A stretch of 52,287 bases of DNA, from the NCBI GenBank assembly GCA_039028635.1, contig JBCCHV010000046.1, positions 1 through 52,287 on the forward strand. Direction: 5' to 3'. Position 1 is the first letter of the stretch. Each line of letters starts with the position of its first letter. Below, piece after piece: positions 1 to 52,287 of the stretch. The translations under genes and the position numbers were made by a program. The notes under the pieces were generated by a model that saw only the letters and a program-made list of their open reading frames with translations, was not told the origin of the DNA and made no database searches. Source of the stretch: Acidobacteriota bacterium (GTDB lineage: Bacteria; Acidobacteriota; Thermoanaerobaculia; Multivoradales; JBCCEF01).

Positions 1-208
<208 letters not shown>

Positions 209-243
209 CTAAGAAGCTCTACCGTCGAAATGAACAACGATTA

Positions 244-318
244 TGGAGCCCACGACCGGATTTGAACCGGTGACCCCTTCCTTACCAAGGAAGTGCTCTA
301 CCCCTGAGCCACGTGGGC
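244..318 (-). tRNA. tRNA-Thr (anticodon GGT)
   Basis: A 75-nt cloverleaf with encoded CCA. The acceptor stem is GCCCACG paired with CGTGGGC, the anticodon stem is CTTCC/GGAAG, the loop TTGGTAA gives anticodon GGT, and the T-arm contains GGTTCAAATCC. It is the last tRNA before tuf, as thrT is in E. coli. Confidence 0.97.
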
Positions 319-380
319 CAAAGAAGGCCGAGCGCTCTCCTGGACCGAACCCAGGACAGCGACATCGGCCTAACCCTCCA

Positions 381-410
381 ACTCTAGCCGTCTCCCTCGC
401 CGACTGTCAA
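381..410 (-). promoter_or_regulatory. Sigma70 promoter for tRNA-Thr(GGT)-tuf
   Basis: Reading the minus strand, a perfect -35 TTGACA (405-410) is followed by an 18-nt spacer and a -10 TAGAGT (381-386). It lies about 65 nt upstream of the tRNA-Thr(GGT) 5' end, inside the 204-nt gap after tRNA-Gly. It would let tRNA-Thr and tuf be transcribed independently of the three upstream tRNAs. Confidence 0.75.
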
Positions 411-438
411 TGGCGAAGGGCGAAAGCTCCTCTTGAGC

Positions 439-456
439 GCTGCCCGCGAGGGCAGC
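439..456 (-). terminator. GC-rich hairpin after tRNA-Gly
   Basis: Perfect 7-bp stem GCTGCCC/GGGCAGC with a 4-nt loop, between tRNA-Gly and the tRNA-Thr/tuf promoter. There is no U-tract, so it could be a Rho-dependent or processing structure rather than an intrinsic terminator. Confidence 0.3.
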
Positions 457-522
457 GGAGCGCGATTGTGCCAGATCTGAATTGGGAAGTCCAGAACCGA
501 CGAGATCACGTCCGAGAGGAGT

Positions 523-597
523 TGGAGCGGGAGACGGGATTCGAACCCGCGACCAACAGCTTGGAAGGCTGTGACTCTACCCCTGAGTTACTCCCGC
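523..597 (-). tRNA. tRNA-Gly (anticodon TCC)
   Basis: A 75-nt cloverleaf with encoded CCA. Acceptor GCGGGAG/CTCCCGC, anticodon stem ACAGC/GCTGT with loop CTTCCAA (anticodon TCC), T-loop GGTTCGAATCC. Third tRNA of the cluster. Confidence 0.97.
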
Positions 598-601
598 TGG
601 T

Positions 602-687
602 TGGTGGAGGCGGATGGATTCGAACCATCGTAGGGAATTCCCGGCAGATTTACAGTCTGCTGCCTTTGTCCACTCGGCCACACCTCC
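602..687 (-). tRNA. tRNA-Tyr (anticodon GTA)
   Basis: An 86-nt class II tRNA with a long variable arm and encoded CCA. Acceptor GGAGGTG/CGCCTCC, anticodon stem GCAGA/TCTGC with loop CTGTAAA (anticodon GTA). It is separated from tRNA-Gly by only 4 nt, so the two are surely processed from one transcript. Confidence 0.97.
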
Positions 688-714
688 CCGAGACCTGCCA
701 CCGGACCGCCAACC

Positions 715-789
715 TGGAGCCGGCACCCGGAATCGAACCGGGGACCAACTGTTTACAAGACAGTTGCTCTACCTCTGAGCTATGCCGGC
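715..789 (-). tRNA. tRNA-Thr (anticodon TGT)
   Basis: A 75-nt cloverleaf with encoded CCA. Acceptor GCCGGCA/TGCCGGC, anticodon stem ACTGT/ACAGT with loop CTTGTAA (anticodon TGT). First tRNA of the Thr-Tyr-Gly-Thr-tuf series. I see no clear promoter in the roughly 60 nt between it and the upstream membrane-protein gene. Confidence 0.97.
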
Positions 790-852
790 CAGTGGACCCG
801 GTTCCCGCACACAGCGATCCTGCCACCCGCGCGGGACCGGCAGTCTAGCGGT

Positions 853-2856
853 TCAAGGCGACGCTGGCAAGGCCTCTCCGGCGCCTGCGAGGGCGGCCTC
901 GAGGGCGACCGAATCGACCCCGAAGGCGGCGTGGAAGTTGCGCTCGTCGCCGGCGACACGACGAAACAGCTGCGGCGCGGCGCGTAGCCATTGGTCCTCG
1001 ACGGTCCAGCGCGGAGCCAGCGAGACGACCGCATCGATCCGCTCCGCCCGCAGTCGCCGGAGCCAGGCTTGGCGGTCGGCGCGCTCGGCGATGGCGGTTT
1101 CGTCGCGATAGTCGACGACCTCGCCAGCCGCGGTGATCGGCACGTAGAAGACCTGGTTCTGCAATCGGCTGCCGAGCAGCGGGTAGCGATACCAGTTGTG
1201 GCCTAGACGATCCCAACCGGCGGTCACCGCCAGGCGCAGGGGACGCGGCCCGTCGAGGGCCTGCCAAAGGGGCCAGGCCCCGGCGTAGGCGCCGTGCAGC
1301 CGATGGAGATGGAAGAGGGGCGGACGTTCGGCCGCAGCGCGGTAGATCTCATAGCGATGGCCCTGCCGAACCTGCTCCAGGGCCGCCGTCCCCAACCCGA
1401 TCAGCAGCGCCGCCGACACGATGGCGACCCGCGTCCCGAGCCACCCCAAGGCCAGTCCTCGCCGAACGCCGGCAACGACGGCGATGGCGACGACGGCGAG
1501 CGCCAATACCACCGCCAGCGGAACGGCCTCGCTCGCCGACCAGGCCCGAGGTCGCGCCAGCCAGGCGCCGCCGATCACCGCCAGCCAAGCGAGGGCGCGA
1601 GCCCAAGGACCGCGGAAGCCGGCGGCGAGGATCGCCAGCGCCGCCAGCCCCGGCAGAAAGTAGCGTCCGGTGGTGGCCGCCATGGTGGTGGTGCGGATCA
1701 ACACCATGGCCGGGCTCAAGAACAGGGCCAGCGAGACCACTGCGACGAGCGCGAAGACCCCTCGTTCGAGGCGCCGGCCGGAGCCGGCGAAGGCCACGAT
1801 GGCCAGCAAGGGCAGGATCACCAGGGCCGGACCGGGACCATTGAAGGCTCCGCCCAAGGGCGCGAACAGCAGGAGAGCGGCCGTCGCGAAAGGTCCCGCC
1901 AAGGTGTCGACCACGCCGGCCAGGGCTTCCGGCGCCGCCAGCGGATGCCCCGACCAGCCGAAGATCTCCAGACCCACCGGAAAGATCGGCGACCCGGTTT
2001 CGAGCCAGCTCCGCAAGTAGGGCGGCACGGCGACGCCGACGGCCCCGAGGGCGAGTAGCTTGCCGCGCCCGGTGAGCGAGCGGGCCGTGAAGAGAAAAGA
2101 AACCGCCAGCACCGCGACCGCCGGCACCAACGTCAGCTTGGCTCCGGCTCCGAGCCCGAGAGCAGCAACGGTCAAAACTCCGTCCAGCGACCGGCGAGTG
2201 CGACGCCAGCGGCAGAAGAAGAGGGCGCCAAGGGCAAAGAAGGCCAGGCCGGCGAGGTCGACATAGGCACTGCCGAGATAAGTCAGGGCGGCGGGGCTGG
2301 CGGCCACCGCGGCAGATGCCAAAAGGCTGCCGCGACGCCCGGCACCGAGCTCCCGAGCGGTGCCGTAGAGCGCCACCTGGCCAAGCCCCCAGAAGGCGAA
2401 TCCGACCAGCGGCACCAAGCCGTCACGGTGGGTCGGCAGTAAGCTCCAGGCATAGAGCGACTCGACCAGCGGCGACAGGTACTCGTAGGCTCCCCCGGTG
2501 TCCGGCGCCGGCTCGCGAGCCCAGCCGCCGGTCTGCACGAAGCGACCGGCCTTGTAGAGGTGATAGGTCAGCGCGTCCCAGGCCAGCGGCGGCGCCGCCA
2601 GGCTGCGCAGCAGCCGGAGCGAGGCGACGGCCAGAACGCCACACCACAGCCAGCCTTCGGGAAGAGCCCGGAGGCGCTCGAAGAGACTTCGCCATCGCAG
2701 CCGTTGGCCACCCCGCCCCCAGCGCCAGCCGACCAGGGCCAGGAGAAGTACCCAGAGGACGGCACCAGCACGATCGAATCGCTGCACCGCCGAAAGCGTC
2801 CAGAAGCCGGCGACGGCCCACCAGAGCAGGACGAGGGAAACCGCCGACAGGACCAC
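853..2856 (-). CDS. GT39/ArnT-like polytopic membrane glycosyltransferase (probable N-terminal frameshift)
   Basis: A polytopic membrane protein with about a dozen hydrophobic segments. A conserved-looking WDALTYHL loop follows the first helices, as in GT-C enzymes of the GT39/ArnT type that move sugars from polyprenyl-phosphate donors in the periplasm. A soluble C-terminal domain follows (about the last 170 residues). The actual substrate is unknown. The start is uncertain. The frame is open to 3138, but that overlaps rlmB by 164 nt and the extension is Arg-rich with poor third-position GC. The in-frame GTG at 2856 (667 aa) begins exactly at a transmembrane helix. In the next frame, 2978 to about 2880 encodes another good helix (ELLAVATGAAAAFLFVSVGL) with high GC3. 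A GAGGAG sits 8 nt before a CTG that overlaps the rlmB stop. The native gene may therefore start there and be broken by an indel near 2880. Confidence 0.7.
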   Translation of the reverse strand: MVLSAVSLVLLWWAVAGFWTLSAVQRFDRAGAVLWVLLLALVGWRWGRGGQRLRWRSLFERLRALPEGWLWCGVLAVASLRLLRSLAAPPLAWDALTYHLYKAGRFVQTGGWAREPAPDTGGAYEYLSPLVESLYAWSLLPTHRDGLVPLVGFAFWGLGQVALYGTARELGAGRRGSLLASAAVAASPAALTYLGSAYVDLAGLAFFALGALFFCRWRRTRRSLDGVLTVAALGLGAGAKLTLVPAVAVLAVSFLFTARSLTGRGKLLALGAVGVAVPPYLRSWLETGSPIFPVGLEIFGWSGHPLAAPEALAGVVDTLAGPFATAALLLFAPLGGAFNGPGPALVILPLLAIVAFAGSGRRLERGVFALVAVVSLALFLSPAMVLIRTTTMAATTGRYFLPGLAALAILAAGFRGPWARALAWLAVIGGAWLARPRAWSASEAVPLAVVLALAVVAIAVVAGVRRGLALGWLGTRVAIVSAALLIGLGTAALEQVRQGHRYEIYRAAAERPPLFHLHRLHGAYAGAWPLWQALDGPRPLRLAVTAGWDRLGHNWYRYPLLGSRLQNQVFYVPITAAGEVVDYRDETAIAERADRQAWLRRLRAERIDAVVSLAPRWTVEDQWLRAAPQLFRRVAGDERNFHAAFGVDSVALEAALAGAGEALPASP

Positions 2857-2974
2857 CAGCGGCGGCGCTCCAGGCAAGCCGCGAGCCACCGGCGCCGAGC
2901 CGACCAGAGTCCGACCGAGACGAAGAGAAAGGCGGCCGCTGCGCCGGTCGCCACCGCCAGCAGCTCGGCCGGAT

Positions 2975-3712
2975 TCAGGGTTTCGGCTCCTCGCCGAGGC
3001 GCTGCCGAACGGCCTCATAGAGCACCGCCGCGGCGGCGGTCGCGAGGTTGAGGCTCTCCACCCGACCGCGCATCGGCAGGCCGAGGATGTCGTCGCAGAG
3101 GTTCCGGGTACGGGCGCGCAGCCCCTTCTCTTCGCCACCGAAGCAGAGCACCGCTTTGCCGCGCAGATCGACCTCCCAGGGCGCCTTGCCGCCGGCGGCC
3201 AGGCCGTAAACCCAATAGCCGTCCTGCTGCAGTCGCTCGATGACCTGCGCCGAGTTGGTGATGCGCTCGACGGGCAGCCACTCGCTGGCGCCGGCGGAGG
3301 TCTTGATCGCCGCGGCGTTGAGCGGCGCCGAGCCGCGATCCCGTACCATCAGCCGGCCGACTCCGGCCCCTTCGGCGACGCGCAGCAGAGCGCCGAGGTT
3401 GCGCGGGTCCTGAACATCCTCGACCAGCACCTGGAGCTCCGGATCGGACCGCCGCTCGGCGGACTGACCGCCGGCGGATCGCCGCCCGGCCTTGGCGCGA
3501 TCGCCGACCAGCTCGGCGGCGAATCCGTTGTGGACCCGCCCTTCGAGACGGTCGCCATGCAGTCCTTCGAGGGGGATGCCGAGGCGCTGGCAGAGGCGCT
3601 CGATCTCCCGCCGGCGAGAGCCGCCGCGGGCACTGGCCACCATCACCTTGCGAACCTCCGAAGCCTGGCGCCGCAACGCCTCGCGCACCGGATGGTAGCC
3701 GTAGATGAACAT
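2975..3712 (-). CDS. rlmB: TrmH/SpoU-family 23S rRNA ribose methyltransferase (RlmB-like)
   Basis: 245 aa. A SPOUT-class enzyme that 2'-O-methylates a guanosine in the peptidyl-transferase region of 23S rRNA using SAM. An N-terminal substrate-binding domain starts FIYGYHPVREAL. The three SpoU motifs follow: DPRNLGALLRVAEGAG (motif 1), VLCFGGEEKGLR (motif 2) and LPMRGRVESLNLATAAAAVL (motif 3, trefoil knot). It lies 57 nt after frr at the tail of the ribosomal and translation operon. The E. coli position G2251 is inferred from family resemblance; other TrmH-family targets are possible. Confidence 0.9.
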   Translation of the reverse strand: MFIYGYHPVREALRRQASEVRKVMVASARGGSRRREIERLCQRLGIPLEGLHGDRLEGRVHNGFAAELVGDRAKAGRRSAGGQSAERRSDPELQVLVEDVQDPRNLGALLRVAEGAGVGRLMVRDRGSAPLNAAAIKTSAGASEWLPVERITNSAQVIERLQQDGYWVYGLAAGGKAPWEVDLRGKAVLCFGGEEKGLRARTRNLCDDILGLPMRGRVESLNLATAAAAVLYEAVRQRLGEEPKP

Positions 3713-3769
3713 CTCGAGGGGAATCGCGACCGGAACGGAACGCGACCCGTGGCCGGAGCCTAGCCCGGG

Positions 3770-4324
3770 CTAGACCTCCATGATCGCCGCTTCCTTGGCA
3801 GCGAGGGCATCGTTGATCTGCTTGATGTAGTGATCGTGGAGCTTTTGCATCTCGTCGTGGCCGCGGTGCTCGTCGTCCTGGCTGATCTCCTTGTCCGACT
3901 CCATCTTCTTGAGGCGATCATTGCCCTCGCGCCGCGCCTGGCGGATGCCATTGCGGCTCGACTCGGACAGGTCGTGGGCCTTCTTGACGAACTCCTTGCG
4001 CCGCTCCTCCGTCAGGGGTGGGATCGGGATGCGGATCACCGACCCGTCATTCGACGGATTGAGTCCGAGGTCAGCCTGCATGATGGCCTTCTCGATGGCA
4101 CCGATCTGGCTCTTGTCGTAGGCCTGGGCGACGATCATCGTGGGCTCCGGGACGCTCAATCCGGCGAGCTGATTGAGCGGCGTCGGAGTCCCGTAGTAGT
4201 CCACCGTCACGCCATCCAGCATCGAGAGGGATGCGCGACCGGTCCGCAAGGTCTTCAGTTCGTGGTGCAGGTGGTCTACCACCTGCTTCATCTTGATCTC
4301 GATCTCGCGAAACAGCTCTTGCAT
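3770..4324 (-). CDS. frr: Ribosome recycling factor
   Basis: 184 aa, standard length. RRF works with EF-G and IF3 to split post-termination ribosomes. It has the typical long-helix domain start (REIEIKMKQVVDHLHHELKTLRTGRAS), the beta-sandwich segment DYYGTPTPLNQLA, and the C-terminal helix rich in RKEFVKKAHDLSE. The start ATG at 4322-4324 is preceded by GGAGG (4-nt spacer). The upstream in-frame ATG at 4366 has no comparable site. Follows pyrH by 92 nt in the conserved rpsB-tsf-pyrH-frr order. Confidence 0.97.
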   Translation of the reverse strand: MQELFREIEIKMKQVVDHLHHELKTLRTGRASLSMLDGVTVDYYGTPTPLNQLAGLSVPEPTMIVAQAYDKSQIGAIEKAIMQADLGLNPSNDGSVIRIPIPPLTEERRKEFVKKAHDLSESSRNGIRQARREGNDRLKKMESDKEISQDDEHRGHDEMQKLHDHYIKQINDALAAKEAAIMEV

Positions 4325-4416
4325 ATGTCCTCCCTCGGTGGAAAGGCCGTTAACGACAGGAGACAAAGATCTTCTCGCTGCCGGAGCGCTCTGTCAATCG
4401 CTGCGCCGGCCGAGGC

Positions 4417-5136
4417 TCAGGAGGTCACCACCGATCCCACCGCCTCACCGCGCACCACACGGCCGGTACTGCCGCGGTCGTGGAGGTCGAAGACGGCGAT
4501 CGGAATGCCGTTGTCGCGGCAGAGGCTGATGGCGGCGGCGTCCATCACCCGCAGATTGCGCTCGAGGAGCTGCTGGTAGGTGACCTCCGGCAAGAGCTCG
4601 GCCTGCGGATCGAGGCGCGGATCGGCGCTGTAAATGCCGGCGACATTGGTCGCCTTGAGGAGGATGTCGGCGTTGATCTCGTTGGCGCGCAGCGCCGCCG
4701 CACTGTCGGTGGTGAAGAACGGATTGCCGGTGCCGGCCGCAAAGATGACGATGCGCCCCTTCTCGAGGTGGCGCAGGGCCCGCCGTCGAATAAAGGGCTC
4801 GGCGACGTCACGCATGTCGAGGGCGGTCTGCACCCGCGTCGTGACGCCGCACTTCTCCAGCCGATCCTGCAGGGCGAGGGCGTTGATCACCGTGCCCAAC
4901 ATCCCCATGTAATCGCCGGTCACCCGGTCGATGCCGCGGTGGCTCGCCGCCAGTCCGCGAATGATGTTGCCGCCGCCGATGACGATGGCGATCTGGACTC
5001 CCAGCTCATGGACTTCGCAGATGTCTTCGCTGATCGAAGACACCATGCTCTCGTCGATACCAAAGGACTGGGAGCCCATCAGGGCTTCTCCCGAGAGCTT
5101 CAGCAGGATGCGCCCGTATTTCGCCGCTTGCGTCAT
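4417..5136 (-). CDS. pyrH: Uridylate kinase
   Basis: 239 aa. Bacterial hexameric UMP kinase of the amino-acid-kinase fold: UMP + ATP gives UDP + ADP, feeding UTP/CTP synthesis. Motifs are LKLSGEAL (phosphate binding), [26 protein letters not shown] (UMP contact) and [19 protein letters not shown]. Starts 22 nt after the tsf stop, so clearly in the same transcript. Confidence 0.97.
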
Positions 5137-5158
5137 GGTGCGATCTTCGGCTCGCCGG

Positions 5159-5809
5159 TCAGGCGCCCATCTGGGCCTGGACCTCGGCCGCGAAGTCCTC
5201 GGAGCGCTTCTCGAGACCCTCGCCGAGGAGGTAACGCTCGAAGCGGCGCACCTTGATGTTCTCGCCGATCTTGGCGACCTTCTCGGAGATCATGTCGCCG
5301 ACGGACTTGTCCGGATCTTTGACGAAGGCCTGCTCGAGGAGGCAGTGCTCGGAGTAGTACTTGCCGATCTTGCCTTCGACGATGCGGTCGACGACCTGCT
5401 CCGGTTTGCCGGCATCGATCGCCTGCTGGCGGAAGATCTCGCGCTCCTTGTCGAGCAGACTGGACGTCACTTCGCCACGCTCGATGAACTTCGGCTGGGC
5501 GGCGGCGATGTGCATGGCGATGTCCTTGATCAGCGCCTGGAACTCATCGGTGCGAGCCACGAAGTCGGTCTCACAGTTGACCTCCACCAACACGCCGATC
5601 TTGCCGCCGGCGTGGATATAGCTGCCCACGGCGCCTTCGGCGGCGATCCGGCCGGCCTTCTCGGCCGCCGCCGCCAAGCCCTTCTTGCGCAGGTACTCGG
5701 CCGCCGCCTTGAGGTCGCCCCCGGTCTCCATCAGGGCCTTCTTGCAGTCCATCATGCCAGCGCTGGTGCGCTCGCGAAGCTCCTTGACCATCTGAGCGGT
5801 CACTTGCAT
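5159..5809 (-). CDS. tsf: Elongation factor Ts
   Basis: 216 aa. Nucleotide exchange factor for EF-Tu. The N-terminal UBA-like domain has [19 protein letters not shown], and the core has the TDFV motif ([13 protein letters not shown]) that displaces the nucleotide. It is shorter than the E. coli protein (about 280 aa); the core has one clear subdomain, a common short form. The ATG at 5807-5809 ([11 protein letters not shown]) is preferred over the upstream ATG at 5908, whose extension would run through the rpsB-tsf hairpin. Confidence 0.96.
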
Positions 5810-5850
5810 CGTGCAGTCTCCTTCGTCTCCCGGCGACTTCGCCGGACAAA

Positions 5851-5890
5851 AGAAAAGGCCAGACCGAGCTTTGTTCGACTGACCTTTTCT
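5851..5890 (-). terminator. Attenuator-type hairpin between rpsB and tsf
   Basis: On the minus strand AGAAAAGGTCAG pairs with CTGGCCTTTTCT (12 bp, one G-U) around a 16-nt loop, followed by TTTTG. It lies 41 nt upstream of the tsf start. It resembles a leaky intrinsic terminator that could lower tsf relative to rpsB; the run of T is short. Confidence 0.6.
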
Positions 5891-5944
5891 CTTCAGCCCC
5901 TCACCCATTGAACACAGGCTCGGGCTCTCTGGTGTCTGGTCTTC

Positions 5945-6700
5945 CTAGGCGGAAGCTCCGCCCTCGGCCGCCGCCGGGGCGGCATCCTTGCTGCGAATCA
6001 TCTCCGCCTGGTCGAGGCGCTGAGATCCCTCGAGGAAGGCGTCGGCGAGCTTCGAAGCGAACAGTCGGATCGACCGAATCGCGTCGTCGTTGCCCGGAAT
6101 GATGAAGTCGACCAGCTCGGGGTCGCAATTGGTGTCGACGATGGCGATCACCGGAATGCCGAGCTTGTTGGCCTCCGCCACGGCAATGCCCTCGCGCTTC
6201 GGATCGACCACGAACAGGGCATCCGGAACCCGCTTCATCTCGCGAATACCATCGAGGTTGCGGGCCATCCGGTCGCGCTCGCGCTCGAGCCGCAGACGCT
6301 CCTTCTTGGTCATCGAGCTGGCCTCGTCGGCGAGGCGCGCTTCGATCTCGTGGAGCTGATCGATCGACTGGCGAATGGTGGTGAAGTTGGTCAACGTGCC
6401 ACCCAGCCAGCGGTGGGTCACGGAGAAGCCACCACAGCGCTTGGCCTCTTCGGCGATCACCTCTTGGGCCTGGCGCTTGGTGCCCACGAAGAGCAGCGTC
6501 TTGCCGTTGGCCGCCAGGGCCCGGACGAACTCGACCGCATCGTCGACCATCGCGAGGGTCTTCTGCAGATCGATGATGTAGATGCCACTGCGCTTGCCAA
6601 AGATGTAGCGCTTCATCTTGGGGTTCCAGCGCCGGGTCTGGTGCCCGAAGTGGACCCCCGCTTCCAGCAGCTCTCTCATACTGACTTCGACCATCGCCAT
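5945..6700 (-). CDS. rpsB: 30S ribosomal protein S2
   Basis: 251 aa. Small-subunit protein S2, needed for S1 binding and 30S assembly. Characteristic segments are [50 protein letters not shown] and [21 protein letters not shown]. The C-terminal tail is Ala-rich. The ATG overlaps the rpsI stop (TAATG). Two in-frame ATGs lie at the start (MAMVEVSM); the second is equally possible. Confidence 0.97.
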
Positions 6701-7095
6701 TACCTCTTGCTGAACTGGAAGCGAGCCCGGGCGCCCTTCTGACCGTACTTCTTGCGCTCCTTCTTGCGAGGATCGCGGGTCAGCAGGCCGGCCGACTTGA
6801 GCCGGTCCCGCAGCTCGGCGTTGTACTCGAGCAGCGCCCGGGAGATGCCGTGGCGCACAGCGCCCGCCTGCCCGGTACTACCACCGCCCTTCACCGTGAC
6901 GAAGATGTCGAACTTCTCGACCGTCTCGGTGAGCTGCAGGGGCTGCTTGATGACCATCTTGTGAATGTCGTTCGGGAAGTAGGTGTCGAGGTCACGACCG
7001 TTGACGGTCACGTTGCCCGATCCCGGCCGAAGGAAGACCCTCGCCGCCGCCGTCTTGCGGCGTCCCGTTCCGTAGTACTGAGTGTTGGGGCTCAA
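6700..7095 (-). CDS. rpsI: 30S ribosomal protein S9
   Basis: 131 aa. S9 contacts the P-site tRNA through its C-terminal tail. Typical [19 protein letters not shown] start, the core [22 protein letters not shown], and the basic end [25 protein letters not shown] with the expected terminal KR. Immediately follows rplM, as in most bacteria. Confidence 0.98.
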
Positions 7096-7117
7096 AGCGC
7101 TCTCCTTCTAACCTTCC

Positions 7118-7567
7118 CTATCCTGCCGCCTGGGCGGTGAGCTCGAGGACTTCCGGCTGCTGGGCCGCGTGCGGATGCTCGCCGCCAGCGTAGACCTTGA
7201 GCTTCTTGCCCTGCCGACGACCGAGGGGGCCCTTCGGAAGCATGCCGCGGACCGCGAACTCGATCAGCTTTTCCGGCTTGCGCTGGCGCAGCTCGGCAGC
7301 GGTCTGCTGCTTGAGGCCACCCGGCCGGCCACTGTGGCGGTAATAGATCTTCTGTTCTTCCTTGCGCCCGGTGAGGACCGTCTTCTCGGCATTGAGGACG
7401 ATGACGAAATCGCCCGTGTCGAGGTGCGGCGCCCAGGTCGGCTTGTGCTTGCCCATCAGAATGCGGGCAACCCTCGCCGCCAGTCGGCCCAGGGAAACCC
7501 CCGCCGCATCGACGACGTACCAGCGCCGGTCGATCTCGGACAGCTTGGGGCTGTAGGTTCTGCTCAT
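7118..7567 (-). CDS. rplM: 50S ribosomal protein L13
   Basis: 149 aa. L13 is an early assembly protein of the large subunit. Typical motifs are [52 protein letters not shown] and [14 protein letters not shown]. The ATG at 7565-7567 (MSRTYSPK) is chosen because GGAGAGG lies just upstream; an in-frame ATG 12 nt earlier overlaps that site. First gene of the rplM-rpsI-rpsB-tsf-pyrH-frr-rlmB operon. Confidence 0.97.
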
Positions 7568-7641
7568 CGTCCTCTCCATCCAACTCTTGATTCGCCGTCG
7601 TGGCAGACCAAAGCCAGCCTTCGCGGCGCAAAGGGTCCTCG

Positions 7642-7670
7642 ATCGTAGGCGGTCGGAATCCGCCTGTCAA
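7642..7670 (-). promoter_or_regulatory. Sigma70 promoter of the rplM operon
   Basis: Minus-strand -35 TTGACA (7665-7670), 17-nt spacer, -10 TACGAT (7642-7647), 75 nt before the rplM ATG. The spacer is itself an inverted repeat (GGCGG, 7-nt loop, CCGCC), so a repressor or supercoiling-sensitive operator is possible. Confidence 0.8.
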
Positions 7671-7677
7671 GAGTCCG

Positions 7678-7691
7678 TGCCCCAAGGGGCA
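7678..7691. terminator. Small GC hairpin between rdgB and the rplM promoter
   Basis: Palindrome TGCCCCAAGGGGCA about 160 nt after the rdgB stop. Could close the upstream operon; there is no U-tract on either strand. The remainder of 7692-7848 shows no convincing gene. Confidence 0.25.
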
Positions 7692-7848
7692 AGGCGAATC
7701 CGACGAGCGGTCCTGCCGGAGGATGAGACGCCACCGACCCGGCGGCCGCGGCGCAAGAGCCGGAACAGTAACACGAAGGCCGAGCCGCGGGAACCCCCGA
7801 GAGAAGGCCGCCCCAAGACCGTGTCTCGACGGCAGATGCGAGTCGCTT

Positions 7849-8403
7849 CTAACCTCCCTCGACCGCCCCCAGTCGGCGCCAGGCCTGGCCGCGATGTCCG
7901 TGGCGGTTCTTCCAGTTCTCGCCGAGCTCGGCCACGGTCTCGGTCGCCCCGTGCGGCATGAAGACCGGATCCCAGCCAAAGCCACCGGCGCCTCGTCCCG
8001 GAAGCACCAGGGTGCCGTGGTCGGAGCCCACCGCCACCCGCGAACCTTCGGCATCGCGGTAGAGGACAGCGCAGCGCGCTTCGGCGCGGGCGTCGTCGAG
8101 GGCCAGCACGGTGCGCGCAATGCCCTCGGGGCCGATGGCCGCCAGCATCCACTTGACCAAGGGGCCGGGAAATCCTCCGAGGGCGGGCAGGAACAAGCCG
8201 GTCTCCTCGACCACCAACGGCCGCCGCAGGCGACGCCAGGCTTCATCGCCCTTCGCCTCCAGCACCGCGAGGAGGTCGAGGCTCTGGATCTCAGGCAGAT
8301 CGACCGCTTCGGTGGCCACCGGAAAGCCCAGAATGTTCTCCGCTTCCCGCGCTTTGTTGGGATTGCCGGTCACCAAGACGAAGTCCCCCGCAGGGACCGT
8401 CAC
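7849..8403 (-). CDS. rdgB: RdgB/Ham1-type non-canonical purine NTP pyrophosphatase
   Basis: 184 aa. Hydrolyses ITP/dITP/XTP to monophosphates, cleaning the nucleotide pool. The family's start is FVLVTGNPNKAREAENIL. GGFGWDPVFMPHG and the C-terminal GHRGQAWRRL (equivalent to SHRGKAL) are present. The usual DDSGL metal-site motif is replaced by EETGL (VVEETGLFLPAL). GTG start at 8403 overlaps the coaE stop by 4 nt (GTGA). Last gene of the argF-ubiE-folD-coaE-rdgB run. Confidence 0.88.
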   Translation of the reverse strand: MTVPAGDFVLVTGNPNKAREAENILGFPVATEAVDLPEIQSLDLLAVLEAKGDEAWRRLRRPLVVEETGLFLPALGGFPGPLVKWMLAAIGPEGIARTVLALDDARAEARCAVLYRDAEGSRVAVGSDHGTLVLPGRGAGGFGWDPVFMPHGATETVAELGENWKNRHGHRGQAWRRLGAVEGG

Positions 8404-8993
8404 GATTTTCCCCGCAAGTCGGCCACCAGCGCCTCGACCTGCTGCTCGAGGGCGGCGAGATCGCCGTCGTTGTCGATCACCCGGTCGGCCGCCGCCCGGC
8501 GCGGCGCGCCATCGCCCTGGGCCACCAGGCGAGCCTGCGCCTCGGCCTCCGTCATGCCGCGCGCGATGGCCCGCCGCAGCCGCGTCTCGTGGGCCGCTTC
8601 GACGGTCACCACGAGGTCGAAGTCCTCGTCGTAACCGGCCTCCACGAGGAGCGTCGCCTCGAGCACGATGGGCCCCTCCGCCGCGGCCGCACGGCGGGCG
8701 AACTCCTGCCGCACCAGCGGGTGGATGCGGGCCTCGAGGGCGTGACGCAGATCCGGATCGGCGAAGACGCGGGCCGCCACCGCCGCATGGTCGACGGCCC
8801 CCTCGGCATCGAGGGCGGCCTCGCCGAAGAGCTCGGCGATCGCTTTCGCACCGACCTCGCCGGGACGGTAGAGATCGGCCACCAGGCGGTCCGCATCGAC
8901 CACCTCGACACCGGCGCGGCGCAGCATCTCCGCCACCGTCGACTTACCGCTCGCCAGGCCTCCGGTGAGGCCGACGATCCGGGGCCGGGTCAT
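8400..8993 (-). CDS. coaE: Dephospho-CoA kinase
   Basis: 197 aa. Final step of coenzyme A synthesis: ATP-dependent phosphorylation of the 3'-OH of dephospho-CoA. P-loop GLASGKST at residues 11-18, then DADRLVADLYRPGE, the R-HP motif (LEARIHPLVRQEF) and LEATLLVEAGYDEDFD. The ATG at 8991-8993 overlaps the folD stop by 4 nt (ATGA), which fixes the start; the frame is open further upstream only as a shadow of folD. Confidence 0.95.
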   Translation of the reverse strand: MTRPRIVGLTGGLASGKSTVAEMLRRAGVEVVDADRLVADLYRPGEVGAKAIAELFGEAALDAEGAVDHAAVAARVFADPDLRHALEARIHPLVRQEFARRAAAAEGPIVLEATLLVEAGYDEDFDLVVTVEAAHETRLRRAIARGMTEAEAQARLVAQGDGAPRRAAADRVIDNDGDLAALEQQVEALVADLRGKS

Positions 8994-9919
8994 CGCCCCT
9001 GGCGCCGGCGCGCCGCCTTCAGGGTGTTCGAGAGCAGCATTGCCACGGTCAGCGGACCGACCCCTCCGGGCACCGGCGTGATCGCCTCCGCTTTCGGCCG
9101 GACGTGGGTGAAGTCGACATCCCCGACCAGCACGCCGCCGCGCTTTTCGAGGGTCGCCAGGCGCTTCTCGTCGCCCGGGAAGAGGCGCTCGACCTCGGCC
9201 CGATCCTCCACCCGATTGGTGCCGACATCGACCACGATGGCGCCCTCGCGAACGTGGTCGGGGCCGATCATCGCCGGGCGGCCGACGGCGGCGATCAGGA
9301 GATCCGCCTGACGGCAAACGGCGGCCAGATCGCGGGTCCGCGAGTGGCACACGGTGACGGTGCAGTTCTCGCGCAGCAGGAGGGCCGCCATCGGCTTGCC
9401 GACGATGGCGCTGCGCCCCACCACCACGGCCCGCCGGCCGGCGAGGGGAATGTCGTAGCGCCGCAGCATCTCCATCACGCCGCTCGGCGTCGCCGGCGTC
9501 AGGGCGTCCTGGTCGAGCCACAGGCGACCGACGTTGACGGCGTGGAAGCCGTCGACGTCCTTCGCCGGATCGACCCGATCGAGGATGTCGCGCTCGTCGA
9601 TCGCCTTGGGCAGCGGCAGCTGGACCAAAAAGCCGTCGACGTCATCGGCGGTATTGAGCTCCTCGACCTTGGCCCGCACCTCCTCCGCCGAGGCGGACGC
9701 CGGCAGGCGAATCGACACCCCCTTCATGCCGGCCTCTTCGCAGGCCCGCGTCTTCATGCCGACGTAGACCTTGGAGGCGGGATCCTCGCCCACCAGCACG
9801 ACCCCCAGGCCCGGCGGCCGGCCACCGGCCGCCACCAACTCGCGCACTCCTTCGGCGACCTCGCGGCGAATCTCCGCCGCCACCGCCTTGCCATCGAGAA
9901 TCTTGTCTTCGATCTTCAC
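8990..9919 (-). CDS. folD: Bifunctional methylene-THF dehydrogenase/methenyl-THF cyclohydrolase
   Basis: 309 aa. Interconverts 5,10-methylene-, methenyl- and 10-formyl-tetrahydrofolate with NADP(H), supplying formyl groups for purines and for fmt. Motifs are YVGMKTRACEEAGM (catalytic Lys), QLPLP, AKDVDGFHAVNVG, GRSAIVGKP (dinucleotide site) and TPVPGGVGPLTVAML. GTG start at 9917-9919 overlaps the ubiE stop (GTGA) and has AGGGG 6 nt upstream, so the longer open frame to 10507 is rejected. Confidence 0.97.
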   Translation of the reverse strand: MKIEDKILDGKAVAAEIRREVAEGVRELVAAGGRPPGLGVVLVGEDPASKVYVGMKTRACEEAGMKGVSIRLPASASAEEVRAKVEELNTADDVDGFLVQLPLPKAIDERDILDRVDPAKDVDGFHAVNVGRLWLDQDALTPATPSGVMEMLRRYDIPLAGRRAVVVGRSAIVGKPMAALLLRENCTVTVCHSRTRDLAAVCRQADLLIAAVGRPAMIGPDHVREGAIVVDVGTNRVEDRAEVERLFPGDEKRLATLEKRGGVLVGDVDFTHVRPKAEAITPVPGGVGPLTVAMLLSNTLKAARRRQGR

Positions 9920-10644
9920 GTCGTACCCCTGTAGAGGCAGACCGTTCCGCCTGCCAGGTTCTTGTAGGTCAAGTTTTCGAATCCGGCCGCCGCCATGTGG
10001 TCGAGAAACTCCTGCCGCTGGGGAAAGCCGACCACCGAGTCGGGCAGGTATTTGTAGGCCGAGCCGCGCGGCGAGACCAGGCGACCGATGAACGGCAGGA
10101 CGCGCTGAAAGTAGGCCAGGTAGAGGCCGCGCAGCAGGCGATTCTCGGGTAGCGCGAACTCCAGCACCACCAACCGACCGCCGGCCTGCAGGCTGGTGGC
10201 GAGCTGGCGCAGGGCGGCATCGAGGTCGGAAACGTTGCGCAACCCGAAGGACACGGTGGCACCGGCGAAGCGCCCCTCCGAGAAGGGCAAGGCGAGAGCG
10301 TCCGCCGCCAGCGGCCAAGGCCCCGGCGAGGTCACGGCGGCGAACTTGGCGCGCGACAGTGCCAGCATGGGAACGCAGAAATCCGCCGCCGCCACCCGCG
10401 CCCCCCGGCGCCCCGCCCCGAGGGCCTGGTCGCCGGTGCCGGAGCAGAGGTCGAGAATGCGCTCCCCAGGCCGTGGCTTCAGGGCCGCCGTCGCCCGCCG
10501 CCGCCACAGAAAATCGAGATTTCCGGTGAGCAGATGGTTGAGCAGGTCGTAACGCGGCGCCACGCCCGCGAACATGTCGCGCACCGCCTGCGGACTCTTG
10601 TCGACGGACGGCGGTGACTCGGTCATTTCCCGCGATGAAGTCAT
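9916..10644 (-). CDS. ubiE: Demethylmenaquinone/2-polyprenyl methyltransferase
   Basis: About 242 aa. SAM-dependent C-methyltransferase of the last menaquinone (or ubiquinone) step. Motifs are MFAGVAPRYDLLNHLLTGNLDFLWRR, ILDLCSGTGDQAL (SAM motif I), ATVSFGLRNVSDLDAALR and YLPDSVVGFPQRQEFLDHM. With mqnA and mqnC elsewhere in the window, MenG (menaquinone) function is likelier. Two ATGs are possible (10644 or 10626); neither has a strong ribosome site. Confidence 0.93.
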   Translation of the reverse strand: MTSSREMTESPPSVDKSPQAVRDMFAGVAPRYDLLNHLLTGNLDFLWRRRATAALKPRPGERILDLCSGTGDQALGAGRRGARVAAADFCVPMLALSRAKFAAVTSPGPWPLAADALALPFSEGRFAGATVSFGLRNVSDLDAALRQLATSLQAGGRLVVLEFALPENRLLRGLYLAYFQRVLPFIGRLVSPRGSAYKYLPDSVVGFPQRQEFLDHMAAAGFENLTYKNLAGGTVCLYRGTT

Positions 10645-10682
10645 CGATTGAGGACTCTTGGCCGAAGGCGGCGCACCGCCAC

Positions 10683-11618
10683 CTAGAGGGCGTAGTCGCT
10701 GCCGCCCATCAACGCGAGCATGATCGCCTTCTGCACGTGCAGTCGGTTCTCGGCCTGGTCGAAAATACGGCTCTGGGGGCCATCGGCGACCTCCGCCGAG
10801 ACCTCCTCGCCGCGATGCGCCGGCAGACAGTGGAGGAACACCGCGTCGTCCGCCGCCCGCGCCATCAGGGCCGAGTCGACGGTGAAACCGGCGAAGTCGG
10901 CCAGGCGCTTCTGCTGCTCTTCCTCCTGCCCCATGGAAGCCCAGACGTCGGTGTAGATGCAGCTCGCCCCGGCCACCGCCGCCGCGACGTCGCTGGTCAC
11001 CTCCACCCGGTTTCCGGCGGCGGCGGCATCGCCCTCCGCCAGTTGCCGATAGTCGGCCGCCGGCTCGTAACCCGCCGGGCAAGCGATGGTGATGTCCATC
11101 CCGACCTTGGGCGCCCCCAGCATCAGCGAGTGGGCCATGTTGTTGCCATCGCCGACATAGGTGATCTTGCGGCCGGCGAGATCGCCGAACACCTCGCGCA
11201 GGGTGAAGTAGTCGGTCAGCCCCTGACAGGGGTGGAGATCGTCGGTCAAGCCGTTGATCACCGGAATCGAGCCATGCTCCGCCAGACCGGTGACATCGCC
11301 GTGGTCGAAGGTGCGCGCCATGATGCCGTCGACGTAGCGCGACAGAACCTGGGCGGTGTCGGAGATCGGCTCTCCCCGACCGAGCTGAATGTCGCGACTG
11401 GAGAGAAAGAGCGCGTGGCCGCCGAGTTGGAAGGTTCCCGCCTCGAAGCTGACCCGGGTGCGGGTGGACGACTTCTGGAAGATCATCGCCAGCGTCTGAC
11501 CGGCCAGAGCGCTGCGGTAGGCGCCGGGATCGGCCTTGACCGACTCGGCGAGATCGAACAAGCGGGCCACCTGGCCCGCGGCGAGGTCATGGATGGAAAT
11601 GAGGTGGCGCAGGGACAA
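10683..11618 (-). CDS. argF: Ornithine carbamoyltransferase
   Basis: 311 aa. Ornithine + carbamoyl phosphate gives citrulline + Pi, or the reverse in arginine fermentation. Carbamoyl-phosphate motif SSTRTR (STRTR at 51-55), ornithine loop DDLHPCQGLTD, and the catalytic HCLPAHRGEE near the C-terminus. TTG start at 11616-11618 is chosen because AGGAGG lies 9 nt upstream and the protein then begins SLRHLISIHDL as expected. It lies 183 nt after arcC, which suggests the catabolic role (arcB), but the short length is more typical of anabolic enzymes. Confidence 0.93.
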   Translation of the reverse strand: MSLRHLISIHDLAAGQVARLFDLAESVKADPGAYRSALAGQTLAMIFQKSSTRTRVSFEAGTFQLGGHALFLSSRDIQLGRGEPISDTAQVLSRYVDGIMARTFDHGDVTGLAEHGSIPVINGLTDDLHPCQGLTDYFTLREVFGDLAGRKITYVGDGNNMAHSLMLGAPKVGMDITIACPAGYEPAADYRQLAEGDAAAAGNRVEVTSDVAAAVAGASCIYTDVWASMGQEEEQQKRLADFAGFTVDSALMARAADDAVFLHCLPAHRGEEVSAEVADGPQSRIFDQAENRLHVQKAIMLALMGGSDYAL

Positions 11619-11801
11619 GTTTCGAATCCTCCTGGAGCCATTGCGCGCGGTCTCGCGGCGGCGGCACCATGCTGACATTCGGTCCGGCCGGCTCGGCGCG
11701 CCGGCCTTTCCGAGCGGTCGGCCCACGGGGTCCGACCCTGGAATAAGCGATAGATCCGGCGGGCGGCATCGAGCGACCGCGCCCTCCGACGAGTCGCCCC
11801 G

Positions 11802-12752
11802 TCAGGGGGCGAGCCGGGTTCCTCCCTTGCCGGCCATCGCCGCCGGCAGGGTCTCGATGTCGGTGATCAACACTTCCTTGCCGGTGGACTCGACGAAGTC
11901 GAGGGCCGACTCGATCTTGGGCCCCATGCTGCCGACCGGGAACTCGCCGCGGTCGAGCAGCTCCCGGGCCTCGGCGGCGGTCAGATGGGGCAGCGCCTGC
12001 TCGTCCAAGCCACCGAAGTTCTTGCGCACCTCGGGAATGCCGGTGAGATTGATCAAGAGATCGGCAGCCAGGTCGCGCGCCACCAGCGCCGCGGTGCGAT
12101 CCTTGTCGATCACTGCCTCGACCCCCACCAGCTCGCCGGCATCGTCACGCACCACCGGAATCCCGCCGCCGCCGCCGGCGATCACGATGTCGCCACGGTC
12201 GAGCAGGGTGCGCAAGGTCGGCACCCCGAGAACCTCCAGCGGCCGCGGGCTCGGCACCACCTTGCGCCAGCCCCGGCCGGAGTCTTCGACCATCGTCCAG
12301 CCGTGATCACGCTGCAAGTTCTGGGCGCGGTAGCGCGAGAAGAAGGGGCCGACGGGCTTGGTGGGCGCCGCGAAGCCGGGGTCGGCGCGATCCACCACCA
12401 CCATGCTGAGCAGCGTGCTGACCTCGGGCCCGGAGCCGTCGGCGATCAGGCGATTGCGCAGCGCCTTTTCGAGCAAGAAGCCCATGCTGCCCTCGGTCTG
12501 GGCGACGGCGACATCGAGGGGGCTGGGCGGAATCTTGTTCGCCGCCTCCTCCATCTGAATCAGCACCTGCCCGACCTGCGGTCCGTTGCCGTGCACCACC
12601 ACCAACTGGTAACGCCGGTGCACCAAGTCGATGAGCCAGCCGGCGGCGGCATCGGCCCGCCGGCGCTGCTCCTCGATGACGCCGAGATCGTCCGAGCGCA
12701 GCAGGGCATTGCCGCCGAAGGCGACCAGAGCCAGGGGACGCGGCTGGTTCAC
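11802..12752 (-). CDS. arcC: Carbamate kinase
   Basis: 316 aa. Carbamoyl phosphate + ADP gives ATP + carbamate, the energy-yielding step of the arginine deiminase pathway. Amino-acid-kinase fold with ALVAFGGNALL, VVVHGNGPQVGQV, SEGRGW-like active-site segment DSGRGWRKVVPSP, VIAGGGGGIPVV and VIDKDRTAALVARDL. The ATG overlaps the arcA stop by 4 nt (ATGA), so the two are translationally coupled. Confidence 0.96.
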   Translation of the reverse strand: MNQPRPLALVAFGGNALLRSDDLGVIEEQRRRADAAAGWLIDLVHRRYQLVVVHGNGPQVGQVLIQMEEAANKIPPSPLDVAVAQTEGSMGFLLEKALRNRLIADGSGPEVSTLLSMVVVDRADPGFAAPTKPVGPFFSRYRAQNLQRDHGWTMVEDSGRGWRKVVPSPRPLEVLGVPTLRTLLDRGDIVIAGGGGGIPVVRDDAGELVGVEAVIDKDRTAALVARDLAADLLINLTGIPEVRKNFGGLDEQALPHLTAAEARELLDRGEFPVGSMGPKIESALDFVESTGKEVLITDIETLPAAMAGKGGTRLAP

Positions 12753-14005
12753 CGAGAGCCTCGTTCGAGGGCCATGGTCATGCAGCGCGGCCCACCGCGG
12801 GCGCGGGACAGCTCATTGCCTCCCAGGGTGACTACCGTCGGCCCGTGGCCGACCACCGGCTCCCCTGCCGCCACATCCTCCTCTCCGACCACTCGCCAGC
12901 CGCGGCGATCGAGCTCGTCGAGGGTGTAGCGGTTGCGGCGGTAGAGCAGGATCACCCCGGGCTCGATGGCGAAGGCGTTGGCGCCGTCGGTCCACTGCTC
13001 GCGCTCCTGGTGCAGCAGCTCGGCGCCACCGCAGGGCAGGATCTCGACCTCCAGGCCGACCTCCGCCAACGCCCGCACCAGCGAGGTCTGGACGGTGAAG
13101 GCGAGCTGTGGGGCATCGAGATCGACGCGGTAGACGTGCGCCGACTGAGGCGTTCCGGGATCGATCACCGGCGGAAAACCGAGGCACAGATCGCGGTCGA
13201 TGAAGGTGAAGACGGTGTCGAGGTGCATGTAGGAACGACGTCGCGGAAGCTCGACCACGATCAGGTGACGGAAGCTGGTGTCCTGGCAGCGCAGCGACTC
13301 GGCAAGAGCTTCGACCCCCCAGCGATTGGTGCGCTCGCTGACCCCGATCAGGATCACCTCGGGGCTCGGAACCAGCACGTCTCCGCCCTCGACGGTCGGA
13401 TAGGGATAGGTCGGATCGAGGGTCGGAGCGGCGCTCGGCAGGCCGTCGATGGCGGCGAGGGACTCGAAGGCCGGCGCCAGCTCCGGATGAAAGCTGAACA
13501 AGGTGCGGGCCAGCAGCGGCTCACGGCCGCGGGCGGTGGTCGCCATCGCCGAGATCATCACCTGGCGGCCGAGCATGATCTGGGGATCCCGCTGGAAGAA
13601 GTAATTGGGCAACGGATCGAGCAGGAAGAAGCGTCCGGAGGATTCCCGGTCGGGATCCGGCAGCCCTTCGATCAGAGCCGAAGCCAGCTCCTCCGCCGGC
13701 AAGGCTCGCAGCACCCCGATCGTGGCGGCGTCGAGATCCGACAGCTCGCCGAGCACGAAGTCGCGGGCACCGTCCTCGGCGAGGGCATCGGCGAGCAGCT
13801 CGCCGGCGCGCAGCACTTCGACGCCGGCGCGCTCCAGCACAGTGCAAAACAGGCCGTGCTCGCGCCGCGCTTCGGCACCGTAGAGGATGTCGTCGAAGAG
13901 CAAGCGCTCCATCATCGACGGAACCATGCGATCGACCTCCAGACCGGGACGGTGAACCAGCACCGTCTTGAGGGGGTCGAGCTCCGATTCGATGCAGATC
14001 TTCAT
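12749..14005 (-). CDS. arcA: Arginine deiminase
   Basis: 418 aa. Hydrolyses arginine to citrulline and ammonia, the first step of arginine fermentation. Guanidine-modifying-enzyme fold: FFQRDPQ, VEGGDVLV, MHLDTVFTF (catalytic His/Asp), and the C-terminal GGNELSRARGGPRCMTM with nucleophile Cys408. First gene of arcA-arcC(-argF). Divergent from purB across 181 nt; on the minus strand a TATAGT box lies about 40 nt before the ATG. Confidence 0.97.
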   Translation of the reverse strand: MKICIESELDPLKTVLVHRPGLEVDRMVPSMMERLLFDDILYGAEARREHGLFCTVLERAGVEVLRAGELLADALAEDGARDFVLGELSDLDAATIGVLRALPAEELASALIEGLPDPDRESSGRFFLLDPLPNYFFQRDPQIMLGRQVMISAMATTARGREPLLARTLFSFHPELAPAFESLAAIDGLPSAAPTLDPTYPYPTVEGGDVLVPSPEVILIGVSERTNRWGVEALAESLRCQDTSFRHLIVVELPRRRSYMHLDTVFTFIDRDLCLGFPPVIDPGTPQSAHVYRVDLDAPQLAFTVQTSLVRALAEVGLEVEILPCGGAELLHQEREQWTDGANAFAIEPGVILLYRRNRYTLDELDRRGWRVVGEEDVAAGEPVVGHGPTVVTLGGNELSRARGGPRCMTMALERGSR

Positions 14006-14172
14006 GGTGGGTTTCGCCGTCGAGGGACGGGCGACTGGCCGAAACTATATACCAGCCCCGACCCGGTCCGGGACGGCGTCGGAGGGCTGCGTCGGGCCCC
14101 TTCGGGAAGCCCTCCGAAGAGCCTCTCGGGAATCGCCCGGCGGCCGCTCCCGAAAGCCTTCGCGAGGACTGC

Positions 14173-14178
14173 TAAACT
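14173..14178 (+). promoter_or_regulatory. Extended -10 box of purB (probably leaderless)
   Basis: TGcTAAACT ends 8 nt before the purB ATG, with no Shine-Dalgarno between. Transcription would start at or very near the ATG. The -35 region is not recognisable. Confidence 0.5.
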
Positions 14179-14186
14179 GCGCCGCC

Positions 14187-15611
14187 ATGGCCGCCGAAAG
14201 CCCGCAGAATCCGCTCCACCAGCGCTACGCCTCCCGCCCGATGGCGGCGATTTTCTCCGCCCGCAACCGCTATCGCACCTGGCGCCGCATCTGGATTGCC
14301 CTGGCCGAGGCCCAGCGCCAGCTCGGCCTGCCGATCAGCGCCGAGCAGATCGCCACCCTCGAAGCCCGCCGCGACGACGTCGACCTCGAGCGCGTCGCCG
14401 AGCTCGAGCGCCAGACGCGCCACGACGTGGTCGCCCACCTGCGCCACTACGCCGAGCAGACCGGCGACGCCGGCGGCATCCTGCATCTCGGGGCCACCAG
14501 CGCCTTCGTCACCGACAACGCCGATCTCCTGCTCGCCCGCCAGGCCCTCGAGCTGCTGGTCGGTCGGGTGGCGGCGGTGCTGCGCAACCTGGCCGACTTC
14601 GCGCGCCGCCACCAGGACCTTCCGGCCCTCGCCTACACCCATTTCCAGCCGGCCCAGCTCACCACCGTCGGCAAGCGGGCGGGGCTCTGGCTGCAGGACT
14701 TCCACCTCGACCTCGAGGAGCTGCAACACCGCATCGCCAACCTGCGCTGCCGCGGCGCCAAGGGCACCACCGGCACCCAGGCCAGCTACCTGACACTGTT
14801 CGACGGCGACCACGACAAAGTACGCCAGCTCGATCACCTGATCGCCGAGCACCTTGGCTTCGCCCGCCGCGCCGCCGTCACCGGCCAGACCTATCCCCGC
14901 AAGCAGGACAGCCAGATCCTGGCGGCCCTCGCCGGCATCGGCGAGAGCTGCCACAAGATGGGCACCGACCTGCGCCTACTGCAGGGCGTCGGAGAGCTTT
15001 CGGAGCCCTTCGACCAGCACCAGGTCGGCTCCTCGGCAATGGCCTACAAGCGCAATCCGGTGCGCGCCGAGCGCATGTGCGCCCTCGCCCGGCGCCTGAT
15101 GACGGACGCCCTCAACGGCCCCTTGAATACCGCCACCCAGTGGCTCGAGCGCAGCCTCGACGACTCCGCCAATCGGCGCTTGGTGATTCCCGACGCCTTC
15201 CTCACCGCCGACGCCGTCCTCGGCCTCGCCGCCCACATTGCGGAAGGTCTGACGGTACGCGAAGGAGCGGTCGCCAGCCGCGTAGCCCGCGAGCTGCCCT
15301 TCATGGCCAGCGAAACCCTCCTCATGCAGGCGGTGCTGCGCGGCGGCGATCGCCAGGAGCTCCACGAGCGCATTCGCCAGTACAGCCTCGAGGCCCAGAG
15401 CCGACTCGAAGGCGGCGGCAGCAACGACCTCATCGAGCGCATCGTCGGCGACGGCGACTTCCGCCTCGAGCGCGCCGAAGTCGAGAGCTGGCTCGACCCC
15501 CAGGCCTTCACCGGCCGATCCGGCCAGCAGGTCCGGGAGCTCCTCAGCGAAGTCATCGAGCCAGCCCTCGACCAGCTCACCGCCGCCGAGATCGAAGCGC
15601 CAAGGATCTAG
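14187..15611 (+). CDS. purB: Adenylosuccinate lyase
   Basis: 474 aa. Fumarase/aspartase superfamily enzyme that removes fumarate from SAICAR and adenylosuccinate in purine synthesis. Key segments are HLGATSAFVTDNAD, AYTHFQPAQLTTVGKRA (catalytic His), GAKGTTGTQASY and the superfamily signature SSAMAYKRNP. The ATG at 14187 gives the normal N-terminus (MAAESPQNPLHQRYASRPMA); the frame is open upstream to 13968 but would read through the divergent promoter region. Confidence 0.96.
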   Translation: MAAESPQNPLHQRYASRPMAAIFSARNRYRTWRRIWIALAEAQRQLGLPISAEQIATLEARRDDVDLERVAELERQTRHDVVAHLRHYAEQTGDAGGILHLGATSAFVTDNADLLLARQALELLVGRVAAVLRNLADFARRHQDLPALAYTHFQPAQLTTVGKRAGLWLQDFHLDLEELQHRIANLRCRGAKGTTGTQASYLTLFDGDHDKVRQLDHLIAEHLGFARRAAVTGQTYPRKQDSQILAALAGIGESCHKMGTDLRLLQGVGELSEPFDQHQVGSSAMAYKRNPVRAERMCALARRLMTDALNGPLNTATQWLERSLDDSANRRLVIPDAFLTADAVLGLAAHIAEGLTVREGAVASRVARELPFMASETLLMQAVLRGGDRQELHERIRQYSLEAQSRLEGGGSNDLIERIVGDGDFRLERAEVESWLDPQAFTGRSGQQVRELLSEVIEPALDQLTAAEIEAPRI

Positions 15612-15614
15612 TGT

Positions 15615-15760
15615 TTCAGGGGGGCTAAAGGCGCCCCCCTCGCCCGCACGCACATGTCGTGCGGGCTCACCCCCATCCTCGGCGGCTTTTGCCGCCGCCT
15701 CGCGCTTTCGCCCTCGGAAGCCGCCTGCTCGTTAGCAGACGGCTGCTTTCTGCCGATTAG
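15615..15760 (+). repeat. Multi-hairpin repeat, copy 1
   Basis: Starts 3 nt after the purB stop. Successive stems: GGGGGGC/GCCCCCC (about 15618-15638); GCCCGCACG (15642-15650), loop CACATGT, CGTGCGGGC (15658-15666); CGGCGGC/GCCGCCG around TTTT (about 15680-15697); a short GCG/CGC stem; and CCGCCTGCT/AGCAGACGG (one mismatch, about 15721-15742). Copies 2 and 3 follow in tandem about 147 and 159 nt apart. No open reading frame is conserved between copies. Confidence 0.85.
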
Positions 15761-15922
15761 TTACTTCGGGGCTAAAGGCGCCCCCCTCAGGCGCACGCAC
15801 ATGTCGTGCGCCTTCACCCCTCGCCGGCGCCCCCGTCCTCAGCGGCTTTGCCGCTGCCTCGCGCTGATCGCGCTCGAAGGCGTCTGCTCGAATAGCAGAC
15901 GCCCGCTTTCTGCGGATAGGCT
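15761..15922 (+). repeat. Multi-hairpin repeat, copy 2
   Basis: Same layout as copy 1 with compensatory changes. AGGCGCACG (15789-15797), loop CACATGT, CGTGCGCCT (15805-15813) is perfectly paired. CAGCGGC/GCCGCTG surrounds TTT near 15840-15856. The last stem GGCGTCTGCT/AGCAGACGCC (about 15889-15904) is perfect. The loop CACATGT is unchanged. Confidence 0.85.
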
Positions 15923-16110
15923 ATTCCGGGTCCAGAGGCGCCACCCTCGCCTGCGCGGCCCGGGCGAACGCACATGTCGTTCGCCCTCACCCCTCGCCGG
16001 GCGCCCCTCGCCGGGCGCCCCTATCCTCGGTGCCTCCGGCGCCGCCTCGCGCTTTGCGCTCGGAAGCTGTGCACTGGGTTAGGACACGGCTGACTGCTGC
16101 GACAGCAGTT
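15923..16110 (+). repeat. Multi-hairpin repeat, copy 3 (partly degenerate)
   Basis: GGGCGAACG (15962-15970), loop CACATGT, CGTTCGCCC (15978-15986) is again perfect with new base pairs. CGGTGCC/GGCGCCG stem near 16027-16043. The final arm is altered (AGCTGTG ... CACGGCT with a longer loop). A duplicated CCTCGCCGGGCGCC segment lies near 15992-16020. It ends shortly before the rlpA -10 box. Confidence 0.8.
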
Positions 16111-16137
16111 CGAAGGCGGAAGCGACCCCAAGCACAG

Positions 16138-16143
16138 TAGAAT
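16138..16143 (+). promoter_or_regulatory. -10 box of rlpA (probably leaderless)
   Basis: TAGAAT ends 9 nt before the rlpA ATG; there is no room for a ribosome-binding site plus leader. No clear -35. Confidence 0.45.
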
Positions 16144-16152
16144 CTCCTCCCG

Positions 16153-16764
16153 ATGGATCGTCCGCGCTTCATAGCCGGCGCCCTCGGCGCCCTCCTGCTC
16201 CTCGCCGCCTGCACCGGCCCGACGCCGACCCCGCGACGTCCGGGCAAAGTCTTCGAGCGCGGCATCGCCTCCTGGTACGGCCCTGGCTTCCAGGGCCGGC
16301 CGACGGCCAGCGGCGAACGCTTCGACACCCGCGACATGACGGCGGCCCACAAAACCCTGCCCTTCGGCACCGTCGTCGAAGTGCGCAACCTCGACAACGG
16401 GCTGCGCGTCCAGGTGCGCATCAACGACCGCGGCCCCTTCATCCGTGGCCGCATCATCGACCTCTCCAAAGCCGCCGCCGAGCGCATCGAAATGGTCGGA
16501 CCGGGCACCGCCAAAGTCGAGCTGGCGCTGATCGAGCCGCCCGAAGCGCGCTACTACACCGTCCAGCTCGGCGCCTTCCAAGAATCCCACCGCGCCGAAA
16601 GCCTCGCCGCCGAAGTCGGCGCCAGCTTCCAAGGCGCCAGAGTCGAGCGCAAAAACGGCTGGTACCGCGTCCGAGTCGGAAAATTCGACGACCGCTGCGA
16701 CGCCGAAGACCTCCGAAGACGCCTGAGATCCCGCGGCTTCGACGCCCTCGTCGTCACCCTCTAG
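16153..16764 (+). CDS. rlpA: RlpA-like septal ring lipoprotein (DPBB + SPOR)
   Basis: 203 aa. A lipoprotein signal peptide has lipobox LLAAC (lipidated Cys20). A double-psi beta-barrel domain follows (about 36-120) with the motifs GIASWYGPGFQGRPTASGE, AAHKTLPFGT and VRINDRGPF (catalytic Asp region). A C-terminal SPOR domain (about 132-203, YYTVQLGAF) binds denuded septal glycan. Family members are lytic transglycosylases acting on peptide-free peptidoglycan at the septum. Encoded alone on the plus strand. Confidence 0.95.
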   Translation: MDRPRFIAGALGALLLLAACTGPTPTPRRPGKVFERGIASWYGPGFQGRPTASGERFDTRDMTAAHKTLPFGTVVEVRNLDNGLRVQVRINDRGPFIRGRIIDLSKAAAERIEMVGPGTAKVELALIEPPEARYYTVQLGAFQESHRAESLAAEVGASFQGARVERKNGWYRVRVGKFDDRCDAEDLRRRLRSRGFDALVVTL

Positions 16765-16866
16765 TTTCCCTCCTCCCAGGCCCTCCCTACCTCACCTCCA
16801 ACGGGCCCGCGGCGGCCCTTAACCCACCTCCCGCGGGGGCTCGAGCGCAGCCACCGGGGGACGGTC

Positions 16867-17392
16867 GGCGGCCCTAAGTCCACCTCCCCCCAGGCGTCCC
16901 TCGCCCTTCTCAAGAAAGGAGCCGTCTAGGCCCTGGTGAGCGAGCACGGAGCGCAGATGTCTGAGCGCCACAGACAATCCCGAAGCCACCAAACCAAAAA
17001 CACCGACCACCCCATCGAAGCCAACAACAGACGCGCGAGTTCCGAGCACCGCGCACAGCCACCAGGGACTAGACGGCGGCCTTCAGGCATCGTCCTTTGC
17101 AGCAGGGCCCTCGACACAGGGGCTCAGCCGGCGGCCCTAAGCCCACCTCTACCAGGCAGCCCTCCGTAGTTTCCAAGAAAGGAGCCGTCTAGGCCCTGGT
17201 GAGCGAGCACGGAGCGCAGATGTCTGAGCGCCACAGACAGTCCCGAAGCCACCAAACCAAAAACACCGACCACCCAATCGAAGCCACCAATAGACGCGCG
17301 AGTTCCGAGCACCGCGCACAGCCACCAGGGACTAGACGGCGGCCCTCAGGCACCGTCCTCTGCAACAGGGCCCTCGACACCGGGGCCCAGCC
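16867..17392. repeat. 263-bp tandem duplication, each unit with an inverted-repeat core
   Basis: Two nearly identical 263-bp units (16867-17129 and 17130-17392), with a partial similarity to the unit start near 16811. Inside each is a 157-bp core (16921-17077 and 17184-17340). The core is bounded by an 18-bp inverted repeat, GCCGTCTAGGCCCTGGTG and CACCAGGGACTAGACGGC, with one mismatch. An internal TGTCTG/CAGACA hairpin follows. Minus-strand frames across it are open (60-120 codons), but unit-to-unit changes are not silent in any frame, so coding is unlikely. The cores are MITE-like; no target-site duplication is visible. The rest of 16765-17453 shows no gene. Confidence 0.8.
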
Positions 17393-17453
17393 GGCGGTCC
17401 CGCCAAGGAACCGTCCGCCCACGGGACCATGAATCTGTTCAGAAAAGGAAAAG

Positions 17454-18521
17454 CTAAGAACCGTCGAGGGCCGCCAACCACTCCTTGATACCCCGGTCCA
17501 ACCGCGACCGATCGCGATGCCGCGCCAGCGCCGCCTCCACCAACCGTCCAACCAAAGCCCCCAACGGCACCCCCGAAAGGCCCCAGAGCCGCGGATACAT
17601 CGAAATACTCGTAAAGCCCGGCAGCGTATTGATCTCGTTCAGCCAGAGCTCCTCGCCCTCGAGAAAGAAATCCACCCGCGCCATGCCGTGCCCCCCCAAC
17701 GCCGCAAAGGCCTTCACGGCGCAAGCTCGCAAACGCTCCGCCACCCCATCGGGCAACGGCGCCGGCGCAATCAGCTCTGCCGCGTCGGTCAGGTACTTGT
17801 CCTCGTAATCGTAAAAATCGCCACCGGGGACGATCTCCCCCACCACCGAAGCCTCCAGCTCCGGATACCCCAGGACCGCACACTCCAGCTCACGACCGGC
17901 GACACCGCGCTCGATCACCACCGCCTCGTCGAAGCGCCAGGCGAACTCGACGGCGACGGCGAGATCCGCCGCCTCCACCACCTTGCGAATGCCGACGCTC
18001 GAGCCGCCGACGGCGGGCTTCACGAACCAGGGTGAACCGAGGCGCCGAGAGCGTTCCGCCACCGCGGTCGCCGACTCGCCTCGGCGCGCCGACTCGTAGT
18101 CGACCACCGGGACTCCCGCCGCCGCCAGAATGCGCTTCGCCGCCAGCTTGTCCATGGCGACGGCGCTCGCCGCCACGCCCGCCCCGACGTAGGGCAGATC
18201 GAGCATCTCGCAGAGTCCCTGGAGGGTGCCGTCCTCGCCCCAGGTGCCGTGAACGATTGGAAAGATGACCTCCGGCGGCGAGGCGAATCGCGCCGCCAAC
18301 GAAGGAGCGATCGCCTCCCCGCTCGGCGCGATAGCCTCGATCTCGCCGGCCAGAGCCGCCGCCGCGACCTGCGGCGAAGCCCAGCTGCCATCTTCGGCGA
18401 TCGCCAGCGGCCGCACCACGTAGCCGGCCGCCTCCAGCGCCTGGGCGACCGTCCGCGCCGAGCGCACCGAAACCCGGTGCTCGACACTCCGGCCGCCGAA
18501 AACCAAACCGACCTCGGTCAT
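17454..18521 (-). CDS. ddl: D-alanine--D-alanine ligase
   Basis: 355 aa. ATP-grasp enzyme making D-Ala-D-Ala for peptidoglycan. Motifs are VGLVFGGRSVEHRVSV, FPIVHGTWGEDGTLQG, WFVKPAVGGSSVGI, ARVDFFLEGEELWLNEINTLPGFT and SMYPRLW. Of three clustered ATGs the one at 18519-18521 (MTEVGLVFGG) is chosen because GAGGAGG lies 5-6 nt upstream. Separated from serA by about 100 nt. Confidence 0.95.
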   Translation of the reverse strand: MTEVGLVFGGRSVEHRVSVRSARTVAQALEAAGYVVRPLAIAEDGSWASPQVAAAALAGEIEAIAPSGEAIAPSLAARFASPPEVIFPIVHGTWGEDGTLQGLCEMLDLPYVGAGVAASAVAMDKLAAKRILAAAGVPVVDYESARRGESATAVAERSRRLGSPWFVKPAVGGSSVGIRKVVEAADLAVAVEFAWRFDEAVVIERGVAGRELECAVLGYPELEASVVGEIVPGGDFYDYEDKYLTDAAELIAPAPLPDGVAERLRACAVKAFAALGGHGMARVDFFLEGEELWLNEINTLPGFTSISMYPRLWGLSGVPLGALVGRLVEAALARHRDRSRLDRGIKEWLAALDGS

Positions 18522-18620
18522 CGTCATCCTCCTCGCTCCCACGATGGCTACCGCCGATGGCCAAAGGATGGCACAACCGTGGCAGCTCCGCGGTCCTGAA
18601 AGACCAACGGGCGAACCGGC

Positions 18621-20198
18621 TCAGCGTCCCAGATCGATCTGCCGCACCGCCTCCACCTGCGCATCCGCCAGCACCCGCTCGAGGACCTCCGCCGGCACTT
18701 CGCTGTCGATGCGCAGCACCGCCAGCGCCTGCTGATTGGCCCGGTCCCGGGCCAGGTGGATGTCGCCGATGTTGACGCTCGCCTCGCCGAGGAGAGTGCC
18801 GAGACGCCCGATGACCCCGGGCACGTCGGCATTGCGCACCAGCAGAAGGCGGCCGTGGGGGCGGAACTCGAGGCGCTGATGGTCGAGGAACACCACCCGC
18901 GAATCGCCTTCCCCGAAGAAGGTTCCGGCGACCTGACGGGTGCCCTCGGTGCCGCGCACCTCGACCTCGACGAGCTGCGGATAGCCCATCGAGCCGCTGT
19001 GAACCGAGCGCACTACCTCGATGCCGCGCGAGGCCGCCACCCGCTCGGCGTTGACGAAGTTGAGGGACTCGCCGAGGAAGGGCGTCAGGGCTCCCTTCAA
19101 GACCGCCACTCCTACCGGTAGCTGGAGATTTTCTTCGACCCCCCAGAAGCGCACCTCGATGCCTTCCAGACCGCCATCGAAGAGCGACCCGGCCAACCGC
19201 CCGAGGCGCTCGCCGAGGGCGAGATAGGGCTCCCCTCGCACCCCGGTCGAGGCGAACGGCAGGTTGACCGCGGTCACCGCCAGAGAGCCGCCGAGGGACT
19301 CGAGGATCATGTGCGCCGTCTGGGTCGAAATGCGCTCTTGCGCTTCGCGCGTCTGGGCCCCGATATGGGGCGTCACCACCACCTTGGGATGCTGCACCAA
19401 GGTGAGGTCCTCGACCGGCTCGCGCGAGAAGACGTCGAGGGCAGCACCGGCGAGGTGCCCCTCGTCGAGCACCTCGACCAGGGCCTGCTCGTCGACCACG
19501 CCGCCGCGGCCACAGTTGATCAGCAGAGCGCCCTGGCGCATGCGCCGCAAGCGCTCACCGTCGAGTAGATGGCGGGTGGCATCGGTCAAGGGGGTGTGCA
19601 AGGTGACCACGTCGCTGCGCTCGAGCAGCTCGTCGAGATCGAGCAGCTCGACCCCCAGGCGTTTGGCCGCCTCGTCCCCGAGGAACGGATCGTAGGCCAG
19701 AACCTCCATCTCGAAGGCCCGGGCCCGCGCCGCCACCCGCTGACCGATGCGCCCGAAGCCGACCACGCCGAGGGCCTTGCCGGAGAGCTCCACGCCGACG
19801 AACTTCTTGCGCTCCCAGGCGCCACCGCGCAGCGAGGCGCAGGCGTCCGGAACCCGCCGGGCGAGGGAGAGCAGCAGGGCGAAGGTGTGCTCCGTCGCCG
19901 AGATCACGTTCGCCGTCGGCGCATTGACCACCAGGATGCCACGCTCGGTGGCGGCCTTGACGTCGACGTTGTCGACGCCGATGCCGGCGCGACCGACCAC
20001 TTTCAGGCGCTTGCCGGCATCGAGCAGGTCCGCCGTCACCTGGGTCATGCTTCGCACCACCAGGGCGTCGAAGTCCGGCAACAGCTCTGGCAGGCGATGG
20101 CGCTCCTCCGCCGGCAGCAGGTGAACGTCGGCGCCGGAGTCACGCAGAATGGCGATACCCGCCGGGTCGAGGGGGTCGGAGATCAGGATACGGTACAC
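18621..20198 (-). CDS. serA: D-3-phosphoglycerate dehydrogenase
   Basis: 525 aa, the long form with an intervening domain and a C-terminal ACT domain. First step of serine synthesis: NAD-dependent oxidation of 3-phosphoglycerate. Motifs are VVGRAGIGVDNVD, the NAD site GVVGFGRIGQRVA, LLINCGRGGVVDE, and catalytic His in VTPHIGAQTREAQ. The ACT region (RLLLVRNADVPGVIGRLG...) suggests serine feedback. GTG start with AGAGGA upstream, 12 nt after the aminotransferase stop. Confidence 0.96.
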   Translation of the reverse strand: MYRILISDPLDPAGIAILRDSGADVHLLPAEERHRLPELLPDFDALVVRSMTQVTADLLDAGKRLKVVGRAGIGVDNVDVKAATERGILVVNAPTANVISATEHTFALLLSLARRVPDACASLRGGAWERKKFVGVELSGKALGVVGFGRIGQRVAARARAFEMEVLAYDPFLGDEAAKRLGVELLDLDELLERSDVVTLHTPLTDATRHLLDGERLRRMRQGALLINCGRGGVVDEQALVEVLDEGHLAGAALDVFSREPVEDLTLVQHPKVVVTPHIGAQTREAQERISTQTAHMILESLGGSLAVTAVNLPFASTGVRGEPYLALGERLGRLAGSLFDGGLEGIEVRFWGVEENLQLPVGVAVLKGALTPFLGESLNFVNAERVAASRGIEVVRSVHSGSMGYPQLVEVEVRGTEGTRQVAGTFFGEGDSRVVFLDHQRLEFRPHGRLLLVRNADVPGVIGRLGTLLGEASVNIGDIHLARDRANQQALAVLRIDSEVPAEVLERVLADAQVEAVRQIDLGR

Positions 20199-20210
20199 GT
20201 CGATGGTCCT

Positions 20211-21305
20211 CTAGGCTGACCACACAGGGTCCGCCAGCAATTGGTCGAGAGCGGCCAGCAGGGGCTCGAGATCCGTCGCACGGACCTCCCCCATGTGGCC
20301 GATACGAAAAGTCTTCGGCTTCCATTGGCCATAGCCACCGGCGACGGTCCAGCCGTCTTCCGCCAGGCGCCCGAGGAGCTGGCGCGGAGTCCAGCCGGCG
20401 GGTGCTTCGAGGCAAGTCACGGTCGCGGACCGTACGCCGTCGGCGGCGGCCAGGGTCAGCCCAGCACGGCGTGCCCAGGTCGCCACCTGGCGCGCCAACT
20501 GGCGGTGACGGCGCCAGCGCTCCTCGAGCCCTTCGGCGCCGATGCGAGCCAGTTGATGCTCGAGGGCATAGACCACGGACACCGCCGGGGTGGTGATGGT
20601 GCCACCGCCGCGATGCTTGTCGGCATAGCGCAAGAGATCGGTGTAAAAGCCGCGGTGGGGCAAAGCCCGACAGCGCTCGAGGGCGCGCGCCGACAGACTG
20701 ACCAGGGCTAGCCCCGGCGGCACCGCCAAGGCCTTCTGCGAGCCCGTGACGACGACGTCGAGGCCCCAGCCGTCGACCTCCACGGGAGCGCCACCGAGGG
20801 AAGAGACGGCGTCCACCAGCAGAAGGGCGTCACTTTCCTCTCGCACCACCCGGGCAATCTCCTCGAGCGGGTTCATCACCCCGGTCGAGGTCTCATTGTG
20901 CACCACCGTGACGACATCATAGGAACCCCGGCGCAGGGCTTGGCGCACCAGCTCCGGATCGATGCCCTGACCCCAGGGGACGGCCACCTGGTCCGCCGCC
21001 TTGCCCAAGCAGCGGGAGATTTCGAGCCAGCGCTCGGAAAAGGCGCCACCGGTGAGGTGCAGCACCTTGCGCTCGACCGTCGAGACGATGGCGCTCTCCA
21101 TCATCAGCGTCGAGCTACCGGTCGCCACCACCACTTCGCCGGCGGTGCGGAACACCCGCTGCAGTCCTTCGGCGACGGTGGCGTAGGTCTCCTGAAAGGA
21201 CGGCGAGCGGTGTGCCACCACCGGTTGCGTCATGGCCTGCCGCGCCGCCTGCGGGACATAGGTCGGGCCGGGGAGAAAGAAGCGAATGGGCTCTACCGGT
21301 TCCAT
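20211..21305 (-). CDS. Class V aminotransferase (probable phosphoserine aminotransferase)
   Basis: 364 aa. PLP fold-type I, alanine-glyoxylate/serine-pyruvate aminotransferase branch. Start FLPGPTYVPQAARQAM, VVATGSSTLMMESAI, HNETSTGVMNPL, LLVDAVSSLGG, and the PLP lysine in TGSQKAL (Lys191). Adjacent and co-oriented with serA (12 nt), so it most likely converts phosphohydroxypyruvate to phosphoserine, replacing the canonical serC type; this is inference from context. ATG at 21303-21305 starts MEPVEPIRFFLPGP; the upstream frame to 21404 looks non-coding. Confidence 0.88.
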   Translation of the reverse strand: MEPVEPIRFFLPGPTYVPQAARQAMTQPVVAHRSPSFQETYATVAEGLQRVFRTAGEVVVATGSSTLMMESAIVSTVERKVLHLTGGAFSERWLEISRCLGKAADQVAVPWGQGIDPELVRQALRRGSYDVVTVVHNETSTGVMNPLEEIARVVREESDALLLVDAVSSLGGAPVEVDGWGLDVVVTGSQKALAVPPGLALVSLSARALERCRALPHRGFYTDLLRYADKHRGGGTITTPAVSVVYALEHQLARIGAEGLEERWRRHRQLARQVATWARRAGLTLAAADGVRSATVTCLEAPAGWTPRQLLGRLAEDGWTVAGGYGQWKPKTFRIGHMGEVRATDLEPLLAALDQLLADPVWSA

Positions 21306-21419
21306 CGGACCTTCGGGCTGAGCGCCGCGCCGGCGGGTGCCGTCACGGAGCGAGAGTTCAGAGGGTGGGACGATCGCCGTCGCGAGTCTGGAAGATTTTC
21401 GCATGCCGCACCGCGGCAG

Positions 21420-21842
21420 TCAACGCGACCGGGGCCACGGCCGGGGTCGTCGCAGGCGCGCCGCCAGTGCCGCCGACGAAAGCTCGTGGGTCTCCCCGGC
21501 AGCCTCCACGCGCCAATCCCCTTCGGCCTCGCCGGCGGCCAGCAGCGGCATGTCTTCGCCGCCTCGGACCAGCACCAAGACACAGCCCAGGAAATGCTCC
21601 CGCAGCAGGTCCCGAAGCACCGCCGGACCGCGCCGCCCCTTGACCACCACGGTACGACCGTCGGTGACCTCGACGGCGCGATGGACACCGGCAGCGACCG
21701 CTGCCTCGAGGGCCGGCGGCGGACCCGCGGAGGCGGTGAGGTCCAACCAGCCGACCCGCATCCCAGCCGCCTCGAGATAGGCGAAGAGCGCTGCGTAGGA
21801 AGCGCTGGTCCCGGCGACGGCGAGCAGGTGCGGAGTCTTCAC
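21420..21842 (-). CDS. Conserved-looking orphan, 140 aa
   Basis: I do not recognise a family. The ATG overlaps the namZ stop by 4 nt (ATGA), supporting real, coupled translation. The N-terminus MKTPHLLAVAGTSASYAALFAYLEAAGMRVGWLDLT reads like a small Rossmann-type or acyl-carrier-like alpha/beta start. Then comes VVVKGRRGPAVLRDLLREHFLGCVLVLVRGGED, predicted alpha/beta. No signal peptide or membrane helix is obvious. The C-terminus is Arg-rich (LRRPRPWPRSR). Lies between namZ and the aminotransferase gene. Confidence 0.6.
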   Translation of the reverse strand: MKTPHLLAVAGTSASYAALFAYLEAAGMRVGWLDLTASAGPPPALEAAVAAGVHRAVEVTDGRTVVVKGRRGPAVLRDLLREHFLGCVLVLVRGGEDMPLLAAGEAEGDWRVEAAGETHELSSAALAARLRRPRPWPRSR

Positions 21843-23026
21843 GCCAGGTAGCTTCCGGGACCTTCGTAGAGCAACAGATCGCGCCGCTCCTCGACAAAGG
21901 CCGCCTCGTCTCGCTCCCAGGAGGCGAGCCAGCGGTCGAGAGCCTCGCGATCACCGCCTTCGATCGCCCGGCGGCAGCGATCGTCGCCGGTCAAGAGATC
22001 GATCGCCGGCACATCGCTGACGAACTCGTAGGGCGCCTCCCGCCAGCGGAACTCCGACGGCGAAGACTCGCGAAATGCGGCCAACACCTCGACCCCGACG
22101 CGCAGAGGGCGAAAGGCCTGGAGATCGCTCACCACCAGCTGCAGGCCACCGCAGGCGACCCCGGCATGCTTCTGAAACTGCGGTCGAAAATAGACCGGCA
22201 GAAAGCGCACCCCCGGAAGACCGCGCAGGTTGAGGCGCTCGCTGAGGCCGACCGGGTCGATCCAGGGCGCGCCGGCGAGCTCGAAGGGGCGGGTGGTGCC
22301 GCGACCTTCGGAGAGCTCCGACGCCTCGAGCAGGCACATGCCGGGATAGACCGCCGCGGTCATCAAAGACGGCATGTTGGGCGATGGCGCCACCCACGGC
22401 CGACGCCACGGCGTGTCGCGTCGCCAACCCTCCATCGCCCAGACCTGCCAGCCGCCACTCCAACGACGGCGGCGAGCTTCGAGGCGAAAGATCTCACCCA
22501 CCGTCAAACCGTGCCGAACCGGCATCCGAAAGGCGCCCACGAAGGACTCGAAGCCGGCCTTCAAGGTCGGCCCTTCGACCACCACCCCACCGAGGGGGTT
22601 GGGCCGATCGAGCAGCCAAACTTCGCACTCCGCCTGCAAGGCGGCCTCGGCGGCCCAGACGGCGGTGGCGGCGTAGGTGTAGTAGCGGCTGCCGACGTCT
22701 TGCAGATCGATCAGCAAGAGATCGATGCCCTCGAACATCTCCGGCACCGCGCGCAGGGAGTCCTCACCATCGCCGTAGAGAGAGATGGTCGGCACTCCGG
22801 TCCAGGGCTCACGGCCGCCCTCCGCCGGCACCATGTCCTGCTCGATACCGTGGTAGCCGTGCTCCGGACCGAGGAGCAGTCGCGGCGTCATCCCGCGACG
22901 TACCAGGGCGAGATGAGCCGGCTCCCCTTCGAGGGTGACCGAAGCGCCGTGGGCGAGCAGGGCAAAGGACCGGCCGCCAAGCTCCCCCGGCGCCAACAGC
23001 AGGCGATCGAGACCGGTCAGCATCAT
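21839..23026 (-). CDS. namZ: DUF1343/NamZ-family exo-N-acetylmuramidase
   Basis: 395 aa. Family members (DUF1343, NamZ of Bacillus) release N-acetylmuramic acid from peptidoglycan fragments. Motifs are LLLGPEHGYHGIEQD, LIDLQDVGSRYYTY, LLDRPNPLGG, PSPNMPSL and EGRGTTRPFELAGAPW. No clear signal peptide, so it may act in the cytoplasm on recycled muropeptides. The start overlaps the moaC stop and the end overlaps the orphan gene start, so moaC-namZ-orphan form a coupled operon. Confidence 0.9.
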   Translation of the reverse strand: MMLTGLDRLLLAPGELGGRSFALLAHGASVTLEGEPAHLALVRRGMTPRLLLGPEHGYHGIEQDMVPAEGGREPWTGVPTISLYGDGEDSLRAVPEMFEGIDLLLIDLQDVGSRYYTYAATAVWAAEAALQAECEVWLLDRPNPLGGVVVEGPTLKAGFESFVGAFRMPVRHGLTVGEIFRLEARRRRWSGGWQVWAMEGWRRDTPWRRPWVAPSPNMPSLMTAAVYPGMCLLEASELSEGRGTTRPFELAGAPWIDPVGLSERLNLRGLPGVRFLPVYFRPQFQKHAGVACGGLQLVVSDLQAFRPLRVGVEVLAAFRESSPSEFRWREAPYEFVSDVPAIDLLTGDDRCRRAIEGGDREALDRWLASWERDEAAFVEERRDLLLYEGPGSYLA

Positions 23027-23538
23027 GGCCGTTCGCCCTCCGGTGAGTCGGCCTCGCGGGAGTAGGTCCCACTACGCCCACCGCTCTTGTGCTCGAGGCG
23101 CAGGTCCGTGATCACCGCCTCCCGCTCGACCGCCTTCACCATGTCGTAGAGGGCCAGGGCCGCCGTCGAGCAGGCCGCCAAGGCCTCGATCTCGGCGCCG
23201 GTACGGGCGGTGGTGACGACCCGGCTGCGCACCCTCACCGCGCCCCGCTCGGGATCGGAGTGGTCCCCGTCCTCGGGAACGATCTCGATCTCGACCTGAT
23301 CGAGCGGCAGCGGGTGGGCCAACGGCACCAGATCCGCGGCGCGCTTGGCTCCCTGAATTCCGGCGATCCTGGCGACGGCGACGGCATCGCCCTTCGGCAG
23401 ACGGTCGAGGCGATCGAGGGTCGCTCGCGACATCAAGACTCGACAGGAGGCCTCGGCGACCCGTCGAGTGATGGCCTTGGCCGAGACATCGACCATCTGC
23501 GCACGACCTTCCGAATCGAGGTGGCTGAGCTCACTCAT
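23023..23538 (-). CDS. moaC: Cyclic pyranopterin monophosphate synthase
   Basis: 171 aa. Second step of molybdenum cofactor synthesis, converting the MoaA product into cPMP. Family hallmarks are MVDVSAKAITRRVAEA, GIQGAKRAADLVPLAHPLPL (catalytic Lys and His region) and TGAEIEALAACSTAALALYDMVKAVER (Glu/Asp/Lys cluster). No other mo genes in view. Divergent from the glycosyltransferase gene. Confidence 0.96.
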   Translation of the reverse strand: MSELSHLDSEGRAQMVDVSAKAITRRVAEASCRVLMSRATLDRLDRLPKGDAVAVARIAGIQGAKRAADLVPLAHPLPLDQVEIEIVPEDGDHSDPERGAVRVRSRVVTTARTGAEIEALAACSTAALALYDMVKAVEREAVITDLRLEHKSGGRSGTYSREADSPEGERP

Positions 23539-23622
23539 CGGGTGATCTTAGCCTGAAACGGTCGTCCCTGAAGCGACCGCCAGGGCGGGCCTTTTCGCGC
23601 CTCCGGCTCGGCCCCGGCGTGC

Positions 23623-23628
23623 TACGAT
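23623..23628 (+). promoter_or_regulatory. Extended -10 box of the TIGR04283 gene (probably leaderless)
   Basis: TGcTACGAT ends 9 nt before the GTG start; no ribosome-binding site is present. No recognisable -35. Confidence 0.5.
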
Positions 23629-23637
23629 CCGCCGCCA

Positions 23638-24318
23638 GTGCCAGCCCTTCGCCTCTCCATCATCATCCCGTGCCTCGACGAAGAAGGGGCTCTCGAACGT
23701 CCCTTGCAGATCGCCCTCGCCCAGGGCGACGAAGTGATCGTCACCGATGGCGGCAGCGTCGATGGCTCGATCGAGCTGGCCCGCCGCCTCGGCGCCGGAG
23801 TAGTGGTCGGCGGCGCCGGCCGTGGCGAACAGCTCCAACGCGGTGCCGCCGCCGCCAGCGGCGACATTCTGCTCTTCCTCCATGCCGACACCGAGCTGCC
23901 CCCGAACGCGGCCCAAGACATCCGGCGAGCGATCGTCGAAGGAGCCGTCGGCGGCGCCTTCCTGCTCACCTTCGACTCACCCCACTGGCTCCAGCGCCTC
24001 GGCGCCTGGCTGATCAACCGCCGCACCCGCTGGACCCGAATTCCCCTCGGCGACCAGGCTCAATTCGCCACCGCCGCGGCCTACCGCGAGATCGGCGGCT
24101 ACCGCGACTGGCCGATCCTCGAAGACCTCGACTTCGCCCGCCGCCTCGGCAAACACGGCCGCATCGCCATCCTGCCCGGCCCGGTCACCACCGCCGCCCG
24201 CCGCTACCGCCAGGGCGGCACCGTGCGCACCGTCCTGCGCAACTGGCTCATCTGGATCCTCTTCGCCTGCGGCGTCCCGCCAAAGCGCCTGGAAAAGCTC
24301 TACCGAAAAATTCGCTGA
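23638..24318 (+). CDS. TIGR04283-type family 2 glycosyltransferase
   Basis: 226 aa. GT-A fold: LSIIIPCLDEEGAL, VTDGGSVDGS, AAASGDILLFLHADTELP (DxD-like HADTE), GDQAQFATAAAY and LEDLDFARRL. These match the TIGR04283 group, which sits in arsenosugar gene sets in some bacteria; no such partners are here, so the acceptor is unknown. A hydrophobic C-terminal stretch (LRNWLIWILFACGV) may tether it to the membrane. GTG start at 23638 lies 9 nt after a -10 box. Confidence 0.88.
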   Translation: MPALRLSIIIPCLDEEGALERPLQIALAQGDEVIVTDGGSVDGSIELARRLGAGVVVGGAGRGEQLQRGAAAASGDILLFLHADTELPPNAAQDIRRAIVEGAVGGAFLLTFDSPHWLQRLGAWLINRRTRWTRIPLGDQAQFATAAAYREIGGYRDWPILEDLDFARRLGKHGRIAILPGPVTTAARRYRQGGTVRTVLRNWLIWILFACGVPPKRLEKLYRKIR

Positions 24319-24422
24319 AGGAAAGTCGAGACCTCGGCGCGGAGGAGACCAGCCCAATCGCGGAGGGGTGAATCCGACGCCACGAACCGAGACCTCGGTA
24401 ACCTGGACGCCTCTGAATTCCT

Positions 24423-24459
24423 GAAAAGCAAAAAGCCGTCTGCTAGTTAGCAGACGGCT
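24423..24459 (-). terminator. Intrinsic terminator at the end of repeat copy 4
   Basis: Perfect 11-bp stem AGCCGTCTGCT (minus) with loop AACT, followed by TTTTTGCTTTTC. A convincing Rho-independent terminator for the hup transcript, formed by the last stem of the repeat. Confidence 0.8.
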
Positions 24460-24602
24460 CCGAGCGCGACTAGCGCGAGGCAGCGCCGCAGGCGCTGAGG
24501 TCGGGGCGCACGGCGAGGGGTGAGGCCTGGCCGGCCGAACCGCACGACGTGGGCGTTCGCCCGGGCCTCGCAGGCGAGGGGGGCGCCTTGAGCCCCCCTG
24601 AA
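24427..24602 (-). repeat. Multi-hairpin repeat, copy 4
   Basis: Minus-strand element homologous to the three copies after purB. It begins TTTCAGGGGGGCTCAAGG, almost the same head as copy 1, with GGGGGGC/GCCCCCC. Then CGAACG/CGTGCG around CCCACGT (one mismatch), CAGCGCC/GGCGCTG around TGC, CTCGCGC...GCGCTCGGAG, and the final AGCCGTCTGCT/AGCAGACGGCT. It lies 3' of hup in the same orientation. Confidence 0.85.
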
Positions 24603-24781
24603 ACGAAAACCCAACGCCACAAGCCTCCCTCCGGACTCGAGGACACACGAGGTTCTCGGCAGAGAACCGCCGGGTGCGGCTGGAACTGGTAATTCAGGAG
24701 GTCAAGGGGCCCCGCAGCCGGACGCCGCTACAGGGCCTTTCTCCGCCGCCGGAGGAAGCAGATCAGAAAAAAGCAGAGAGA

Positions 24782-25063
24782 TCAGTCGTTGACGGAAGCT
24801 TTCAGGTCCTTCGCCGGCTTGAACTTGACGTTCTTCGAAGCCGGAATGGTGATGGTGGCGCCGGTCGCCGGGTTGCGGCCCTGGCGCTCCGCGCGCTCGG
24901 CAACGGAGAAGCTCCCGAAGGCGTGGATCGAAACCCGCTCGCCGTCGGAGAGCTGGTCGGTGATGGCACCGAAGATCACATCGAAGGCGTCGCCCGCCTG
25001 CTTCTTGGTCATACCCTCGACATCGCCCACAACCCTCTCGATAATTTCAGCTTTACCAGCCAT
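24782..25063 (-). CDS. hup: HU-family nucleoid protein
   Basis: 93 aa. Small histone-like DNA-bending protein. MAGKAEIIERVVGDVEGMTKKQAGDAFDVIF, the core HAFGSFSVAERAERQGRNPATG, and the terminal PASKNVKFKPAKDLK are classic. ATG at 25061-25063 with AAGGAGGA upstream. The promoter is near consensus, fitting high expression. Confidence 0.97.
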   Translation of the reverse strand: MAGKAEIIERVVGDVEGMTKKQAGDAFDVIFGAITDQLSDGERVSIHAFGSFSVAERAERQGRNPATGATITIPASKNVKFKPAKDLKASVND

Positions 25064-25108
25064 TGAACTCCTCCTTGGGATAAATAGTGACGGAACGTCC
25101 GTGGCGCA

Positions 25109-25137
25109 ACCATAAGCCAACAGAAAAGGCCTGTCAA
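25109..25137 (-). promoter_or_regulatory. Sigma70 promoter of hup
   Basis: Minus-strand -35 TTGACA (25132-25137), 17-nt spacer, -10 TATGGT (25109-25114), about 45 nt upstream of the hup ATG. Confidence 0.8.
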
Positions 25138-25264
25138 TCCAGGCTTCCTCGCCAATCGCCCAATTGATTAACGGCCAGGAAGGAAGGCCTTCCGGGGAAC
25201 TCTTCGGGACCCCGAGGTTTGCGCCCTGGCGCGCCTCGAAGGCAGGCCTGAATCGGTCCCGCCG

Positions 25265-26674
25265 TCAGCCTCCGGAGACCGACGACCGGCGTAGAACGGT
25301 GACCGAGAAACCATCGTGATCGCCCGCCGGGAGAAGCCGCCAGGTGCCCTCCTCGGAAATCTCGCCACCCAGTAGATCGGGCATCTCCGACTCCAGGTCG
25401 AGGCGCTGGAAGTCACGGCGATGATTGAGAAAACGCTCGACCACCCGCTCGTTCTCCTCGGCCTCGAGGGAGCAGGTGATGGCGACCAGCAGACCCTTCC
25501 GTCGCACCCGATCGGCGACTCCCCGAAGCATGCCGAAGGCTTGCTCCGAAAGACGCCCGACCTCCTCTTCGGAAACTCGCCACTTGAGCTCCGGGTGCTT
25601 GCGCAGGGTGCCGGTTCCGCTGCAGGGCAAGTCGAGGACGACGCGATCGAAGTCACTGCCGAAGGGAGACCGGGCGGCATCCGCCAAGGTCACCGGCAAA
25701 CGCCGCCCCAGGCGCTCGAGGTTGTGCGCCAGGAGGACGGTGCGGGGCAGCGAGCGATCGGCCAGGAAGAGCTCGACGCTGGGCTCCTGGGCGAGCAGGG
25801 CGAAGCTCTTGCCTCCAGGCGCCGCGGCGGCATCGAGAATGCGCTCTCCGGGCTCTGGCGGCGGAATCAGGGCGGCCACCTGGCTGCCCTCGTCCTGGAC
25901 GTAGAAGTCGCCGCGCCGAAAGGCCTCGGAAACCAGAGGATCTCCTCGCAGCACGGTCAATCCGAGGGGCGAAAGCGAAGTCGGCTCCACCTCGAGGCCC
26001 TCGTCGAGCAGGGACTCGGCCAGCAGCTCACGGCCTCCACGATCGCAAAAGGCCACGAGCTGCAGGGGTTTCGGTCGATTGTTCGCTGCCAGCAGACGGC
26101 GGGTGGCGGCGGCCCCGAAGCGCTCGTACCAGCGTCGCACCAGGAACTCCGGATGGCTGAGCTCGATCGCCAGCCGGCGCACCGGATCGGCCTCCTCGAC
26201 CGGCCAGGCGTCGAGCTCCGGATCCCGAGCCAGGCGCCGCAACACCGCATTGACGAAGCTTGCACCGCCGCGATGGGTGAGGTGGCGGGCCTGGTCGACC
26301 GCCTCGTTGACCGCCGCGTGGGCCGGGATGCGGTCGAGAAAAAGAATCTGGTAAGCCGCGATGCGCAGCGGGGCATGGAGAACCGGCTCGATGTCGGCGA
26401 AGGAGCGATGGCTGGCGGCGGCGACCGCGGCATCGATCCGGCGCAGCCAACGCAGGCTGCCGAGCACTAGCTGACAGAGCAGCGCCTGGTCGCGATCGTC
26501 GAATCGCTCGAGGGCGGTGGTGAGAAAGGAGTCCACCGGAGCGAGGGAATCGAGGGTGCGATCCAGCACCCAGCCGGCAGCCACCCGCACGTTGTCCTCG
26601 GACCGGCGACGGGGAGTCTGCCGGCGGCTCCGGCCGCGGGCCGGCAGCGTCGGGGGAAGCCGTCGTTTACTCAT
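25265..26674 (-). CDS. rsmB: 16S rRNA cytosine-967 C5-methyltransferase
   Basis: 469 aa. N-terminal NusB-like RNA-binding domain (about 25-170) and a C-terminal SAM methyltransferase domain: LDAAAAPGGKSFALL (motif I), DRVVLDLPCSGTGTLRKHPELKW (PC motif) and AITCSLEAEENE (catalytic Cys). Methylates C967 near the P-site. ATG at 26674. Lies 44 nt after fmt, the common fmt-rsmB pairing. Confidence 0.95.
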   Translation of the reverse strand: MSKRRLPPTLPARGRSRRQTPRRRSEDNVRVAAGWVLDRTLDSLAPVDSFLTTALERFDDRDQALLCQLVLGSLRWLRRIDAAVAAASHRSFADIEPVLHAPLRIAAYQILFLDRIPAHAAVNEAVDQARHLTHRGGASFVNAVLRRLARDPELDAWPVEEADPVRRLAIELSHPEFLVRRWYERFGAAATRRLLAANNRPKPLQLVAFCDRGGRELLAESLLDEGLEVEPTSLSPLGLTVLRGDPLVSEAFRRGDFYVQDEGSQVAALIPPPEPGERILDAAAAPGGKSFALLAQEPSVELFLADRSLPRTVLLAHNLERLGRRLPVTLADAARSPFGSDFDRVVLDLPCSGTGTLRKHPELKWRVSEEEVGRLSEQAFGMLRGVADRVRRKGLLVAITCSLEAEENERVVERFLNHRRDFQRLDLESEMPDLLGGEISEEGTWRLLPAGDHDGFSVTVLRRSSVSGG

Positions 26675-26718
26675 TTCGGAGGCGGCCGCCAGCGGCGCCG
26701 CCGGCGGCCCTCGGGGGG

Positions 26719-27669
26719 TCAGGCGAAACGCTCGCCCACACGCACCCGCTCGCCATTGCAGAAGTCGGAACCGCGAATCTCTTTCTTGCCCGGCCGCTGC
26801 ACGTCCTCGATGCCGAAGATGGTGCCGTTGCCGCACAGGATGGCGAGGCGTCCCTGGCGCAGCCCGAGGTACGTCCCGCTGACCCCGAACGGAGCCTCTT
26901 CCCAGGTCATCGGCACACCCCAGACGATCTTCAGAGGGCGCCCCCGGAAGTGTCCCGAAAGGCCGGGCCAGGGAGTGTAGGCGCGCAGTCGGTTGTAGAT
27001 CTCGTCGGCGGTCAGAGCCCAGTTGATCTTGCCATCGCGCTTGGTGATCTGCGGCGAGTAGGAGGCCGACTCGTCGCGCTGCTTGCGCGGCTTGATCTTG
27101 TTCTTCTCACGCTGTGCCAGAGTTTCCACCATCACCCCGCCGCCGAGCTTGGCGAGGCGCCCGGAGAGGCGCTCGGTGGTCTCGTAGGAGCGAATCAGGG
27201 TCTCTTCCTGGAGCAGGATGGGACCCGTATCGAGGCCCTCGTCCATCAGCATCGTGGTGACACCGGTCTTCTTGTCGCCCTCGAGCAGGCTGCCCTGGAC
27301 CGGTGAGGCACCGCGATACTTCGGCAGCAGGGAGGCGTGCAGGTTGATGCAGCCCTGCTTGGGAATGGCGAGCAGCTCCGGCGGAAAGATCTGACCGAAG
27401 GCCACCACCACCGCGACGTCCGGAGCCAACTTCGTCATCTCCTCGAGAAACGCCTCGTCCTTGACGCTTTCGGGCTGCAGCAAGGGCACCTTGCGCTCCC
27501 GCGCCCACTCCGCCACGGGAGGCTCCGCGGCGTCTTGGCCGCGGCCCGCCGGGCGCGCCGGTTGGGAGACGATCACGGCCGGCGTGCGGCCCGCTTCTTC
27601 CAGAGCGTCGAGGGTTGGAACGGCGAAGTCGGGGGTACCGAAAAATACAATCTTCTTGATCGCAGGCAT
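26719..27669 (-). CDS. fmt: Methionyl-tRNA formyltransferase
   Basis: 316 aa. Formylates initiator Met-tRNA using 10-formyl-THF. Motifs are KIVFFGTPDFAVPTLDAL, VVVAFGQIFPPELL, the catalytic NLHASLLPKYRGASPVQ (Asn/His) and MDEGLDTGPIL (Asp). C-terminal OB-like domain. Usual partner def is not in the window. The start codon is 7 nt from a TGcTACCAT box. Confidence 0.97.
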   Translation of the reverse strand: MPAIKKIVFFGTPDFAVPTLDALEEAGRTPAVIVSQPARPAGRGQDAAEPPVAEWARERKVPLLQPESVKDEAFLEEMTKLAPDVAVVVAFGQIFPPELLAIPKQGCINLHASLLPKYRGASPVQGSLLEGDKKTGVTTMLMDEGLDTGPILLQEETLIRSYETTERLSGRLAKLGGGVMVETLAQREKNKIKPRKQRDESASYSPQITKRDGKINWALTADEIYNRLRAYTPWPGLSGHFRGRPLKIVWGVPMTWEEAPFGVSGTYLGLRQGRLAILCGNGTIFGIEDVQRPGKKEIRGSDFCNGERVRVGERFA

Positions 27670-27676
27670 GCGCGCG

Positions 27677-27685
27677 ATGGTAGCA
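27677..27685 (-). promoter_or_regulatory. Extended -10 box of fmt (probably leaderless)
   Basis: Minus-strand TGCTACCAT ends 7 nt before the fmt ATG, with no Shine-Dalgarno. Transcription would begin at or within a base or two of the start codon. Confidence 0.5.
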
Positions 27686-27746
27686 GAGTATGGGGCCTCC
27701 GGAAGGCCATCTTCGCCGCTTCCGGAGGCGCCCCGGGAGCGCCCCT

Positions 27747-30185
27747 TCAGACTCCGTCTTGGGCGCGGTCGATCTCTTCGAAGTAGTCCGCCTTGACCAG
27801 CACCTCGCGCGGCTTCGAGCCCTGCGGCGGACCGAGGATGCCGTCGCGCTCCATCATGTCGATGAGGCGCGAGGCGCGCGAGAAGCCGACCCGCATGCGG
27901 CGCTGCAGGAAGCTCGCCGAGCCCATGCCTTCGGCAACCACCAAACGCGCCGCTTCTTCATAGAGCTCGTCGTCGGCATCGCCACCGTCGCCGGAGCCAC
28001 CGGCCTTCTCGAGGGGCTCGAGCAGGGTGGGATCGTAGTCCGGCTTGCCCTGGGTCTTCTTCAGCCAGCGCACCAGGCCGGCGGTCTCCTGCTCACTGCA
28101 GTAGGCGCCGTGGAGGCGCACGATGCGGGACGTTCCCGGCGGCATGAACAGCATGTCGCCCTTGCCGAGGAGTTGCTCCGCTCCGACGCGGTCGAGAATG
28201 GTGCGCGAGTCGTGGCGCGTCGCGGTGGCGTAGGAGATGCGGCAGGGGAAGTTGGCCTTGATGGTGCCCGTCAGAACATCCACCGAAGGCCGCTGAGTGG
28301 CCACGATCAGGTGGATACCGACGGCCCGCGCCATCTGGGCCAAGCGGGCGATGGCGGTCTCGACCTCCGATGACGACACCATCATCAGGTCGGCGAGCTC
28401 GTCGATGATCACCACGTAGTAGGGCAGCGGCTTGAGGTCGTCGACCTTCACCTCTCCCTCTTCCTCGTTGAGGGCGAGGCGCTTCTTGACCTCCGGATCG
28501 CGAATCGCGCGGTTGTAGTAGGCGATGGAGCGCACGTGCACCTCCGCGAGGAGGCGATAGCGGTCCTCCATCTCCTTGACCATGCGCTGCAGGGCGATGG
28601 CCGCCTTCTTCATGTCCACCACCACCTCGGCGGCGAGATGGGGGATGTCTGCATAGACCCCTAGCTCGATGCGCTTGGGATCGATGAAGATGAACTTCAC
28701 CTCGTCCTTGCGCGCCTTGTAGAGGATCGAGGTGATCATGCTCTGCAGGCCGACGCTCTTGCCGGCGCCGGTGGCGCCCGCCACCAGCAGGTGCGGCATG
28801 GTGGCGAGATCGGCGAAATAGGGCTCGCCGTGGATGTCCCGCCCGAGGGCCAGGGTGAGCTTCGACTTGGCCTTCTGGAAGGACTTGTCGGACAGCATCT
28901 TGCCGAGGCGAATGATCGAGCGGTTGTCGTTCGGCACCTCGATGCCGAGCACCGAGCGACCGGGGATCCGGTCGATGCGCACCGAATCGGCCTTGAGGGC
29001 CAAGGCCAGGTCGTCCTGCAGGTTGACGATCTGGGAGACCTTGACGCCCGGTGCCGGCTGGAACTCGAAGATCGTGATCACCGGCCCCGGACTGATGCCC
29101 TCGATGGTTCCCTGAACGCCGAACTCGGCGAAGCGCTCGCGAATCGTCTCGCCCCGCCGGATGAGCTCGTTCTCGTCGTAGGACGCCTTGTCCTCCTGGA
29201 GCTGAAGCAGGTTGATGGGCGGCAGGCCGGATGCGGTCGCGTTGGGGGTCGGAACCAGCTCGAGCTGGCCGGCGCTGCGCTTGCGGCGCGCCTTCTTCGC
29301 CTTGGGCTCGACGGGCAGCTCTTCGATCGGGTCCGCCGCCACCACCGGCGGAGCGCCGGAGACCCGCCGCACCGAGAAGCCCCCGGCGCCGCTCTTCTCC
29401 TGCACCCGCAGCGGCAAGTCGACCTTCGGTGCCGGCGCCACGTCGTCGGCCGCGTCGGCCGTCTCCGGGATCCCCCGCCGACGACGCTTCTCCACCGCCC
29501 TTTCGAGGTGCTTGGCGACCACCCGCTCGCGCGATTTATCCTTCGCCTTGCGCTCGCGACGGCGCTCACGGGCCAGGGCGAAACGCTCACCGGCGGCCCG
29601 CAGCCGCAGGGCGAGGCGTTCGAGCAGCTCGCCCAGCGTCGACTGCACCACCAGGGTGAAGCCGATCACCAGAGTGGCGACCAGCACCAGCAGCGCGCCA
29701 GCGACGTTCAGCCGCCCCACCAGGAATCCCGACAGGAGCTGTCCAAAGGCGCCGCCCGCTTCGACCGCGCCAGCCCGCCAGGGCAAGCGACCGATCACGA
29801 TCTGAAAGAACCCGGGGGCTGCCAGTAGCACCACCACCAGGCCCAGACCGCGACCGAAGGTGCGCTCGAGGCCGCGGCTGCGCAGGCGCCGCCAGCCGAT
29901 CAGGCCAAGGGCCAAGGGCAAGCCGAAGGCGGTCAGTCCGAAGAGCCCGAAGGTCACCGCCGCGATCTCCGCCCCGACGGGACCGATCAGGTTCGCCACC
30001 GCCGACACCTCACCCGCCGGCCGGTGCAGCAGGCTCGGATCCGTCGGGTGGTAGGTGACGAAGCTGAGCACCAGCAGCAGCGAGAGGGTGAGCAGCAGCA
30101 GTCCGGAGAGCTCGTTCCACTTCTCCGGCGCCAGTCGCGGCCGTGGCCGGGCTTTCTTCCCCGCCTCCGGCGCCGCTACCGCCAT
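27747..30185 (-). CDS. ftsK: DNA translocase FtsK/SpoIIIE
   Basis: 812 aa. Pumps chromosome DNA through the septum and activates dimer resolution. Four to five N-terminal membrane helices (about 25-190), a basic linker (about 200-300), then the RecA-like motor. The motor has Walker A GATGAGKSVGLQS, Walker B VVIIDELADLMM and ATQRPSVDVLTG. The winged-helix gamma domain is at the end (SASFLQRRMRVGFSRASRLIDMMERDGI). ATG has GGAGGG upstream. Confidence 0.97.
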   Translation of the reverse strand: MAVAAPEAGKKARPRPRLAPEKWNELSGLLLLTLSLLLVLSFVTYHPTDPSLLHRPAGEVSAVANLIGPVGAEIAAVTFGLFGLTAFGLPLALGLIGWRRLRSRGLERTFGRGLGLVVVLLAAPGFFQIVIGRLPWRAGAVEAGGAFGQLLSGFLVGRLNVAGALLVLVATLVIGFTLVVQSTLGELLERLALRLRAAGERFALARERRRERKAKDKSRERVVAKHLERAVEKRRRRGIPETADAADDVAPAPKVDLPLRVQEKSGAGGFSVRRVSGAPPVVAADPIEELPVEPKAKKARRKRSAGQLELVPTPNATASGLPPINLLQLQEDKASYDENELIRRGETIRERFAEFGVQGTIEGISPGPVITIFEFQPAPGVKVSQIVNLQDDLALALKADSVRIDRIPGRSVLGIEVPNDNRSIIRLGKMLSDKSFQKAKSKLTLALGRDIHGEPYFADLATMPHLLVAGATGAGKSVGLQSMITSILYKARKDEVKFIFIDPKRIELGVYADIPHLAAEVVVDMKKAAIALQRMVKEMEDRYRLLAEVHVRSIAYYNRAIRDPEVKKRLALNEEEGEVKVDDLKPLPYYVVIIDELADLMMVSSSEVETAIARLAQMARAVGIHLIVATQRPSVDVLTGTIKANFPCRISYATATRHDSRTILDRVGAEQLLGKGDMLFMPPGTSRIVRLHGAYCSEQETAGLVRWLKKTQGKPDYDPTLLEPLEKAGGSGDGGDADDELYEEAARLVVAEGMGSASFLQRRMRVGFSRASRLIDMMERDGILGPPQGSKPREVLVKADYFEEIDRAQDGV

Positions 30186-30264
30186 GGCGACCCTCCGGTT
30201 CTAGAATTCATCTCCGCAGAGACCTCAAGCAGTTTCTCAGGGTGCACTTCCTAAATAACGATTG

Positions 30265-30273
30265 ATTCTAGCA
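30265..30273 (-). promoter_or_regulatory. Extended -10 promoter of ftsK
   Basis: Minus-strand TGCTAGAAT about 80 nt upstream of the ftsK ATG. No clear -35. Confidence 0.5.
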
Positions 30274-30335
30274 GACCTAACGATTTCGAGGCCCGATCAG
30301 GTGCCCGATCCAGGGCCGTCCCAGGGCTCCCGCGA

Positions 30336-31136
30336 TCAGCCTCCGGCCAAGGCGCGATGGAGCGCCAGGAAGTCCTCCAGAGCAAGCTCTTCGGCACGAC
30401 ACCGAGGAGGCAGTCCGATAGCCTCGAGGGCCTGGCGGGCGGCCGCCTTGCCAGGACCCGCCGCGAGGGCATTGACCAGGGTCTTGCGCCGCTGGCCGAA
30501 GGCCAGCCGAACCAGGGTCAGGAAGGACTTCATCTCGACCGCCGACAGGGGCGGCGCCACCGGCTCGAGCCCGACGAAGGCACTGTCGACTTTCGGCGGG
30601 GGACGAAAAGCCCCCGGCGGAACCCGCCCGAGCCGGCGAACCCTGGCATGGGCCTGGACCAACAGGCTGAGACCGCCGTAGTCGCGGGACCCGGGAGCCG
30701 ACGTCATGCGCTCGGCAACCTCCTTCTGGATCAGAAAGGCAGCGCGCTGGATCTGCCCCGGGTTGCGCACCAATCGCTCGATGATCGCCGTCGCGACGTT
30801 GTAGGGAAGGTTGCCAGCCACCACCGTGGGTCGCATGGCCTGCCGTCGCCAGTCGATCGCCAGGGCATCGCCACCGACCAGCCGTAGACGACCGGCCGGC
30901 CAGCGGGCAGCACGGAAACGGGCGGCCAGGGTCCCGACCCAGGAAAGGTCGATCTCCCAAGCCGTCAGGGTCCCGGATCCGGCCTCGAGCAGCTCCTCCG
31001 TGAGCACCCCACCGCCGGCACCGATCTCCACCATCGGCAGCCCTCCAGGGGCCAGAAAGCGCAGCAGGGGACGACAGATCGACCCGTCCCTCAGGTGATG
31101 CTGTCCGAGGCCCTTGTCGAGTCGCGGTGAGTCCAC
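30336..31136 (-). CDS. rsmA: 16S rRNA A1518/A1519 dimethyltransferase (KsgA)
   Basis: 266 aa. Adds four methyls to two adjacent adenines at the 3' end of 16S rRNA. DKGLGQHHLRD, SAM motif VEIGAGGGVLTEEL, the catalytic VVAGNLPYNVAT (N-PY motif), and the helical C-terminus. GTG start at 31136; no ribosome-binding site, and a TGATACGGT-like box lies just upstream, so it may be leaderless. Confidence 0.95.
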   Translation of the reverse strand: MDSPRLDKGLGQHHLRDGSICRPLLRFLAPGGLPMVEIGAGGGVLTEELLEAGSGTLTAWEIDLSWVGTLAARFRAARWPAGRLRLVGGDALAIDWRRQAMRPTVVAGNLPYNVATAIIERLVRNPGQIQRAAFLIQKEVAERMTSAPGSRDYGGLSLLVQAHARVRRLGRVPPGAFRPPPKVDSAFVGLEPVAPPLSAVEMKSFLTLVRLAFGQRRKTLVNALAAGPGKAAARQALEAIGLPPRCRAEELALEDFLALHRALAGG

Positions 31137-31283
31137 GGGGGCACCGTATCAGCCCAGCCGAGAAACGGTCGTGTGACAACAAAGACCTTCCTTCGGTAAG
31201 ATTTACGTCACCATCGGTTCCGTCTCGGAAGACTTCCAAGGGCTCGGAACCGCTGGTGACGGAGCATTGGACCGGAGACCCGC

Positions 31284-32480
31284 GTGGCCAAAACCACACC
31301 CAAGGACGGCATCGCGACAGACCTGCGCGAGCGCCGTGAAAGGCCCGAGAGGGAGTTTCACTGCCTCGATCCGGAAAGCCTCGAGCGTTTCCTCGAGCGC
31401 CGCCGTGCGCCCTCGACCTTTCCCCTCGAGCTCAGCCTGGCGGGCAATCTGGTGGAGATCTTGCGCAAGGCGGAAGAGTTCGTGCCATCCGCCGCCGGCT
31501 CCATCCTGCTCGACAATCCGGCAGAAAAGCACGATGAACGGGAGCGCAACACGCTGACCTTCATCGCCGCCTTCGGCGAACGGGCCACCGGCCTGGTCGG
31601 GCGCACCATCGATGCCGACCGCGGCATCGCCGGCTACGCCTATCGCACCGGGATCGCCCGCCGCGCCCGCGACGCCCACGAAGATCAGCTCTTCTTCCCC
31701 GGCGTCGACGAGAGCACCCACTACACCACCCGCTCCCTGGTCGCCATCCCGATTCGGATCGAGCAGGAGGTTTGCGGGGTGCTCGAGCTGATCAACCGCC
31801 GCCAGGCGGAGGAGTTCAGCGAGCACGACCTCAACCTGCTCGAGATCTTCGCCGACTACATCTCGGTGTCGATCCAGAACGTCCTCGACGGTCGACAGGC
31901 CCAGGAGATCGCCAAGCGCGACAATCTGACCGGCCTCTACAACGATCGCTACCTGCATATCGCCCTGTCGGACCGCATCAAGCGCTGCCGCGATCAAGAC
32001 CAGGATCTCTCGGTGCTGTTCTTCGACCTCGATTTCTTCAAGCGCATCAACGACAACCACGGTCATCTCGCCGGCAGCCAGGTCCTGCGGGAGATCGGCG
32101 AGTTGTTGCAGGGCATCCTGACCGCGCCCGACGCCATCCCGGCGCGCTATGGCGGCGACGAGTTCGTACTGGTGGTGCCGAGGATGGACATCGAGGCCGC
32201 CATCGAGCTCGCCGAAGACATCCGGACCGGCATCCTCGCCACCGTGTTCTGCTCGACCGCCGGCGAGATCCAGCCCTCGCCTTTGAACTTGACCGGCATC
32301 ACCTGCTCCGTCGGTGTCGCCACCCTGCACCGGCACACCAGCGATGGCACCTCCATCGACACCTGCCGCAGCACCCTCCTCCGCCTCGCCGATTCGGCGA
32401 TGTACGTCGCCAAGGAGACCGGTCGCAACCGCACCGCGATCGCCGGTGCTCCAGTGCGACGCCGTCGCCTCGACGAGTGA
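31284..32480 (+). CDS. GAF-GGDEF diguanylate cyclase
   Basis: 398 aa, no membrane helix. A GAF-type sensor (about 40-210) is followed by a GGDEF domain (about 215-385) with SVLFFDLDFFKRINDNHGHLAGSQVL and the intact active-site GGDEF at 290-294, so it should make c-di-GMP from two GTP. The RxxD inhibitory site five residues before GGDEF is absent. GTG start at 31284 with GGAG upstream. Monocistronic; convergent with the O-antigen-ligase-like gene. Confidence 0.92.
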   Translation: MAKTTPKDGIATDLRERRERPEREFHCLDPESLERFLERRRAPSTFPLELSLAGNLVEILRKAEEFVPSAAGSILLDNPAEKHDERERNTLTFIAAFGERATGLVGRTIDADRGIAGYAYRTGIARRARDAHEDQLFFPGVDESTHYTTRSLVAIPIRIEQEVCGVLELINRRQAEEFSEHDLNLLEIFADYISVSIQNVLDGRQAQEIAKRDNLTGLYNDRYLHIALSDRIKRCRDQDQDLSVLFFDLDFFKRINDNHGHLAGSQVLREIGELLQGILTAPDAIPARYGGDEFVLVVPRMDIEAAIELAEDIRTGILATVFCSTAGEIQPSPLNLTGITCSVGVATLHRHTSDGTSIDTCRSTLLRLADSAMYVAKETGRNRTAIAGAPVRRRRLDE

Positions 32481-32564
32481 TTTTTTACAAAGTCGTCACT
32501 TAGCTGCCCCCCCGCGGTGCCGTCGCGGAGACATCCCTGCGGAAAATCTGGCACTTTTAGACAG

Positions 32565-32616
32565 ATAAGATATTCTTATATTTAAATCATTGGGAGAATT
32601 GATTACAAATCACTGC
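32565..32616. other. AT-rich palindromic patch
   Basis: In the 182-bp gap between two convergent genes. ATAAGA/TCTTAT around TAT (32565-32579) and TGATT/AATCA around ACA (about 32601-32613). The whole patch is strongly AT-rich against the surrounding high-GC sequence. May serve as a bidirectional terminator or a protein-binding site. Confidence 0.4.
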
Positions 32617-32662
32617 AAGGAAAGGACTTACACCGATTGCACAAATTTCTGTTCAAAGCGCT

Positions 32663-34645
32663 CTAACCCCCTGAGATTCCGGGCTCGGAGGTCCCTTCGG
32701 AGGGGTTTCTCCGCAGGGTTTTCCACAGGAGCTGCGGATTCCCTTCGTCACATCCGCGGTGTCCCGCGTCGTTGAAGGCAATCACCAGTGCGGGCGGCAC
32801 GGTCACCTGCGAAGCCAGCGCCGACCGCAGCTCGACGGGGAACAGCCAGCGGGGCCGCGGCGCGCGTCGGAAGGTCCGCAGCAGCAGCGACTCGGCCGCC
32901 GAAGGGTCGACTTCGAGGGCCAGGCGACCGATCTCGCCACCGACCTCGACATTCCACCCCACCACCTGATCGATCATCGCGCGGCGCCAGCCGGCGTCGA
33001 TTCCAGGCCAGGTCTCGACCTCGTCGAGGGCTGCCTCCAGCAGAGGCTCTCGGCCTTCCCAGAAGACTGCCGCCGCCAGCCGTGGCTCGGCGAGCAAGGC
33101 CCGCCCCGCGGTGATCGCCGCCCCCTCCGACGCCGGCGCGAAGGCAGTGCGGTAAAACGGCGCCAAGGGGCTGAACGGATCGAGCTGGCAGGCGGCCGCC
33201 AAGGCCGAGTCGGCCCACGGCTGTCCGGCATCGCCGCCGAGCACTCCGGCCGTCAGCCAAAACACCGCGACGCCGGGAGCGTCCTCGACCGCCCCCAGGG
33301 CGAGCCCGGCGGACGCCGCCGCGGCCGGCGCATCCCAGGCCAAGGCAGCACCGTAGAGGGGAAACTCCGGATCGATCCGGTGGGCCAGGCGCGGCCCCTG
33401 GGGATGGTGCTCGAAGAGCCAGTGGCCCCGGCTCGGTGCCCACAGCACGACGACAGCCCACAGCAGCAGCGACACCCATCCCCAGCGAGCATGCACCGCG
33501 CCGCGGCGGGGCGCCTCCGGGGCGAGGGCAGCTCCCGCGACGACGGCGAGCGCCACGGGCAGAGCGAGGACTGCCAGCCAGGCCGTTCCCAGGCCCGCCC
33601 AGGCAGCACCGACGAGGCCGAGAAGGGGTCCGCTCGGGGTCCGCCGACGACGCCAGAGAAACGCCGCCAGCAGGGCGAGCAGGAGGAGGGTCCCGACACC
33701 CCCGAGCTCGTAGAGAAGCTGCAGCGGCAGGCTGTGCAGCTCGGCGACGACCTCGCCGGGCGGCGAGATTCCGGGACGTGGCTCGAGGTGGAGACCGAGA
33801 GTCCAGGGCGTGGTGCCGGGCCCCCAGCCGAACCAAGGACGCTGCAGCCATCCCTCCAGCCCACCCTGCCAGTAGACGGCGCGCGCCTGGGCCGACGGGT
33901 CGCGACCGGCGAAGAGGGACCACAGGCGCGGTAGGGCAACCAGCCCCGCAGCCGCCGCCAGCCAGCCGAAGGAACGCCCACCTCGCCGCATCCCGAGCCA
34001 GCCAACCTGGAGCGCCAAACCGGTGATGCCGAGGAGCGACCCGGTGCCGAGCACGGCCGCCACCGAAAGCACCAGGGCGATCACGAACACGGCGCGCTGG
34101 CGCCCCCGGGCAGCGACCATGCCAAGCCACAGCAGGGGCAGCAGAGCAAGCCACCAGAAGGCCATCAAGCCATGGTGGCCAAGCGGCCGAGCGGCGCGTG
34201 GGTCGCCGAGCAGGGCGCGGCCCACCAGCGACCAGAGAGCGACTGCGGCGAGCAAGCAGGCAAGGGCGACGAGGCCCGTCTGGCGCCGCCGAGGATCACG
34301 CCAGGCGCGAGCCACGGCCGTCGGCAAGAGGACGAAGGCCGGCAGCAGGGCCCAAGCGACCCGGCCGGCGCGGGGCAGATCGCTGGCCCCGGCGCTGGCG
34401 GCGACGGCCACCAGGAAAGCGGCGAGCAGCCAGCGCCCCCCGGCCCCCAGGTCCCAAGGGTCGCGCCAAGCGGCCACCGCGGGCAACGCCGCCAGCAGCA
34501 GTAAGAGGTGCCCGATGACCGCGCCCGCGGCCGAGGCGCCGCCGACGACGGTGCCGCACCAACCGGTGAAAACCGCCAGGAGAGCGACCGGCCAGAGCGC
34601 CTGGCCATGGGTCTTGGCGGCACTGAGCGCGATCCGCGGGTTCAG
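32663..34645 (-). CDS. O-antigen-ligase-like polytopic membrane protein
   Basis: About 660 aa. Around 12 hydrophobic helices occupy the first ~420 residues, with a periplasmic loop containing WQGGLEGWLQRPWFGWGPG. That is the typical Wzy/WaaL position (cf. N/GxGxGxx loops). A soluble C-terminal helical region of about 240 residues follows. Likely transfers or polymerises surface glycan in the periplasm; assignment is from topology and the loop only. No ATG/GTG/TTG fits well: the frame is open to 34861. A CTG at 34643-34645 with GGGAGG upstream is the best candidate, and a GTG further upstream is an alternative. Confidence 0.72.
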   Translation of the reverse strand: MNPRIALSAAKTHGQALWPVALLAVFTGWCGTVVGGASAAGAVIGHLLLLLAALPAVAAWRDPWDLGAGGRWLLAAFLVAVAASAGASDLPRAGRVAWALLPAFVLLPTAVARAWRDPRRRQTGLVALACLLAAVALWSLVGRALLGDPRAARPLGHHGLMAFWWLALLPLLWLGMVAARGRQRAVFVIALVLSVAAVLGTGSLLGITGLALQVGWLGMRRGGRSFGWLAAAAGLVALPRLWSLFAGRDPSAQARAVYWQGGLEGWLQRPWFGWGPGTTPWTLGLHLEPRPGISPPGEVVAELHSLPLQLLYELGGVGTLLLLALLAAFLWRRRRTPSGPLLGLVGAAWAGLGTAWLAVLALPVALAVVAGAALAPEAPRRGAVHARWGWVSLLLWAVVVLWAPSRGHWLFEHHPQGPRLAHRIDPEFPLYGAALAWDAPAAAASAGLALGAVEDAPGVAVFWLTAGVLGGDAGQPWADSALAAACQLDPFSPLAPFYRTAFAPASEGAAITAGRALLAEPRLAAAVFWEGREPLLEAALDEVETWPGIDAGWRRAMIDQVVGWNVEVGGEIGRLALEVDPSAAESLLLRTFRRAPRPRWLFPVELRSALASQVTVPPALVIAFNDAGHRGCDEGNPQLLWKTLRRNPSEGTSEPGISGG

Positions 34646-34920
34646 GGGCTCCCTCCCATGGCTGCCTACGATATCCTCCCCTGGGAAAGCCGAGGTGGGC
34701 CGCTCGACCGGCCAGAGGAAAACCCCGTCGGCGAGCGCGCGGCGCCTACAGTGCACGATCGCGTTTCCGCCCCGGTGAGGGAGCTCGACGCCCTGCCTCG
34801 AGGCCGGCGTGTCAGCGCAGCCGCGACGCGTGCAGCTCGCCGCCGCGCGGTCGCCTCGCACACCGCCCCGAAAGCCACCTCGAGCTCCAACGACCGACTT
34901 CTCAAGCTCAGGAGATTTTC

Positions 34921-36459
34921 ATGACCGTAGCCACCTCTTCGTCCGTCCAAGACCTCTTGGCCTCACTGGGCCTGTCGGCGGAGAACCCCGGCGCCTTCGA
35001 TGGCCGCTGGATCGACACCCAGGGCGAGCGCATCGAATCGATCAATCCCGCCACCGGCGAGGTCATCGCCGCCGTCAACCTGGCCACCGAAGCCGACTAC
35101 GAGCGCGTTTCCGCCACCACCGTCGAAGCCTTCGCAGCCTGGCGCACCTGGCCCGCTCCGCAGCGCGGCGAGGTCGTCCGTCAGCTCGGCCTGGAGCTGC
35201 GCAACCACAAGGACGCCCTCGGCCGCCTGGTCACCCTCGAGGTCGGCAAGATCCTCAGCGAGGGCCTCGGCGAGGTCCAGGAAATGATCGACATGGCAGA
35301 CCTCGCCGTCGGCATGTCGCGCCAGCTCTACGGCAAGACGATGCACTCGGAGCGGCCGCAGCATCGCATGTACGAGCAGTGGCACCCGCTCGGTCCGGTG
35401 GGCATCATCTCGGCGTTCAATTTCCCGGTCGCGGTGTGGGCCTGGAACTCGACCGTCGCCGCCATCTGCGGCAACTCGATGATCTGGAAGCCTTCCGAGG
35501 CAGCTCCCCTGACCGCTCTCGCCGTCACCCGTATCGCCCAGCGCGTCCTCGAGGCCAACGATGCGCCGCCGATCTTCAACCTGCTGATTGCCGGCCGTGG
35601 CGGTCCGTCCGAGCGCCTGGTGGCGGATCGCCGCTTCCCGCTCATCTCCGCCACCGGCTCGACCCGCATGGGCCGTGCCGTCGGCTCGGTGGTGGCTCAG
35701 CGCCTCGGCCGCTCGCTGCTCGAGCTCGGTGGCAACAACGCCCTGGTGGTGATGGATGACGCCGACCTCGACCTCGCCCTGCGAGGCGTTCTGTTCGCCG
35801 CCGTCGGTACCGCCGGCCAGCGCTGCACCACCACCCGACGCCTGTTCCTGCACAAGAGCATCGCCGACGAGATGCGACGGCGTCTGGTCGAAGCCTACGA
35901 CTCGATCCGCATCGGCGATCCACTCGATCCGGGCACCTTGATGGGACCGCTGATCAACCAGCAGGCGGTCGACGGCATGCAGCAGGCCCTCGAGGCGGTG
36001 CGTGCCCAGGGCGGCACGGTGCTGCGCGGCGGCGCCGTCATCGACGGTCCGGGCTTCTTTGTCGAACCCGCCATCGCCGACGCCAACACCGCGATGGCGA
36101 TCACCTGCGAAGAGACCTTCGCGCCGATCCTCTACCTCTTCGAGTTCGACGACCTCGATGCGGTCATCGCCGAGCACAACGCCGTCCCTCAGGGACTTTC
36201 CTCGGCCATCTTCACCCGCAACATGCAGTCGGCCGAGCGCTTTCTCGCCGCCACCGGCAGCGACTGCGGCATCGCCAACGTCAACATCGGCACCTCCGGA
36301 GCCGAGATCGGCGGCGCCTTTGGTGGCGAGAAGGAAACCGGCGGCGGCCGCGAGGCCGGCTCCGACTCCTGGAAGGCCTACATGCGGCGCCAGACCTGCA
36401 CCCTCAATTGGGGTACCGAGCTGCCGCTGGCCCAGGGCGTCGAGTTCGACGTCGGCTAG
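34921..36459 (+). CDS. ALDH7-type aldehyde dehydrogenase
   Basis: 512 aa. NAD(P)-dependent semialdehyde dehydrogenase resembling antiquitin and bacterial piperideine-6-carboxylate/aminoadipate-semialdehyde dehydrogenases: EQWHPLGPVGIISAFNFPVAVWAWNS, LELGGNNALVV with general-base Glu268, GTAGQRCTTTRR with nucleophile Cys302, ETFAPILYLFEFD and GEKETGGGREAGSDSWKAYMRRQT. It likely belongs to lysine catabolism. ATG at 34921 has CAGGAG upstream. Single gene, divergent from the membrane-protein gene. Confidence 0.9.
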   Translation: MTVATSSSVQDLLASLGLSAENPGAFDGRWIDTQGERIESINPATGEVIAAVNLATEADYERVSATTVEAFAAWRTWPAPQRGEVVRQLGLELRNHKDALGRLVTLEVGKILSEGLGEVQEMIDMADLAVGMSRQLYGKTMHSERPQHRMYEQWHPLGPVGIISAFNFPVAVWAWNSTVAAICGNSMIWKPSEAAPLTALAVTRIAQRVLEANDAPPIFNLLIAGRGGPSERLVADRRFPLISATGSTRMGRAVGSVVAQRLGRSLLELGGNNALVVMDDADLDLALRGVLFAAVGTAGQRCTTTRRLFLHKSIADEMRRRLVEAYDSIRIGDPLDPGTLMGPLINQQAVDGMQQALEAVRAQGGTVLRGGAVIDGPGFFVEPAIADANTAMAITCEETFAPILYLFEFDDLDAVIAEHNAVPQGLSSAIFTRNMQSAERFLAATGSDCGIANVNIGTSGAEIGGAFGGEKETGGGREAGSDSWKAYMRRQTCTLNWGTELPLAQGVEFDVG

Positions 36460-36489
36460 TCGGCGGCTGAAGAAGTCGCGCCGTCTGGT

Positions 36490-36526
36490 TCAGGGGGGCT
36501 CGAGGTCGCCCGAGGTGTCCCCCTGA
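36490..36526 (+). terminator. Hairpin after the ALDH gene (repeat-like head)
   Basis: TCAGGGGG (36490-36497) pairs with CCCCCTGA (36519-36526). It begins GGTTCAGGGGGGCT, like the head of the multi-hairpin repeat, and follows a gene on the same strand, but later stems are missing. Could be a terminator or a decayed repeat. Confidence 0.45.
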
Positions 36527-36550
36527 GCCGGGTGCGCGGCCGCAGGACCA

Positions 36551-37423
36551 TCAAGGGCGACAGATTCTCAGCGCTCCAGGCGCTACCCGCAGGGTGAGCG
36601 GGTCGTCATCCAGGGAGGCCAACGGCTCACCGTCGGCAAACGGCACCATCGGCCGATCGACGGCCAGGAGGGCGCGGCGCGTTCGCACCATCTCGACCGC
36701 CGGGTGGTCGACGTGGCGGCCGCGATAGACCTGCGGGAAGACGCGCAGCAGGGTCCGTCGGGGAATCGCCCGCACAATCACCAGATCGAGCCAGCCATCG
36801 TCGAGGCGCGCCTGGGGAGCGATCCGCATCCCGCCGCCGAAGCAGGGACCATTGGCGAGGGTGATGAACATCGCCCGATCGTCGAAGACACCTTCGTCGT
36901 GCTCGATACGAATGCGCGGCGGCACGAAGTCGACCAGGGTGCGCAGCACCGCGTAGAGGTAGATCGCCCGACCGGAGAGGAAGCGCTGCCCTTGATGGGC
37001 GCGACGGGCCGCCTCGCTGTCGAAGCCGACGCCGCTGTAGATCGCGAAGTAGCGATCACCAGCCTGGCCGAGGTCGATACTGCGCAAAGGGGCGCTCACC
37101 AGAGCCTCGAGGGCGTTCTCGACCCGTCGCGGCACGGCGAGGGCGGTGGCGAGATCATTGCCCGTTCCGAGGGGCAGGATGCCGAGAGCGCAGGAGGTAT
37201 CGGCAAGGCCCTGGACGACGTGATGGACCGTGCCGTCGCCACCGCCGACAATCAGCCTTTCGACCCCCTCCTCGGCGGCCCGGCGGGCACGATCGGTGAG
37301 GTCGGCGGCACTCGCGCTGACCTCACAAGGAGCACCGATCGAGGCAGCCAGAGCCGCCAGGCGGTCGAGGCCACGGCCACCGAGCCGGCGGCCAGCGGCG
37401 GGATTGACCAGCAGGCGGATCAT
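36551..37423 (-). CDS. Diacylglycerol/lipid kinase family protein
   Basis: 290 aa. YegS/BmrU-type lipid kinase. NPAAG start (LLVNPAAGRRLG), nucleotide site VGGGDGTVHHVVQGLAD (about 59-75), LPLGTGNDLATAL and FDSEAARRAHQG. Probably phosphorylates diacylglycerol or a related membrane lipid with ATP. ATG at 37421-37423 with GGGAGG 9 nt upstream; a longer open frame to 37543 lacks support. Confidence 0.9.
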   Translation of the reverse strand: MIRLLVNPAAGRRLGGRGLDRLAALAASIGAPCEVSASAADLTDRARRAAEEGVERLIVGGGDGTVHHVVQGLADTSCALGILPLGTGNDLATALAVPRRVENALEALVSAPLRSIDLGQAGDRYFAIYSGVGFDSEAARRAHQGQRFLSGRAIYLYAVLRTLVDFVPPRIRIEHDEGVFDDRAMFITLANGPCFGGGMRIAPQARLDDGWLDLVIVRAIPRRTLLRVFPQVYRGRHVDHPAVEMVRTRRALLAVDRPMVPFADGEPLASLDDDPLTLRVAPGALRICRP

Positions 37424-37923
37424 GACCGTGCGCCTCCCACCGACGTTCGACCGGTGCTCGACAACCGCGCGCCACCTCCCCACATCGCCCCCACGCACCA
37501 AGCCATGGCAGTCCCCATCAAAAAAAGAAAAGCTCGTGGACAATCATCCTACCGAAGGGACGGTGACTGCGAGCCGATGCCATGCCCCGACGGGTAGGCG
37601 TCACTCGACGCTCGCGCTCGCGGCAACGGTCGCGTCCCGGAACCCCGGCCAAGGCATCCCTCGATCGCCGCCTGGCGCAAAGCTCCGGGCGTCGCGAAAC
37701 CATCCAGCGGAACTGTCTCTCACAGCCTCGCCCTTGCGCAGTGATCCGACCAGGGCGACCTTCTCAGGACCTCCCAGCGACGGCCGGGCCGTGGAGAGCC
37801 GGCGGAACTCGGGCTGGGTTGTCGACGCAATCGACCGGTGCCGACGTCAGCGGTTCACATCCTCGCCTGCGGCAGACCGCAGATCGCTCCGGGAGAGCGA
37901 AAGAGACCCCGCCGACCGCTGTG
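37424..37923. other. Intergenic region, no gene seen
   Basis: 500 bp between two minus-strand genes. Open frames across it are low-complexity and unsupported. Near the FHA-activator stop there are two adjacent hairpins, CTGCGG/CCGCAG (37867-37882) and TCGCTC/GAGCGA (37884-37900), a possible terminator without U-tract. A short A-rich run (about 37520-37535) lies upstream of the lipid kinase. Confidence 0.6.
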
Positions 37924-39708
37924 TCAGCCGGCCTTCTCGGCCTTCAGTCGACGCAAGAGGGCAAAGCGCGACAAGCCGAGCAACTTGGCCGCCTGCGAGC
38001 GATTGCCACCGCAGCGTTCGAGGGCTTCCGCAATGGCCCGGCCTTCGAGCTCCGCGATCTGCAAGGTTGGCAGATCTCCGCCTTTGTCGTGAGCCCTGCG
38101 AGGGGCCTCGCCAAGGGTGGCGAGGGAAATCGCCTGGCCCGAGGGACAGACCTGCACCAAGCGACGGATCTCGTTTTCGAGCTGACGAATGTTGCCCGGC
38201 CAGCGGCGGCGCACCAGCTCGCGCTGCGCCGCCACCGTGATACCGCGGACCACTTTCCCGGACTCGGCGGCGAACCGCCGCAGGAATTCGACGATCAGCA
38301 GCGGCAGATCCGCCGGGCGCTGACGCAAAGACGGAACCCACAGCAGCGAACCGGCAATCCGATAGTAGAGATCGCGCCGGAACTCGCCCGCCTCGATTCG
38401 GGATTCCAGCGCGCAGTTGGTGGCCGCCAAGAGACGGAGATCGACGGCCACCGCCGCGCCGCCCAGAGGCGCCACCTGGCGCTCCTCGAGAACTCGAAGT
38501 AGCTTGCTCTGCAGAGCCAGCGGCATGTCACCGATCTCGTCGAGGAACAGCGTTCCGCCATCGGCGCGCTGAAAATGACCGGAGCGCGACGTGACACCGG
38601 TCGCGACCCCGTGGGCAATGCCGAAGAGCTCGGCTTCGAGGAGATCCGCCGGTATGGCGGCGCAGTTCACCGCCACGAAGGGACCGGCGGCCCGCTCCGA
38701 GGAGCGGTGGAGGGTCTTCGCGACCATCTCCTTGCCGACACCCGTGTCGCCACAGATCAGGACCGATATCTTCGAGCGGGCAAGATCGGCGATTTGACGG
38801 TGCAGGCTGCGGATCGCCGGGTCGCTGCCCCGAACGTAGCTCGCTGGGAAGCGCAACGTTCGATCCGCCGCTTTGCTCTTCGGGGGCACCTCCGGTCGCC
38901 GCGCCAGCAGGAGCAGCTCGTGCAACGCGGCGAGCAAAGGCTCGCGGGCTTCCCGGCTGTCGAAGGCACCGCCGAGCAGCAGCGCCGTGTGGCTCTCGCC
39001 GCCGGCGCGCAGCGAGAGGGCCCCGAGCTCGCCATGGGCAAAGACCTCGCCCGCCCGCCGCTCGTGCCACAGGCGCCGCAACCACTCGAGGACGCGATCG
39101 TCGGGCCGACCATGAGAGAAAAACACCACCGGCTCGCCATCGTCCCGAATCTCGACGCCACAGAAGAAAGACACTCCGAGCTCCGCCAGCACGGCAGCCA
39201 GCTCGTCTCGGGTCTCCTCGCCGCGACCCGAGAGCTCGGCGCTGAGGAGGCGAACCGCCCAAGCCCAGGCCTCCCGTCGTGATCGCCCCCGGTGCCAGAC
39301 TTCCGCCGTCGAGGGCAGGGAGTCGGCCGCCGAGGCGCGCGGTCCGGTCGTGACGACCGCCAGCTCGGCGTCGTCTCGATCGACCTCCTCCACCACCAAC
39401 TCGACAGGCCCGATCCACAATCGATCACCGAGCTCCAGAGTCGAATAGCGCACTCGACGTTCGTTGACGAAGGTGCCGTTCTTGCTGTCTTGGTCGATGA
39501 CCTCGAGAGAATCCTCGCCGCGTAGCAGAACCGCGTGGTGCTGAGAGACCCCCGGAATAGCGACAACACAGTGATTTCCAAGGTCGCTCCCGACGAGGTT
39601 GGGCCCCGGCTGCAACGGAAAGATCATTCGCCGCGAGCCGGTGCCGCCCACCAGGCAGAGACGACGAAGATTCTCCGACGGTGTTCGGGCCAAGGGCGAG
39701 AGAGTCAT
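37924..39708 (-). CDS. FHA-domain sigma54 activator with altered GAFTGA
   Basis: 594 aa. A forkhead-associated domain (about 30-110; Ser55, His58, NGTFVN at 77-82) binds phosphothreonine. A GAF-like middle follows (about 145-275). The AAA+ motor (about 290-530) has Walker A GDTGVGKE (320-327) and Walker B GGTLFLDEI (384-392). A Fis-type helix-turn-helix (about 568-590, GGNRSQAAKLLGLSRFAL) ends it. The sigma54-contact loop GAFTGA reads GVATGV (367-372): threonine is kept, phenylalanine is lost. It lies 81 nt after the kinase on the same strand, so the kinase may supply the phosphothreonine ligand. ATG at 39708 with GAGGAG 11 nt upstream. Confidence 0.92.
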   Translation of the reverse strand: MTLSPLARTPSENLRRLCLVGGTGSRRMIFPLQPGPNLVGSDLGNHCVVAIPGVSQHHAVLLRGEDSLEVIDQDSKNGTFVNERRVRYSTLELGDRLWIGPVELVVEEVDRDDAELAVVTTGPRASAADSLPSTAEVWHRGRSRREAWAWAVRLLSAELSGRGEETRDELAAVLAELGVSFFCGVEIRDDGEPVVFFSHGRPDDRVLEWLRRLWHERRAGEVFAHGELGALSLRAGGESHTALLLGGAFDSREAREPLLAALHELLLLARRPEVPPKSKAADRTLRFPASYVRGSDPAIRSLHRQIADLARSKISVLICGDTGVGKEMVAKTLHRSSERAAGPFVAVNCAAIPADLLEAELFGIAHGVATGVTSRSGHFQRADGGTLFLDEIGDMPLALQSKLLRVLEERQVAPLGGAAVAVDLRLLAATNCALESRIEAGEFRRDLYYRIAGSLLWVPSLRQRPADLPLLIVEFLRRFAAESGKVVRGITVAAQRELVRRRWPGNIRQLENEIRRLVQVCPSGQAISLATLGEAPRRAHDKGGDLPTLQIAELEGRAIAEALERCGGNRSQAAKLLGLSRFALLRRLKAEKAG

Positions 39709-39789
39709 CTTCCGGCCTACTCCTCGAGTCGAGCAAGGATAAAGGGGGTCTATCTTCCTATACGTCTTTCCTCGAGCCCCAGTTTCCAA

Positions 39790-42516
39790 CTATTCGTGGT
39801 CCGCCCCAGGGGGACGCCCGTTCTGGGCCAGCCACTCGCCGACTCGTGGCGAGACACCGTGCCCCTCGAGATCGGGATGGGCTACGCGATCCCGACGAGC
39901 CTGCTGCAACAGAGCGGTCGAGCGATCCGGATCGTCGCCGGCAAGGGCCTCCGCCAGGGCCTCCCGGGCCTCGGCGGCCAGGTGGAGATCAATCCCCGGC
40001 CGCACCGTTTCGACCGCTTCCTCGAGGAGCCCGAGGGCTGCATCCCTTTCTCCCGCTCTAAGCCGAGCTTGGCCCAGGGCGAGCAAGCCCCGCCAGCGAT
40101 CCCGCTGCTCCACGACCGATGAGGTCGCCTGACCGGGAATCGCGGCGAGCCATTCCAGCGCCGCCGCCAGATCGCCGTCGGCGAGATGAAGACGTCCCGA
40201 CTGCAAGCGAAAGGAGAGGGCAAAGGAGTGGTGGTCCGACAGGCCCTCACGGTATGCCTGGGCCGCCAGCCGCTGGGCCGCCCAGGCACGTTGCCATTGA
40301 CCGAGCTCGAGCGCCGTCTCGCTCACCGTCAGCCGGGTGAGAGCACCGAGGTAGACGTTCTCCACCAGCTTTTCATCGACCAAGGTCTCGGCCCGCCGCA
40401 AGTAGGGCTCGGCCCGCTCCGGTCGACCCGCGGCGTTGTAGATCTGGGCCATCAGCAGGAGCGGATAGCCCATGTCGCGGTGGTCTCGGCGAAAATACCC
40501 CAGCTGATTCTCGAGGCAGCGCAGCGCCAGTCGCAAGGACTCGCCGTAGCGTCCGTGGGAAGCATGGTTCCCGGCGAGATTGATCAGCGCCGGACCGAGC
40601 TGCGGACTGCCGGCCCCGTAGGCGGCCTCCTGGATCTCGACCGCGCGCGTCAAATACTCGAGCGCCGCCTCCTGGGCCGCCTCGCCGGGTCCCTCGGTGA
40701 TTCCGAGGTTGGTGTAGAGGTTGGCCCTCCGAGGATCGTCTCCAATGCCCGCTTCCCGCGCCACGCGATGAGCCCGCAGGTAATGCTGCCGCGCCTCCGC
40801 CAGCTGGCCGCGCCGGAACTCCAAATTCCCACGGCCGACGTGGTACACAGTCCAGCGGTCGGCGTGACCGTCGCCGAGAGTGCGCAGCGCCGCCTCCGCC
40901 AAGAGCCCGAAACGCACTCCCTTGTCGTAGCGCGATTGAAAGAAGCCCAACTGATTCATCAGCTCCAGGTAACTGTCCGCTTCGAGGGCTCGGGCGTCGG
41001 CCGAGATTGCCGCCCGCAGGGCGCCGTCGAGGAGCTCCGTGGCCCGGCCCGGATCGGGCTCTCGGAGCGCCTGCTCGAAGAGGGCCTCCGATTCGATCAA
41101 GGTGTAGCCATGACGGCGAGCCACGGCCAGCGCCCGATCGAGAACCATCTCCGGCGGCTCCCGCCCAGCCAGCCGTCCAGCACGGGCCCTCGCCACCGCC
41201 GTTCGGGCCGTCTCGAGCTCGCGCCGCGCCTCGACGTTGGCGGGCAAGTCAGGTAGCCGATGGAGCAAGACGAGGTCGGAGCAAGATTCCACCGGCGTCA
41301 GGCGCAGGAGGGCACGGGTGGAGTTCGAGACCACCGCCGCATCAGCCTGCACAAACGCCTCCAGCAGGCCACGGAACTCCGCCAGTCGAGTCGTCAGACA
41401 CTGCATGCGGAGGTCGAGAAGGCGCTCCGATTGTTCCCCCAGCACATGGGTGGCTCGGCAGGACTCTTCATAGGTCTCACGCCATTGCCTCGCATACCGG
41501 TCACCGGCGGCTTCGACCAGGGCGAAGGTCTGTCCCGCGAAGGGCAATTGCGACGCCGCGAAGGCGCGCTCGATCTCTCCCTTGGGGCCCTCGCCCCAGA
41601 CCTCCACCAAGCGCTCGGCGCCTCCGGAACAAAGCGAAGGCGCCCCGACCAGTGCCCCTCGGAAGGCCAAGCCGCCAACCAGGAGAACGACGAACAGACC
41701 CGCGGCGAGGGCCACTCGGCGCCGGCCGCGGCGACGCCCTCTAGCGATCTCGGCGAGCAAGTCGTCGAGGGCAACGAAGCGGTCGCTGGGCGCCGAGGCG
41801 GTCGCGATCTCGATCACCCGACGTAGCCACCGCGGCACACGTCCCGACGCCTGCTCGAGGGCACGACCGAGGGCGACGGCGAAGCTGTACTGGTCCGATC
41901 GGGCATCGGCCGGTCGGCCCGCCCGGCGCTCCGGAGCCATGTAGGCCGGAGTGCCCAGGGGAGCCTCCCCGGAGGAGCCGACGAACCGCCCGGCGGCGAG
42001 ACCGAAGTCCACCACCCGCGCACCGCCGGGGCCCAGCATCACGTTGGAGGGTTTGAAGTCCTGATGGACGACGCCCACCGCGTGGGCCGCCGCCAGTCCC
42101 TGGGCGGCCTGGAGGAACGGGGGCAAGATCTCTCGCCAGTCCCGCTGGCGCTCCCCCAGCCAGCTCGCCAAGGTCGTCCCGGCGATGAACTCCATGGCGA
42201 CGAAGAGGCGCCCACCGTAGGAACCGACATCGTAGATGGTGATCACGTGGGGATGCTGCAGACGCGCCATCGCGCGCGCCTCGCGGCGCAGCCGCTCCTG
42301 CTCCTCTCCCTCGTCCCCACTCTCGAGAAGGAACTTCAGAGCGATTTTGCGCTCGAGCTCCGGATCGTAGGCCGCATAGACCTCGCCCATGCCGCCCCGG
42401 CCGGCCAGATGGAGGAGCAAGAAGCGGCCGACGCGGGCCCCCGTCGGCAAGGCGGCATCGGTCTCGGTCGGCGGATAGGCCGCGGAATGTCGTCCCGGAA
42501 CGGTCGGTGTATCCAT
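39790..42516 (-). CDS. TPR-containing Ser/Thr protein kinase
   Basis: 908 aa. A Hanks-type kinase domain (about 28-260): glycine loop GRGGMGEV, ATP lysine in ALKF (Lys61), catalytic loop VVHQDFKPSN (HQD at 151-153, so a non-RD kinase), DFG at 170-172, GTPAYMAPE. A membrane helix (about 268-286) follows. The extracytoplasmic/C-terminal 620 residues are helical and TPR-like. It likely senses through the TPR part and phosphorylates cytoplasmic partners such as the FHA regulator. ATG at 42516 (MDTPTVPGRHS). Divergent from the RHS gene. Confidence 0.93.
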   Translation of the reverse strand: MDTPTVPGRHSAAYPPTETDAALPTGARVGRFLLLHLAGRGGMGEVYAAYDPELERKIALKFLLESGDEGEEQERLRREARAMARLQHPHVITIYDVGSYGGRLFVAMEFIAGTTLASWLGERQRDWREILPPFLQAAQGLAAAHAVGVVHQDFKPSNVMLGPGGARVVDFGLAAGRFVGSSGEAPLGTPAYMAPERRAGRPADARSDQYSFAVALGRALEQASGRVPRWLRRVIEIATASAPSDRFVALDDLLAEIARGRRRGRRRVALAAGLFVVLLVGGLAFRGALVGAPSLCSGGAERLVEVWGEGPKGEIERAFAASQLPFAGQTFALVEAAGDRYARQWRETYEESCRATHVLGEQSERLLDLRMQCLTTRLAEFRGLLEAFVQADAAVVSNSTRALLRLTPVESCSDLVLLHRLPDLPANVEARRELETARTAVARARAGRLAGREPPEMVLDRALAVARRHGYTLIESEALFEQALREPDPGRATELLDGALRAAISADARALEADSYLELMNQLGFFQSRYDKGVRFGLLAEAALRTLGDGHADRWTVYHVGRGNLEFRRGQLAEARQHYLRAHRVAREAGIGDDPRRANLYTNLGITEGPGEAAQEAALEYLTRAVEIQEAAYGAGSPQLGPALINLAGNHASHGRYGESLRLALRCLENQLGYFRRDHRDMGYPLLLMAQIYNAAGRPERAEPYLRRAETLVDEKLVENVYLGALTRLTVSETALELGQWQRAWAAQRLAAQAYREGLSDHHSFALSFRLQSGRLHLADGDLAAALEWLAAIPGQATSSVVEQRDRWRGLLALGQARLRAGERDAALGLLEEAVETVRPGIDLHLAAEAREALAEALAGDDPDRSTALLQQARRDRVAHPDLEGHGVSPRVGEWLAQNGRPPGADHE

Positions 42517-42626
42517 GGCGCTCGAGCCCTTCCGGCACAGCCCGCCCCGGGTCGCCGGGAGGTCTCCAACCAAGGGTATCGCAGCTCCTGAAGTTTCATG
42601 GCCGACCGTGCGCCGACGAACAGGGC

Positions 42627-42640
42627 GTGCGATTTCGCAC
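42627..42640. promoter_or_regulatory. Perfect palindrome, candidate activator site
   Basis: GTGCGATTTCGCAC, perfect 6-bp arms around TT, about 150 nt upstream of the sigma54 promoter. Could be an upstream activating sequence or an operator for the kinase promoter. Confidence 0.4.
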
Positions 42641-42656
42641 TGCGGCGACCTTCTCC

Positions 42657-42689
42657 AGGAGCCCTCCGAGATTCCCGACGAGGGCTCCT
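42657..42689. promoter_or_regulatory. Inverted repeat, candidate enhancer
   Basis: AGGAGCCCTC (42657-42666) and GAGGGCTCCT (42680-42689), perfect 10-bp arms with a 13-nt spacer. Centred about 120 nt upstream of the sigma54 promoter, the usual distance for an enhancer-binding protein. Confidence 0.45.
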
Positions 42690-42786
42690 AAAGATCTTGC
42701 AAGTCACTCATTAAAAAAATCTTAATCAGTTCTACTCGAGATTCCCCCGAGCTCCGACAGACGTCCGTCGAGGGTGAGAAATGGGC

Positions 42787-42802
42787 TGGCATCGCCGTTG
42801 CT
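42787..42802 (+). promoter_or_regulatory. Sigma54 promoter of the RHS gene
   Basis: TGGCATCGCCGTTGCT matches the sigma54 -24/-12 consensus (TGGCAC-N5-TTGCA/T) with invariant GG and GC exactly 10 nt apart. About 150 nt before the RHS ATG and beside a sigma54-activator gene. Confidence 0.65.
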
Positions 42803-42954
42803 CTGGGGCTTCCCCATGACGTGATCTCGGCGGCGTGTCGGAGGGTGCCAGAGACGTCACACCAGGCCACCACGCACTGGCCCACCGATCCGCCGCCGCC
42901 TTTTTTCGCCGCCAGACCTCCAAAGAACGAGACTTCAGCCACGGAGATTCAGCC

Positions 42955-45900
42955 ATGAGACGCCCTTCAAGATCATCCGTCCGAGCCGTGCACCTCAACC
43001 TGCTCATGATTTTTCTTTGCTTCACCATCCAGGCCGGCGAGGGCCCGCGCACCGAGCTCTGGCTCACCGGAGAGCTCGGCGCGGTGAGGGTCGGCGAGGA
43101 CTCGGCCTTGAGCACCGTTTCTCGGCAACCGACCCGGGCCGTGGCCTTCGATGAAGCCCGCGCGCGGGTCTGGCTCCTCGGCACCGACCGTCTCACCGTT
43201 CGCGAGCTCGCGGGATCGGACCTCTGGCATCTCGACCTCGACCTCGACGCCCGGGCCCCGGCCGCCATGGCGGTGGTGCCGGGGGACGGCGCGCTGTGGA
43301 TCGCGGCCGGCTCGCGCCTGATCAACGTCGGCGCAGCCGGGCAACACCTCGACAGCCTCGAGCTGCCCGCGCCGGCGGTCGCCATGGCCATGGAACCCGA
43401 GGGATCGACCCTCTGGGTCGCCGCCGGCGGGCGCCTCGGCGCCTATGACGCGATCTCGGGCCTGTCCCTCGGCGAATCCCTGGGCCAGCCGATCAACGAC
43501 CTCGCATTTTCCGACGGCACGCTCTGGGTGGCGCGCGCAGACGGCGTCTTCCGCCTTCGCGGTGGTCAGGAGAGCCCCTTCGCCAAGGTCGCCGGGGCCC
43601 TGGCGCTGGCACCGGACGGTCGAGGCGGGTTGTGGGTGGCCGTGGGGCCGGAGCTGATCCATCTCGACTCCCGAGGTGACCGCCAGAGCAAATCGCGACC
43701 GTTCGGCGAGCCGGACGACCTCGAGCACCTGGTGTTCGACCCCGTCTCGCACAGTGTCTGGGTCGCTTCCGGGAACCGGCTGAGGAGGCTGTCCCTCGAG
43801 GGTAAGGCTCTCGACGATCTCGCGCTGCCGACCGAGCAGCGCCTCGCAAAGCTCCGGCTACGACCCGTCCCGGTCGCCGATGGCAGCACCGCGGACCAGG
43901 ACTCCAACGACGGCGCAGCCTCCGGCGATGGCGCCGCGATCCGGCAGCGGATCCCCGCCAACGACCCACCGGACGGCAACGGCGGCGCCGACCTGATCGA
44001 CGAGAAAATTCCATCTCTGCGCGGCTTCGTCCCCAACAATCCCTTCATCACCGACGGTGAAATCGATGCCATCAACACCGCCAACGGCAACCTCACCTTG
44101 AGCATCCCGTTGGGCCAGACCTTCACCGTCGGCCCGCACCTGAGCTACCAGTTTCGGGCAATCTACAACTCGGACACCTTCGACCACGCATCCATCGCCT
44201 GCCTGAGCCCGGCGAACTGCGTCTCCACGTTTTCGACCACCCAGATCGCGCTACCCCAGCGCAGCAGCAACGCCGGCTTGGGTTGGGAGATCCATTTTGG
44301 CAAGCTGTTCCCGCCGGACGCGCCGAGCGGAATGGCCGCCCTCGATCAGCTCACCTGGCCGAACCGCGATCTCACCACCCTCGATTCCGATGCCTGGGTG
44401 TACATCAGTCCTCACGGCAGCTCCCACGTGCTCACCCATCTCCCGGGGCGGGACAACGACAACAACGGTCTGCCGCTCTTCTACTCCAAAGACAGCAGCC
44501 GTCTGCGCATGAAGCAGCGCAATTCCTCGACGGTGGACGTCGAGCATCCGAACGGCACCGTGTCCCGGTTCAAGCGCCACAACGGTCCCGAGGGCACCTT
44601 CGGCTGCGGCGGCGGGGCCACCGGTTGCTGGCGGCTGCACAAGATCCTCGACGGCTACGACAACCAGATCAGCTTCACCTATCCCGCCATCTCCGGCAAC
44701 GTCGAGGAGTGGAAAATCAGCGACAGCACCCAACGCGAGCACAAGATTTTCTTCTGGCGCGACTCGGCCAACCGCGCCGGAGGCGACGCCCAGACCGGCG
44801 ACAAGCTGCAGCTCCCCAACGGCGACGAGCTCGGTGATCTCAAGCGGATTCTCAACAAGATACGCGTCGCCGCCATCGGCGAGTCCTACGCGGAGTTCGT
44901 CTTCTCGTACAGCAATCCGGAGGTCGACCGCGGTCGACCGCACGATCCGACCGGCAACCTGGGACAGGCCTCGAGCACGATGACGGTCCCGCTGCTGACC
45001 GAGATCTCCATTCCCCTGTCGCAACCGTACAAGTTCCAGTACTTCACGGATTTTTCGCGCAGCGGCAAGGTCCAACAGGTGATTCTGCCGGCCCGCGGGC
45101 GCTTTGAATACGACTACGAGCCCTGGCACTTCCCCACCCAGTGCAACTACGACCCCAGCCCACCCAACCCACCGACAGGTTGGTTCTTCAGCCGATATGG
45201 AATCGGCGAGAAAAGTCACCACGGTCCGGACGGGACGCAGATCGCCAAGTGGACCTACTTCAACGACATCGAGCCCAACACCAACGTCGGCAACGGCGAG
45301 CTCTTCGGACCGGGCTGCAAGCGACCGGACTATCGCAAGACCCAGGTCGACGGCCCCACCGTTGCTGGCGTCTTCATCCGCGAAGAGTTTTTCAATGCCA
45401 TCACCCAGGGGCGCCAGTCACCTTCGGCCAACGACCCCATCAGCTCTTGGCAGATCACCGACGCGGGCTTGCCGTTCACCAAGACCATCTCCCAAGGCAC
45501 GGAGGACTCTGACCGCATCTTCCTCTCCCAACGCATCAGCCAGTGCGGGCTTCTTTCCTGTGACGTGATGCGAGAAAAATACGTTCGCTACGCCATGGAA
45601 TGGCGCACCGGCTGCAGCGCCACCCTGCTGTTCCGGGACGAAGCCAGCTGCTGGCAGGTGGACCCGGTGCCGGTGCGCGAGCGGACCATCTTCCTGCAGG
45701 ACGCAGGCAAATGGAAGGAGACACGAAGGGAGCACCACGATGGCGCCGGCAACCAGGAGACCGTTCGCTTCATCGACGACTTCCTCGGCAGCGAGCGAGT
45801 CGTAACCCACACGACGGACTTCAATGTCGGGGCAGCGACGGCTCGTCCCGAGAGCTCGACCACCGGCTACATCACGATGGGATCACCGCAGACCTACCTG

Positions 45901-48900
45901 CCGAAACAGAACGAGCGATGGCTGTTGACCACTTTCGATGCCAAGACCCAGAGCGAGAACGGCGTCACCTACCGCACCGACTACGCCTTCGACGACAAGG
46001 GCACGGTCAAGTGCATTCGCCAGCGGCGCCGCGCAACCAGCGAAAATGCCCGCGACGTGGTCACCAAGTACACCCTCGGCGGCACCGCCGGATCCAACGC
46101 CGGCATGATCGAGCTCGAGGTCATCGCCGGCGGCGAGAACGGCACCCTGGCCCCCGGCGTCTGCAACGTCCAGGGCAGCGAAGGCGACACTAAGTTCACC
46201 TTCGACCACGGCAACACCTCGATGACCCGCTCGAGCACTCGCATCGGCTCCTTCCCCTACCGCTTCCGCGCCGTCATCGATCGCAACACGGGTCTCCCGA
46301 CGGCGACCTTCAATCCCTCCGGCCAAAGAACGGACATCGCCTACGACGTCCTCGGTCGGCCCACCCAGTCGACCCCGACCACCTCGCTCAGCGAAGCGAC
46401 CACGACGCTGATCTACAGCAATGAGGCCGATCAGCCGGCGACCATCGAAGTCGAGCGCAAGTTCGGCACCACCGTGTTCGCCAACGAGCTCCTGGTCTAC
46501 GACCCCTTCGGCCGGTTGCAGCGGGAGCTGCGAAATCGCCCAACGGGGCAAGCGGCCACCACGCGGTCGGAACGCCTCACCACCTACGACCCGCTGGGAC
46601 GCGTCACAGCGATCACCACGATGCAACCGGAAGGGGCATCGGTCGCCAACGGCGCCACCAAGTTCTCGCAGTTCGACGCCGTCGGCCGGGCCAAACTGAT
46701 CACCCGACCGGACGGCACCACCGAAAAGCGCTTCTACAAGGGCGAGCGCGAGATGAGCTCCGAGGTCGAGATCCAGACTTCGGCGGCCGCAACCTCGACG
46801 GTCTTGACAACCACCGAGTTTGACGGCCTTGGCCGAAGGGTTCTGGTGCGAAATCCCTTGTATGCCTTGGCGACGCGCTACGACCCCAAAGGGCAAATCA
46901 TCGGTCTGGAACGACTGAGTAATGACACCTTCGCCCTCGTACAGCAGCGTCTTTTCGAACTGGACAATCGCGAGATCCTGATCTCCGAAAGCCACCCCGA
47001 AATCGGCTCGACCGCCGGACTGGGCAAGATCACCTTCAAGCCCGGCCCTCTGGGAAATCCGCGGGAAGTCGCCAACGGATTCGTCACCCTGCTCCACGAA
47101 TACGACGGCGATGCGCGGCTGGTCGAGGTGCGCGAGCCGAGCGGTCGCGTCTGGGAAGAGTTCGAGTGGGGCACCGCAAACTCGCAGGGCAACTTCAGTC
47201 TCGGCAAGATCGTCCAAGCCAAACGCCACAACTATCCGCCGCCGGGCATCGACTGGATGTTCGTCGAGGATTACCAGTACAAGGGGCGTCTCGGCAAGAT
47301 GAGCAATCGCCGAATCCAGCTGCAGTTTCCCAACACGCCGATTCCTGAGGAGGAGTTCGGCCACACATTCGATCAGAGCTGGGAATACGACCACGTCGGC
47401 AACGTCGTCTCGACCATTTACCCGACCTGCGTCGACACACCCCAGAACGACTGGCAGTACTGCAACGACCCGTTCGACGACCAGCCGCCCCATCACGAGG
47501 TCGAACGCACCCTCAACCAGGGCCTGCCAGTCGAGATTTCCTCCGAGCTCGACAACGATTTGTGGGCGCAGTACAAGTACCACCCGAACTTCCAGATCCA
47601 CCGCATCGACTACTCGAACCTGGCCCATACGGATCGCACCCAGGGGGCCCACGGCATGCAGCGGCCAGCCCGTTTCAAGCACTACGGCGGTCCCGCCGGC
47701 AACACCCTCTACTTCGACTCCGGCGACTACCAGTACGACGGCGCCGGAAACATCTGGAGCATCGGGGTCGACAAGTACGAGTACGATGAGGTCAGCCGGC
47801 TGGTACGCGGCACCGCCGCCGTGGCCGGACGGTTCGAGACCTACACCTACGATCTCAAGGACAACCTGACCAGCGTCGCCCGCGATGGCGGCGGAGCCGC
47901 CGGCTTCAACATCAATGGCAAGAACCGCCTGATCGGCAACGTCAACCGACCGCCGGACACGGTCTACGACGCTGCTGGCAACGTGGTGCGGGTGGGACCG
48001 GCGGCCAATCCCATCTTCGAGCTCAGCCACGACGCCTACAACATGGTGTCGACCATCATCACCCAGTTCCCGCAGCCGGCGGAGGAATACCACGCCTACG
48101 GTCCGGGCAACTTCCGCTGGGTGAGCTTCAATGCCACCACCGGTGAACGCTTCTGGACCCTGCGCGACCGCGACGGGAAGGTCCTACGCGAGCACCGGGT
48201 CACCGGCTGGGGGCGCTACGTCTCCCCCTCCCAACCCGGGGAACACTGGGAGTTCCTCAAGGACCTGGTTCATGGGCCTCAGGGGTTGATCGCCACCCGT
48301 GACGGCCAAGGCGAAAAGCACTACTTCCATCAGGACCATCTGGGATCGAACCGCCTGGTCACGGACCAGAGTGGCAACGACGTAGGGCGCTGGAACTTCT
48401 ACCCCTACGGCGCCCTCGCCTCGGGTGGCGGCCACCAGGAACGCGCCGCACAGTTCGCCGGCCACGAGCTCGACCGCCACGAGGCCACCTACTACATGCT
48501 GGCCCGCAGCTACATCCCCCTGTGGATGCGGTTCGCCAACGTCGACCCGGCGAGGACGGGCTGGAATCTCTACGAGTACGCCAACAGCAATCCGGTGAAC
48601 TTCATCGATCCCGATGGAAGGGCCGCGCAGACCCCTGAAGATGAAGCCGAGGTCTCCCTGGCCCTGAGCGTGATGGGAGTCGGTCTCGGAATCATAGCCC
48701 TCGAAGTTGCCGCTCCAGTCATTGCAGCCGCCGGTATTGTCGTAGGCGTTGGCAGCGTGGTCTCCGGTGCGAACTCGAGCTCTCGGGCCGATGATTCCGC
48801 CTCCGTCCAGAACGATGTTCAAGGAGCTCCTACAGACGTAAGAAACATAATCAACCAAAAGATCTCCGAGCTCCAAGGAGAAATCGAGCTGGCAAACGGA

Positions 48901-49131
48901 GAGCTTGCAGTCCTCAGTGCGGAACGAGGAGACAACGGAAAAAGTGAAAGCGCGAACAGGAGCATCTTGCAGAGAGACGTGTTCAGAAACGGCGGAAGAT
49001 TCATCGGGGGAGAAAGCAATGCCCAGAACACTGCAGCCGCCACCGAGAGAAGAAACGAGGCTCAGCAGCAGATCGACCGGCTAAGAGCTTTCGAAGCTCA
49101 ATTCCTGCGGAACAGACCTCCCCAGCAGTAG
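42955..49131 (+). CDS. Secreted RHS/YD-repeat protein with beta-propeller N-terminus
   Basis: 2058 aa. A signal peptide (RRPSRSSVRAVHLNLLMIFLCFTIQA) is followed by a propeller-like region (about 40-310) with recurring LWVA blades. A long tract of Rhs/YD repeats follows (about 420-1850), then the Rhs core end: HLGSNRLVTDQSGNDVGRWN and WNLYEYANSNPVNFIDPDGR (DPDGR about 1885-1889). The last ~169 residues are a variable tip with a hydrophobic stretch (VMGVGLGIIALEVAAPVIAA) and a polar helical end, and have lower GC. RHS shells enclose and deliver a C-terminal payload; the tip's activity is not recognisable and no immunity gene is seen. ATG at 42955 with GGAG 8 nt upstream. Confidence 0.93.
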   Translation: MRRPSRSSVRAVHLNLLMIFLCFTIQAGEGPRTELWLTGELGAVRVGEDSALSTVSRQPTRAVAFDEARARVWLLGTDRLTVRELAGSDLWHLDLDLDARAPAAMAVVPGDGALWIAAGSRLINVGAAGQHLDSLELPAPAVAMAMEPEGSTLWVAAGGRLGAYDAISGLSLGESLGQPINDLAFSDGTLWVARADGVFRLRGGQESPFAKVAGALALAPDGRGGLWVAVGPELIHLDSRGDRQSKSRPFGEPDDLEHLVFDPVSHSVWVASGNRLRRLSLEGKALDDLALPTEQRLAKLRLRPVPVADGSTADQDSNDGAASGDGAAIRQRIPANDPPDGNGGADLIDEKIPSLRGFVPNNPFITDGEIDAINTANGNLTLSIPLGQTFTVGPHLSYQFRAIYNSDTFDHASIACLSPANCVSTFSTTQIALPQRSSNAGLGWEIHFGKLFPPDAPSGMAALDQLTWPNRDLTTLDSDAWVYISPHGSSHVLTHLPGRDNDNNGLPLFYSKDSSRLRMKQRNSSTVDVEHPNGTVSRFKRHNGPEGTFGCGGGATGCWRLHKILDGYDNQISFTYPAISGNVEEWKISDSTQREHKIFFWRDSANRAGGDAQTGDKLQLPNGDELGDLKRILNKIRVAAIGESYAEFVFSYSNPEVDRGRPHDPTGNLGQASSTMTVPLLTEISIPLSQPYKFQYFTDFSRSGKVQQVILPARGRFEYDYEPWHFPTQCNYDPSPPNPPTGWFFSRYGIGEKSHHGPDGTQIAKWTYFNDIEPNTNVGNGELFGPGCKRPDYRKTQVDGPTVAGVFIREEFFNAITQGRQSPSANDPISSWQITDAGLPFTKTISQGTEDSDRIFLSQRISQCGLLSCDVMREKYVRYAMEWRTGCSATLLFRDEASCWQVDPVPVRERTIFLQDAGKWKETRREHHDGAGNQETVRFIDDFLGSERVVTHTTDFNVGAATARPESSTTGYITMGSPQTYLPKQNERWLLTTFDAKTQSENGVTYRTDYAFDDKGTVKCIRQRRRATSENARDVVTKYTLGGTAGSNAGMIELEVIAGGENGTLAPGVCNVQGSEGDTKFTFDHGNTSMTRSSTRIGSFPYRFRAVIDRNTGLPTATFNPSGQRTDIAYDVLGRPTQSTPTTSLSEATTTLIYSNEADQPATIEVERKFGTTVFANELLVYDPFGRLQRELRNRPTGQAATTRSERLTTYDPLGRVTAITTMQPEGASVANGATKFSQFDAVGRAKLITRPDGTTEKRFYKGEREMSSEVEIQTSAAATSTVLTTTEFDGLGRRVLVRNPLYALATRYDPKGQIIGLERLSNDTFALVQQRLFELDNREILISESHPEIGSTAGLGKITFKPGPLGNPREVANGFVTLLHEYDGDARLVEVREPSGRVWEEFEWGTANSQGNFSLGKIVQAKRHNYPPPGIDWMFVEDYQYKGRLGKMSNRRIQLQFPNTPIPEEEFGHTFDQSWEYDHVGNVVSTIYPTCVDTPQNDWQYCNDPFDDQPPHHEVERTLNQGLPVEISSELDNDLWAQYKYHPNFQIHRIDYSNLAHTDRTQGAHGMQRPARFKHYGGPAGNTLYFDSGDYQYDGAGNIWSIGVDKYEYDEVSRLVRGTAAVAGRFETYTYDLKDNLTSVARDGGGAAGFNINGKNRLIGNVNRPPDTVYDAAGNVVRVGPAANPIFELSHDAYNMVSTIITQFPQPAEEYHAYGPGNFRWVSFNATTGERFWTLRDRDGKVLREHRVTGWGRYVSPSQPGEHWEFLKDLVHGPQGLIATRDGQGEKHYFHQDHLGSNRLVTDQSGNDVGRWNFYPYGALASGGGHQERAAQFAGHELDRHEATYYMLARSYIPLWMRFANVDPARTGWNLYEYANSNPVNFIDPDGRAAQTPEDEAEVSLALSVMGVGLGIIALEVAAPVIAAAGIVVGVGSVVSGANSSSRADDSASVQNDVQGAPTDVRNIINQKISELQGEIELANGELAVLSAERGDNGKSESANRSILQRDVFRNGGRFIGGESNAQNTAAATERRNEAQQQIDRLRAFEAQFLRNRPPQQ

Positions 49132-49144
49132 GTCTTCACAGGAA

Positions 49145-49170
49145 CGGGCGGGCCCGCACGGGCCCGCCCG
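49145..49170. terminator. Bidirectional GC hairpin between RHS and mqnC
   Basis: Perfect 12-bp stem CGGGCGGGCCCG/CGGGCCCGCCCG, only 14 nt after the RHS stop, between convergent genes. No strong U-tract; probably a transcript boundary for both. Confidence 0.6.
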
Positions 49171-49279
49171 GTAGCAAAGAGAGCTGCTGCTACGAACCCT
49201 CACTCTGGCCCGACCATCTCACCGACCTTCAGCTGCGAGACAGCGGGTAGGGCTCTCGCAGGGGTAAGGACCCACTCCC

Positions 49280-50461
49280 CTAACCGATGATCGGCAGGGC
49301 AGCGGCGCTGGGCCGGTTCTCGGGGGTGAGAGCTCCTTGGTAGCGCTCGGCGGCCTCGACCGTGTCCTCGGGCGACACGAAGCGCTCGTAGAGATTGGTG
49401 CGCTGGCGCGGCTCGTAGCCGGCCGCACGGATCAGGTGCTCCATCTCCGCCTGACTCATCTTGTAGGCGGTGCCGGCGGCCGAGACGACGTTCTCCTCGA
49501 TCATGATCGAGCCCATGTCGTCGGCGCCGAAGCGCAGCCCGGCCTGACCGATCTTCTTGCCTTGGGTCACCCAGGAAGTCTGCAGATGGGCGATGTTGTC
49601 CATGAACAGCCGCGACACGGCAAGGGTGCGCAGATACTCATCGGCAAAGGTCTCGGGAATATCCGGCAGGTCGGTGTTATCGCTCTGGAAGGTCCACGAG
49701 ATGAAGGCCGTGAAGCCGTCCGTCTCGTCCTGCAGATCGCGAATCCGCTGGAAGTGCTCGACCCTCGCCTCGAGGGGCTCGCCCATGCCGTACATCATGG
49801 TGGCCGAGGTGCGTAGGCCGTTGCGGTGAGCCTGCCGCATGATGTCGATCCACTCGTCGGCGGAGGTCTTGGGGTGGGCCAGAATCCGCTTGCGGGTGTC
49901 GTTCGACAGAATCTCGGCGCCGCCACCCGGGATCGACTGGAGGCCCGCCGCCTTGAGGGCGGCGATGACGTCGTAGAAGCTCATCCGCTCCTTCTTGGCG
50001 ATGAACTTCACCTCCGGCGGCGAAAAAGCGTGGATATGGGCTTCCGGGTAGTGCTCGCGGATGTAGGTCAGCAGGTCGACGTAGTAGGACAGCCCGAGCT
50101 TCGGGTGCACCCCGCCCTGCATCAGGATGCCGGTACCGTGGAGGGCCAGGGTCTCTTCGATCTTGCGGCCGATCTCCTCGAAGGGCAAGAGGTAGCCCTC
50201 GGGATCGCCCGGCTTGCGGTAGAAGGCGCAAAAGCGGCACTTGTAGACGCAAACGTTGGTGTAGTTGATGTTGCGATCGATGTTGTAGGTCGCAACACCG
50301 GCATTGTTGAAGCGGTTGCGGACCTCGTCGGCAACCACTCCGACCTCGAGGAGATCGCCCTCGAGCAGCAGGGTGTGGGCGTCACCGGCACTGATTCGGC
50401 GGCCGGCGAGGACATCGTCGTAGATCTCGGAGACGGGGCGTCCAGATGGCTTCCAGTCCAT
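49280..50461 (-). CDS. mqnC: Cyclic dehypoxanthine futalosine synthase
   Basis: 393 aa. Radical-SAM enzyme of the futalosine menaquinone pathway that cyclises dehypoxanthine futalosine. Iron-sulfur motif CVYKCRFC (Cys71, 75, 78) followed by AFYRKPGDPEGYLLP, LMQGGVHPKLGLSYY, IPGGGAEIL and SIMIEENVVSAAG. The CxxxCxxCAFYR sequence points to MqnC rather than MqnE. Follows mqnA by 40 nt. Confidence 0.95.
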   Translation of the reverse strand: MDWKPSGRPVSEIYDDVLAGRRISAGDAHTLLLEGDLLEVGVVADEVRNRFNNAGVATYNIDRNINYTNVCVYKCRFCAFYRKPGDPEGYLLPFEEIGRKIEETLALHGTGILMQGGVHPKLGLSYYVDLLTYIREHYPEAHIHAFSPPEVKFIAKKERMSFYDVIAALKAAGLQSIPGGGAEILSNDTRKRILAHPKTSADEWIDIMRQAHRNGLRTSATMMYGMGEPLEARVEHFQRIRDLQDETDGFTAFISWTFQSDNTDLPDIPETFADEYLRTLAVSRLFMDNIAHLQTSWVTQGKKIGQAGLRFGADDMGSIMIEENVVSAAGTAYKMSQAEMEHLIRAAGYEPRQRTNLYERFVSPEDTVEAAERYQGALTPENRPSAAALPIIG

Positions 50462-50501
50462 AGCTCTACCAATCTATTGAATCGTGCCCTGCCGGGCAAC
50501 C

Positions 50502-51296
50502 TCAGGTTCGGAAGGTCAAGGCCGGCTCGGCCTCCAGCAGGCCGTTGCGGTGGGCCCGGCGATAGAACTCCTCGAGGCCCTTGCGCTGCTCCTCACGGAG
50601 AAAAAAGGACAGGTTTTCGGTCAGGTAGGAGCGGACTTCGGCGGTTTCCAGGGCGAGCTCCGCCGCCGCCTCCCGTACCAGCGTATCGAGAGAGCCGAGG
50701 CCGTGCCGCAGGCTGGTCTTGAAGTAGAAGGCGAGATCGGGAAAATCGACCGTCGCCCGCACCGCCCAAACGGCGAAGACGAAGGGCAGGCCGGTCAACG
50801 CCATCCACTCGGCGGCGAGGTCGAGCACCAGGTAGCGGTCGCGGTCGATCTTGAGTGCCGGATCGCCGATCACCAGGGCGGCGTCCGCTTGGCGCATCAT
50901 GGTCTCGATCTCCGGCGCCTGGGAGACGAACTCCGGATCGCGCTCGAACCGTTCGCGCAGCAGGATGCGAAGCAGCGCGGCGGAGGTTCGGCTGTTGTGG
51001 TCGAGGGCGACGGTGCGCACCGCTTCGATCGGGCGACGCGAGACCAGCAGAACGCTCCGCACTTCCTGCTCGGCGGCCACGCAGAGGTCCGGAATGATCT
51101 CCAGACCGGCAATGCGCGGCACCTCGATCGACGGGATCAAGCCAACGTCGAGACTGCCTTGCGCCAGCAGTCGCGCGACCAGCGCCGGCGGATGGAAGGT
51201 CGGCGTGAACAGGTTCGCGTGATGCCCCTTGAGAAAGCCCCACGCGAGCGGTTTGCTGTTCAGATAATTGACGATGCCGACGCGGAGCTTGGGCAA
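50502..51296 (-). CDS. mqnA: Chorismate dehydratase
   Basis: 264 aa. First step of the futalosine pathway: chorismate to 3-enolpyruvyl-benzoate. Periplasmic-binding-protein-like fold; start [61 protein letters not shown] and LPFVFAVWA. Starts 9 nt after the rho stop, so rho-mqnA-mqnC form one transcript. Confidence 0.95.
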
Positions 51297-51305
51297 AGAC
51301 CTTCC

Positions 51306-52287
51306 TTATCTCGACATTGCGTTGAGGAAGTCCTGGTTGGCCTTGGTTTTGGACAGCTTGTCGAGGAGCAGCTCCATGCTCTCCACCGTCGAGAGCGGGT
51401 TGAGGACCTTGCGCAGCACCCAGACCCGGCGCAGCTCGTCCTCTTCCATCAACAGCTCTTCCTTGCGGGTACCGGACTTGTTGATGTCGATCGCCGGGAA
51501 GACGCGCTTGTCCACCAGCTTGCGATCGAGGTGGATCTCGCAGTTACCGGTGCCCTTGAACTCCTCGAAGATGACGTCGTCCATGCGGCTGCCGGTGTCC
51601 ACCAGGGCGGTCGCGATGATGGTCAGGGAGCCCCCCTCCTCGATGTTGCGGGCGGCGCCGAAGAATCGCTTCGGACGATGCAGGGCGTTGGCGTCGATAC
51701 CACCCGAGAGCACCTTGCCGGAGGGCGGCTGGACGGTGTTGTAGGCCCGCGCCAGACGAGTGATCGAGTCGAGGAGAATGACGACGTCCTTGCGGTGCTC
51801 GATGAGGCGCTTGGCCTTCTCGATGACCATCTCCGCCACCTGGACGTGACGGGTCGCCGGCTCGTCGAAGGTCGAGGAGACCACCTCTCCCTGCACCGAA
51901 CGCTGCATGTCGGTCACTTCCTCGGGGCGCTCGTCGATCAGCAGCACGATCAGGATGGTCTCGGGATGGTTCTTCTCGAGGGAATGGGCAATCGACTGCA
52001 GCAGCATCGTCTTGCCGGTACGCGGCGGAGCCACGATCAGGGCGCGCTGGCCCTTCCCCATAGGTGTTGCGAGGTCCATTACCCGGGACGCCATGTCGCC
52101 GGGAACCTCGAGCTTGAGACGCTCCTCCGGATAGAGCGGCGTCAGGTTGTCGAAGAAGATCTTGTTGCGCGCCTGCTCGGGATGCTCGAAGTTGACCGCC
52201 TCGACCTTGATCAGGGCGAAGTAGCGCTCCCCTTCCTTGGGCTGACGCACCTGGCCCGACACGGTGTCCCCGGTGCGCAGGTCGAAG
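51306..52287 (-). CDS. rho: Transcription termination factor Rho (C-terminal part, window edge)
   Basis: About 327 residues of the hexameric RNA-dependent ATPase. It includes the end of the RNA-binding domain ([32 protein letters not shown]), Walker [47 protein letters not shown], the Q/R loop region and the C-terminus [13 protein letters not shown]. The 5' end lies beyond the right edge; the frame is open through 52287. Confidence 0.97.

Follow-up and report, generated by a model that had tools for sequence, protein, structure and literature searches.

Behind purB and hup, in the 52,287-nucleotide stretch of an Acidobacteriota genome analysed here (the window), stand several copies of an ordered series of hairpins whose stems change in pairs from copy to copy, and the question they raise is whether these mark a structured RNA, as the initial annotation had argued from the sequence, or something maintained and spread as DNA. 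Three tandem copies follow purB (15615-16099, plus strand) and one follows hup (24433-24602, minus strand); a covariance-model search of the whole window gave no match outside these four. The module runs in the order hp1 (G6C/GC6), hp2, the linker CTCACCCCC, hp3, hp4 and hp5; in the window's species hp2 has 9 bp round CACATGT, hp3 is of the GGCGGC or GGCGCC type, and hp4 has 3 bp between CTCG and CTCGG (Table 1). The shared order described earlier is borne out in tandem copies 1 to 3 and in copy 4, except that hp1 is shortened or broken in copies 2 and 3: the G-run hairpin, ascribed to every copy, comes down to GGGGC/GCCCC in copy 2, and copy 3 has no G-run. The quoted stem pairs GCCCGCACG/CGTGCGGGC, AGGCGCACG/CGTGCGCCT and GGGCGAACG/CGTTCGCCC round CACATGT are all present in copies 1 to 3, but the simple 9-bp stem round CACATGT is missing from copy 4, which has a longer hp2 region, CCTGCGAGGCCCGG...GGCCGGCCAGG, of a type found in other copies too.

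Table 1. Repeat copies and their parts in the window
Feature	Position	Strand	Remarks
purB stop TAG	15609..15611	+	part of CTAG 15608-15611; anchors the array on its left; gene 14187-15611 by gene calls
Copy 1, complete module hp1-hp5, without upstream hairpin U	15615..15757	+	covariance-model match 15617-15745, 140.5 bits
Copy 1 hp1, A-G6-C / G-C6-T	15618..15640	+	near-invariant sequence among copies
Copy 1 hp2, GCCCGCACG-CACATGT-CGTGCGGGC	15642..15666	+	strong covariation
Copy 1 linker CTCACCCCC	15666..15674	+	its first C closes hp2
Copy 1 hp3, GGCGGC/GCCGCC	15681..15696	+	sequence and alignment
Copy 1 hp4, short 3-bp stem flanked by CTC and CTCGG	15702..15713	+	sequence and alignment
Copy 1 hp5, AGCCGCCTGCT/AGCAGACGGCT then GCTTTC	15719..15744	+	no terminator score in scan
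Copy 2, hp1 cut to GGGGC/GCCCC, 13-nt insert after hp2	15767..15905	+	covariance-model match, 94.4 bits
Copy 3, degenerate: G-run hairpin absent, hp5 variable	15956..16092	+	covariance-model match, 58.4 bits
Copy 4, behind hup	24433..24602	-	covariance-model match 24433-24600, 66.7 bits
Copy 4 hp5, 13-bp stem with T-rich tail, terminator-like	24432..24461	-	terminator scan and sequence

Folded as RNA and compared with shuffles, copies 1 and 2 are much more stable (z -4.56 and -4.54) and copy 3 moderately so (z -2.55), while the first 148 nt of copy 4 have no such advantage (z 0.15) and its last hairpin alone has z -3.76. That last stem had been called a good intrinsic terminator; it is indeed terminator-like, but the single site that a terminator scan found at copy 4 (24461-24432) is about what shuffles give (mean 0.9), and the scan of the purB array found none. 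At gathering thresholds, Rfam detected in the window only four tRNAs (a cluster of Thr, Gly, Tyr and Thr genes at 244-789 on the minus strand) and no other family, in agreement with the earlier remark that no named family has this architecture.

The repeat is dispersed well beyond the window. In the genome from which the window comes (6.28 Mb, in an assembly about 95% complete and often broken at repeats), BLAST with copy 1 gave 56 matches, and R1, a covariance model built from 29 copies, gave at least 145 at E<=0.01 among the 150 candidates scored, and the true number may be larger. For 24 of the 145, the start is no more than 300 nt from base 1 of the contig, which is the behaviour of repeats that break assemblies. 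In a genome of the same genus, G001, where the model search covered 1.184 Mb of contiguous sequence (the G001 stretches), 44 matches reached E<=0.01, one of which lies inside a gene and is probably due to chance. A broader model, R2, for which few candidates were scored per genome and the filters were stricter, matched 5 of the 72 genomes of the order and, among the candidates scored, the same 5 of the 148 of the class: the window's genome, G001, G016 (6 matches) and G023 (17, mostly weak), all of family f8, and G040 of family f7, with one weak match in which the succession G-run hairpin, hp2, TCACCCCC, hp3 can be recognised by eye. The linker CTCACCCCC recurs in three families of the order, taking the form CTCACCCC in one G001 subfamily; the letters of hp2 differ greatly between families, its place and shape being the same. 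The exact hp1 pattern gave 0 matches in genome_contigs and 0 in viral_contigs, collections from which records near the window's genome may be absent, and a looser core pattern was found in genome_contigs on two contigs of a single MAG, Acidobacteria bacterium SZUA-115. A search of titles and abstract openings, with most subscription-journal papers outside its scope, found no published account of this repeat. The lengths of the hp1 G-run, the hp1 C-run and the linker C-run are correlated, being 6, 6 and 5 in 43 of 59 parsed copies of the window's genome and in 10 of the 36 parsed from G001, 16 of which have 5, 5 and 4; the linker C-run might compete for the hp1 G-run, though the lengths follow two subfamilies and could go back to one event.

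Covariation is commonly held to be the best evidence for a functional RNA, and selection on one RNA strand is expected to retain G-U and to remove A-C. The paired rewriting of stems, first seen in four copies, is strong with more of them; a covariance model of the kind that the initial annotation had proposed, here built from 29 copies, found further copies, in relatives too. In the alignment of 29 copies, pairing holds in 96.5% of the 1048 cells (as against 85.8% after shuffling and 36.9-53.6% when the partners are slid), both sides vary at 15 of 37 pairs, and the covariation score is 0.265 as against 0.088 for shuffles, 0 of 500 of which reach it, and at most 0.063 for slid partners. For 44 copies from the window's genome, G001 and f8 the score is 0.423 as against 0.119, in an alignment fitted to the model and biased in its favour. 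Among the best 65 copies of the window's genome, the cells off the commonest pair comprise 270 full Watson-Crick exchanges, single changes to G-U (22), to A-C (36) and of other kinds (28), and 18 two-sided unpaired cells; hp2, hp3 and hp4 alone have 178 double exchanges against 20 single changes. The totals of G-U and A-C cells are 52 and 51 for 91 copies, 27 and 29 for alignment A3 (28 G001 and 5 f8 copies), and 59 and 43 for alignment A5 (44 G001 copies, some shared with A3). Helix by helix the counts are mixed, with hp1 in the window's genome (14:5) and hp5 in A5 (31:12) tending toward G-U and hp2 leaning to A-C in all three alignments (7:10, 5:12 and 7:15, G-U first). As a yardstick, eight G001 tRNAs gave 11 G-U and 0 A-C, the tRNA finder itself favouring paired stems.

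Because there is no overall excess of G-U and intermediates are scarce, the paired state was seemingly made or checked in DNA, which points to upkeep of the stems at the DNA level, by template switching or by recognition of DNA hairpins, rather than to selection on one RNA strand. The selection on RNA structure that had been proposed for the window copies is thus disfavoured, by the count of 52 to 51, by the emptiness of both loci in G001 and by the terminal inverted repeats of many fuller copies (both below), and a structure acting in DNA, which the initial annotation had mentioned in brackets, is the better fit. Its further statement that the copies are not mere duplication stands as far as the paired stem changes go, though the family is also a proliferating dispersed repeat. 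Template switching within hairpins has been described as producing paired changes in a single step (PMC8794818). Subfamily structure was considered as a cause of the covariation and set aside: hp2, hp3 and hp4 stem types occur in 33 combinations in 65 copies, and the hp2 to hp4 types have no association beyond that of shuffles, in a test that is weak with so many rare types. Selection acting on both RNA strands would yield the same symmetry between G-U and A-C. The first rival to be weighed is a cis-acting structured RNA in 3' untranslated regions, concerned with processing, stability or regulation, whose stems are under RNA selection. The strength of the covariation is in its favour, as are the lean of hp1 to G-U in the window's genome and the recurrence across families of the linker CTCACCCC(C) with the G-run hairpin, and the mixed helix-by-helix G-U counts lend it some weight; against it is the want of an overall G-U preference, in the three alignments (the last two of which share copies) as in the single changes.

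Comparison with G001 bears on the same point. There, purB (with the stop TGA) is followed by the next gene after 12 nt, as against 541 nt in the window, and the gap behind hup is 103 nt as against 463; between aligned flanks the figures are 50 vs 576 nt at purB and 108 vs 467 at hup. R2 found no copy in either G001 gap, and the one behind hup holds an unrelated terminator-like hairpin. For 13 of the 65 clusters of copies in the window's genome, both flanks had a counterpart in the G001 sequence compared; at these syntenic sites G001 is without a copy in 9 cases, has one on the opposite strand in 3 and one on the same strand in 1. Two of the nine (L031 and L096) match only loosely, their flanks being separated by a gene or by 719 nt, and without them the proportion is 7 of 11. 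So many empty sites count against an RNA that serves its upstream gene in cis. The three opposite-strand sites all lie between convergent genes (L021/L110, L103/G001 C2:158823 and L018/G001 C1:152656), as if they were insertion hot spots or the copies had been inverted. Beyond the hup region, G001 has a copy at L134 3937-4057 (C36:11281-11401), on a contig that shares synteny with this stretch of the window; since the window has no fifth match, this may be a reciprocal presence/absence site. At L039 the junction that remains after removal of the element aligns by eye with TTA in G001, which is suggestive only as a trace of insertion.

With a simple gene finder, 136 clusters were placed relative to genes, 69 in the window's genome, 44 in the G001 stretches and 23 at other G001 loci. 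The upstream gene is on the same strand in 109 of them and on the opposite strand in 22, the remaining 5 having a contig edge there, so the sense position downstream of a gene, observed earlier for four copies, is the rule. Such a position is what an RNA of 3' untranslated regions would have, but the 22 antisense clusters are not, and many copies have a T-tailed hairpin before the module, at which transcripts should stop ahead of it; taking these points with those given above, we regard the RNA explanation as unlikely. Placement relative to stop codons had been named as a check, and the distance from stop to hp1 in the 109 sense clusters proved to be at most 20 nt in 27, 21-39 nt in 7, 40-80 nt in 65 and more in 10. 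In the 40-80 nt group an additional hairpin, U, is usually present and starts at the stop (among the copies listed, for example, TAG running into CAGGCTGCTGAAAAAGCCGCGTGGCGGCTTCTTCAGCGCCTGCTGTTTATTT before CAGGGGGGC), and T-rich bases precede hp1. Where copies lie 13-100 nt from the upstream stop, this is TAG in 29 of 36 cases in the window's genome, with a background of 110 of 302 genes, copy-bearing ones included, and in 26 of 40 in G001, with a background of 338 of 885; some copies directly follow TGA or TAA. Outside the copies, the G001 stretches contain 830 CTAG sites (152 at stop codons, 209 intergenic and 469 within genes), and as only 152 of the 830 are stops, stops look preferred beyond the motif; a preference for CTAG together with the loss of harmful insertions accounts for part of the concentration at stops and not for all of it.

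As to the genes on both sides, 49 of the 136 clusters lie between convergent genes, 44 in sense and 17 in antisense in co-directional gaps, 4 between divergent genes, and 22 at an edge on one side; the baseline for convergence is 72 of 552 gaps of at least 30 nt in contigs C1 and C2 of G001. This would suit a bidirectional terminator cassette spread by gene conversion, in which RNA selection on two strands would purge G-U and A-C alike, and so would the T-rich tail ahead of hp1, the opposite-strand G001 copies at three convergent sites, and the hp5 behind hup, which takes the place of the other terminator-like hairpin of G001. The 44 sense copies between co-directional genes, where termination in one direction should be what counts, do not suit it, even with the 17 antisense ones there, nor do the purB array with its empty terminator scan, the module hp1-hp4 with no T-tract of its own, or end repeats at CTAG, which a terminator does not need; we consider such a cassette unlikely.

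These end repeats are the inverted sequences TAGCAGG...CCTGCTA, which bound many of the fuller copies, mostly in CTAG, the left TAG often being the stop codon. A full copy consists of the left terminal repeat with hairpin U (TAGCAGGCTGCTGAAAAA...), a T-rich stretch, hp1, hp2, linker, hp3 and hp4, and a right hairpin ending ...TTTTTCAGCARCCTGCTA; TAGCAGGCTGCTGAAAAA has 87 occurrences in the window's genome and its reversed control 0. A search for inverted ends with up to 2 substitutions and lying at most 400 bp apart, confined to fetched loci that had been chosen for the repeat or its left end, gave 36 units in the window's genome and 13 in G001. Those above 100 bp number 33 (106-382 bp) and 8 (172-220 bp), and 28 of the 33 and all 8 fall within 171-257 bp. 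At 58 of 66 ends in the window's genome and 14 of 16 in G001 the outward base agrees with CTAG, a few ends not being exactly TA, and in the 33 longer units of the window's genome the base before the left TA is C in 28, T in 3 and G in 2. A module profile match, in some cases weak, is present at 24 of 30 loci fetched by the left end; six loci (L035, L039, L041, L042, L043 and L103) have both ends and score above 100 bits, and two G016 copies have similar ends. The window copies themselves have no visible terminal inverted repeats. Copies that begin a few bases after the stop, those behind purB among them, look as if the U palindrome had been deleted; at L025 only CTAGCAG-CCTGCTG is left of it. 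The units of 36-50 bp each consist of one palindrome, either U or the right hairpin, and the ends may be two small hairpins, not the limits of one unit. A clean target duplication could not be made out, the intergenic DNA of G001 being too diverged to offer a well-aligned empty site; most ends read C-TA...TA-G, and the TA or CTAG may belong to the repeat itself.

An enzyme that might mobilise such a unit was sought in the window's genome among the transposase families PF13358, PF01609 and PF01797. The assembly has no PF13358 (IS630-type) transposase, and none of the three families yielded an autonomous element with matching ends. The sole PF01609 transposase was rejected as the mover, having other inverted ends and being itself inserted into hp1 of a copy. 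This insertion, at about 1001-2440 of L261 (contig C54) with ends CACTGCTGTCCCACAAA / TTTGTGGGACAGCAATG, has split the copy; the two halves bear GGCTAGAGGC and GGCTAAAGGC, which may represent a target duplication some 10 bp long. A gene recurring beside the copies was considered too and set aside: the 293 predicted proteins of the repeat loci in the window's genome include nine multi-locus families, the largest with 5 members, and one member from each of the six largest looks by eye like an ordinary paralogue, with no transposase among them. As to a possible derivation from a group IIC intron, the genome gave one RVT_1 match, a single-copy reverse transcriptase of 498 aa at L152 871-2367 (contig C38).

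The PF01797 (Y1_Tnp) genes bring in a further possibility, an IS200/RAYT-type REP element moved as single-stranded DNA by a Y1 transposase. Such genes are present in all four genomes searched (2 in the window's genome, 4 in G001, 3 in G016 and 3 in G023), strand-specific insertion behind TAG would account for the orientation of the copies, and REPINs likewise have compensatory stem changes according to passages of PMC3116915. The repeat is absent, however, from both 3.2-kb Y1 loci of the window's genome, L046 and L047 (best E 0.44), so that a RAYT origin has no support there, and TAG is preceded mostly by C, where a GTAG foot would have G; we consider movement by a Y1 enzyme very unlikely. Other repeats do accompany the Y1 genes, namely many GTGGCACCTGTGTGCC-like units at about 2500-2930 of L046 (contig C84) and a tandem repeat pair at about 1940-2020 of L047 (contig C42).

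We think it likely that the repeats are a non-coding mobile element of the MITE/REP kind. The unit is short and has terminal inverted repeats, it is dispersed, and it is present or absent between relatives; in the window's genome neither a matching autonomous element (among the three families searched), an IS630 transposase nor a repeat-flanked RAYT was found, most units there are without a GT[AG]G foot, the window copies reach no Rfam threshold, and as a structured RNA it shows no favouring of G-U over A-C overall, the helices being mixed. An enzyme acting in trans would join the element to the TA inside CTAG. Insertion into a C-TAG stop would re-create TAG and leave the protein unharmed, which would explain the copies that begin at stop codons, and insertions elsewhere in genes would mostly be lost. 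Either hairpin U, followed by its T-rich tail, or hp5, as in the copy behind hup, could act as a terminator, and copies that supply one would for this reason be tolerated and perhaps co-opted. The window copies, to judge from the others, would have lost the U palindrome by deletion and then been duplicated locally. The paired stem changes would arise or persist in DNA through template switching in hairpins, through a protein that recognises folded DNA, or through both. Against this scheme, TA within CTAG does not cover all copies, since some adjoin TGA or TAA and the stop is TAG in only 26 of 40 in G001. A bolder form of the idea, possible but on balance doubtful, is a self-spreading stop-and-terminator cassette that would enter the TA of CTAG stops, re-supply both stop and terminator, and carry hairpins recognised as folded DNA and rewritten by template switching, so as to mimic the covariation of an RNA family. 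The repeat, with stop codons apparently as its landing sites, may alter how numerous genes of one lineage end at the 3' side, and the family, its covariation strong and its stem types reassorted among copies, is a test case for separating covariation made in DNA from RNA selection.

Among known systems, the IS630/Tc1-mariner MITEs, such as RUP of pneumococcus, are like the present repeat, in passages of PMC3049150, in being short, non-coding and of high copy number, with inverted repeats at the ends, TA at most ends and a mostly intergenic position; insertion at TA is given for IS630-family elements in part of PMC2170065. They differ in that here PF13358 is lacking from the assembly of the window's genome, the target duplication is putative, and the interior is made up of covarying GC-rich hairpins in a constant order. 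Two further repeats of Streptococcus pneumoniae, as described in the same passages of PMC3049150, also invite comparison: SPRITE is a terminator-like repeat enriched near gene 3' ends, and BOX is modular and highly folded; compared by description only, they are unlike the present repeat, a copy of which often starts at the stop codon itself and forms a multi-hairpin module. REPs and REPINs with their RAYTs, to go by parts of PMC3116915, PMC3733652 and PMC6006769, share palindromes, extragenic position, more than 100 copies, tandem clusters and compensatory stem changes with it, and the REP foot, in passages of PMC6006769, is GT[AG]G before the hairpin; most units here are without a GTAG foot, no Y1 gene of the window's genome lies beside the repeat, and the repeat is larger, with its hairpins in an ordered series. 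Rho-independent terminators have, as do U and hp5 of copy 4, a GC hairpin and a T-rich tail, whereas the present repeat forms a dispersed family in which a long additional module follows the T-rich stretch. What seems new is the combination of covarying hairpins strung together in a set order, end repeats lying in CTAG and often at a stop, and covariation without an overall preference for G-U.
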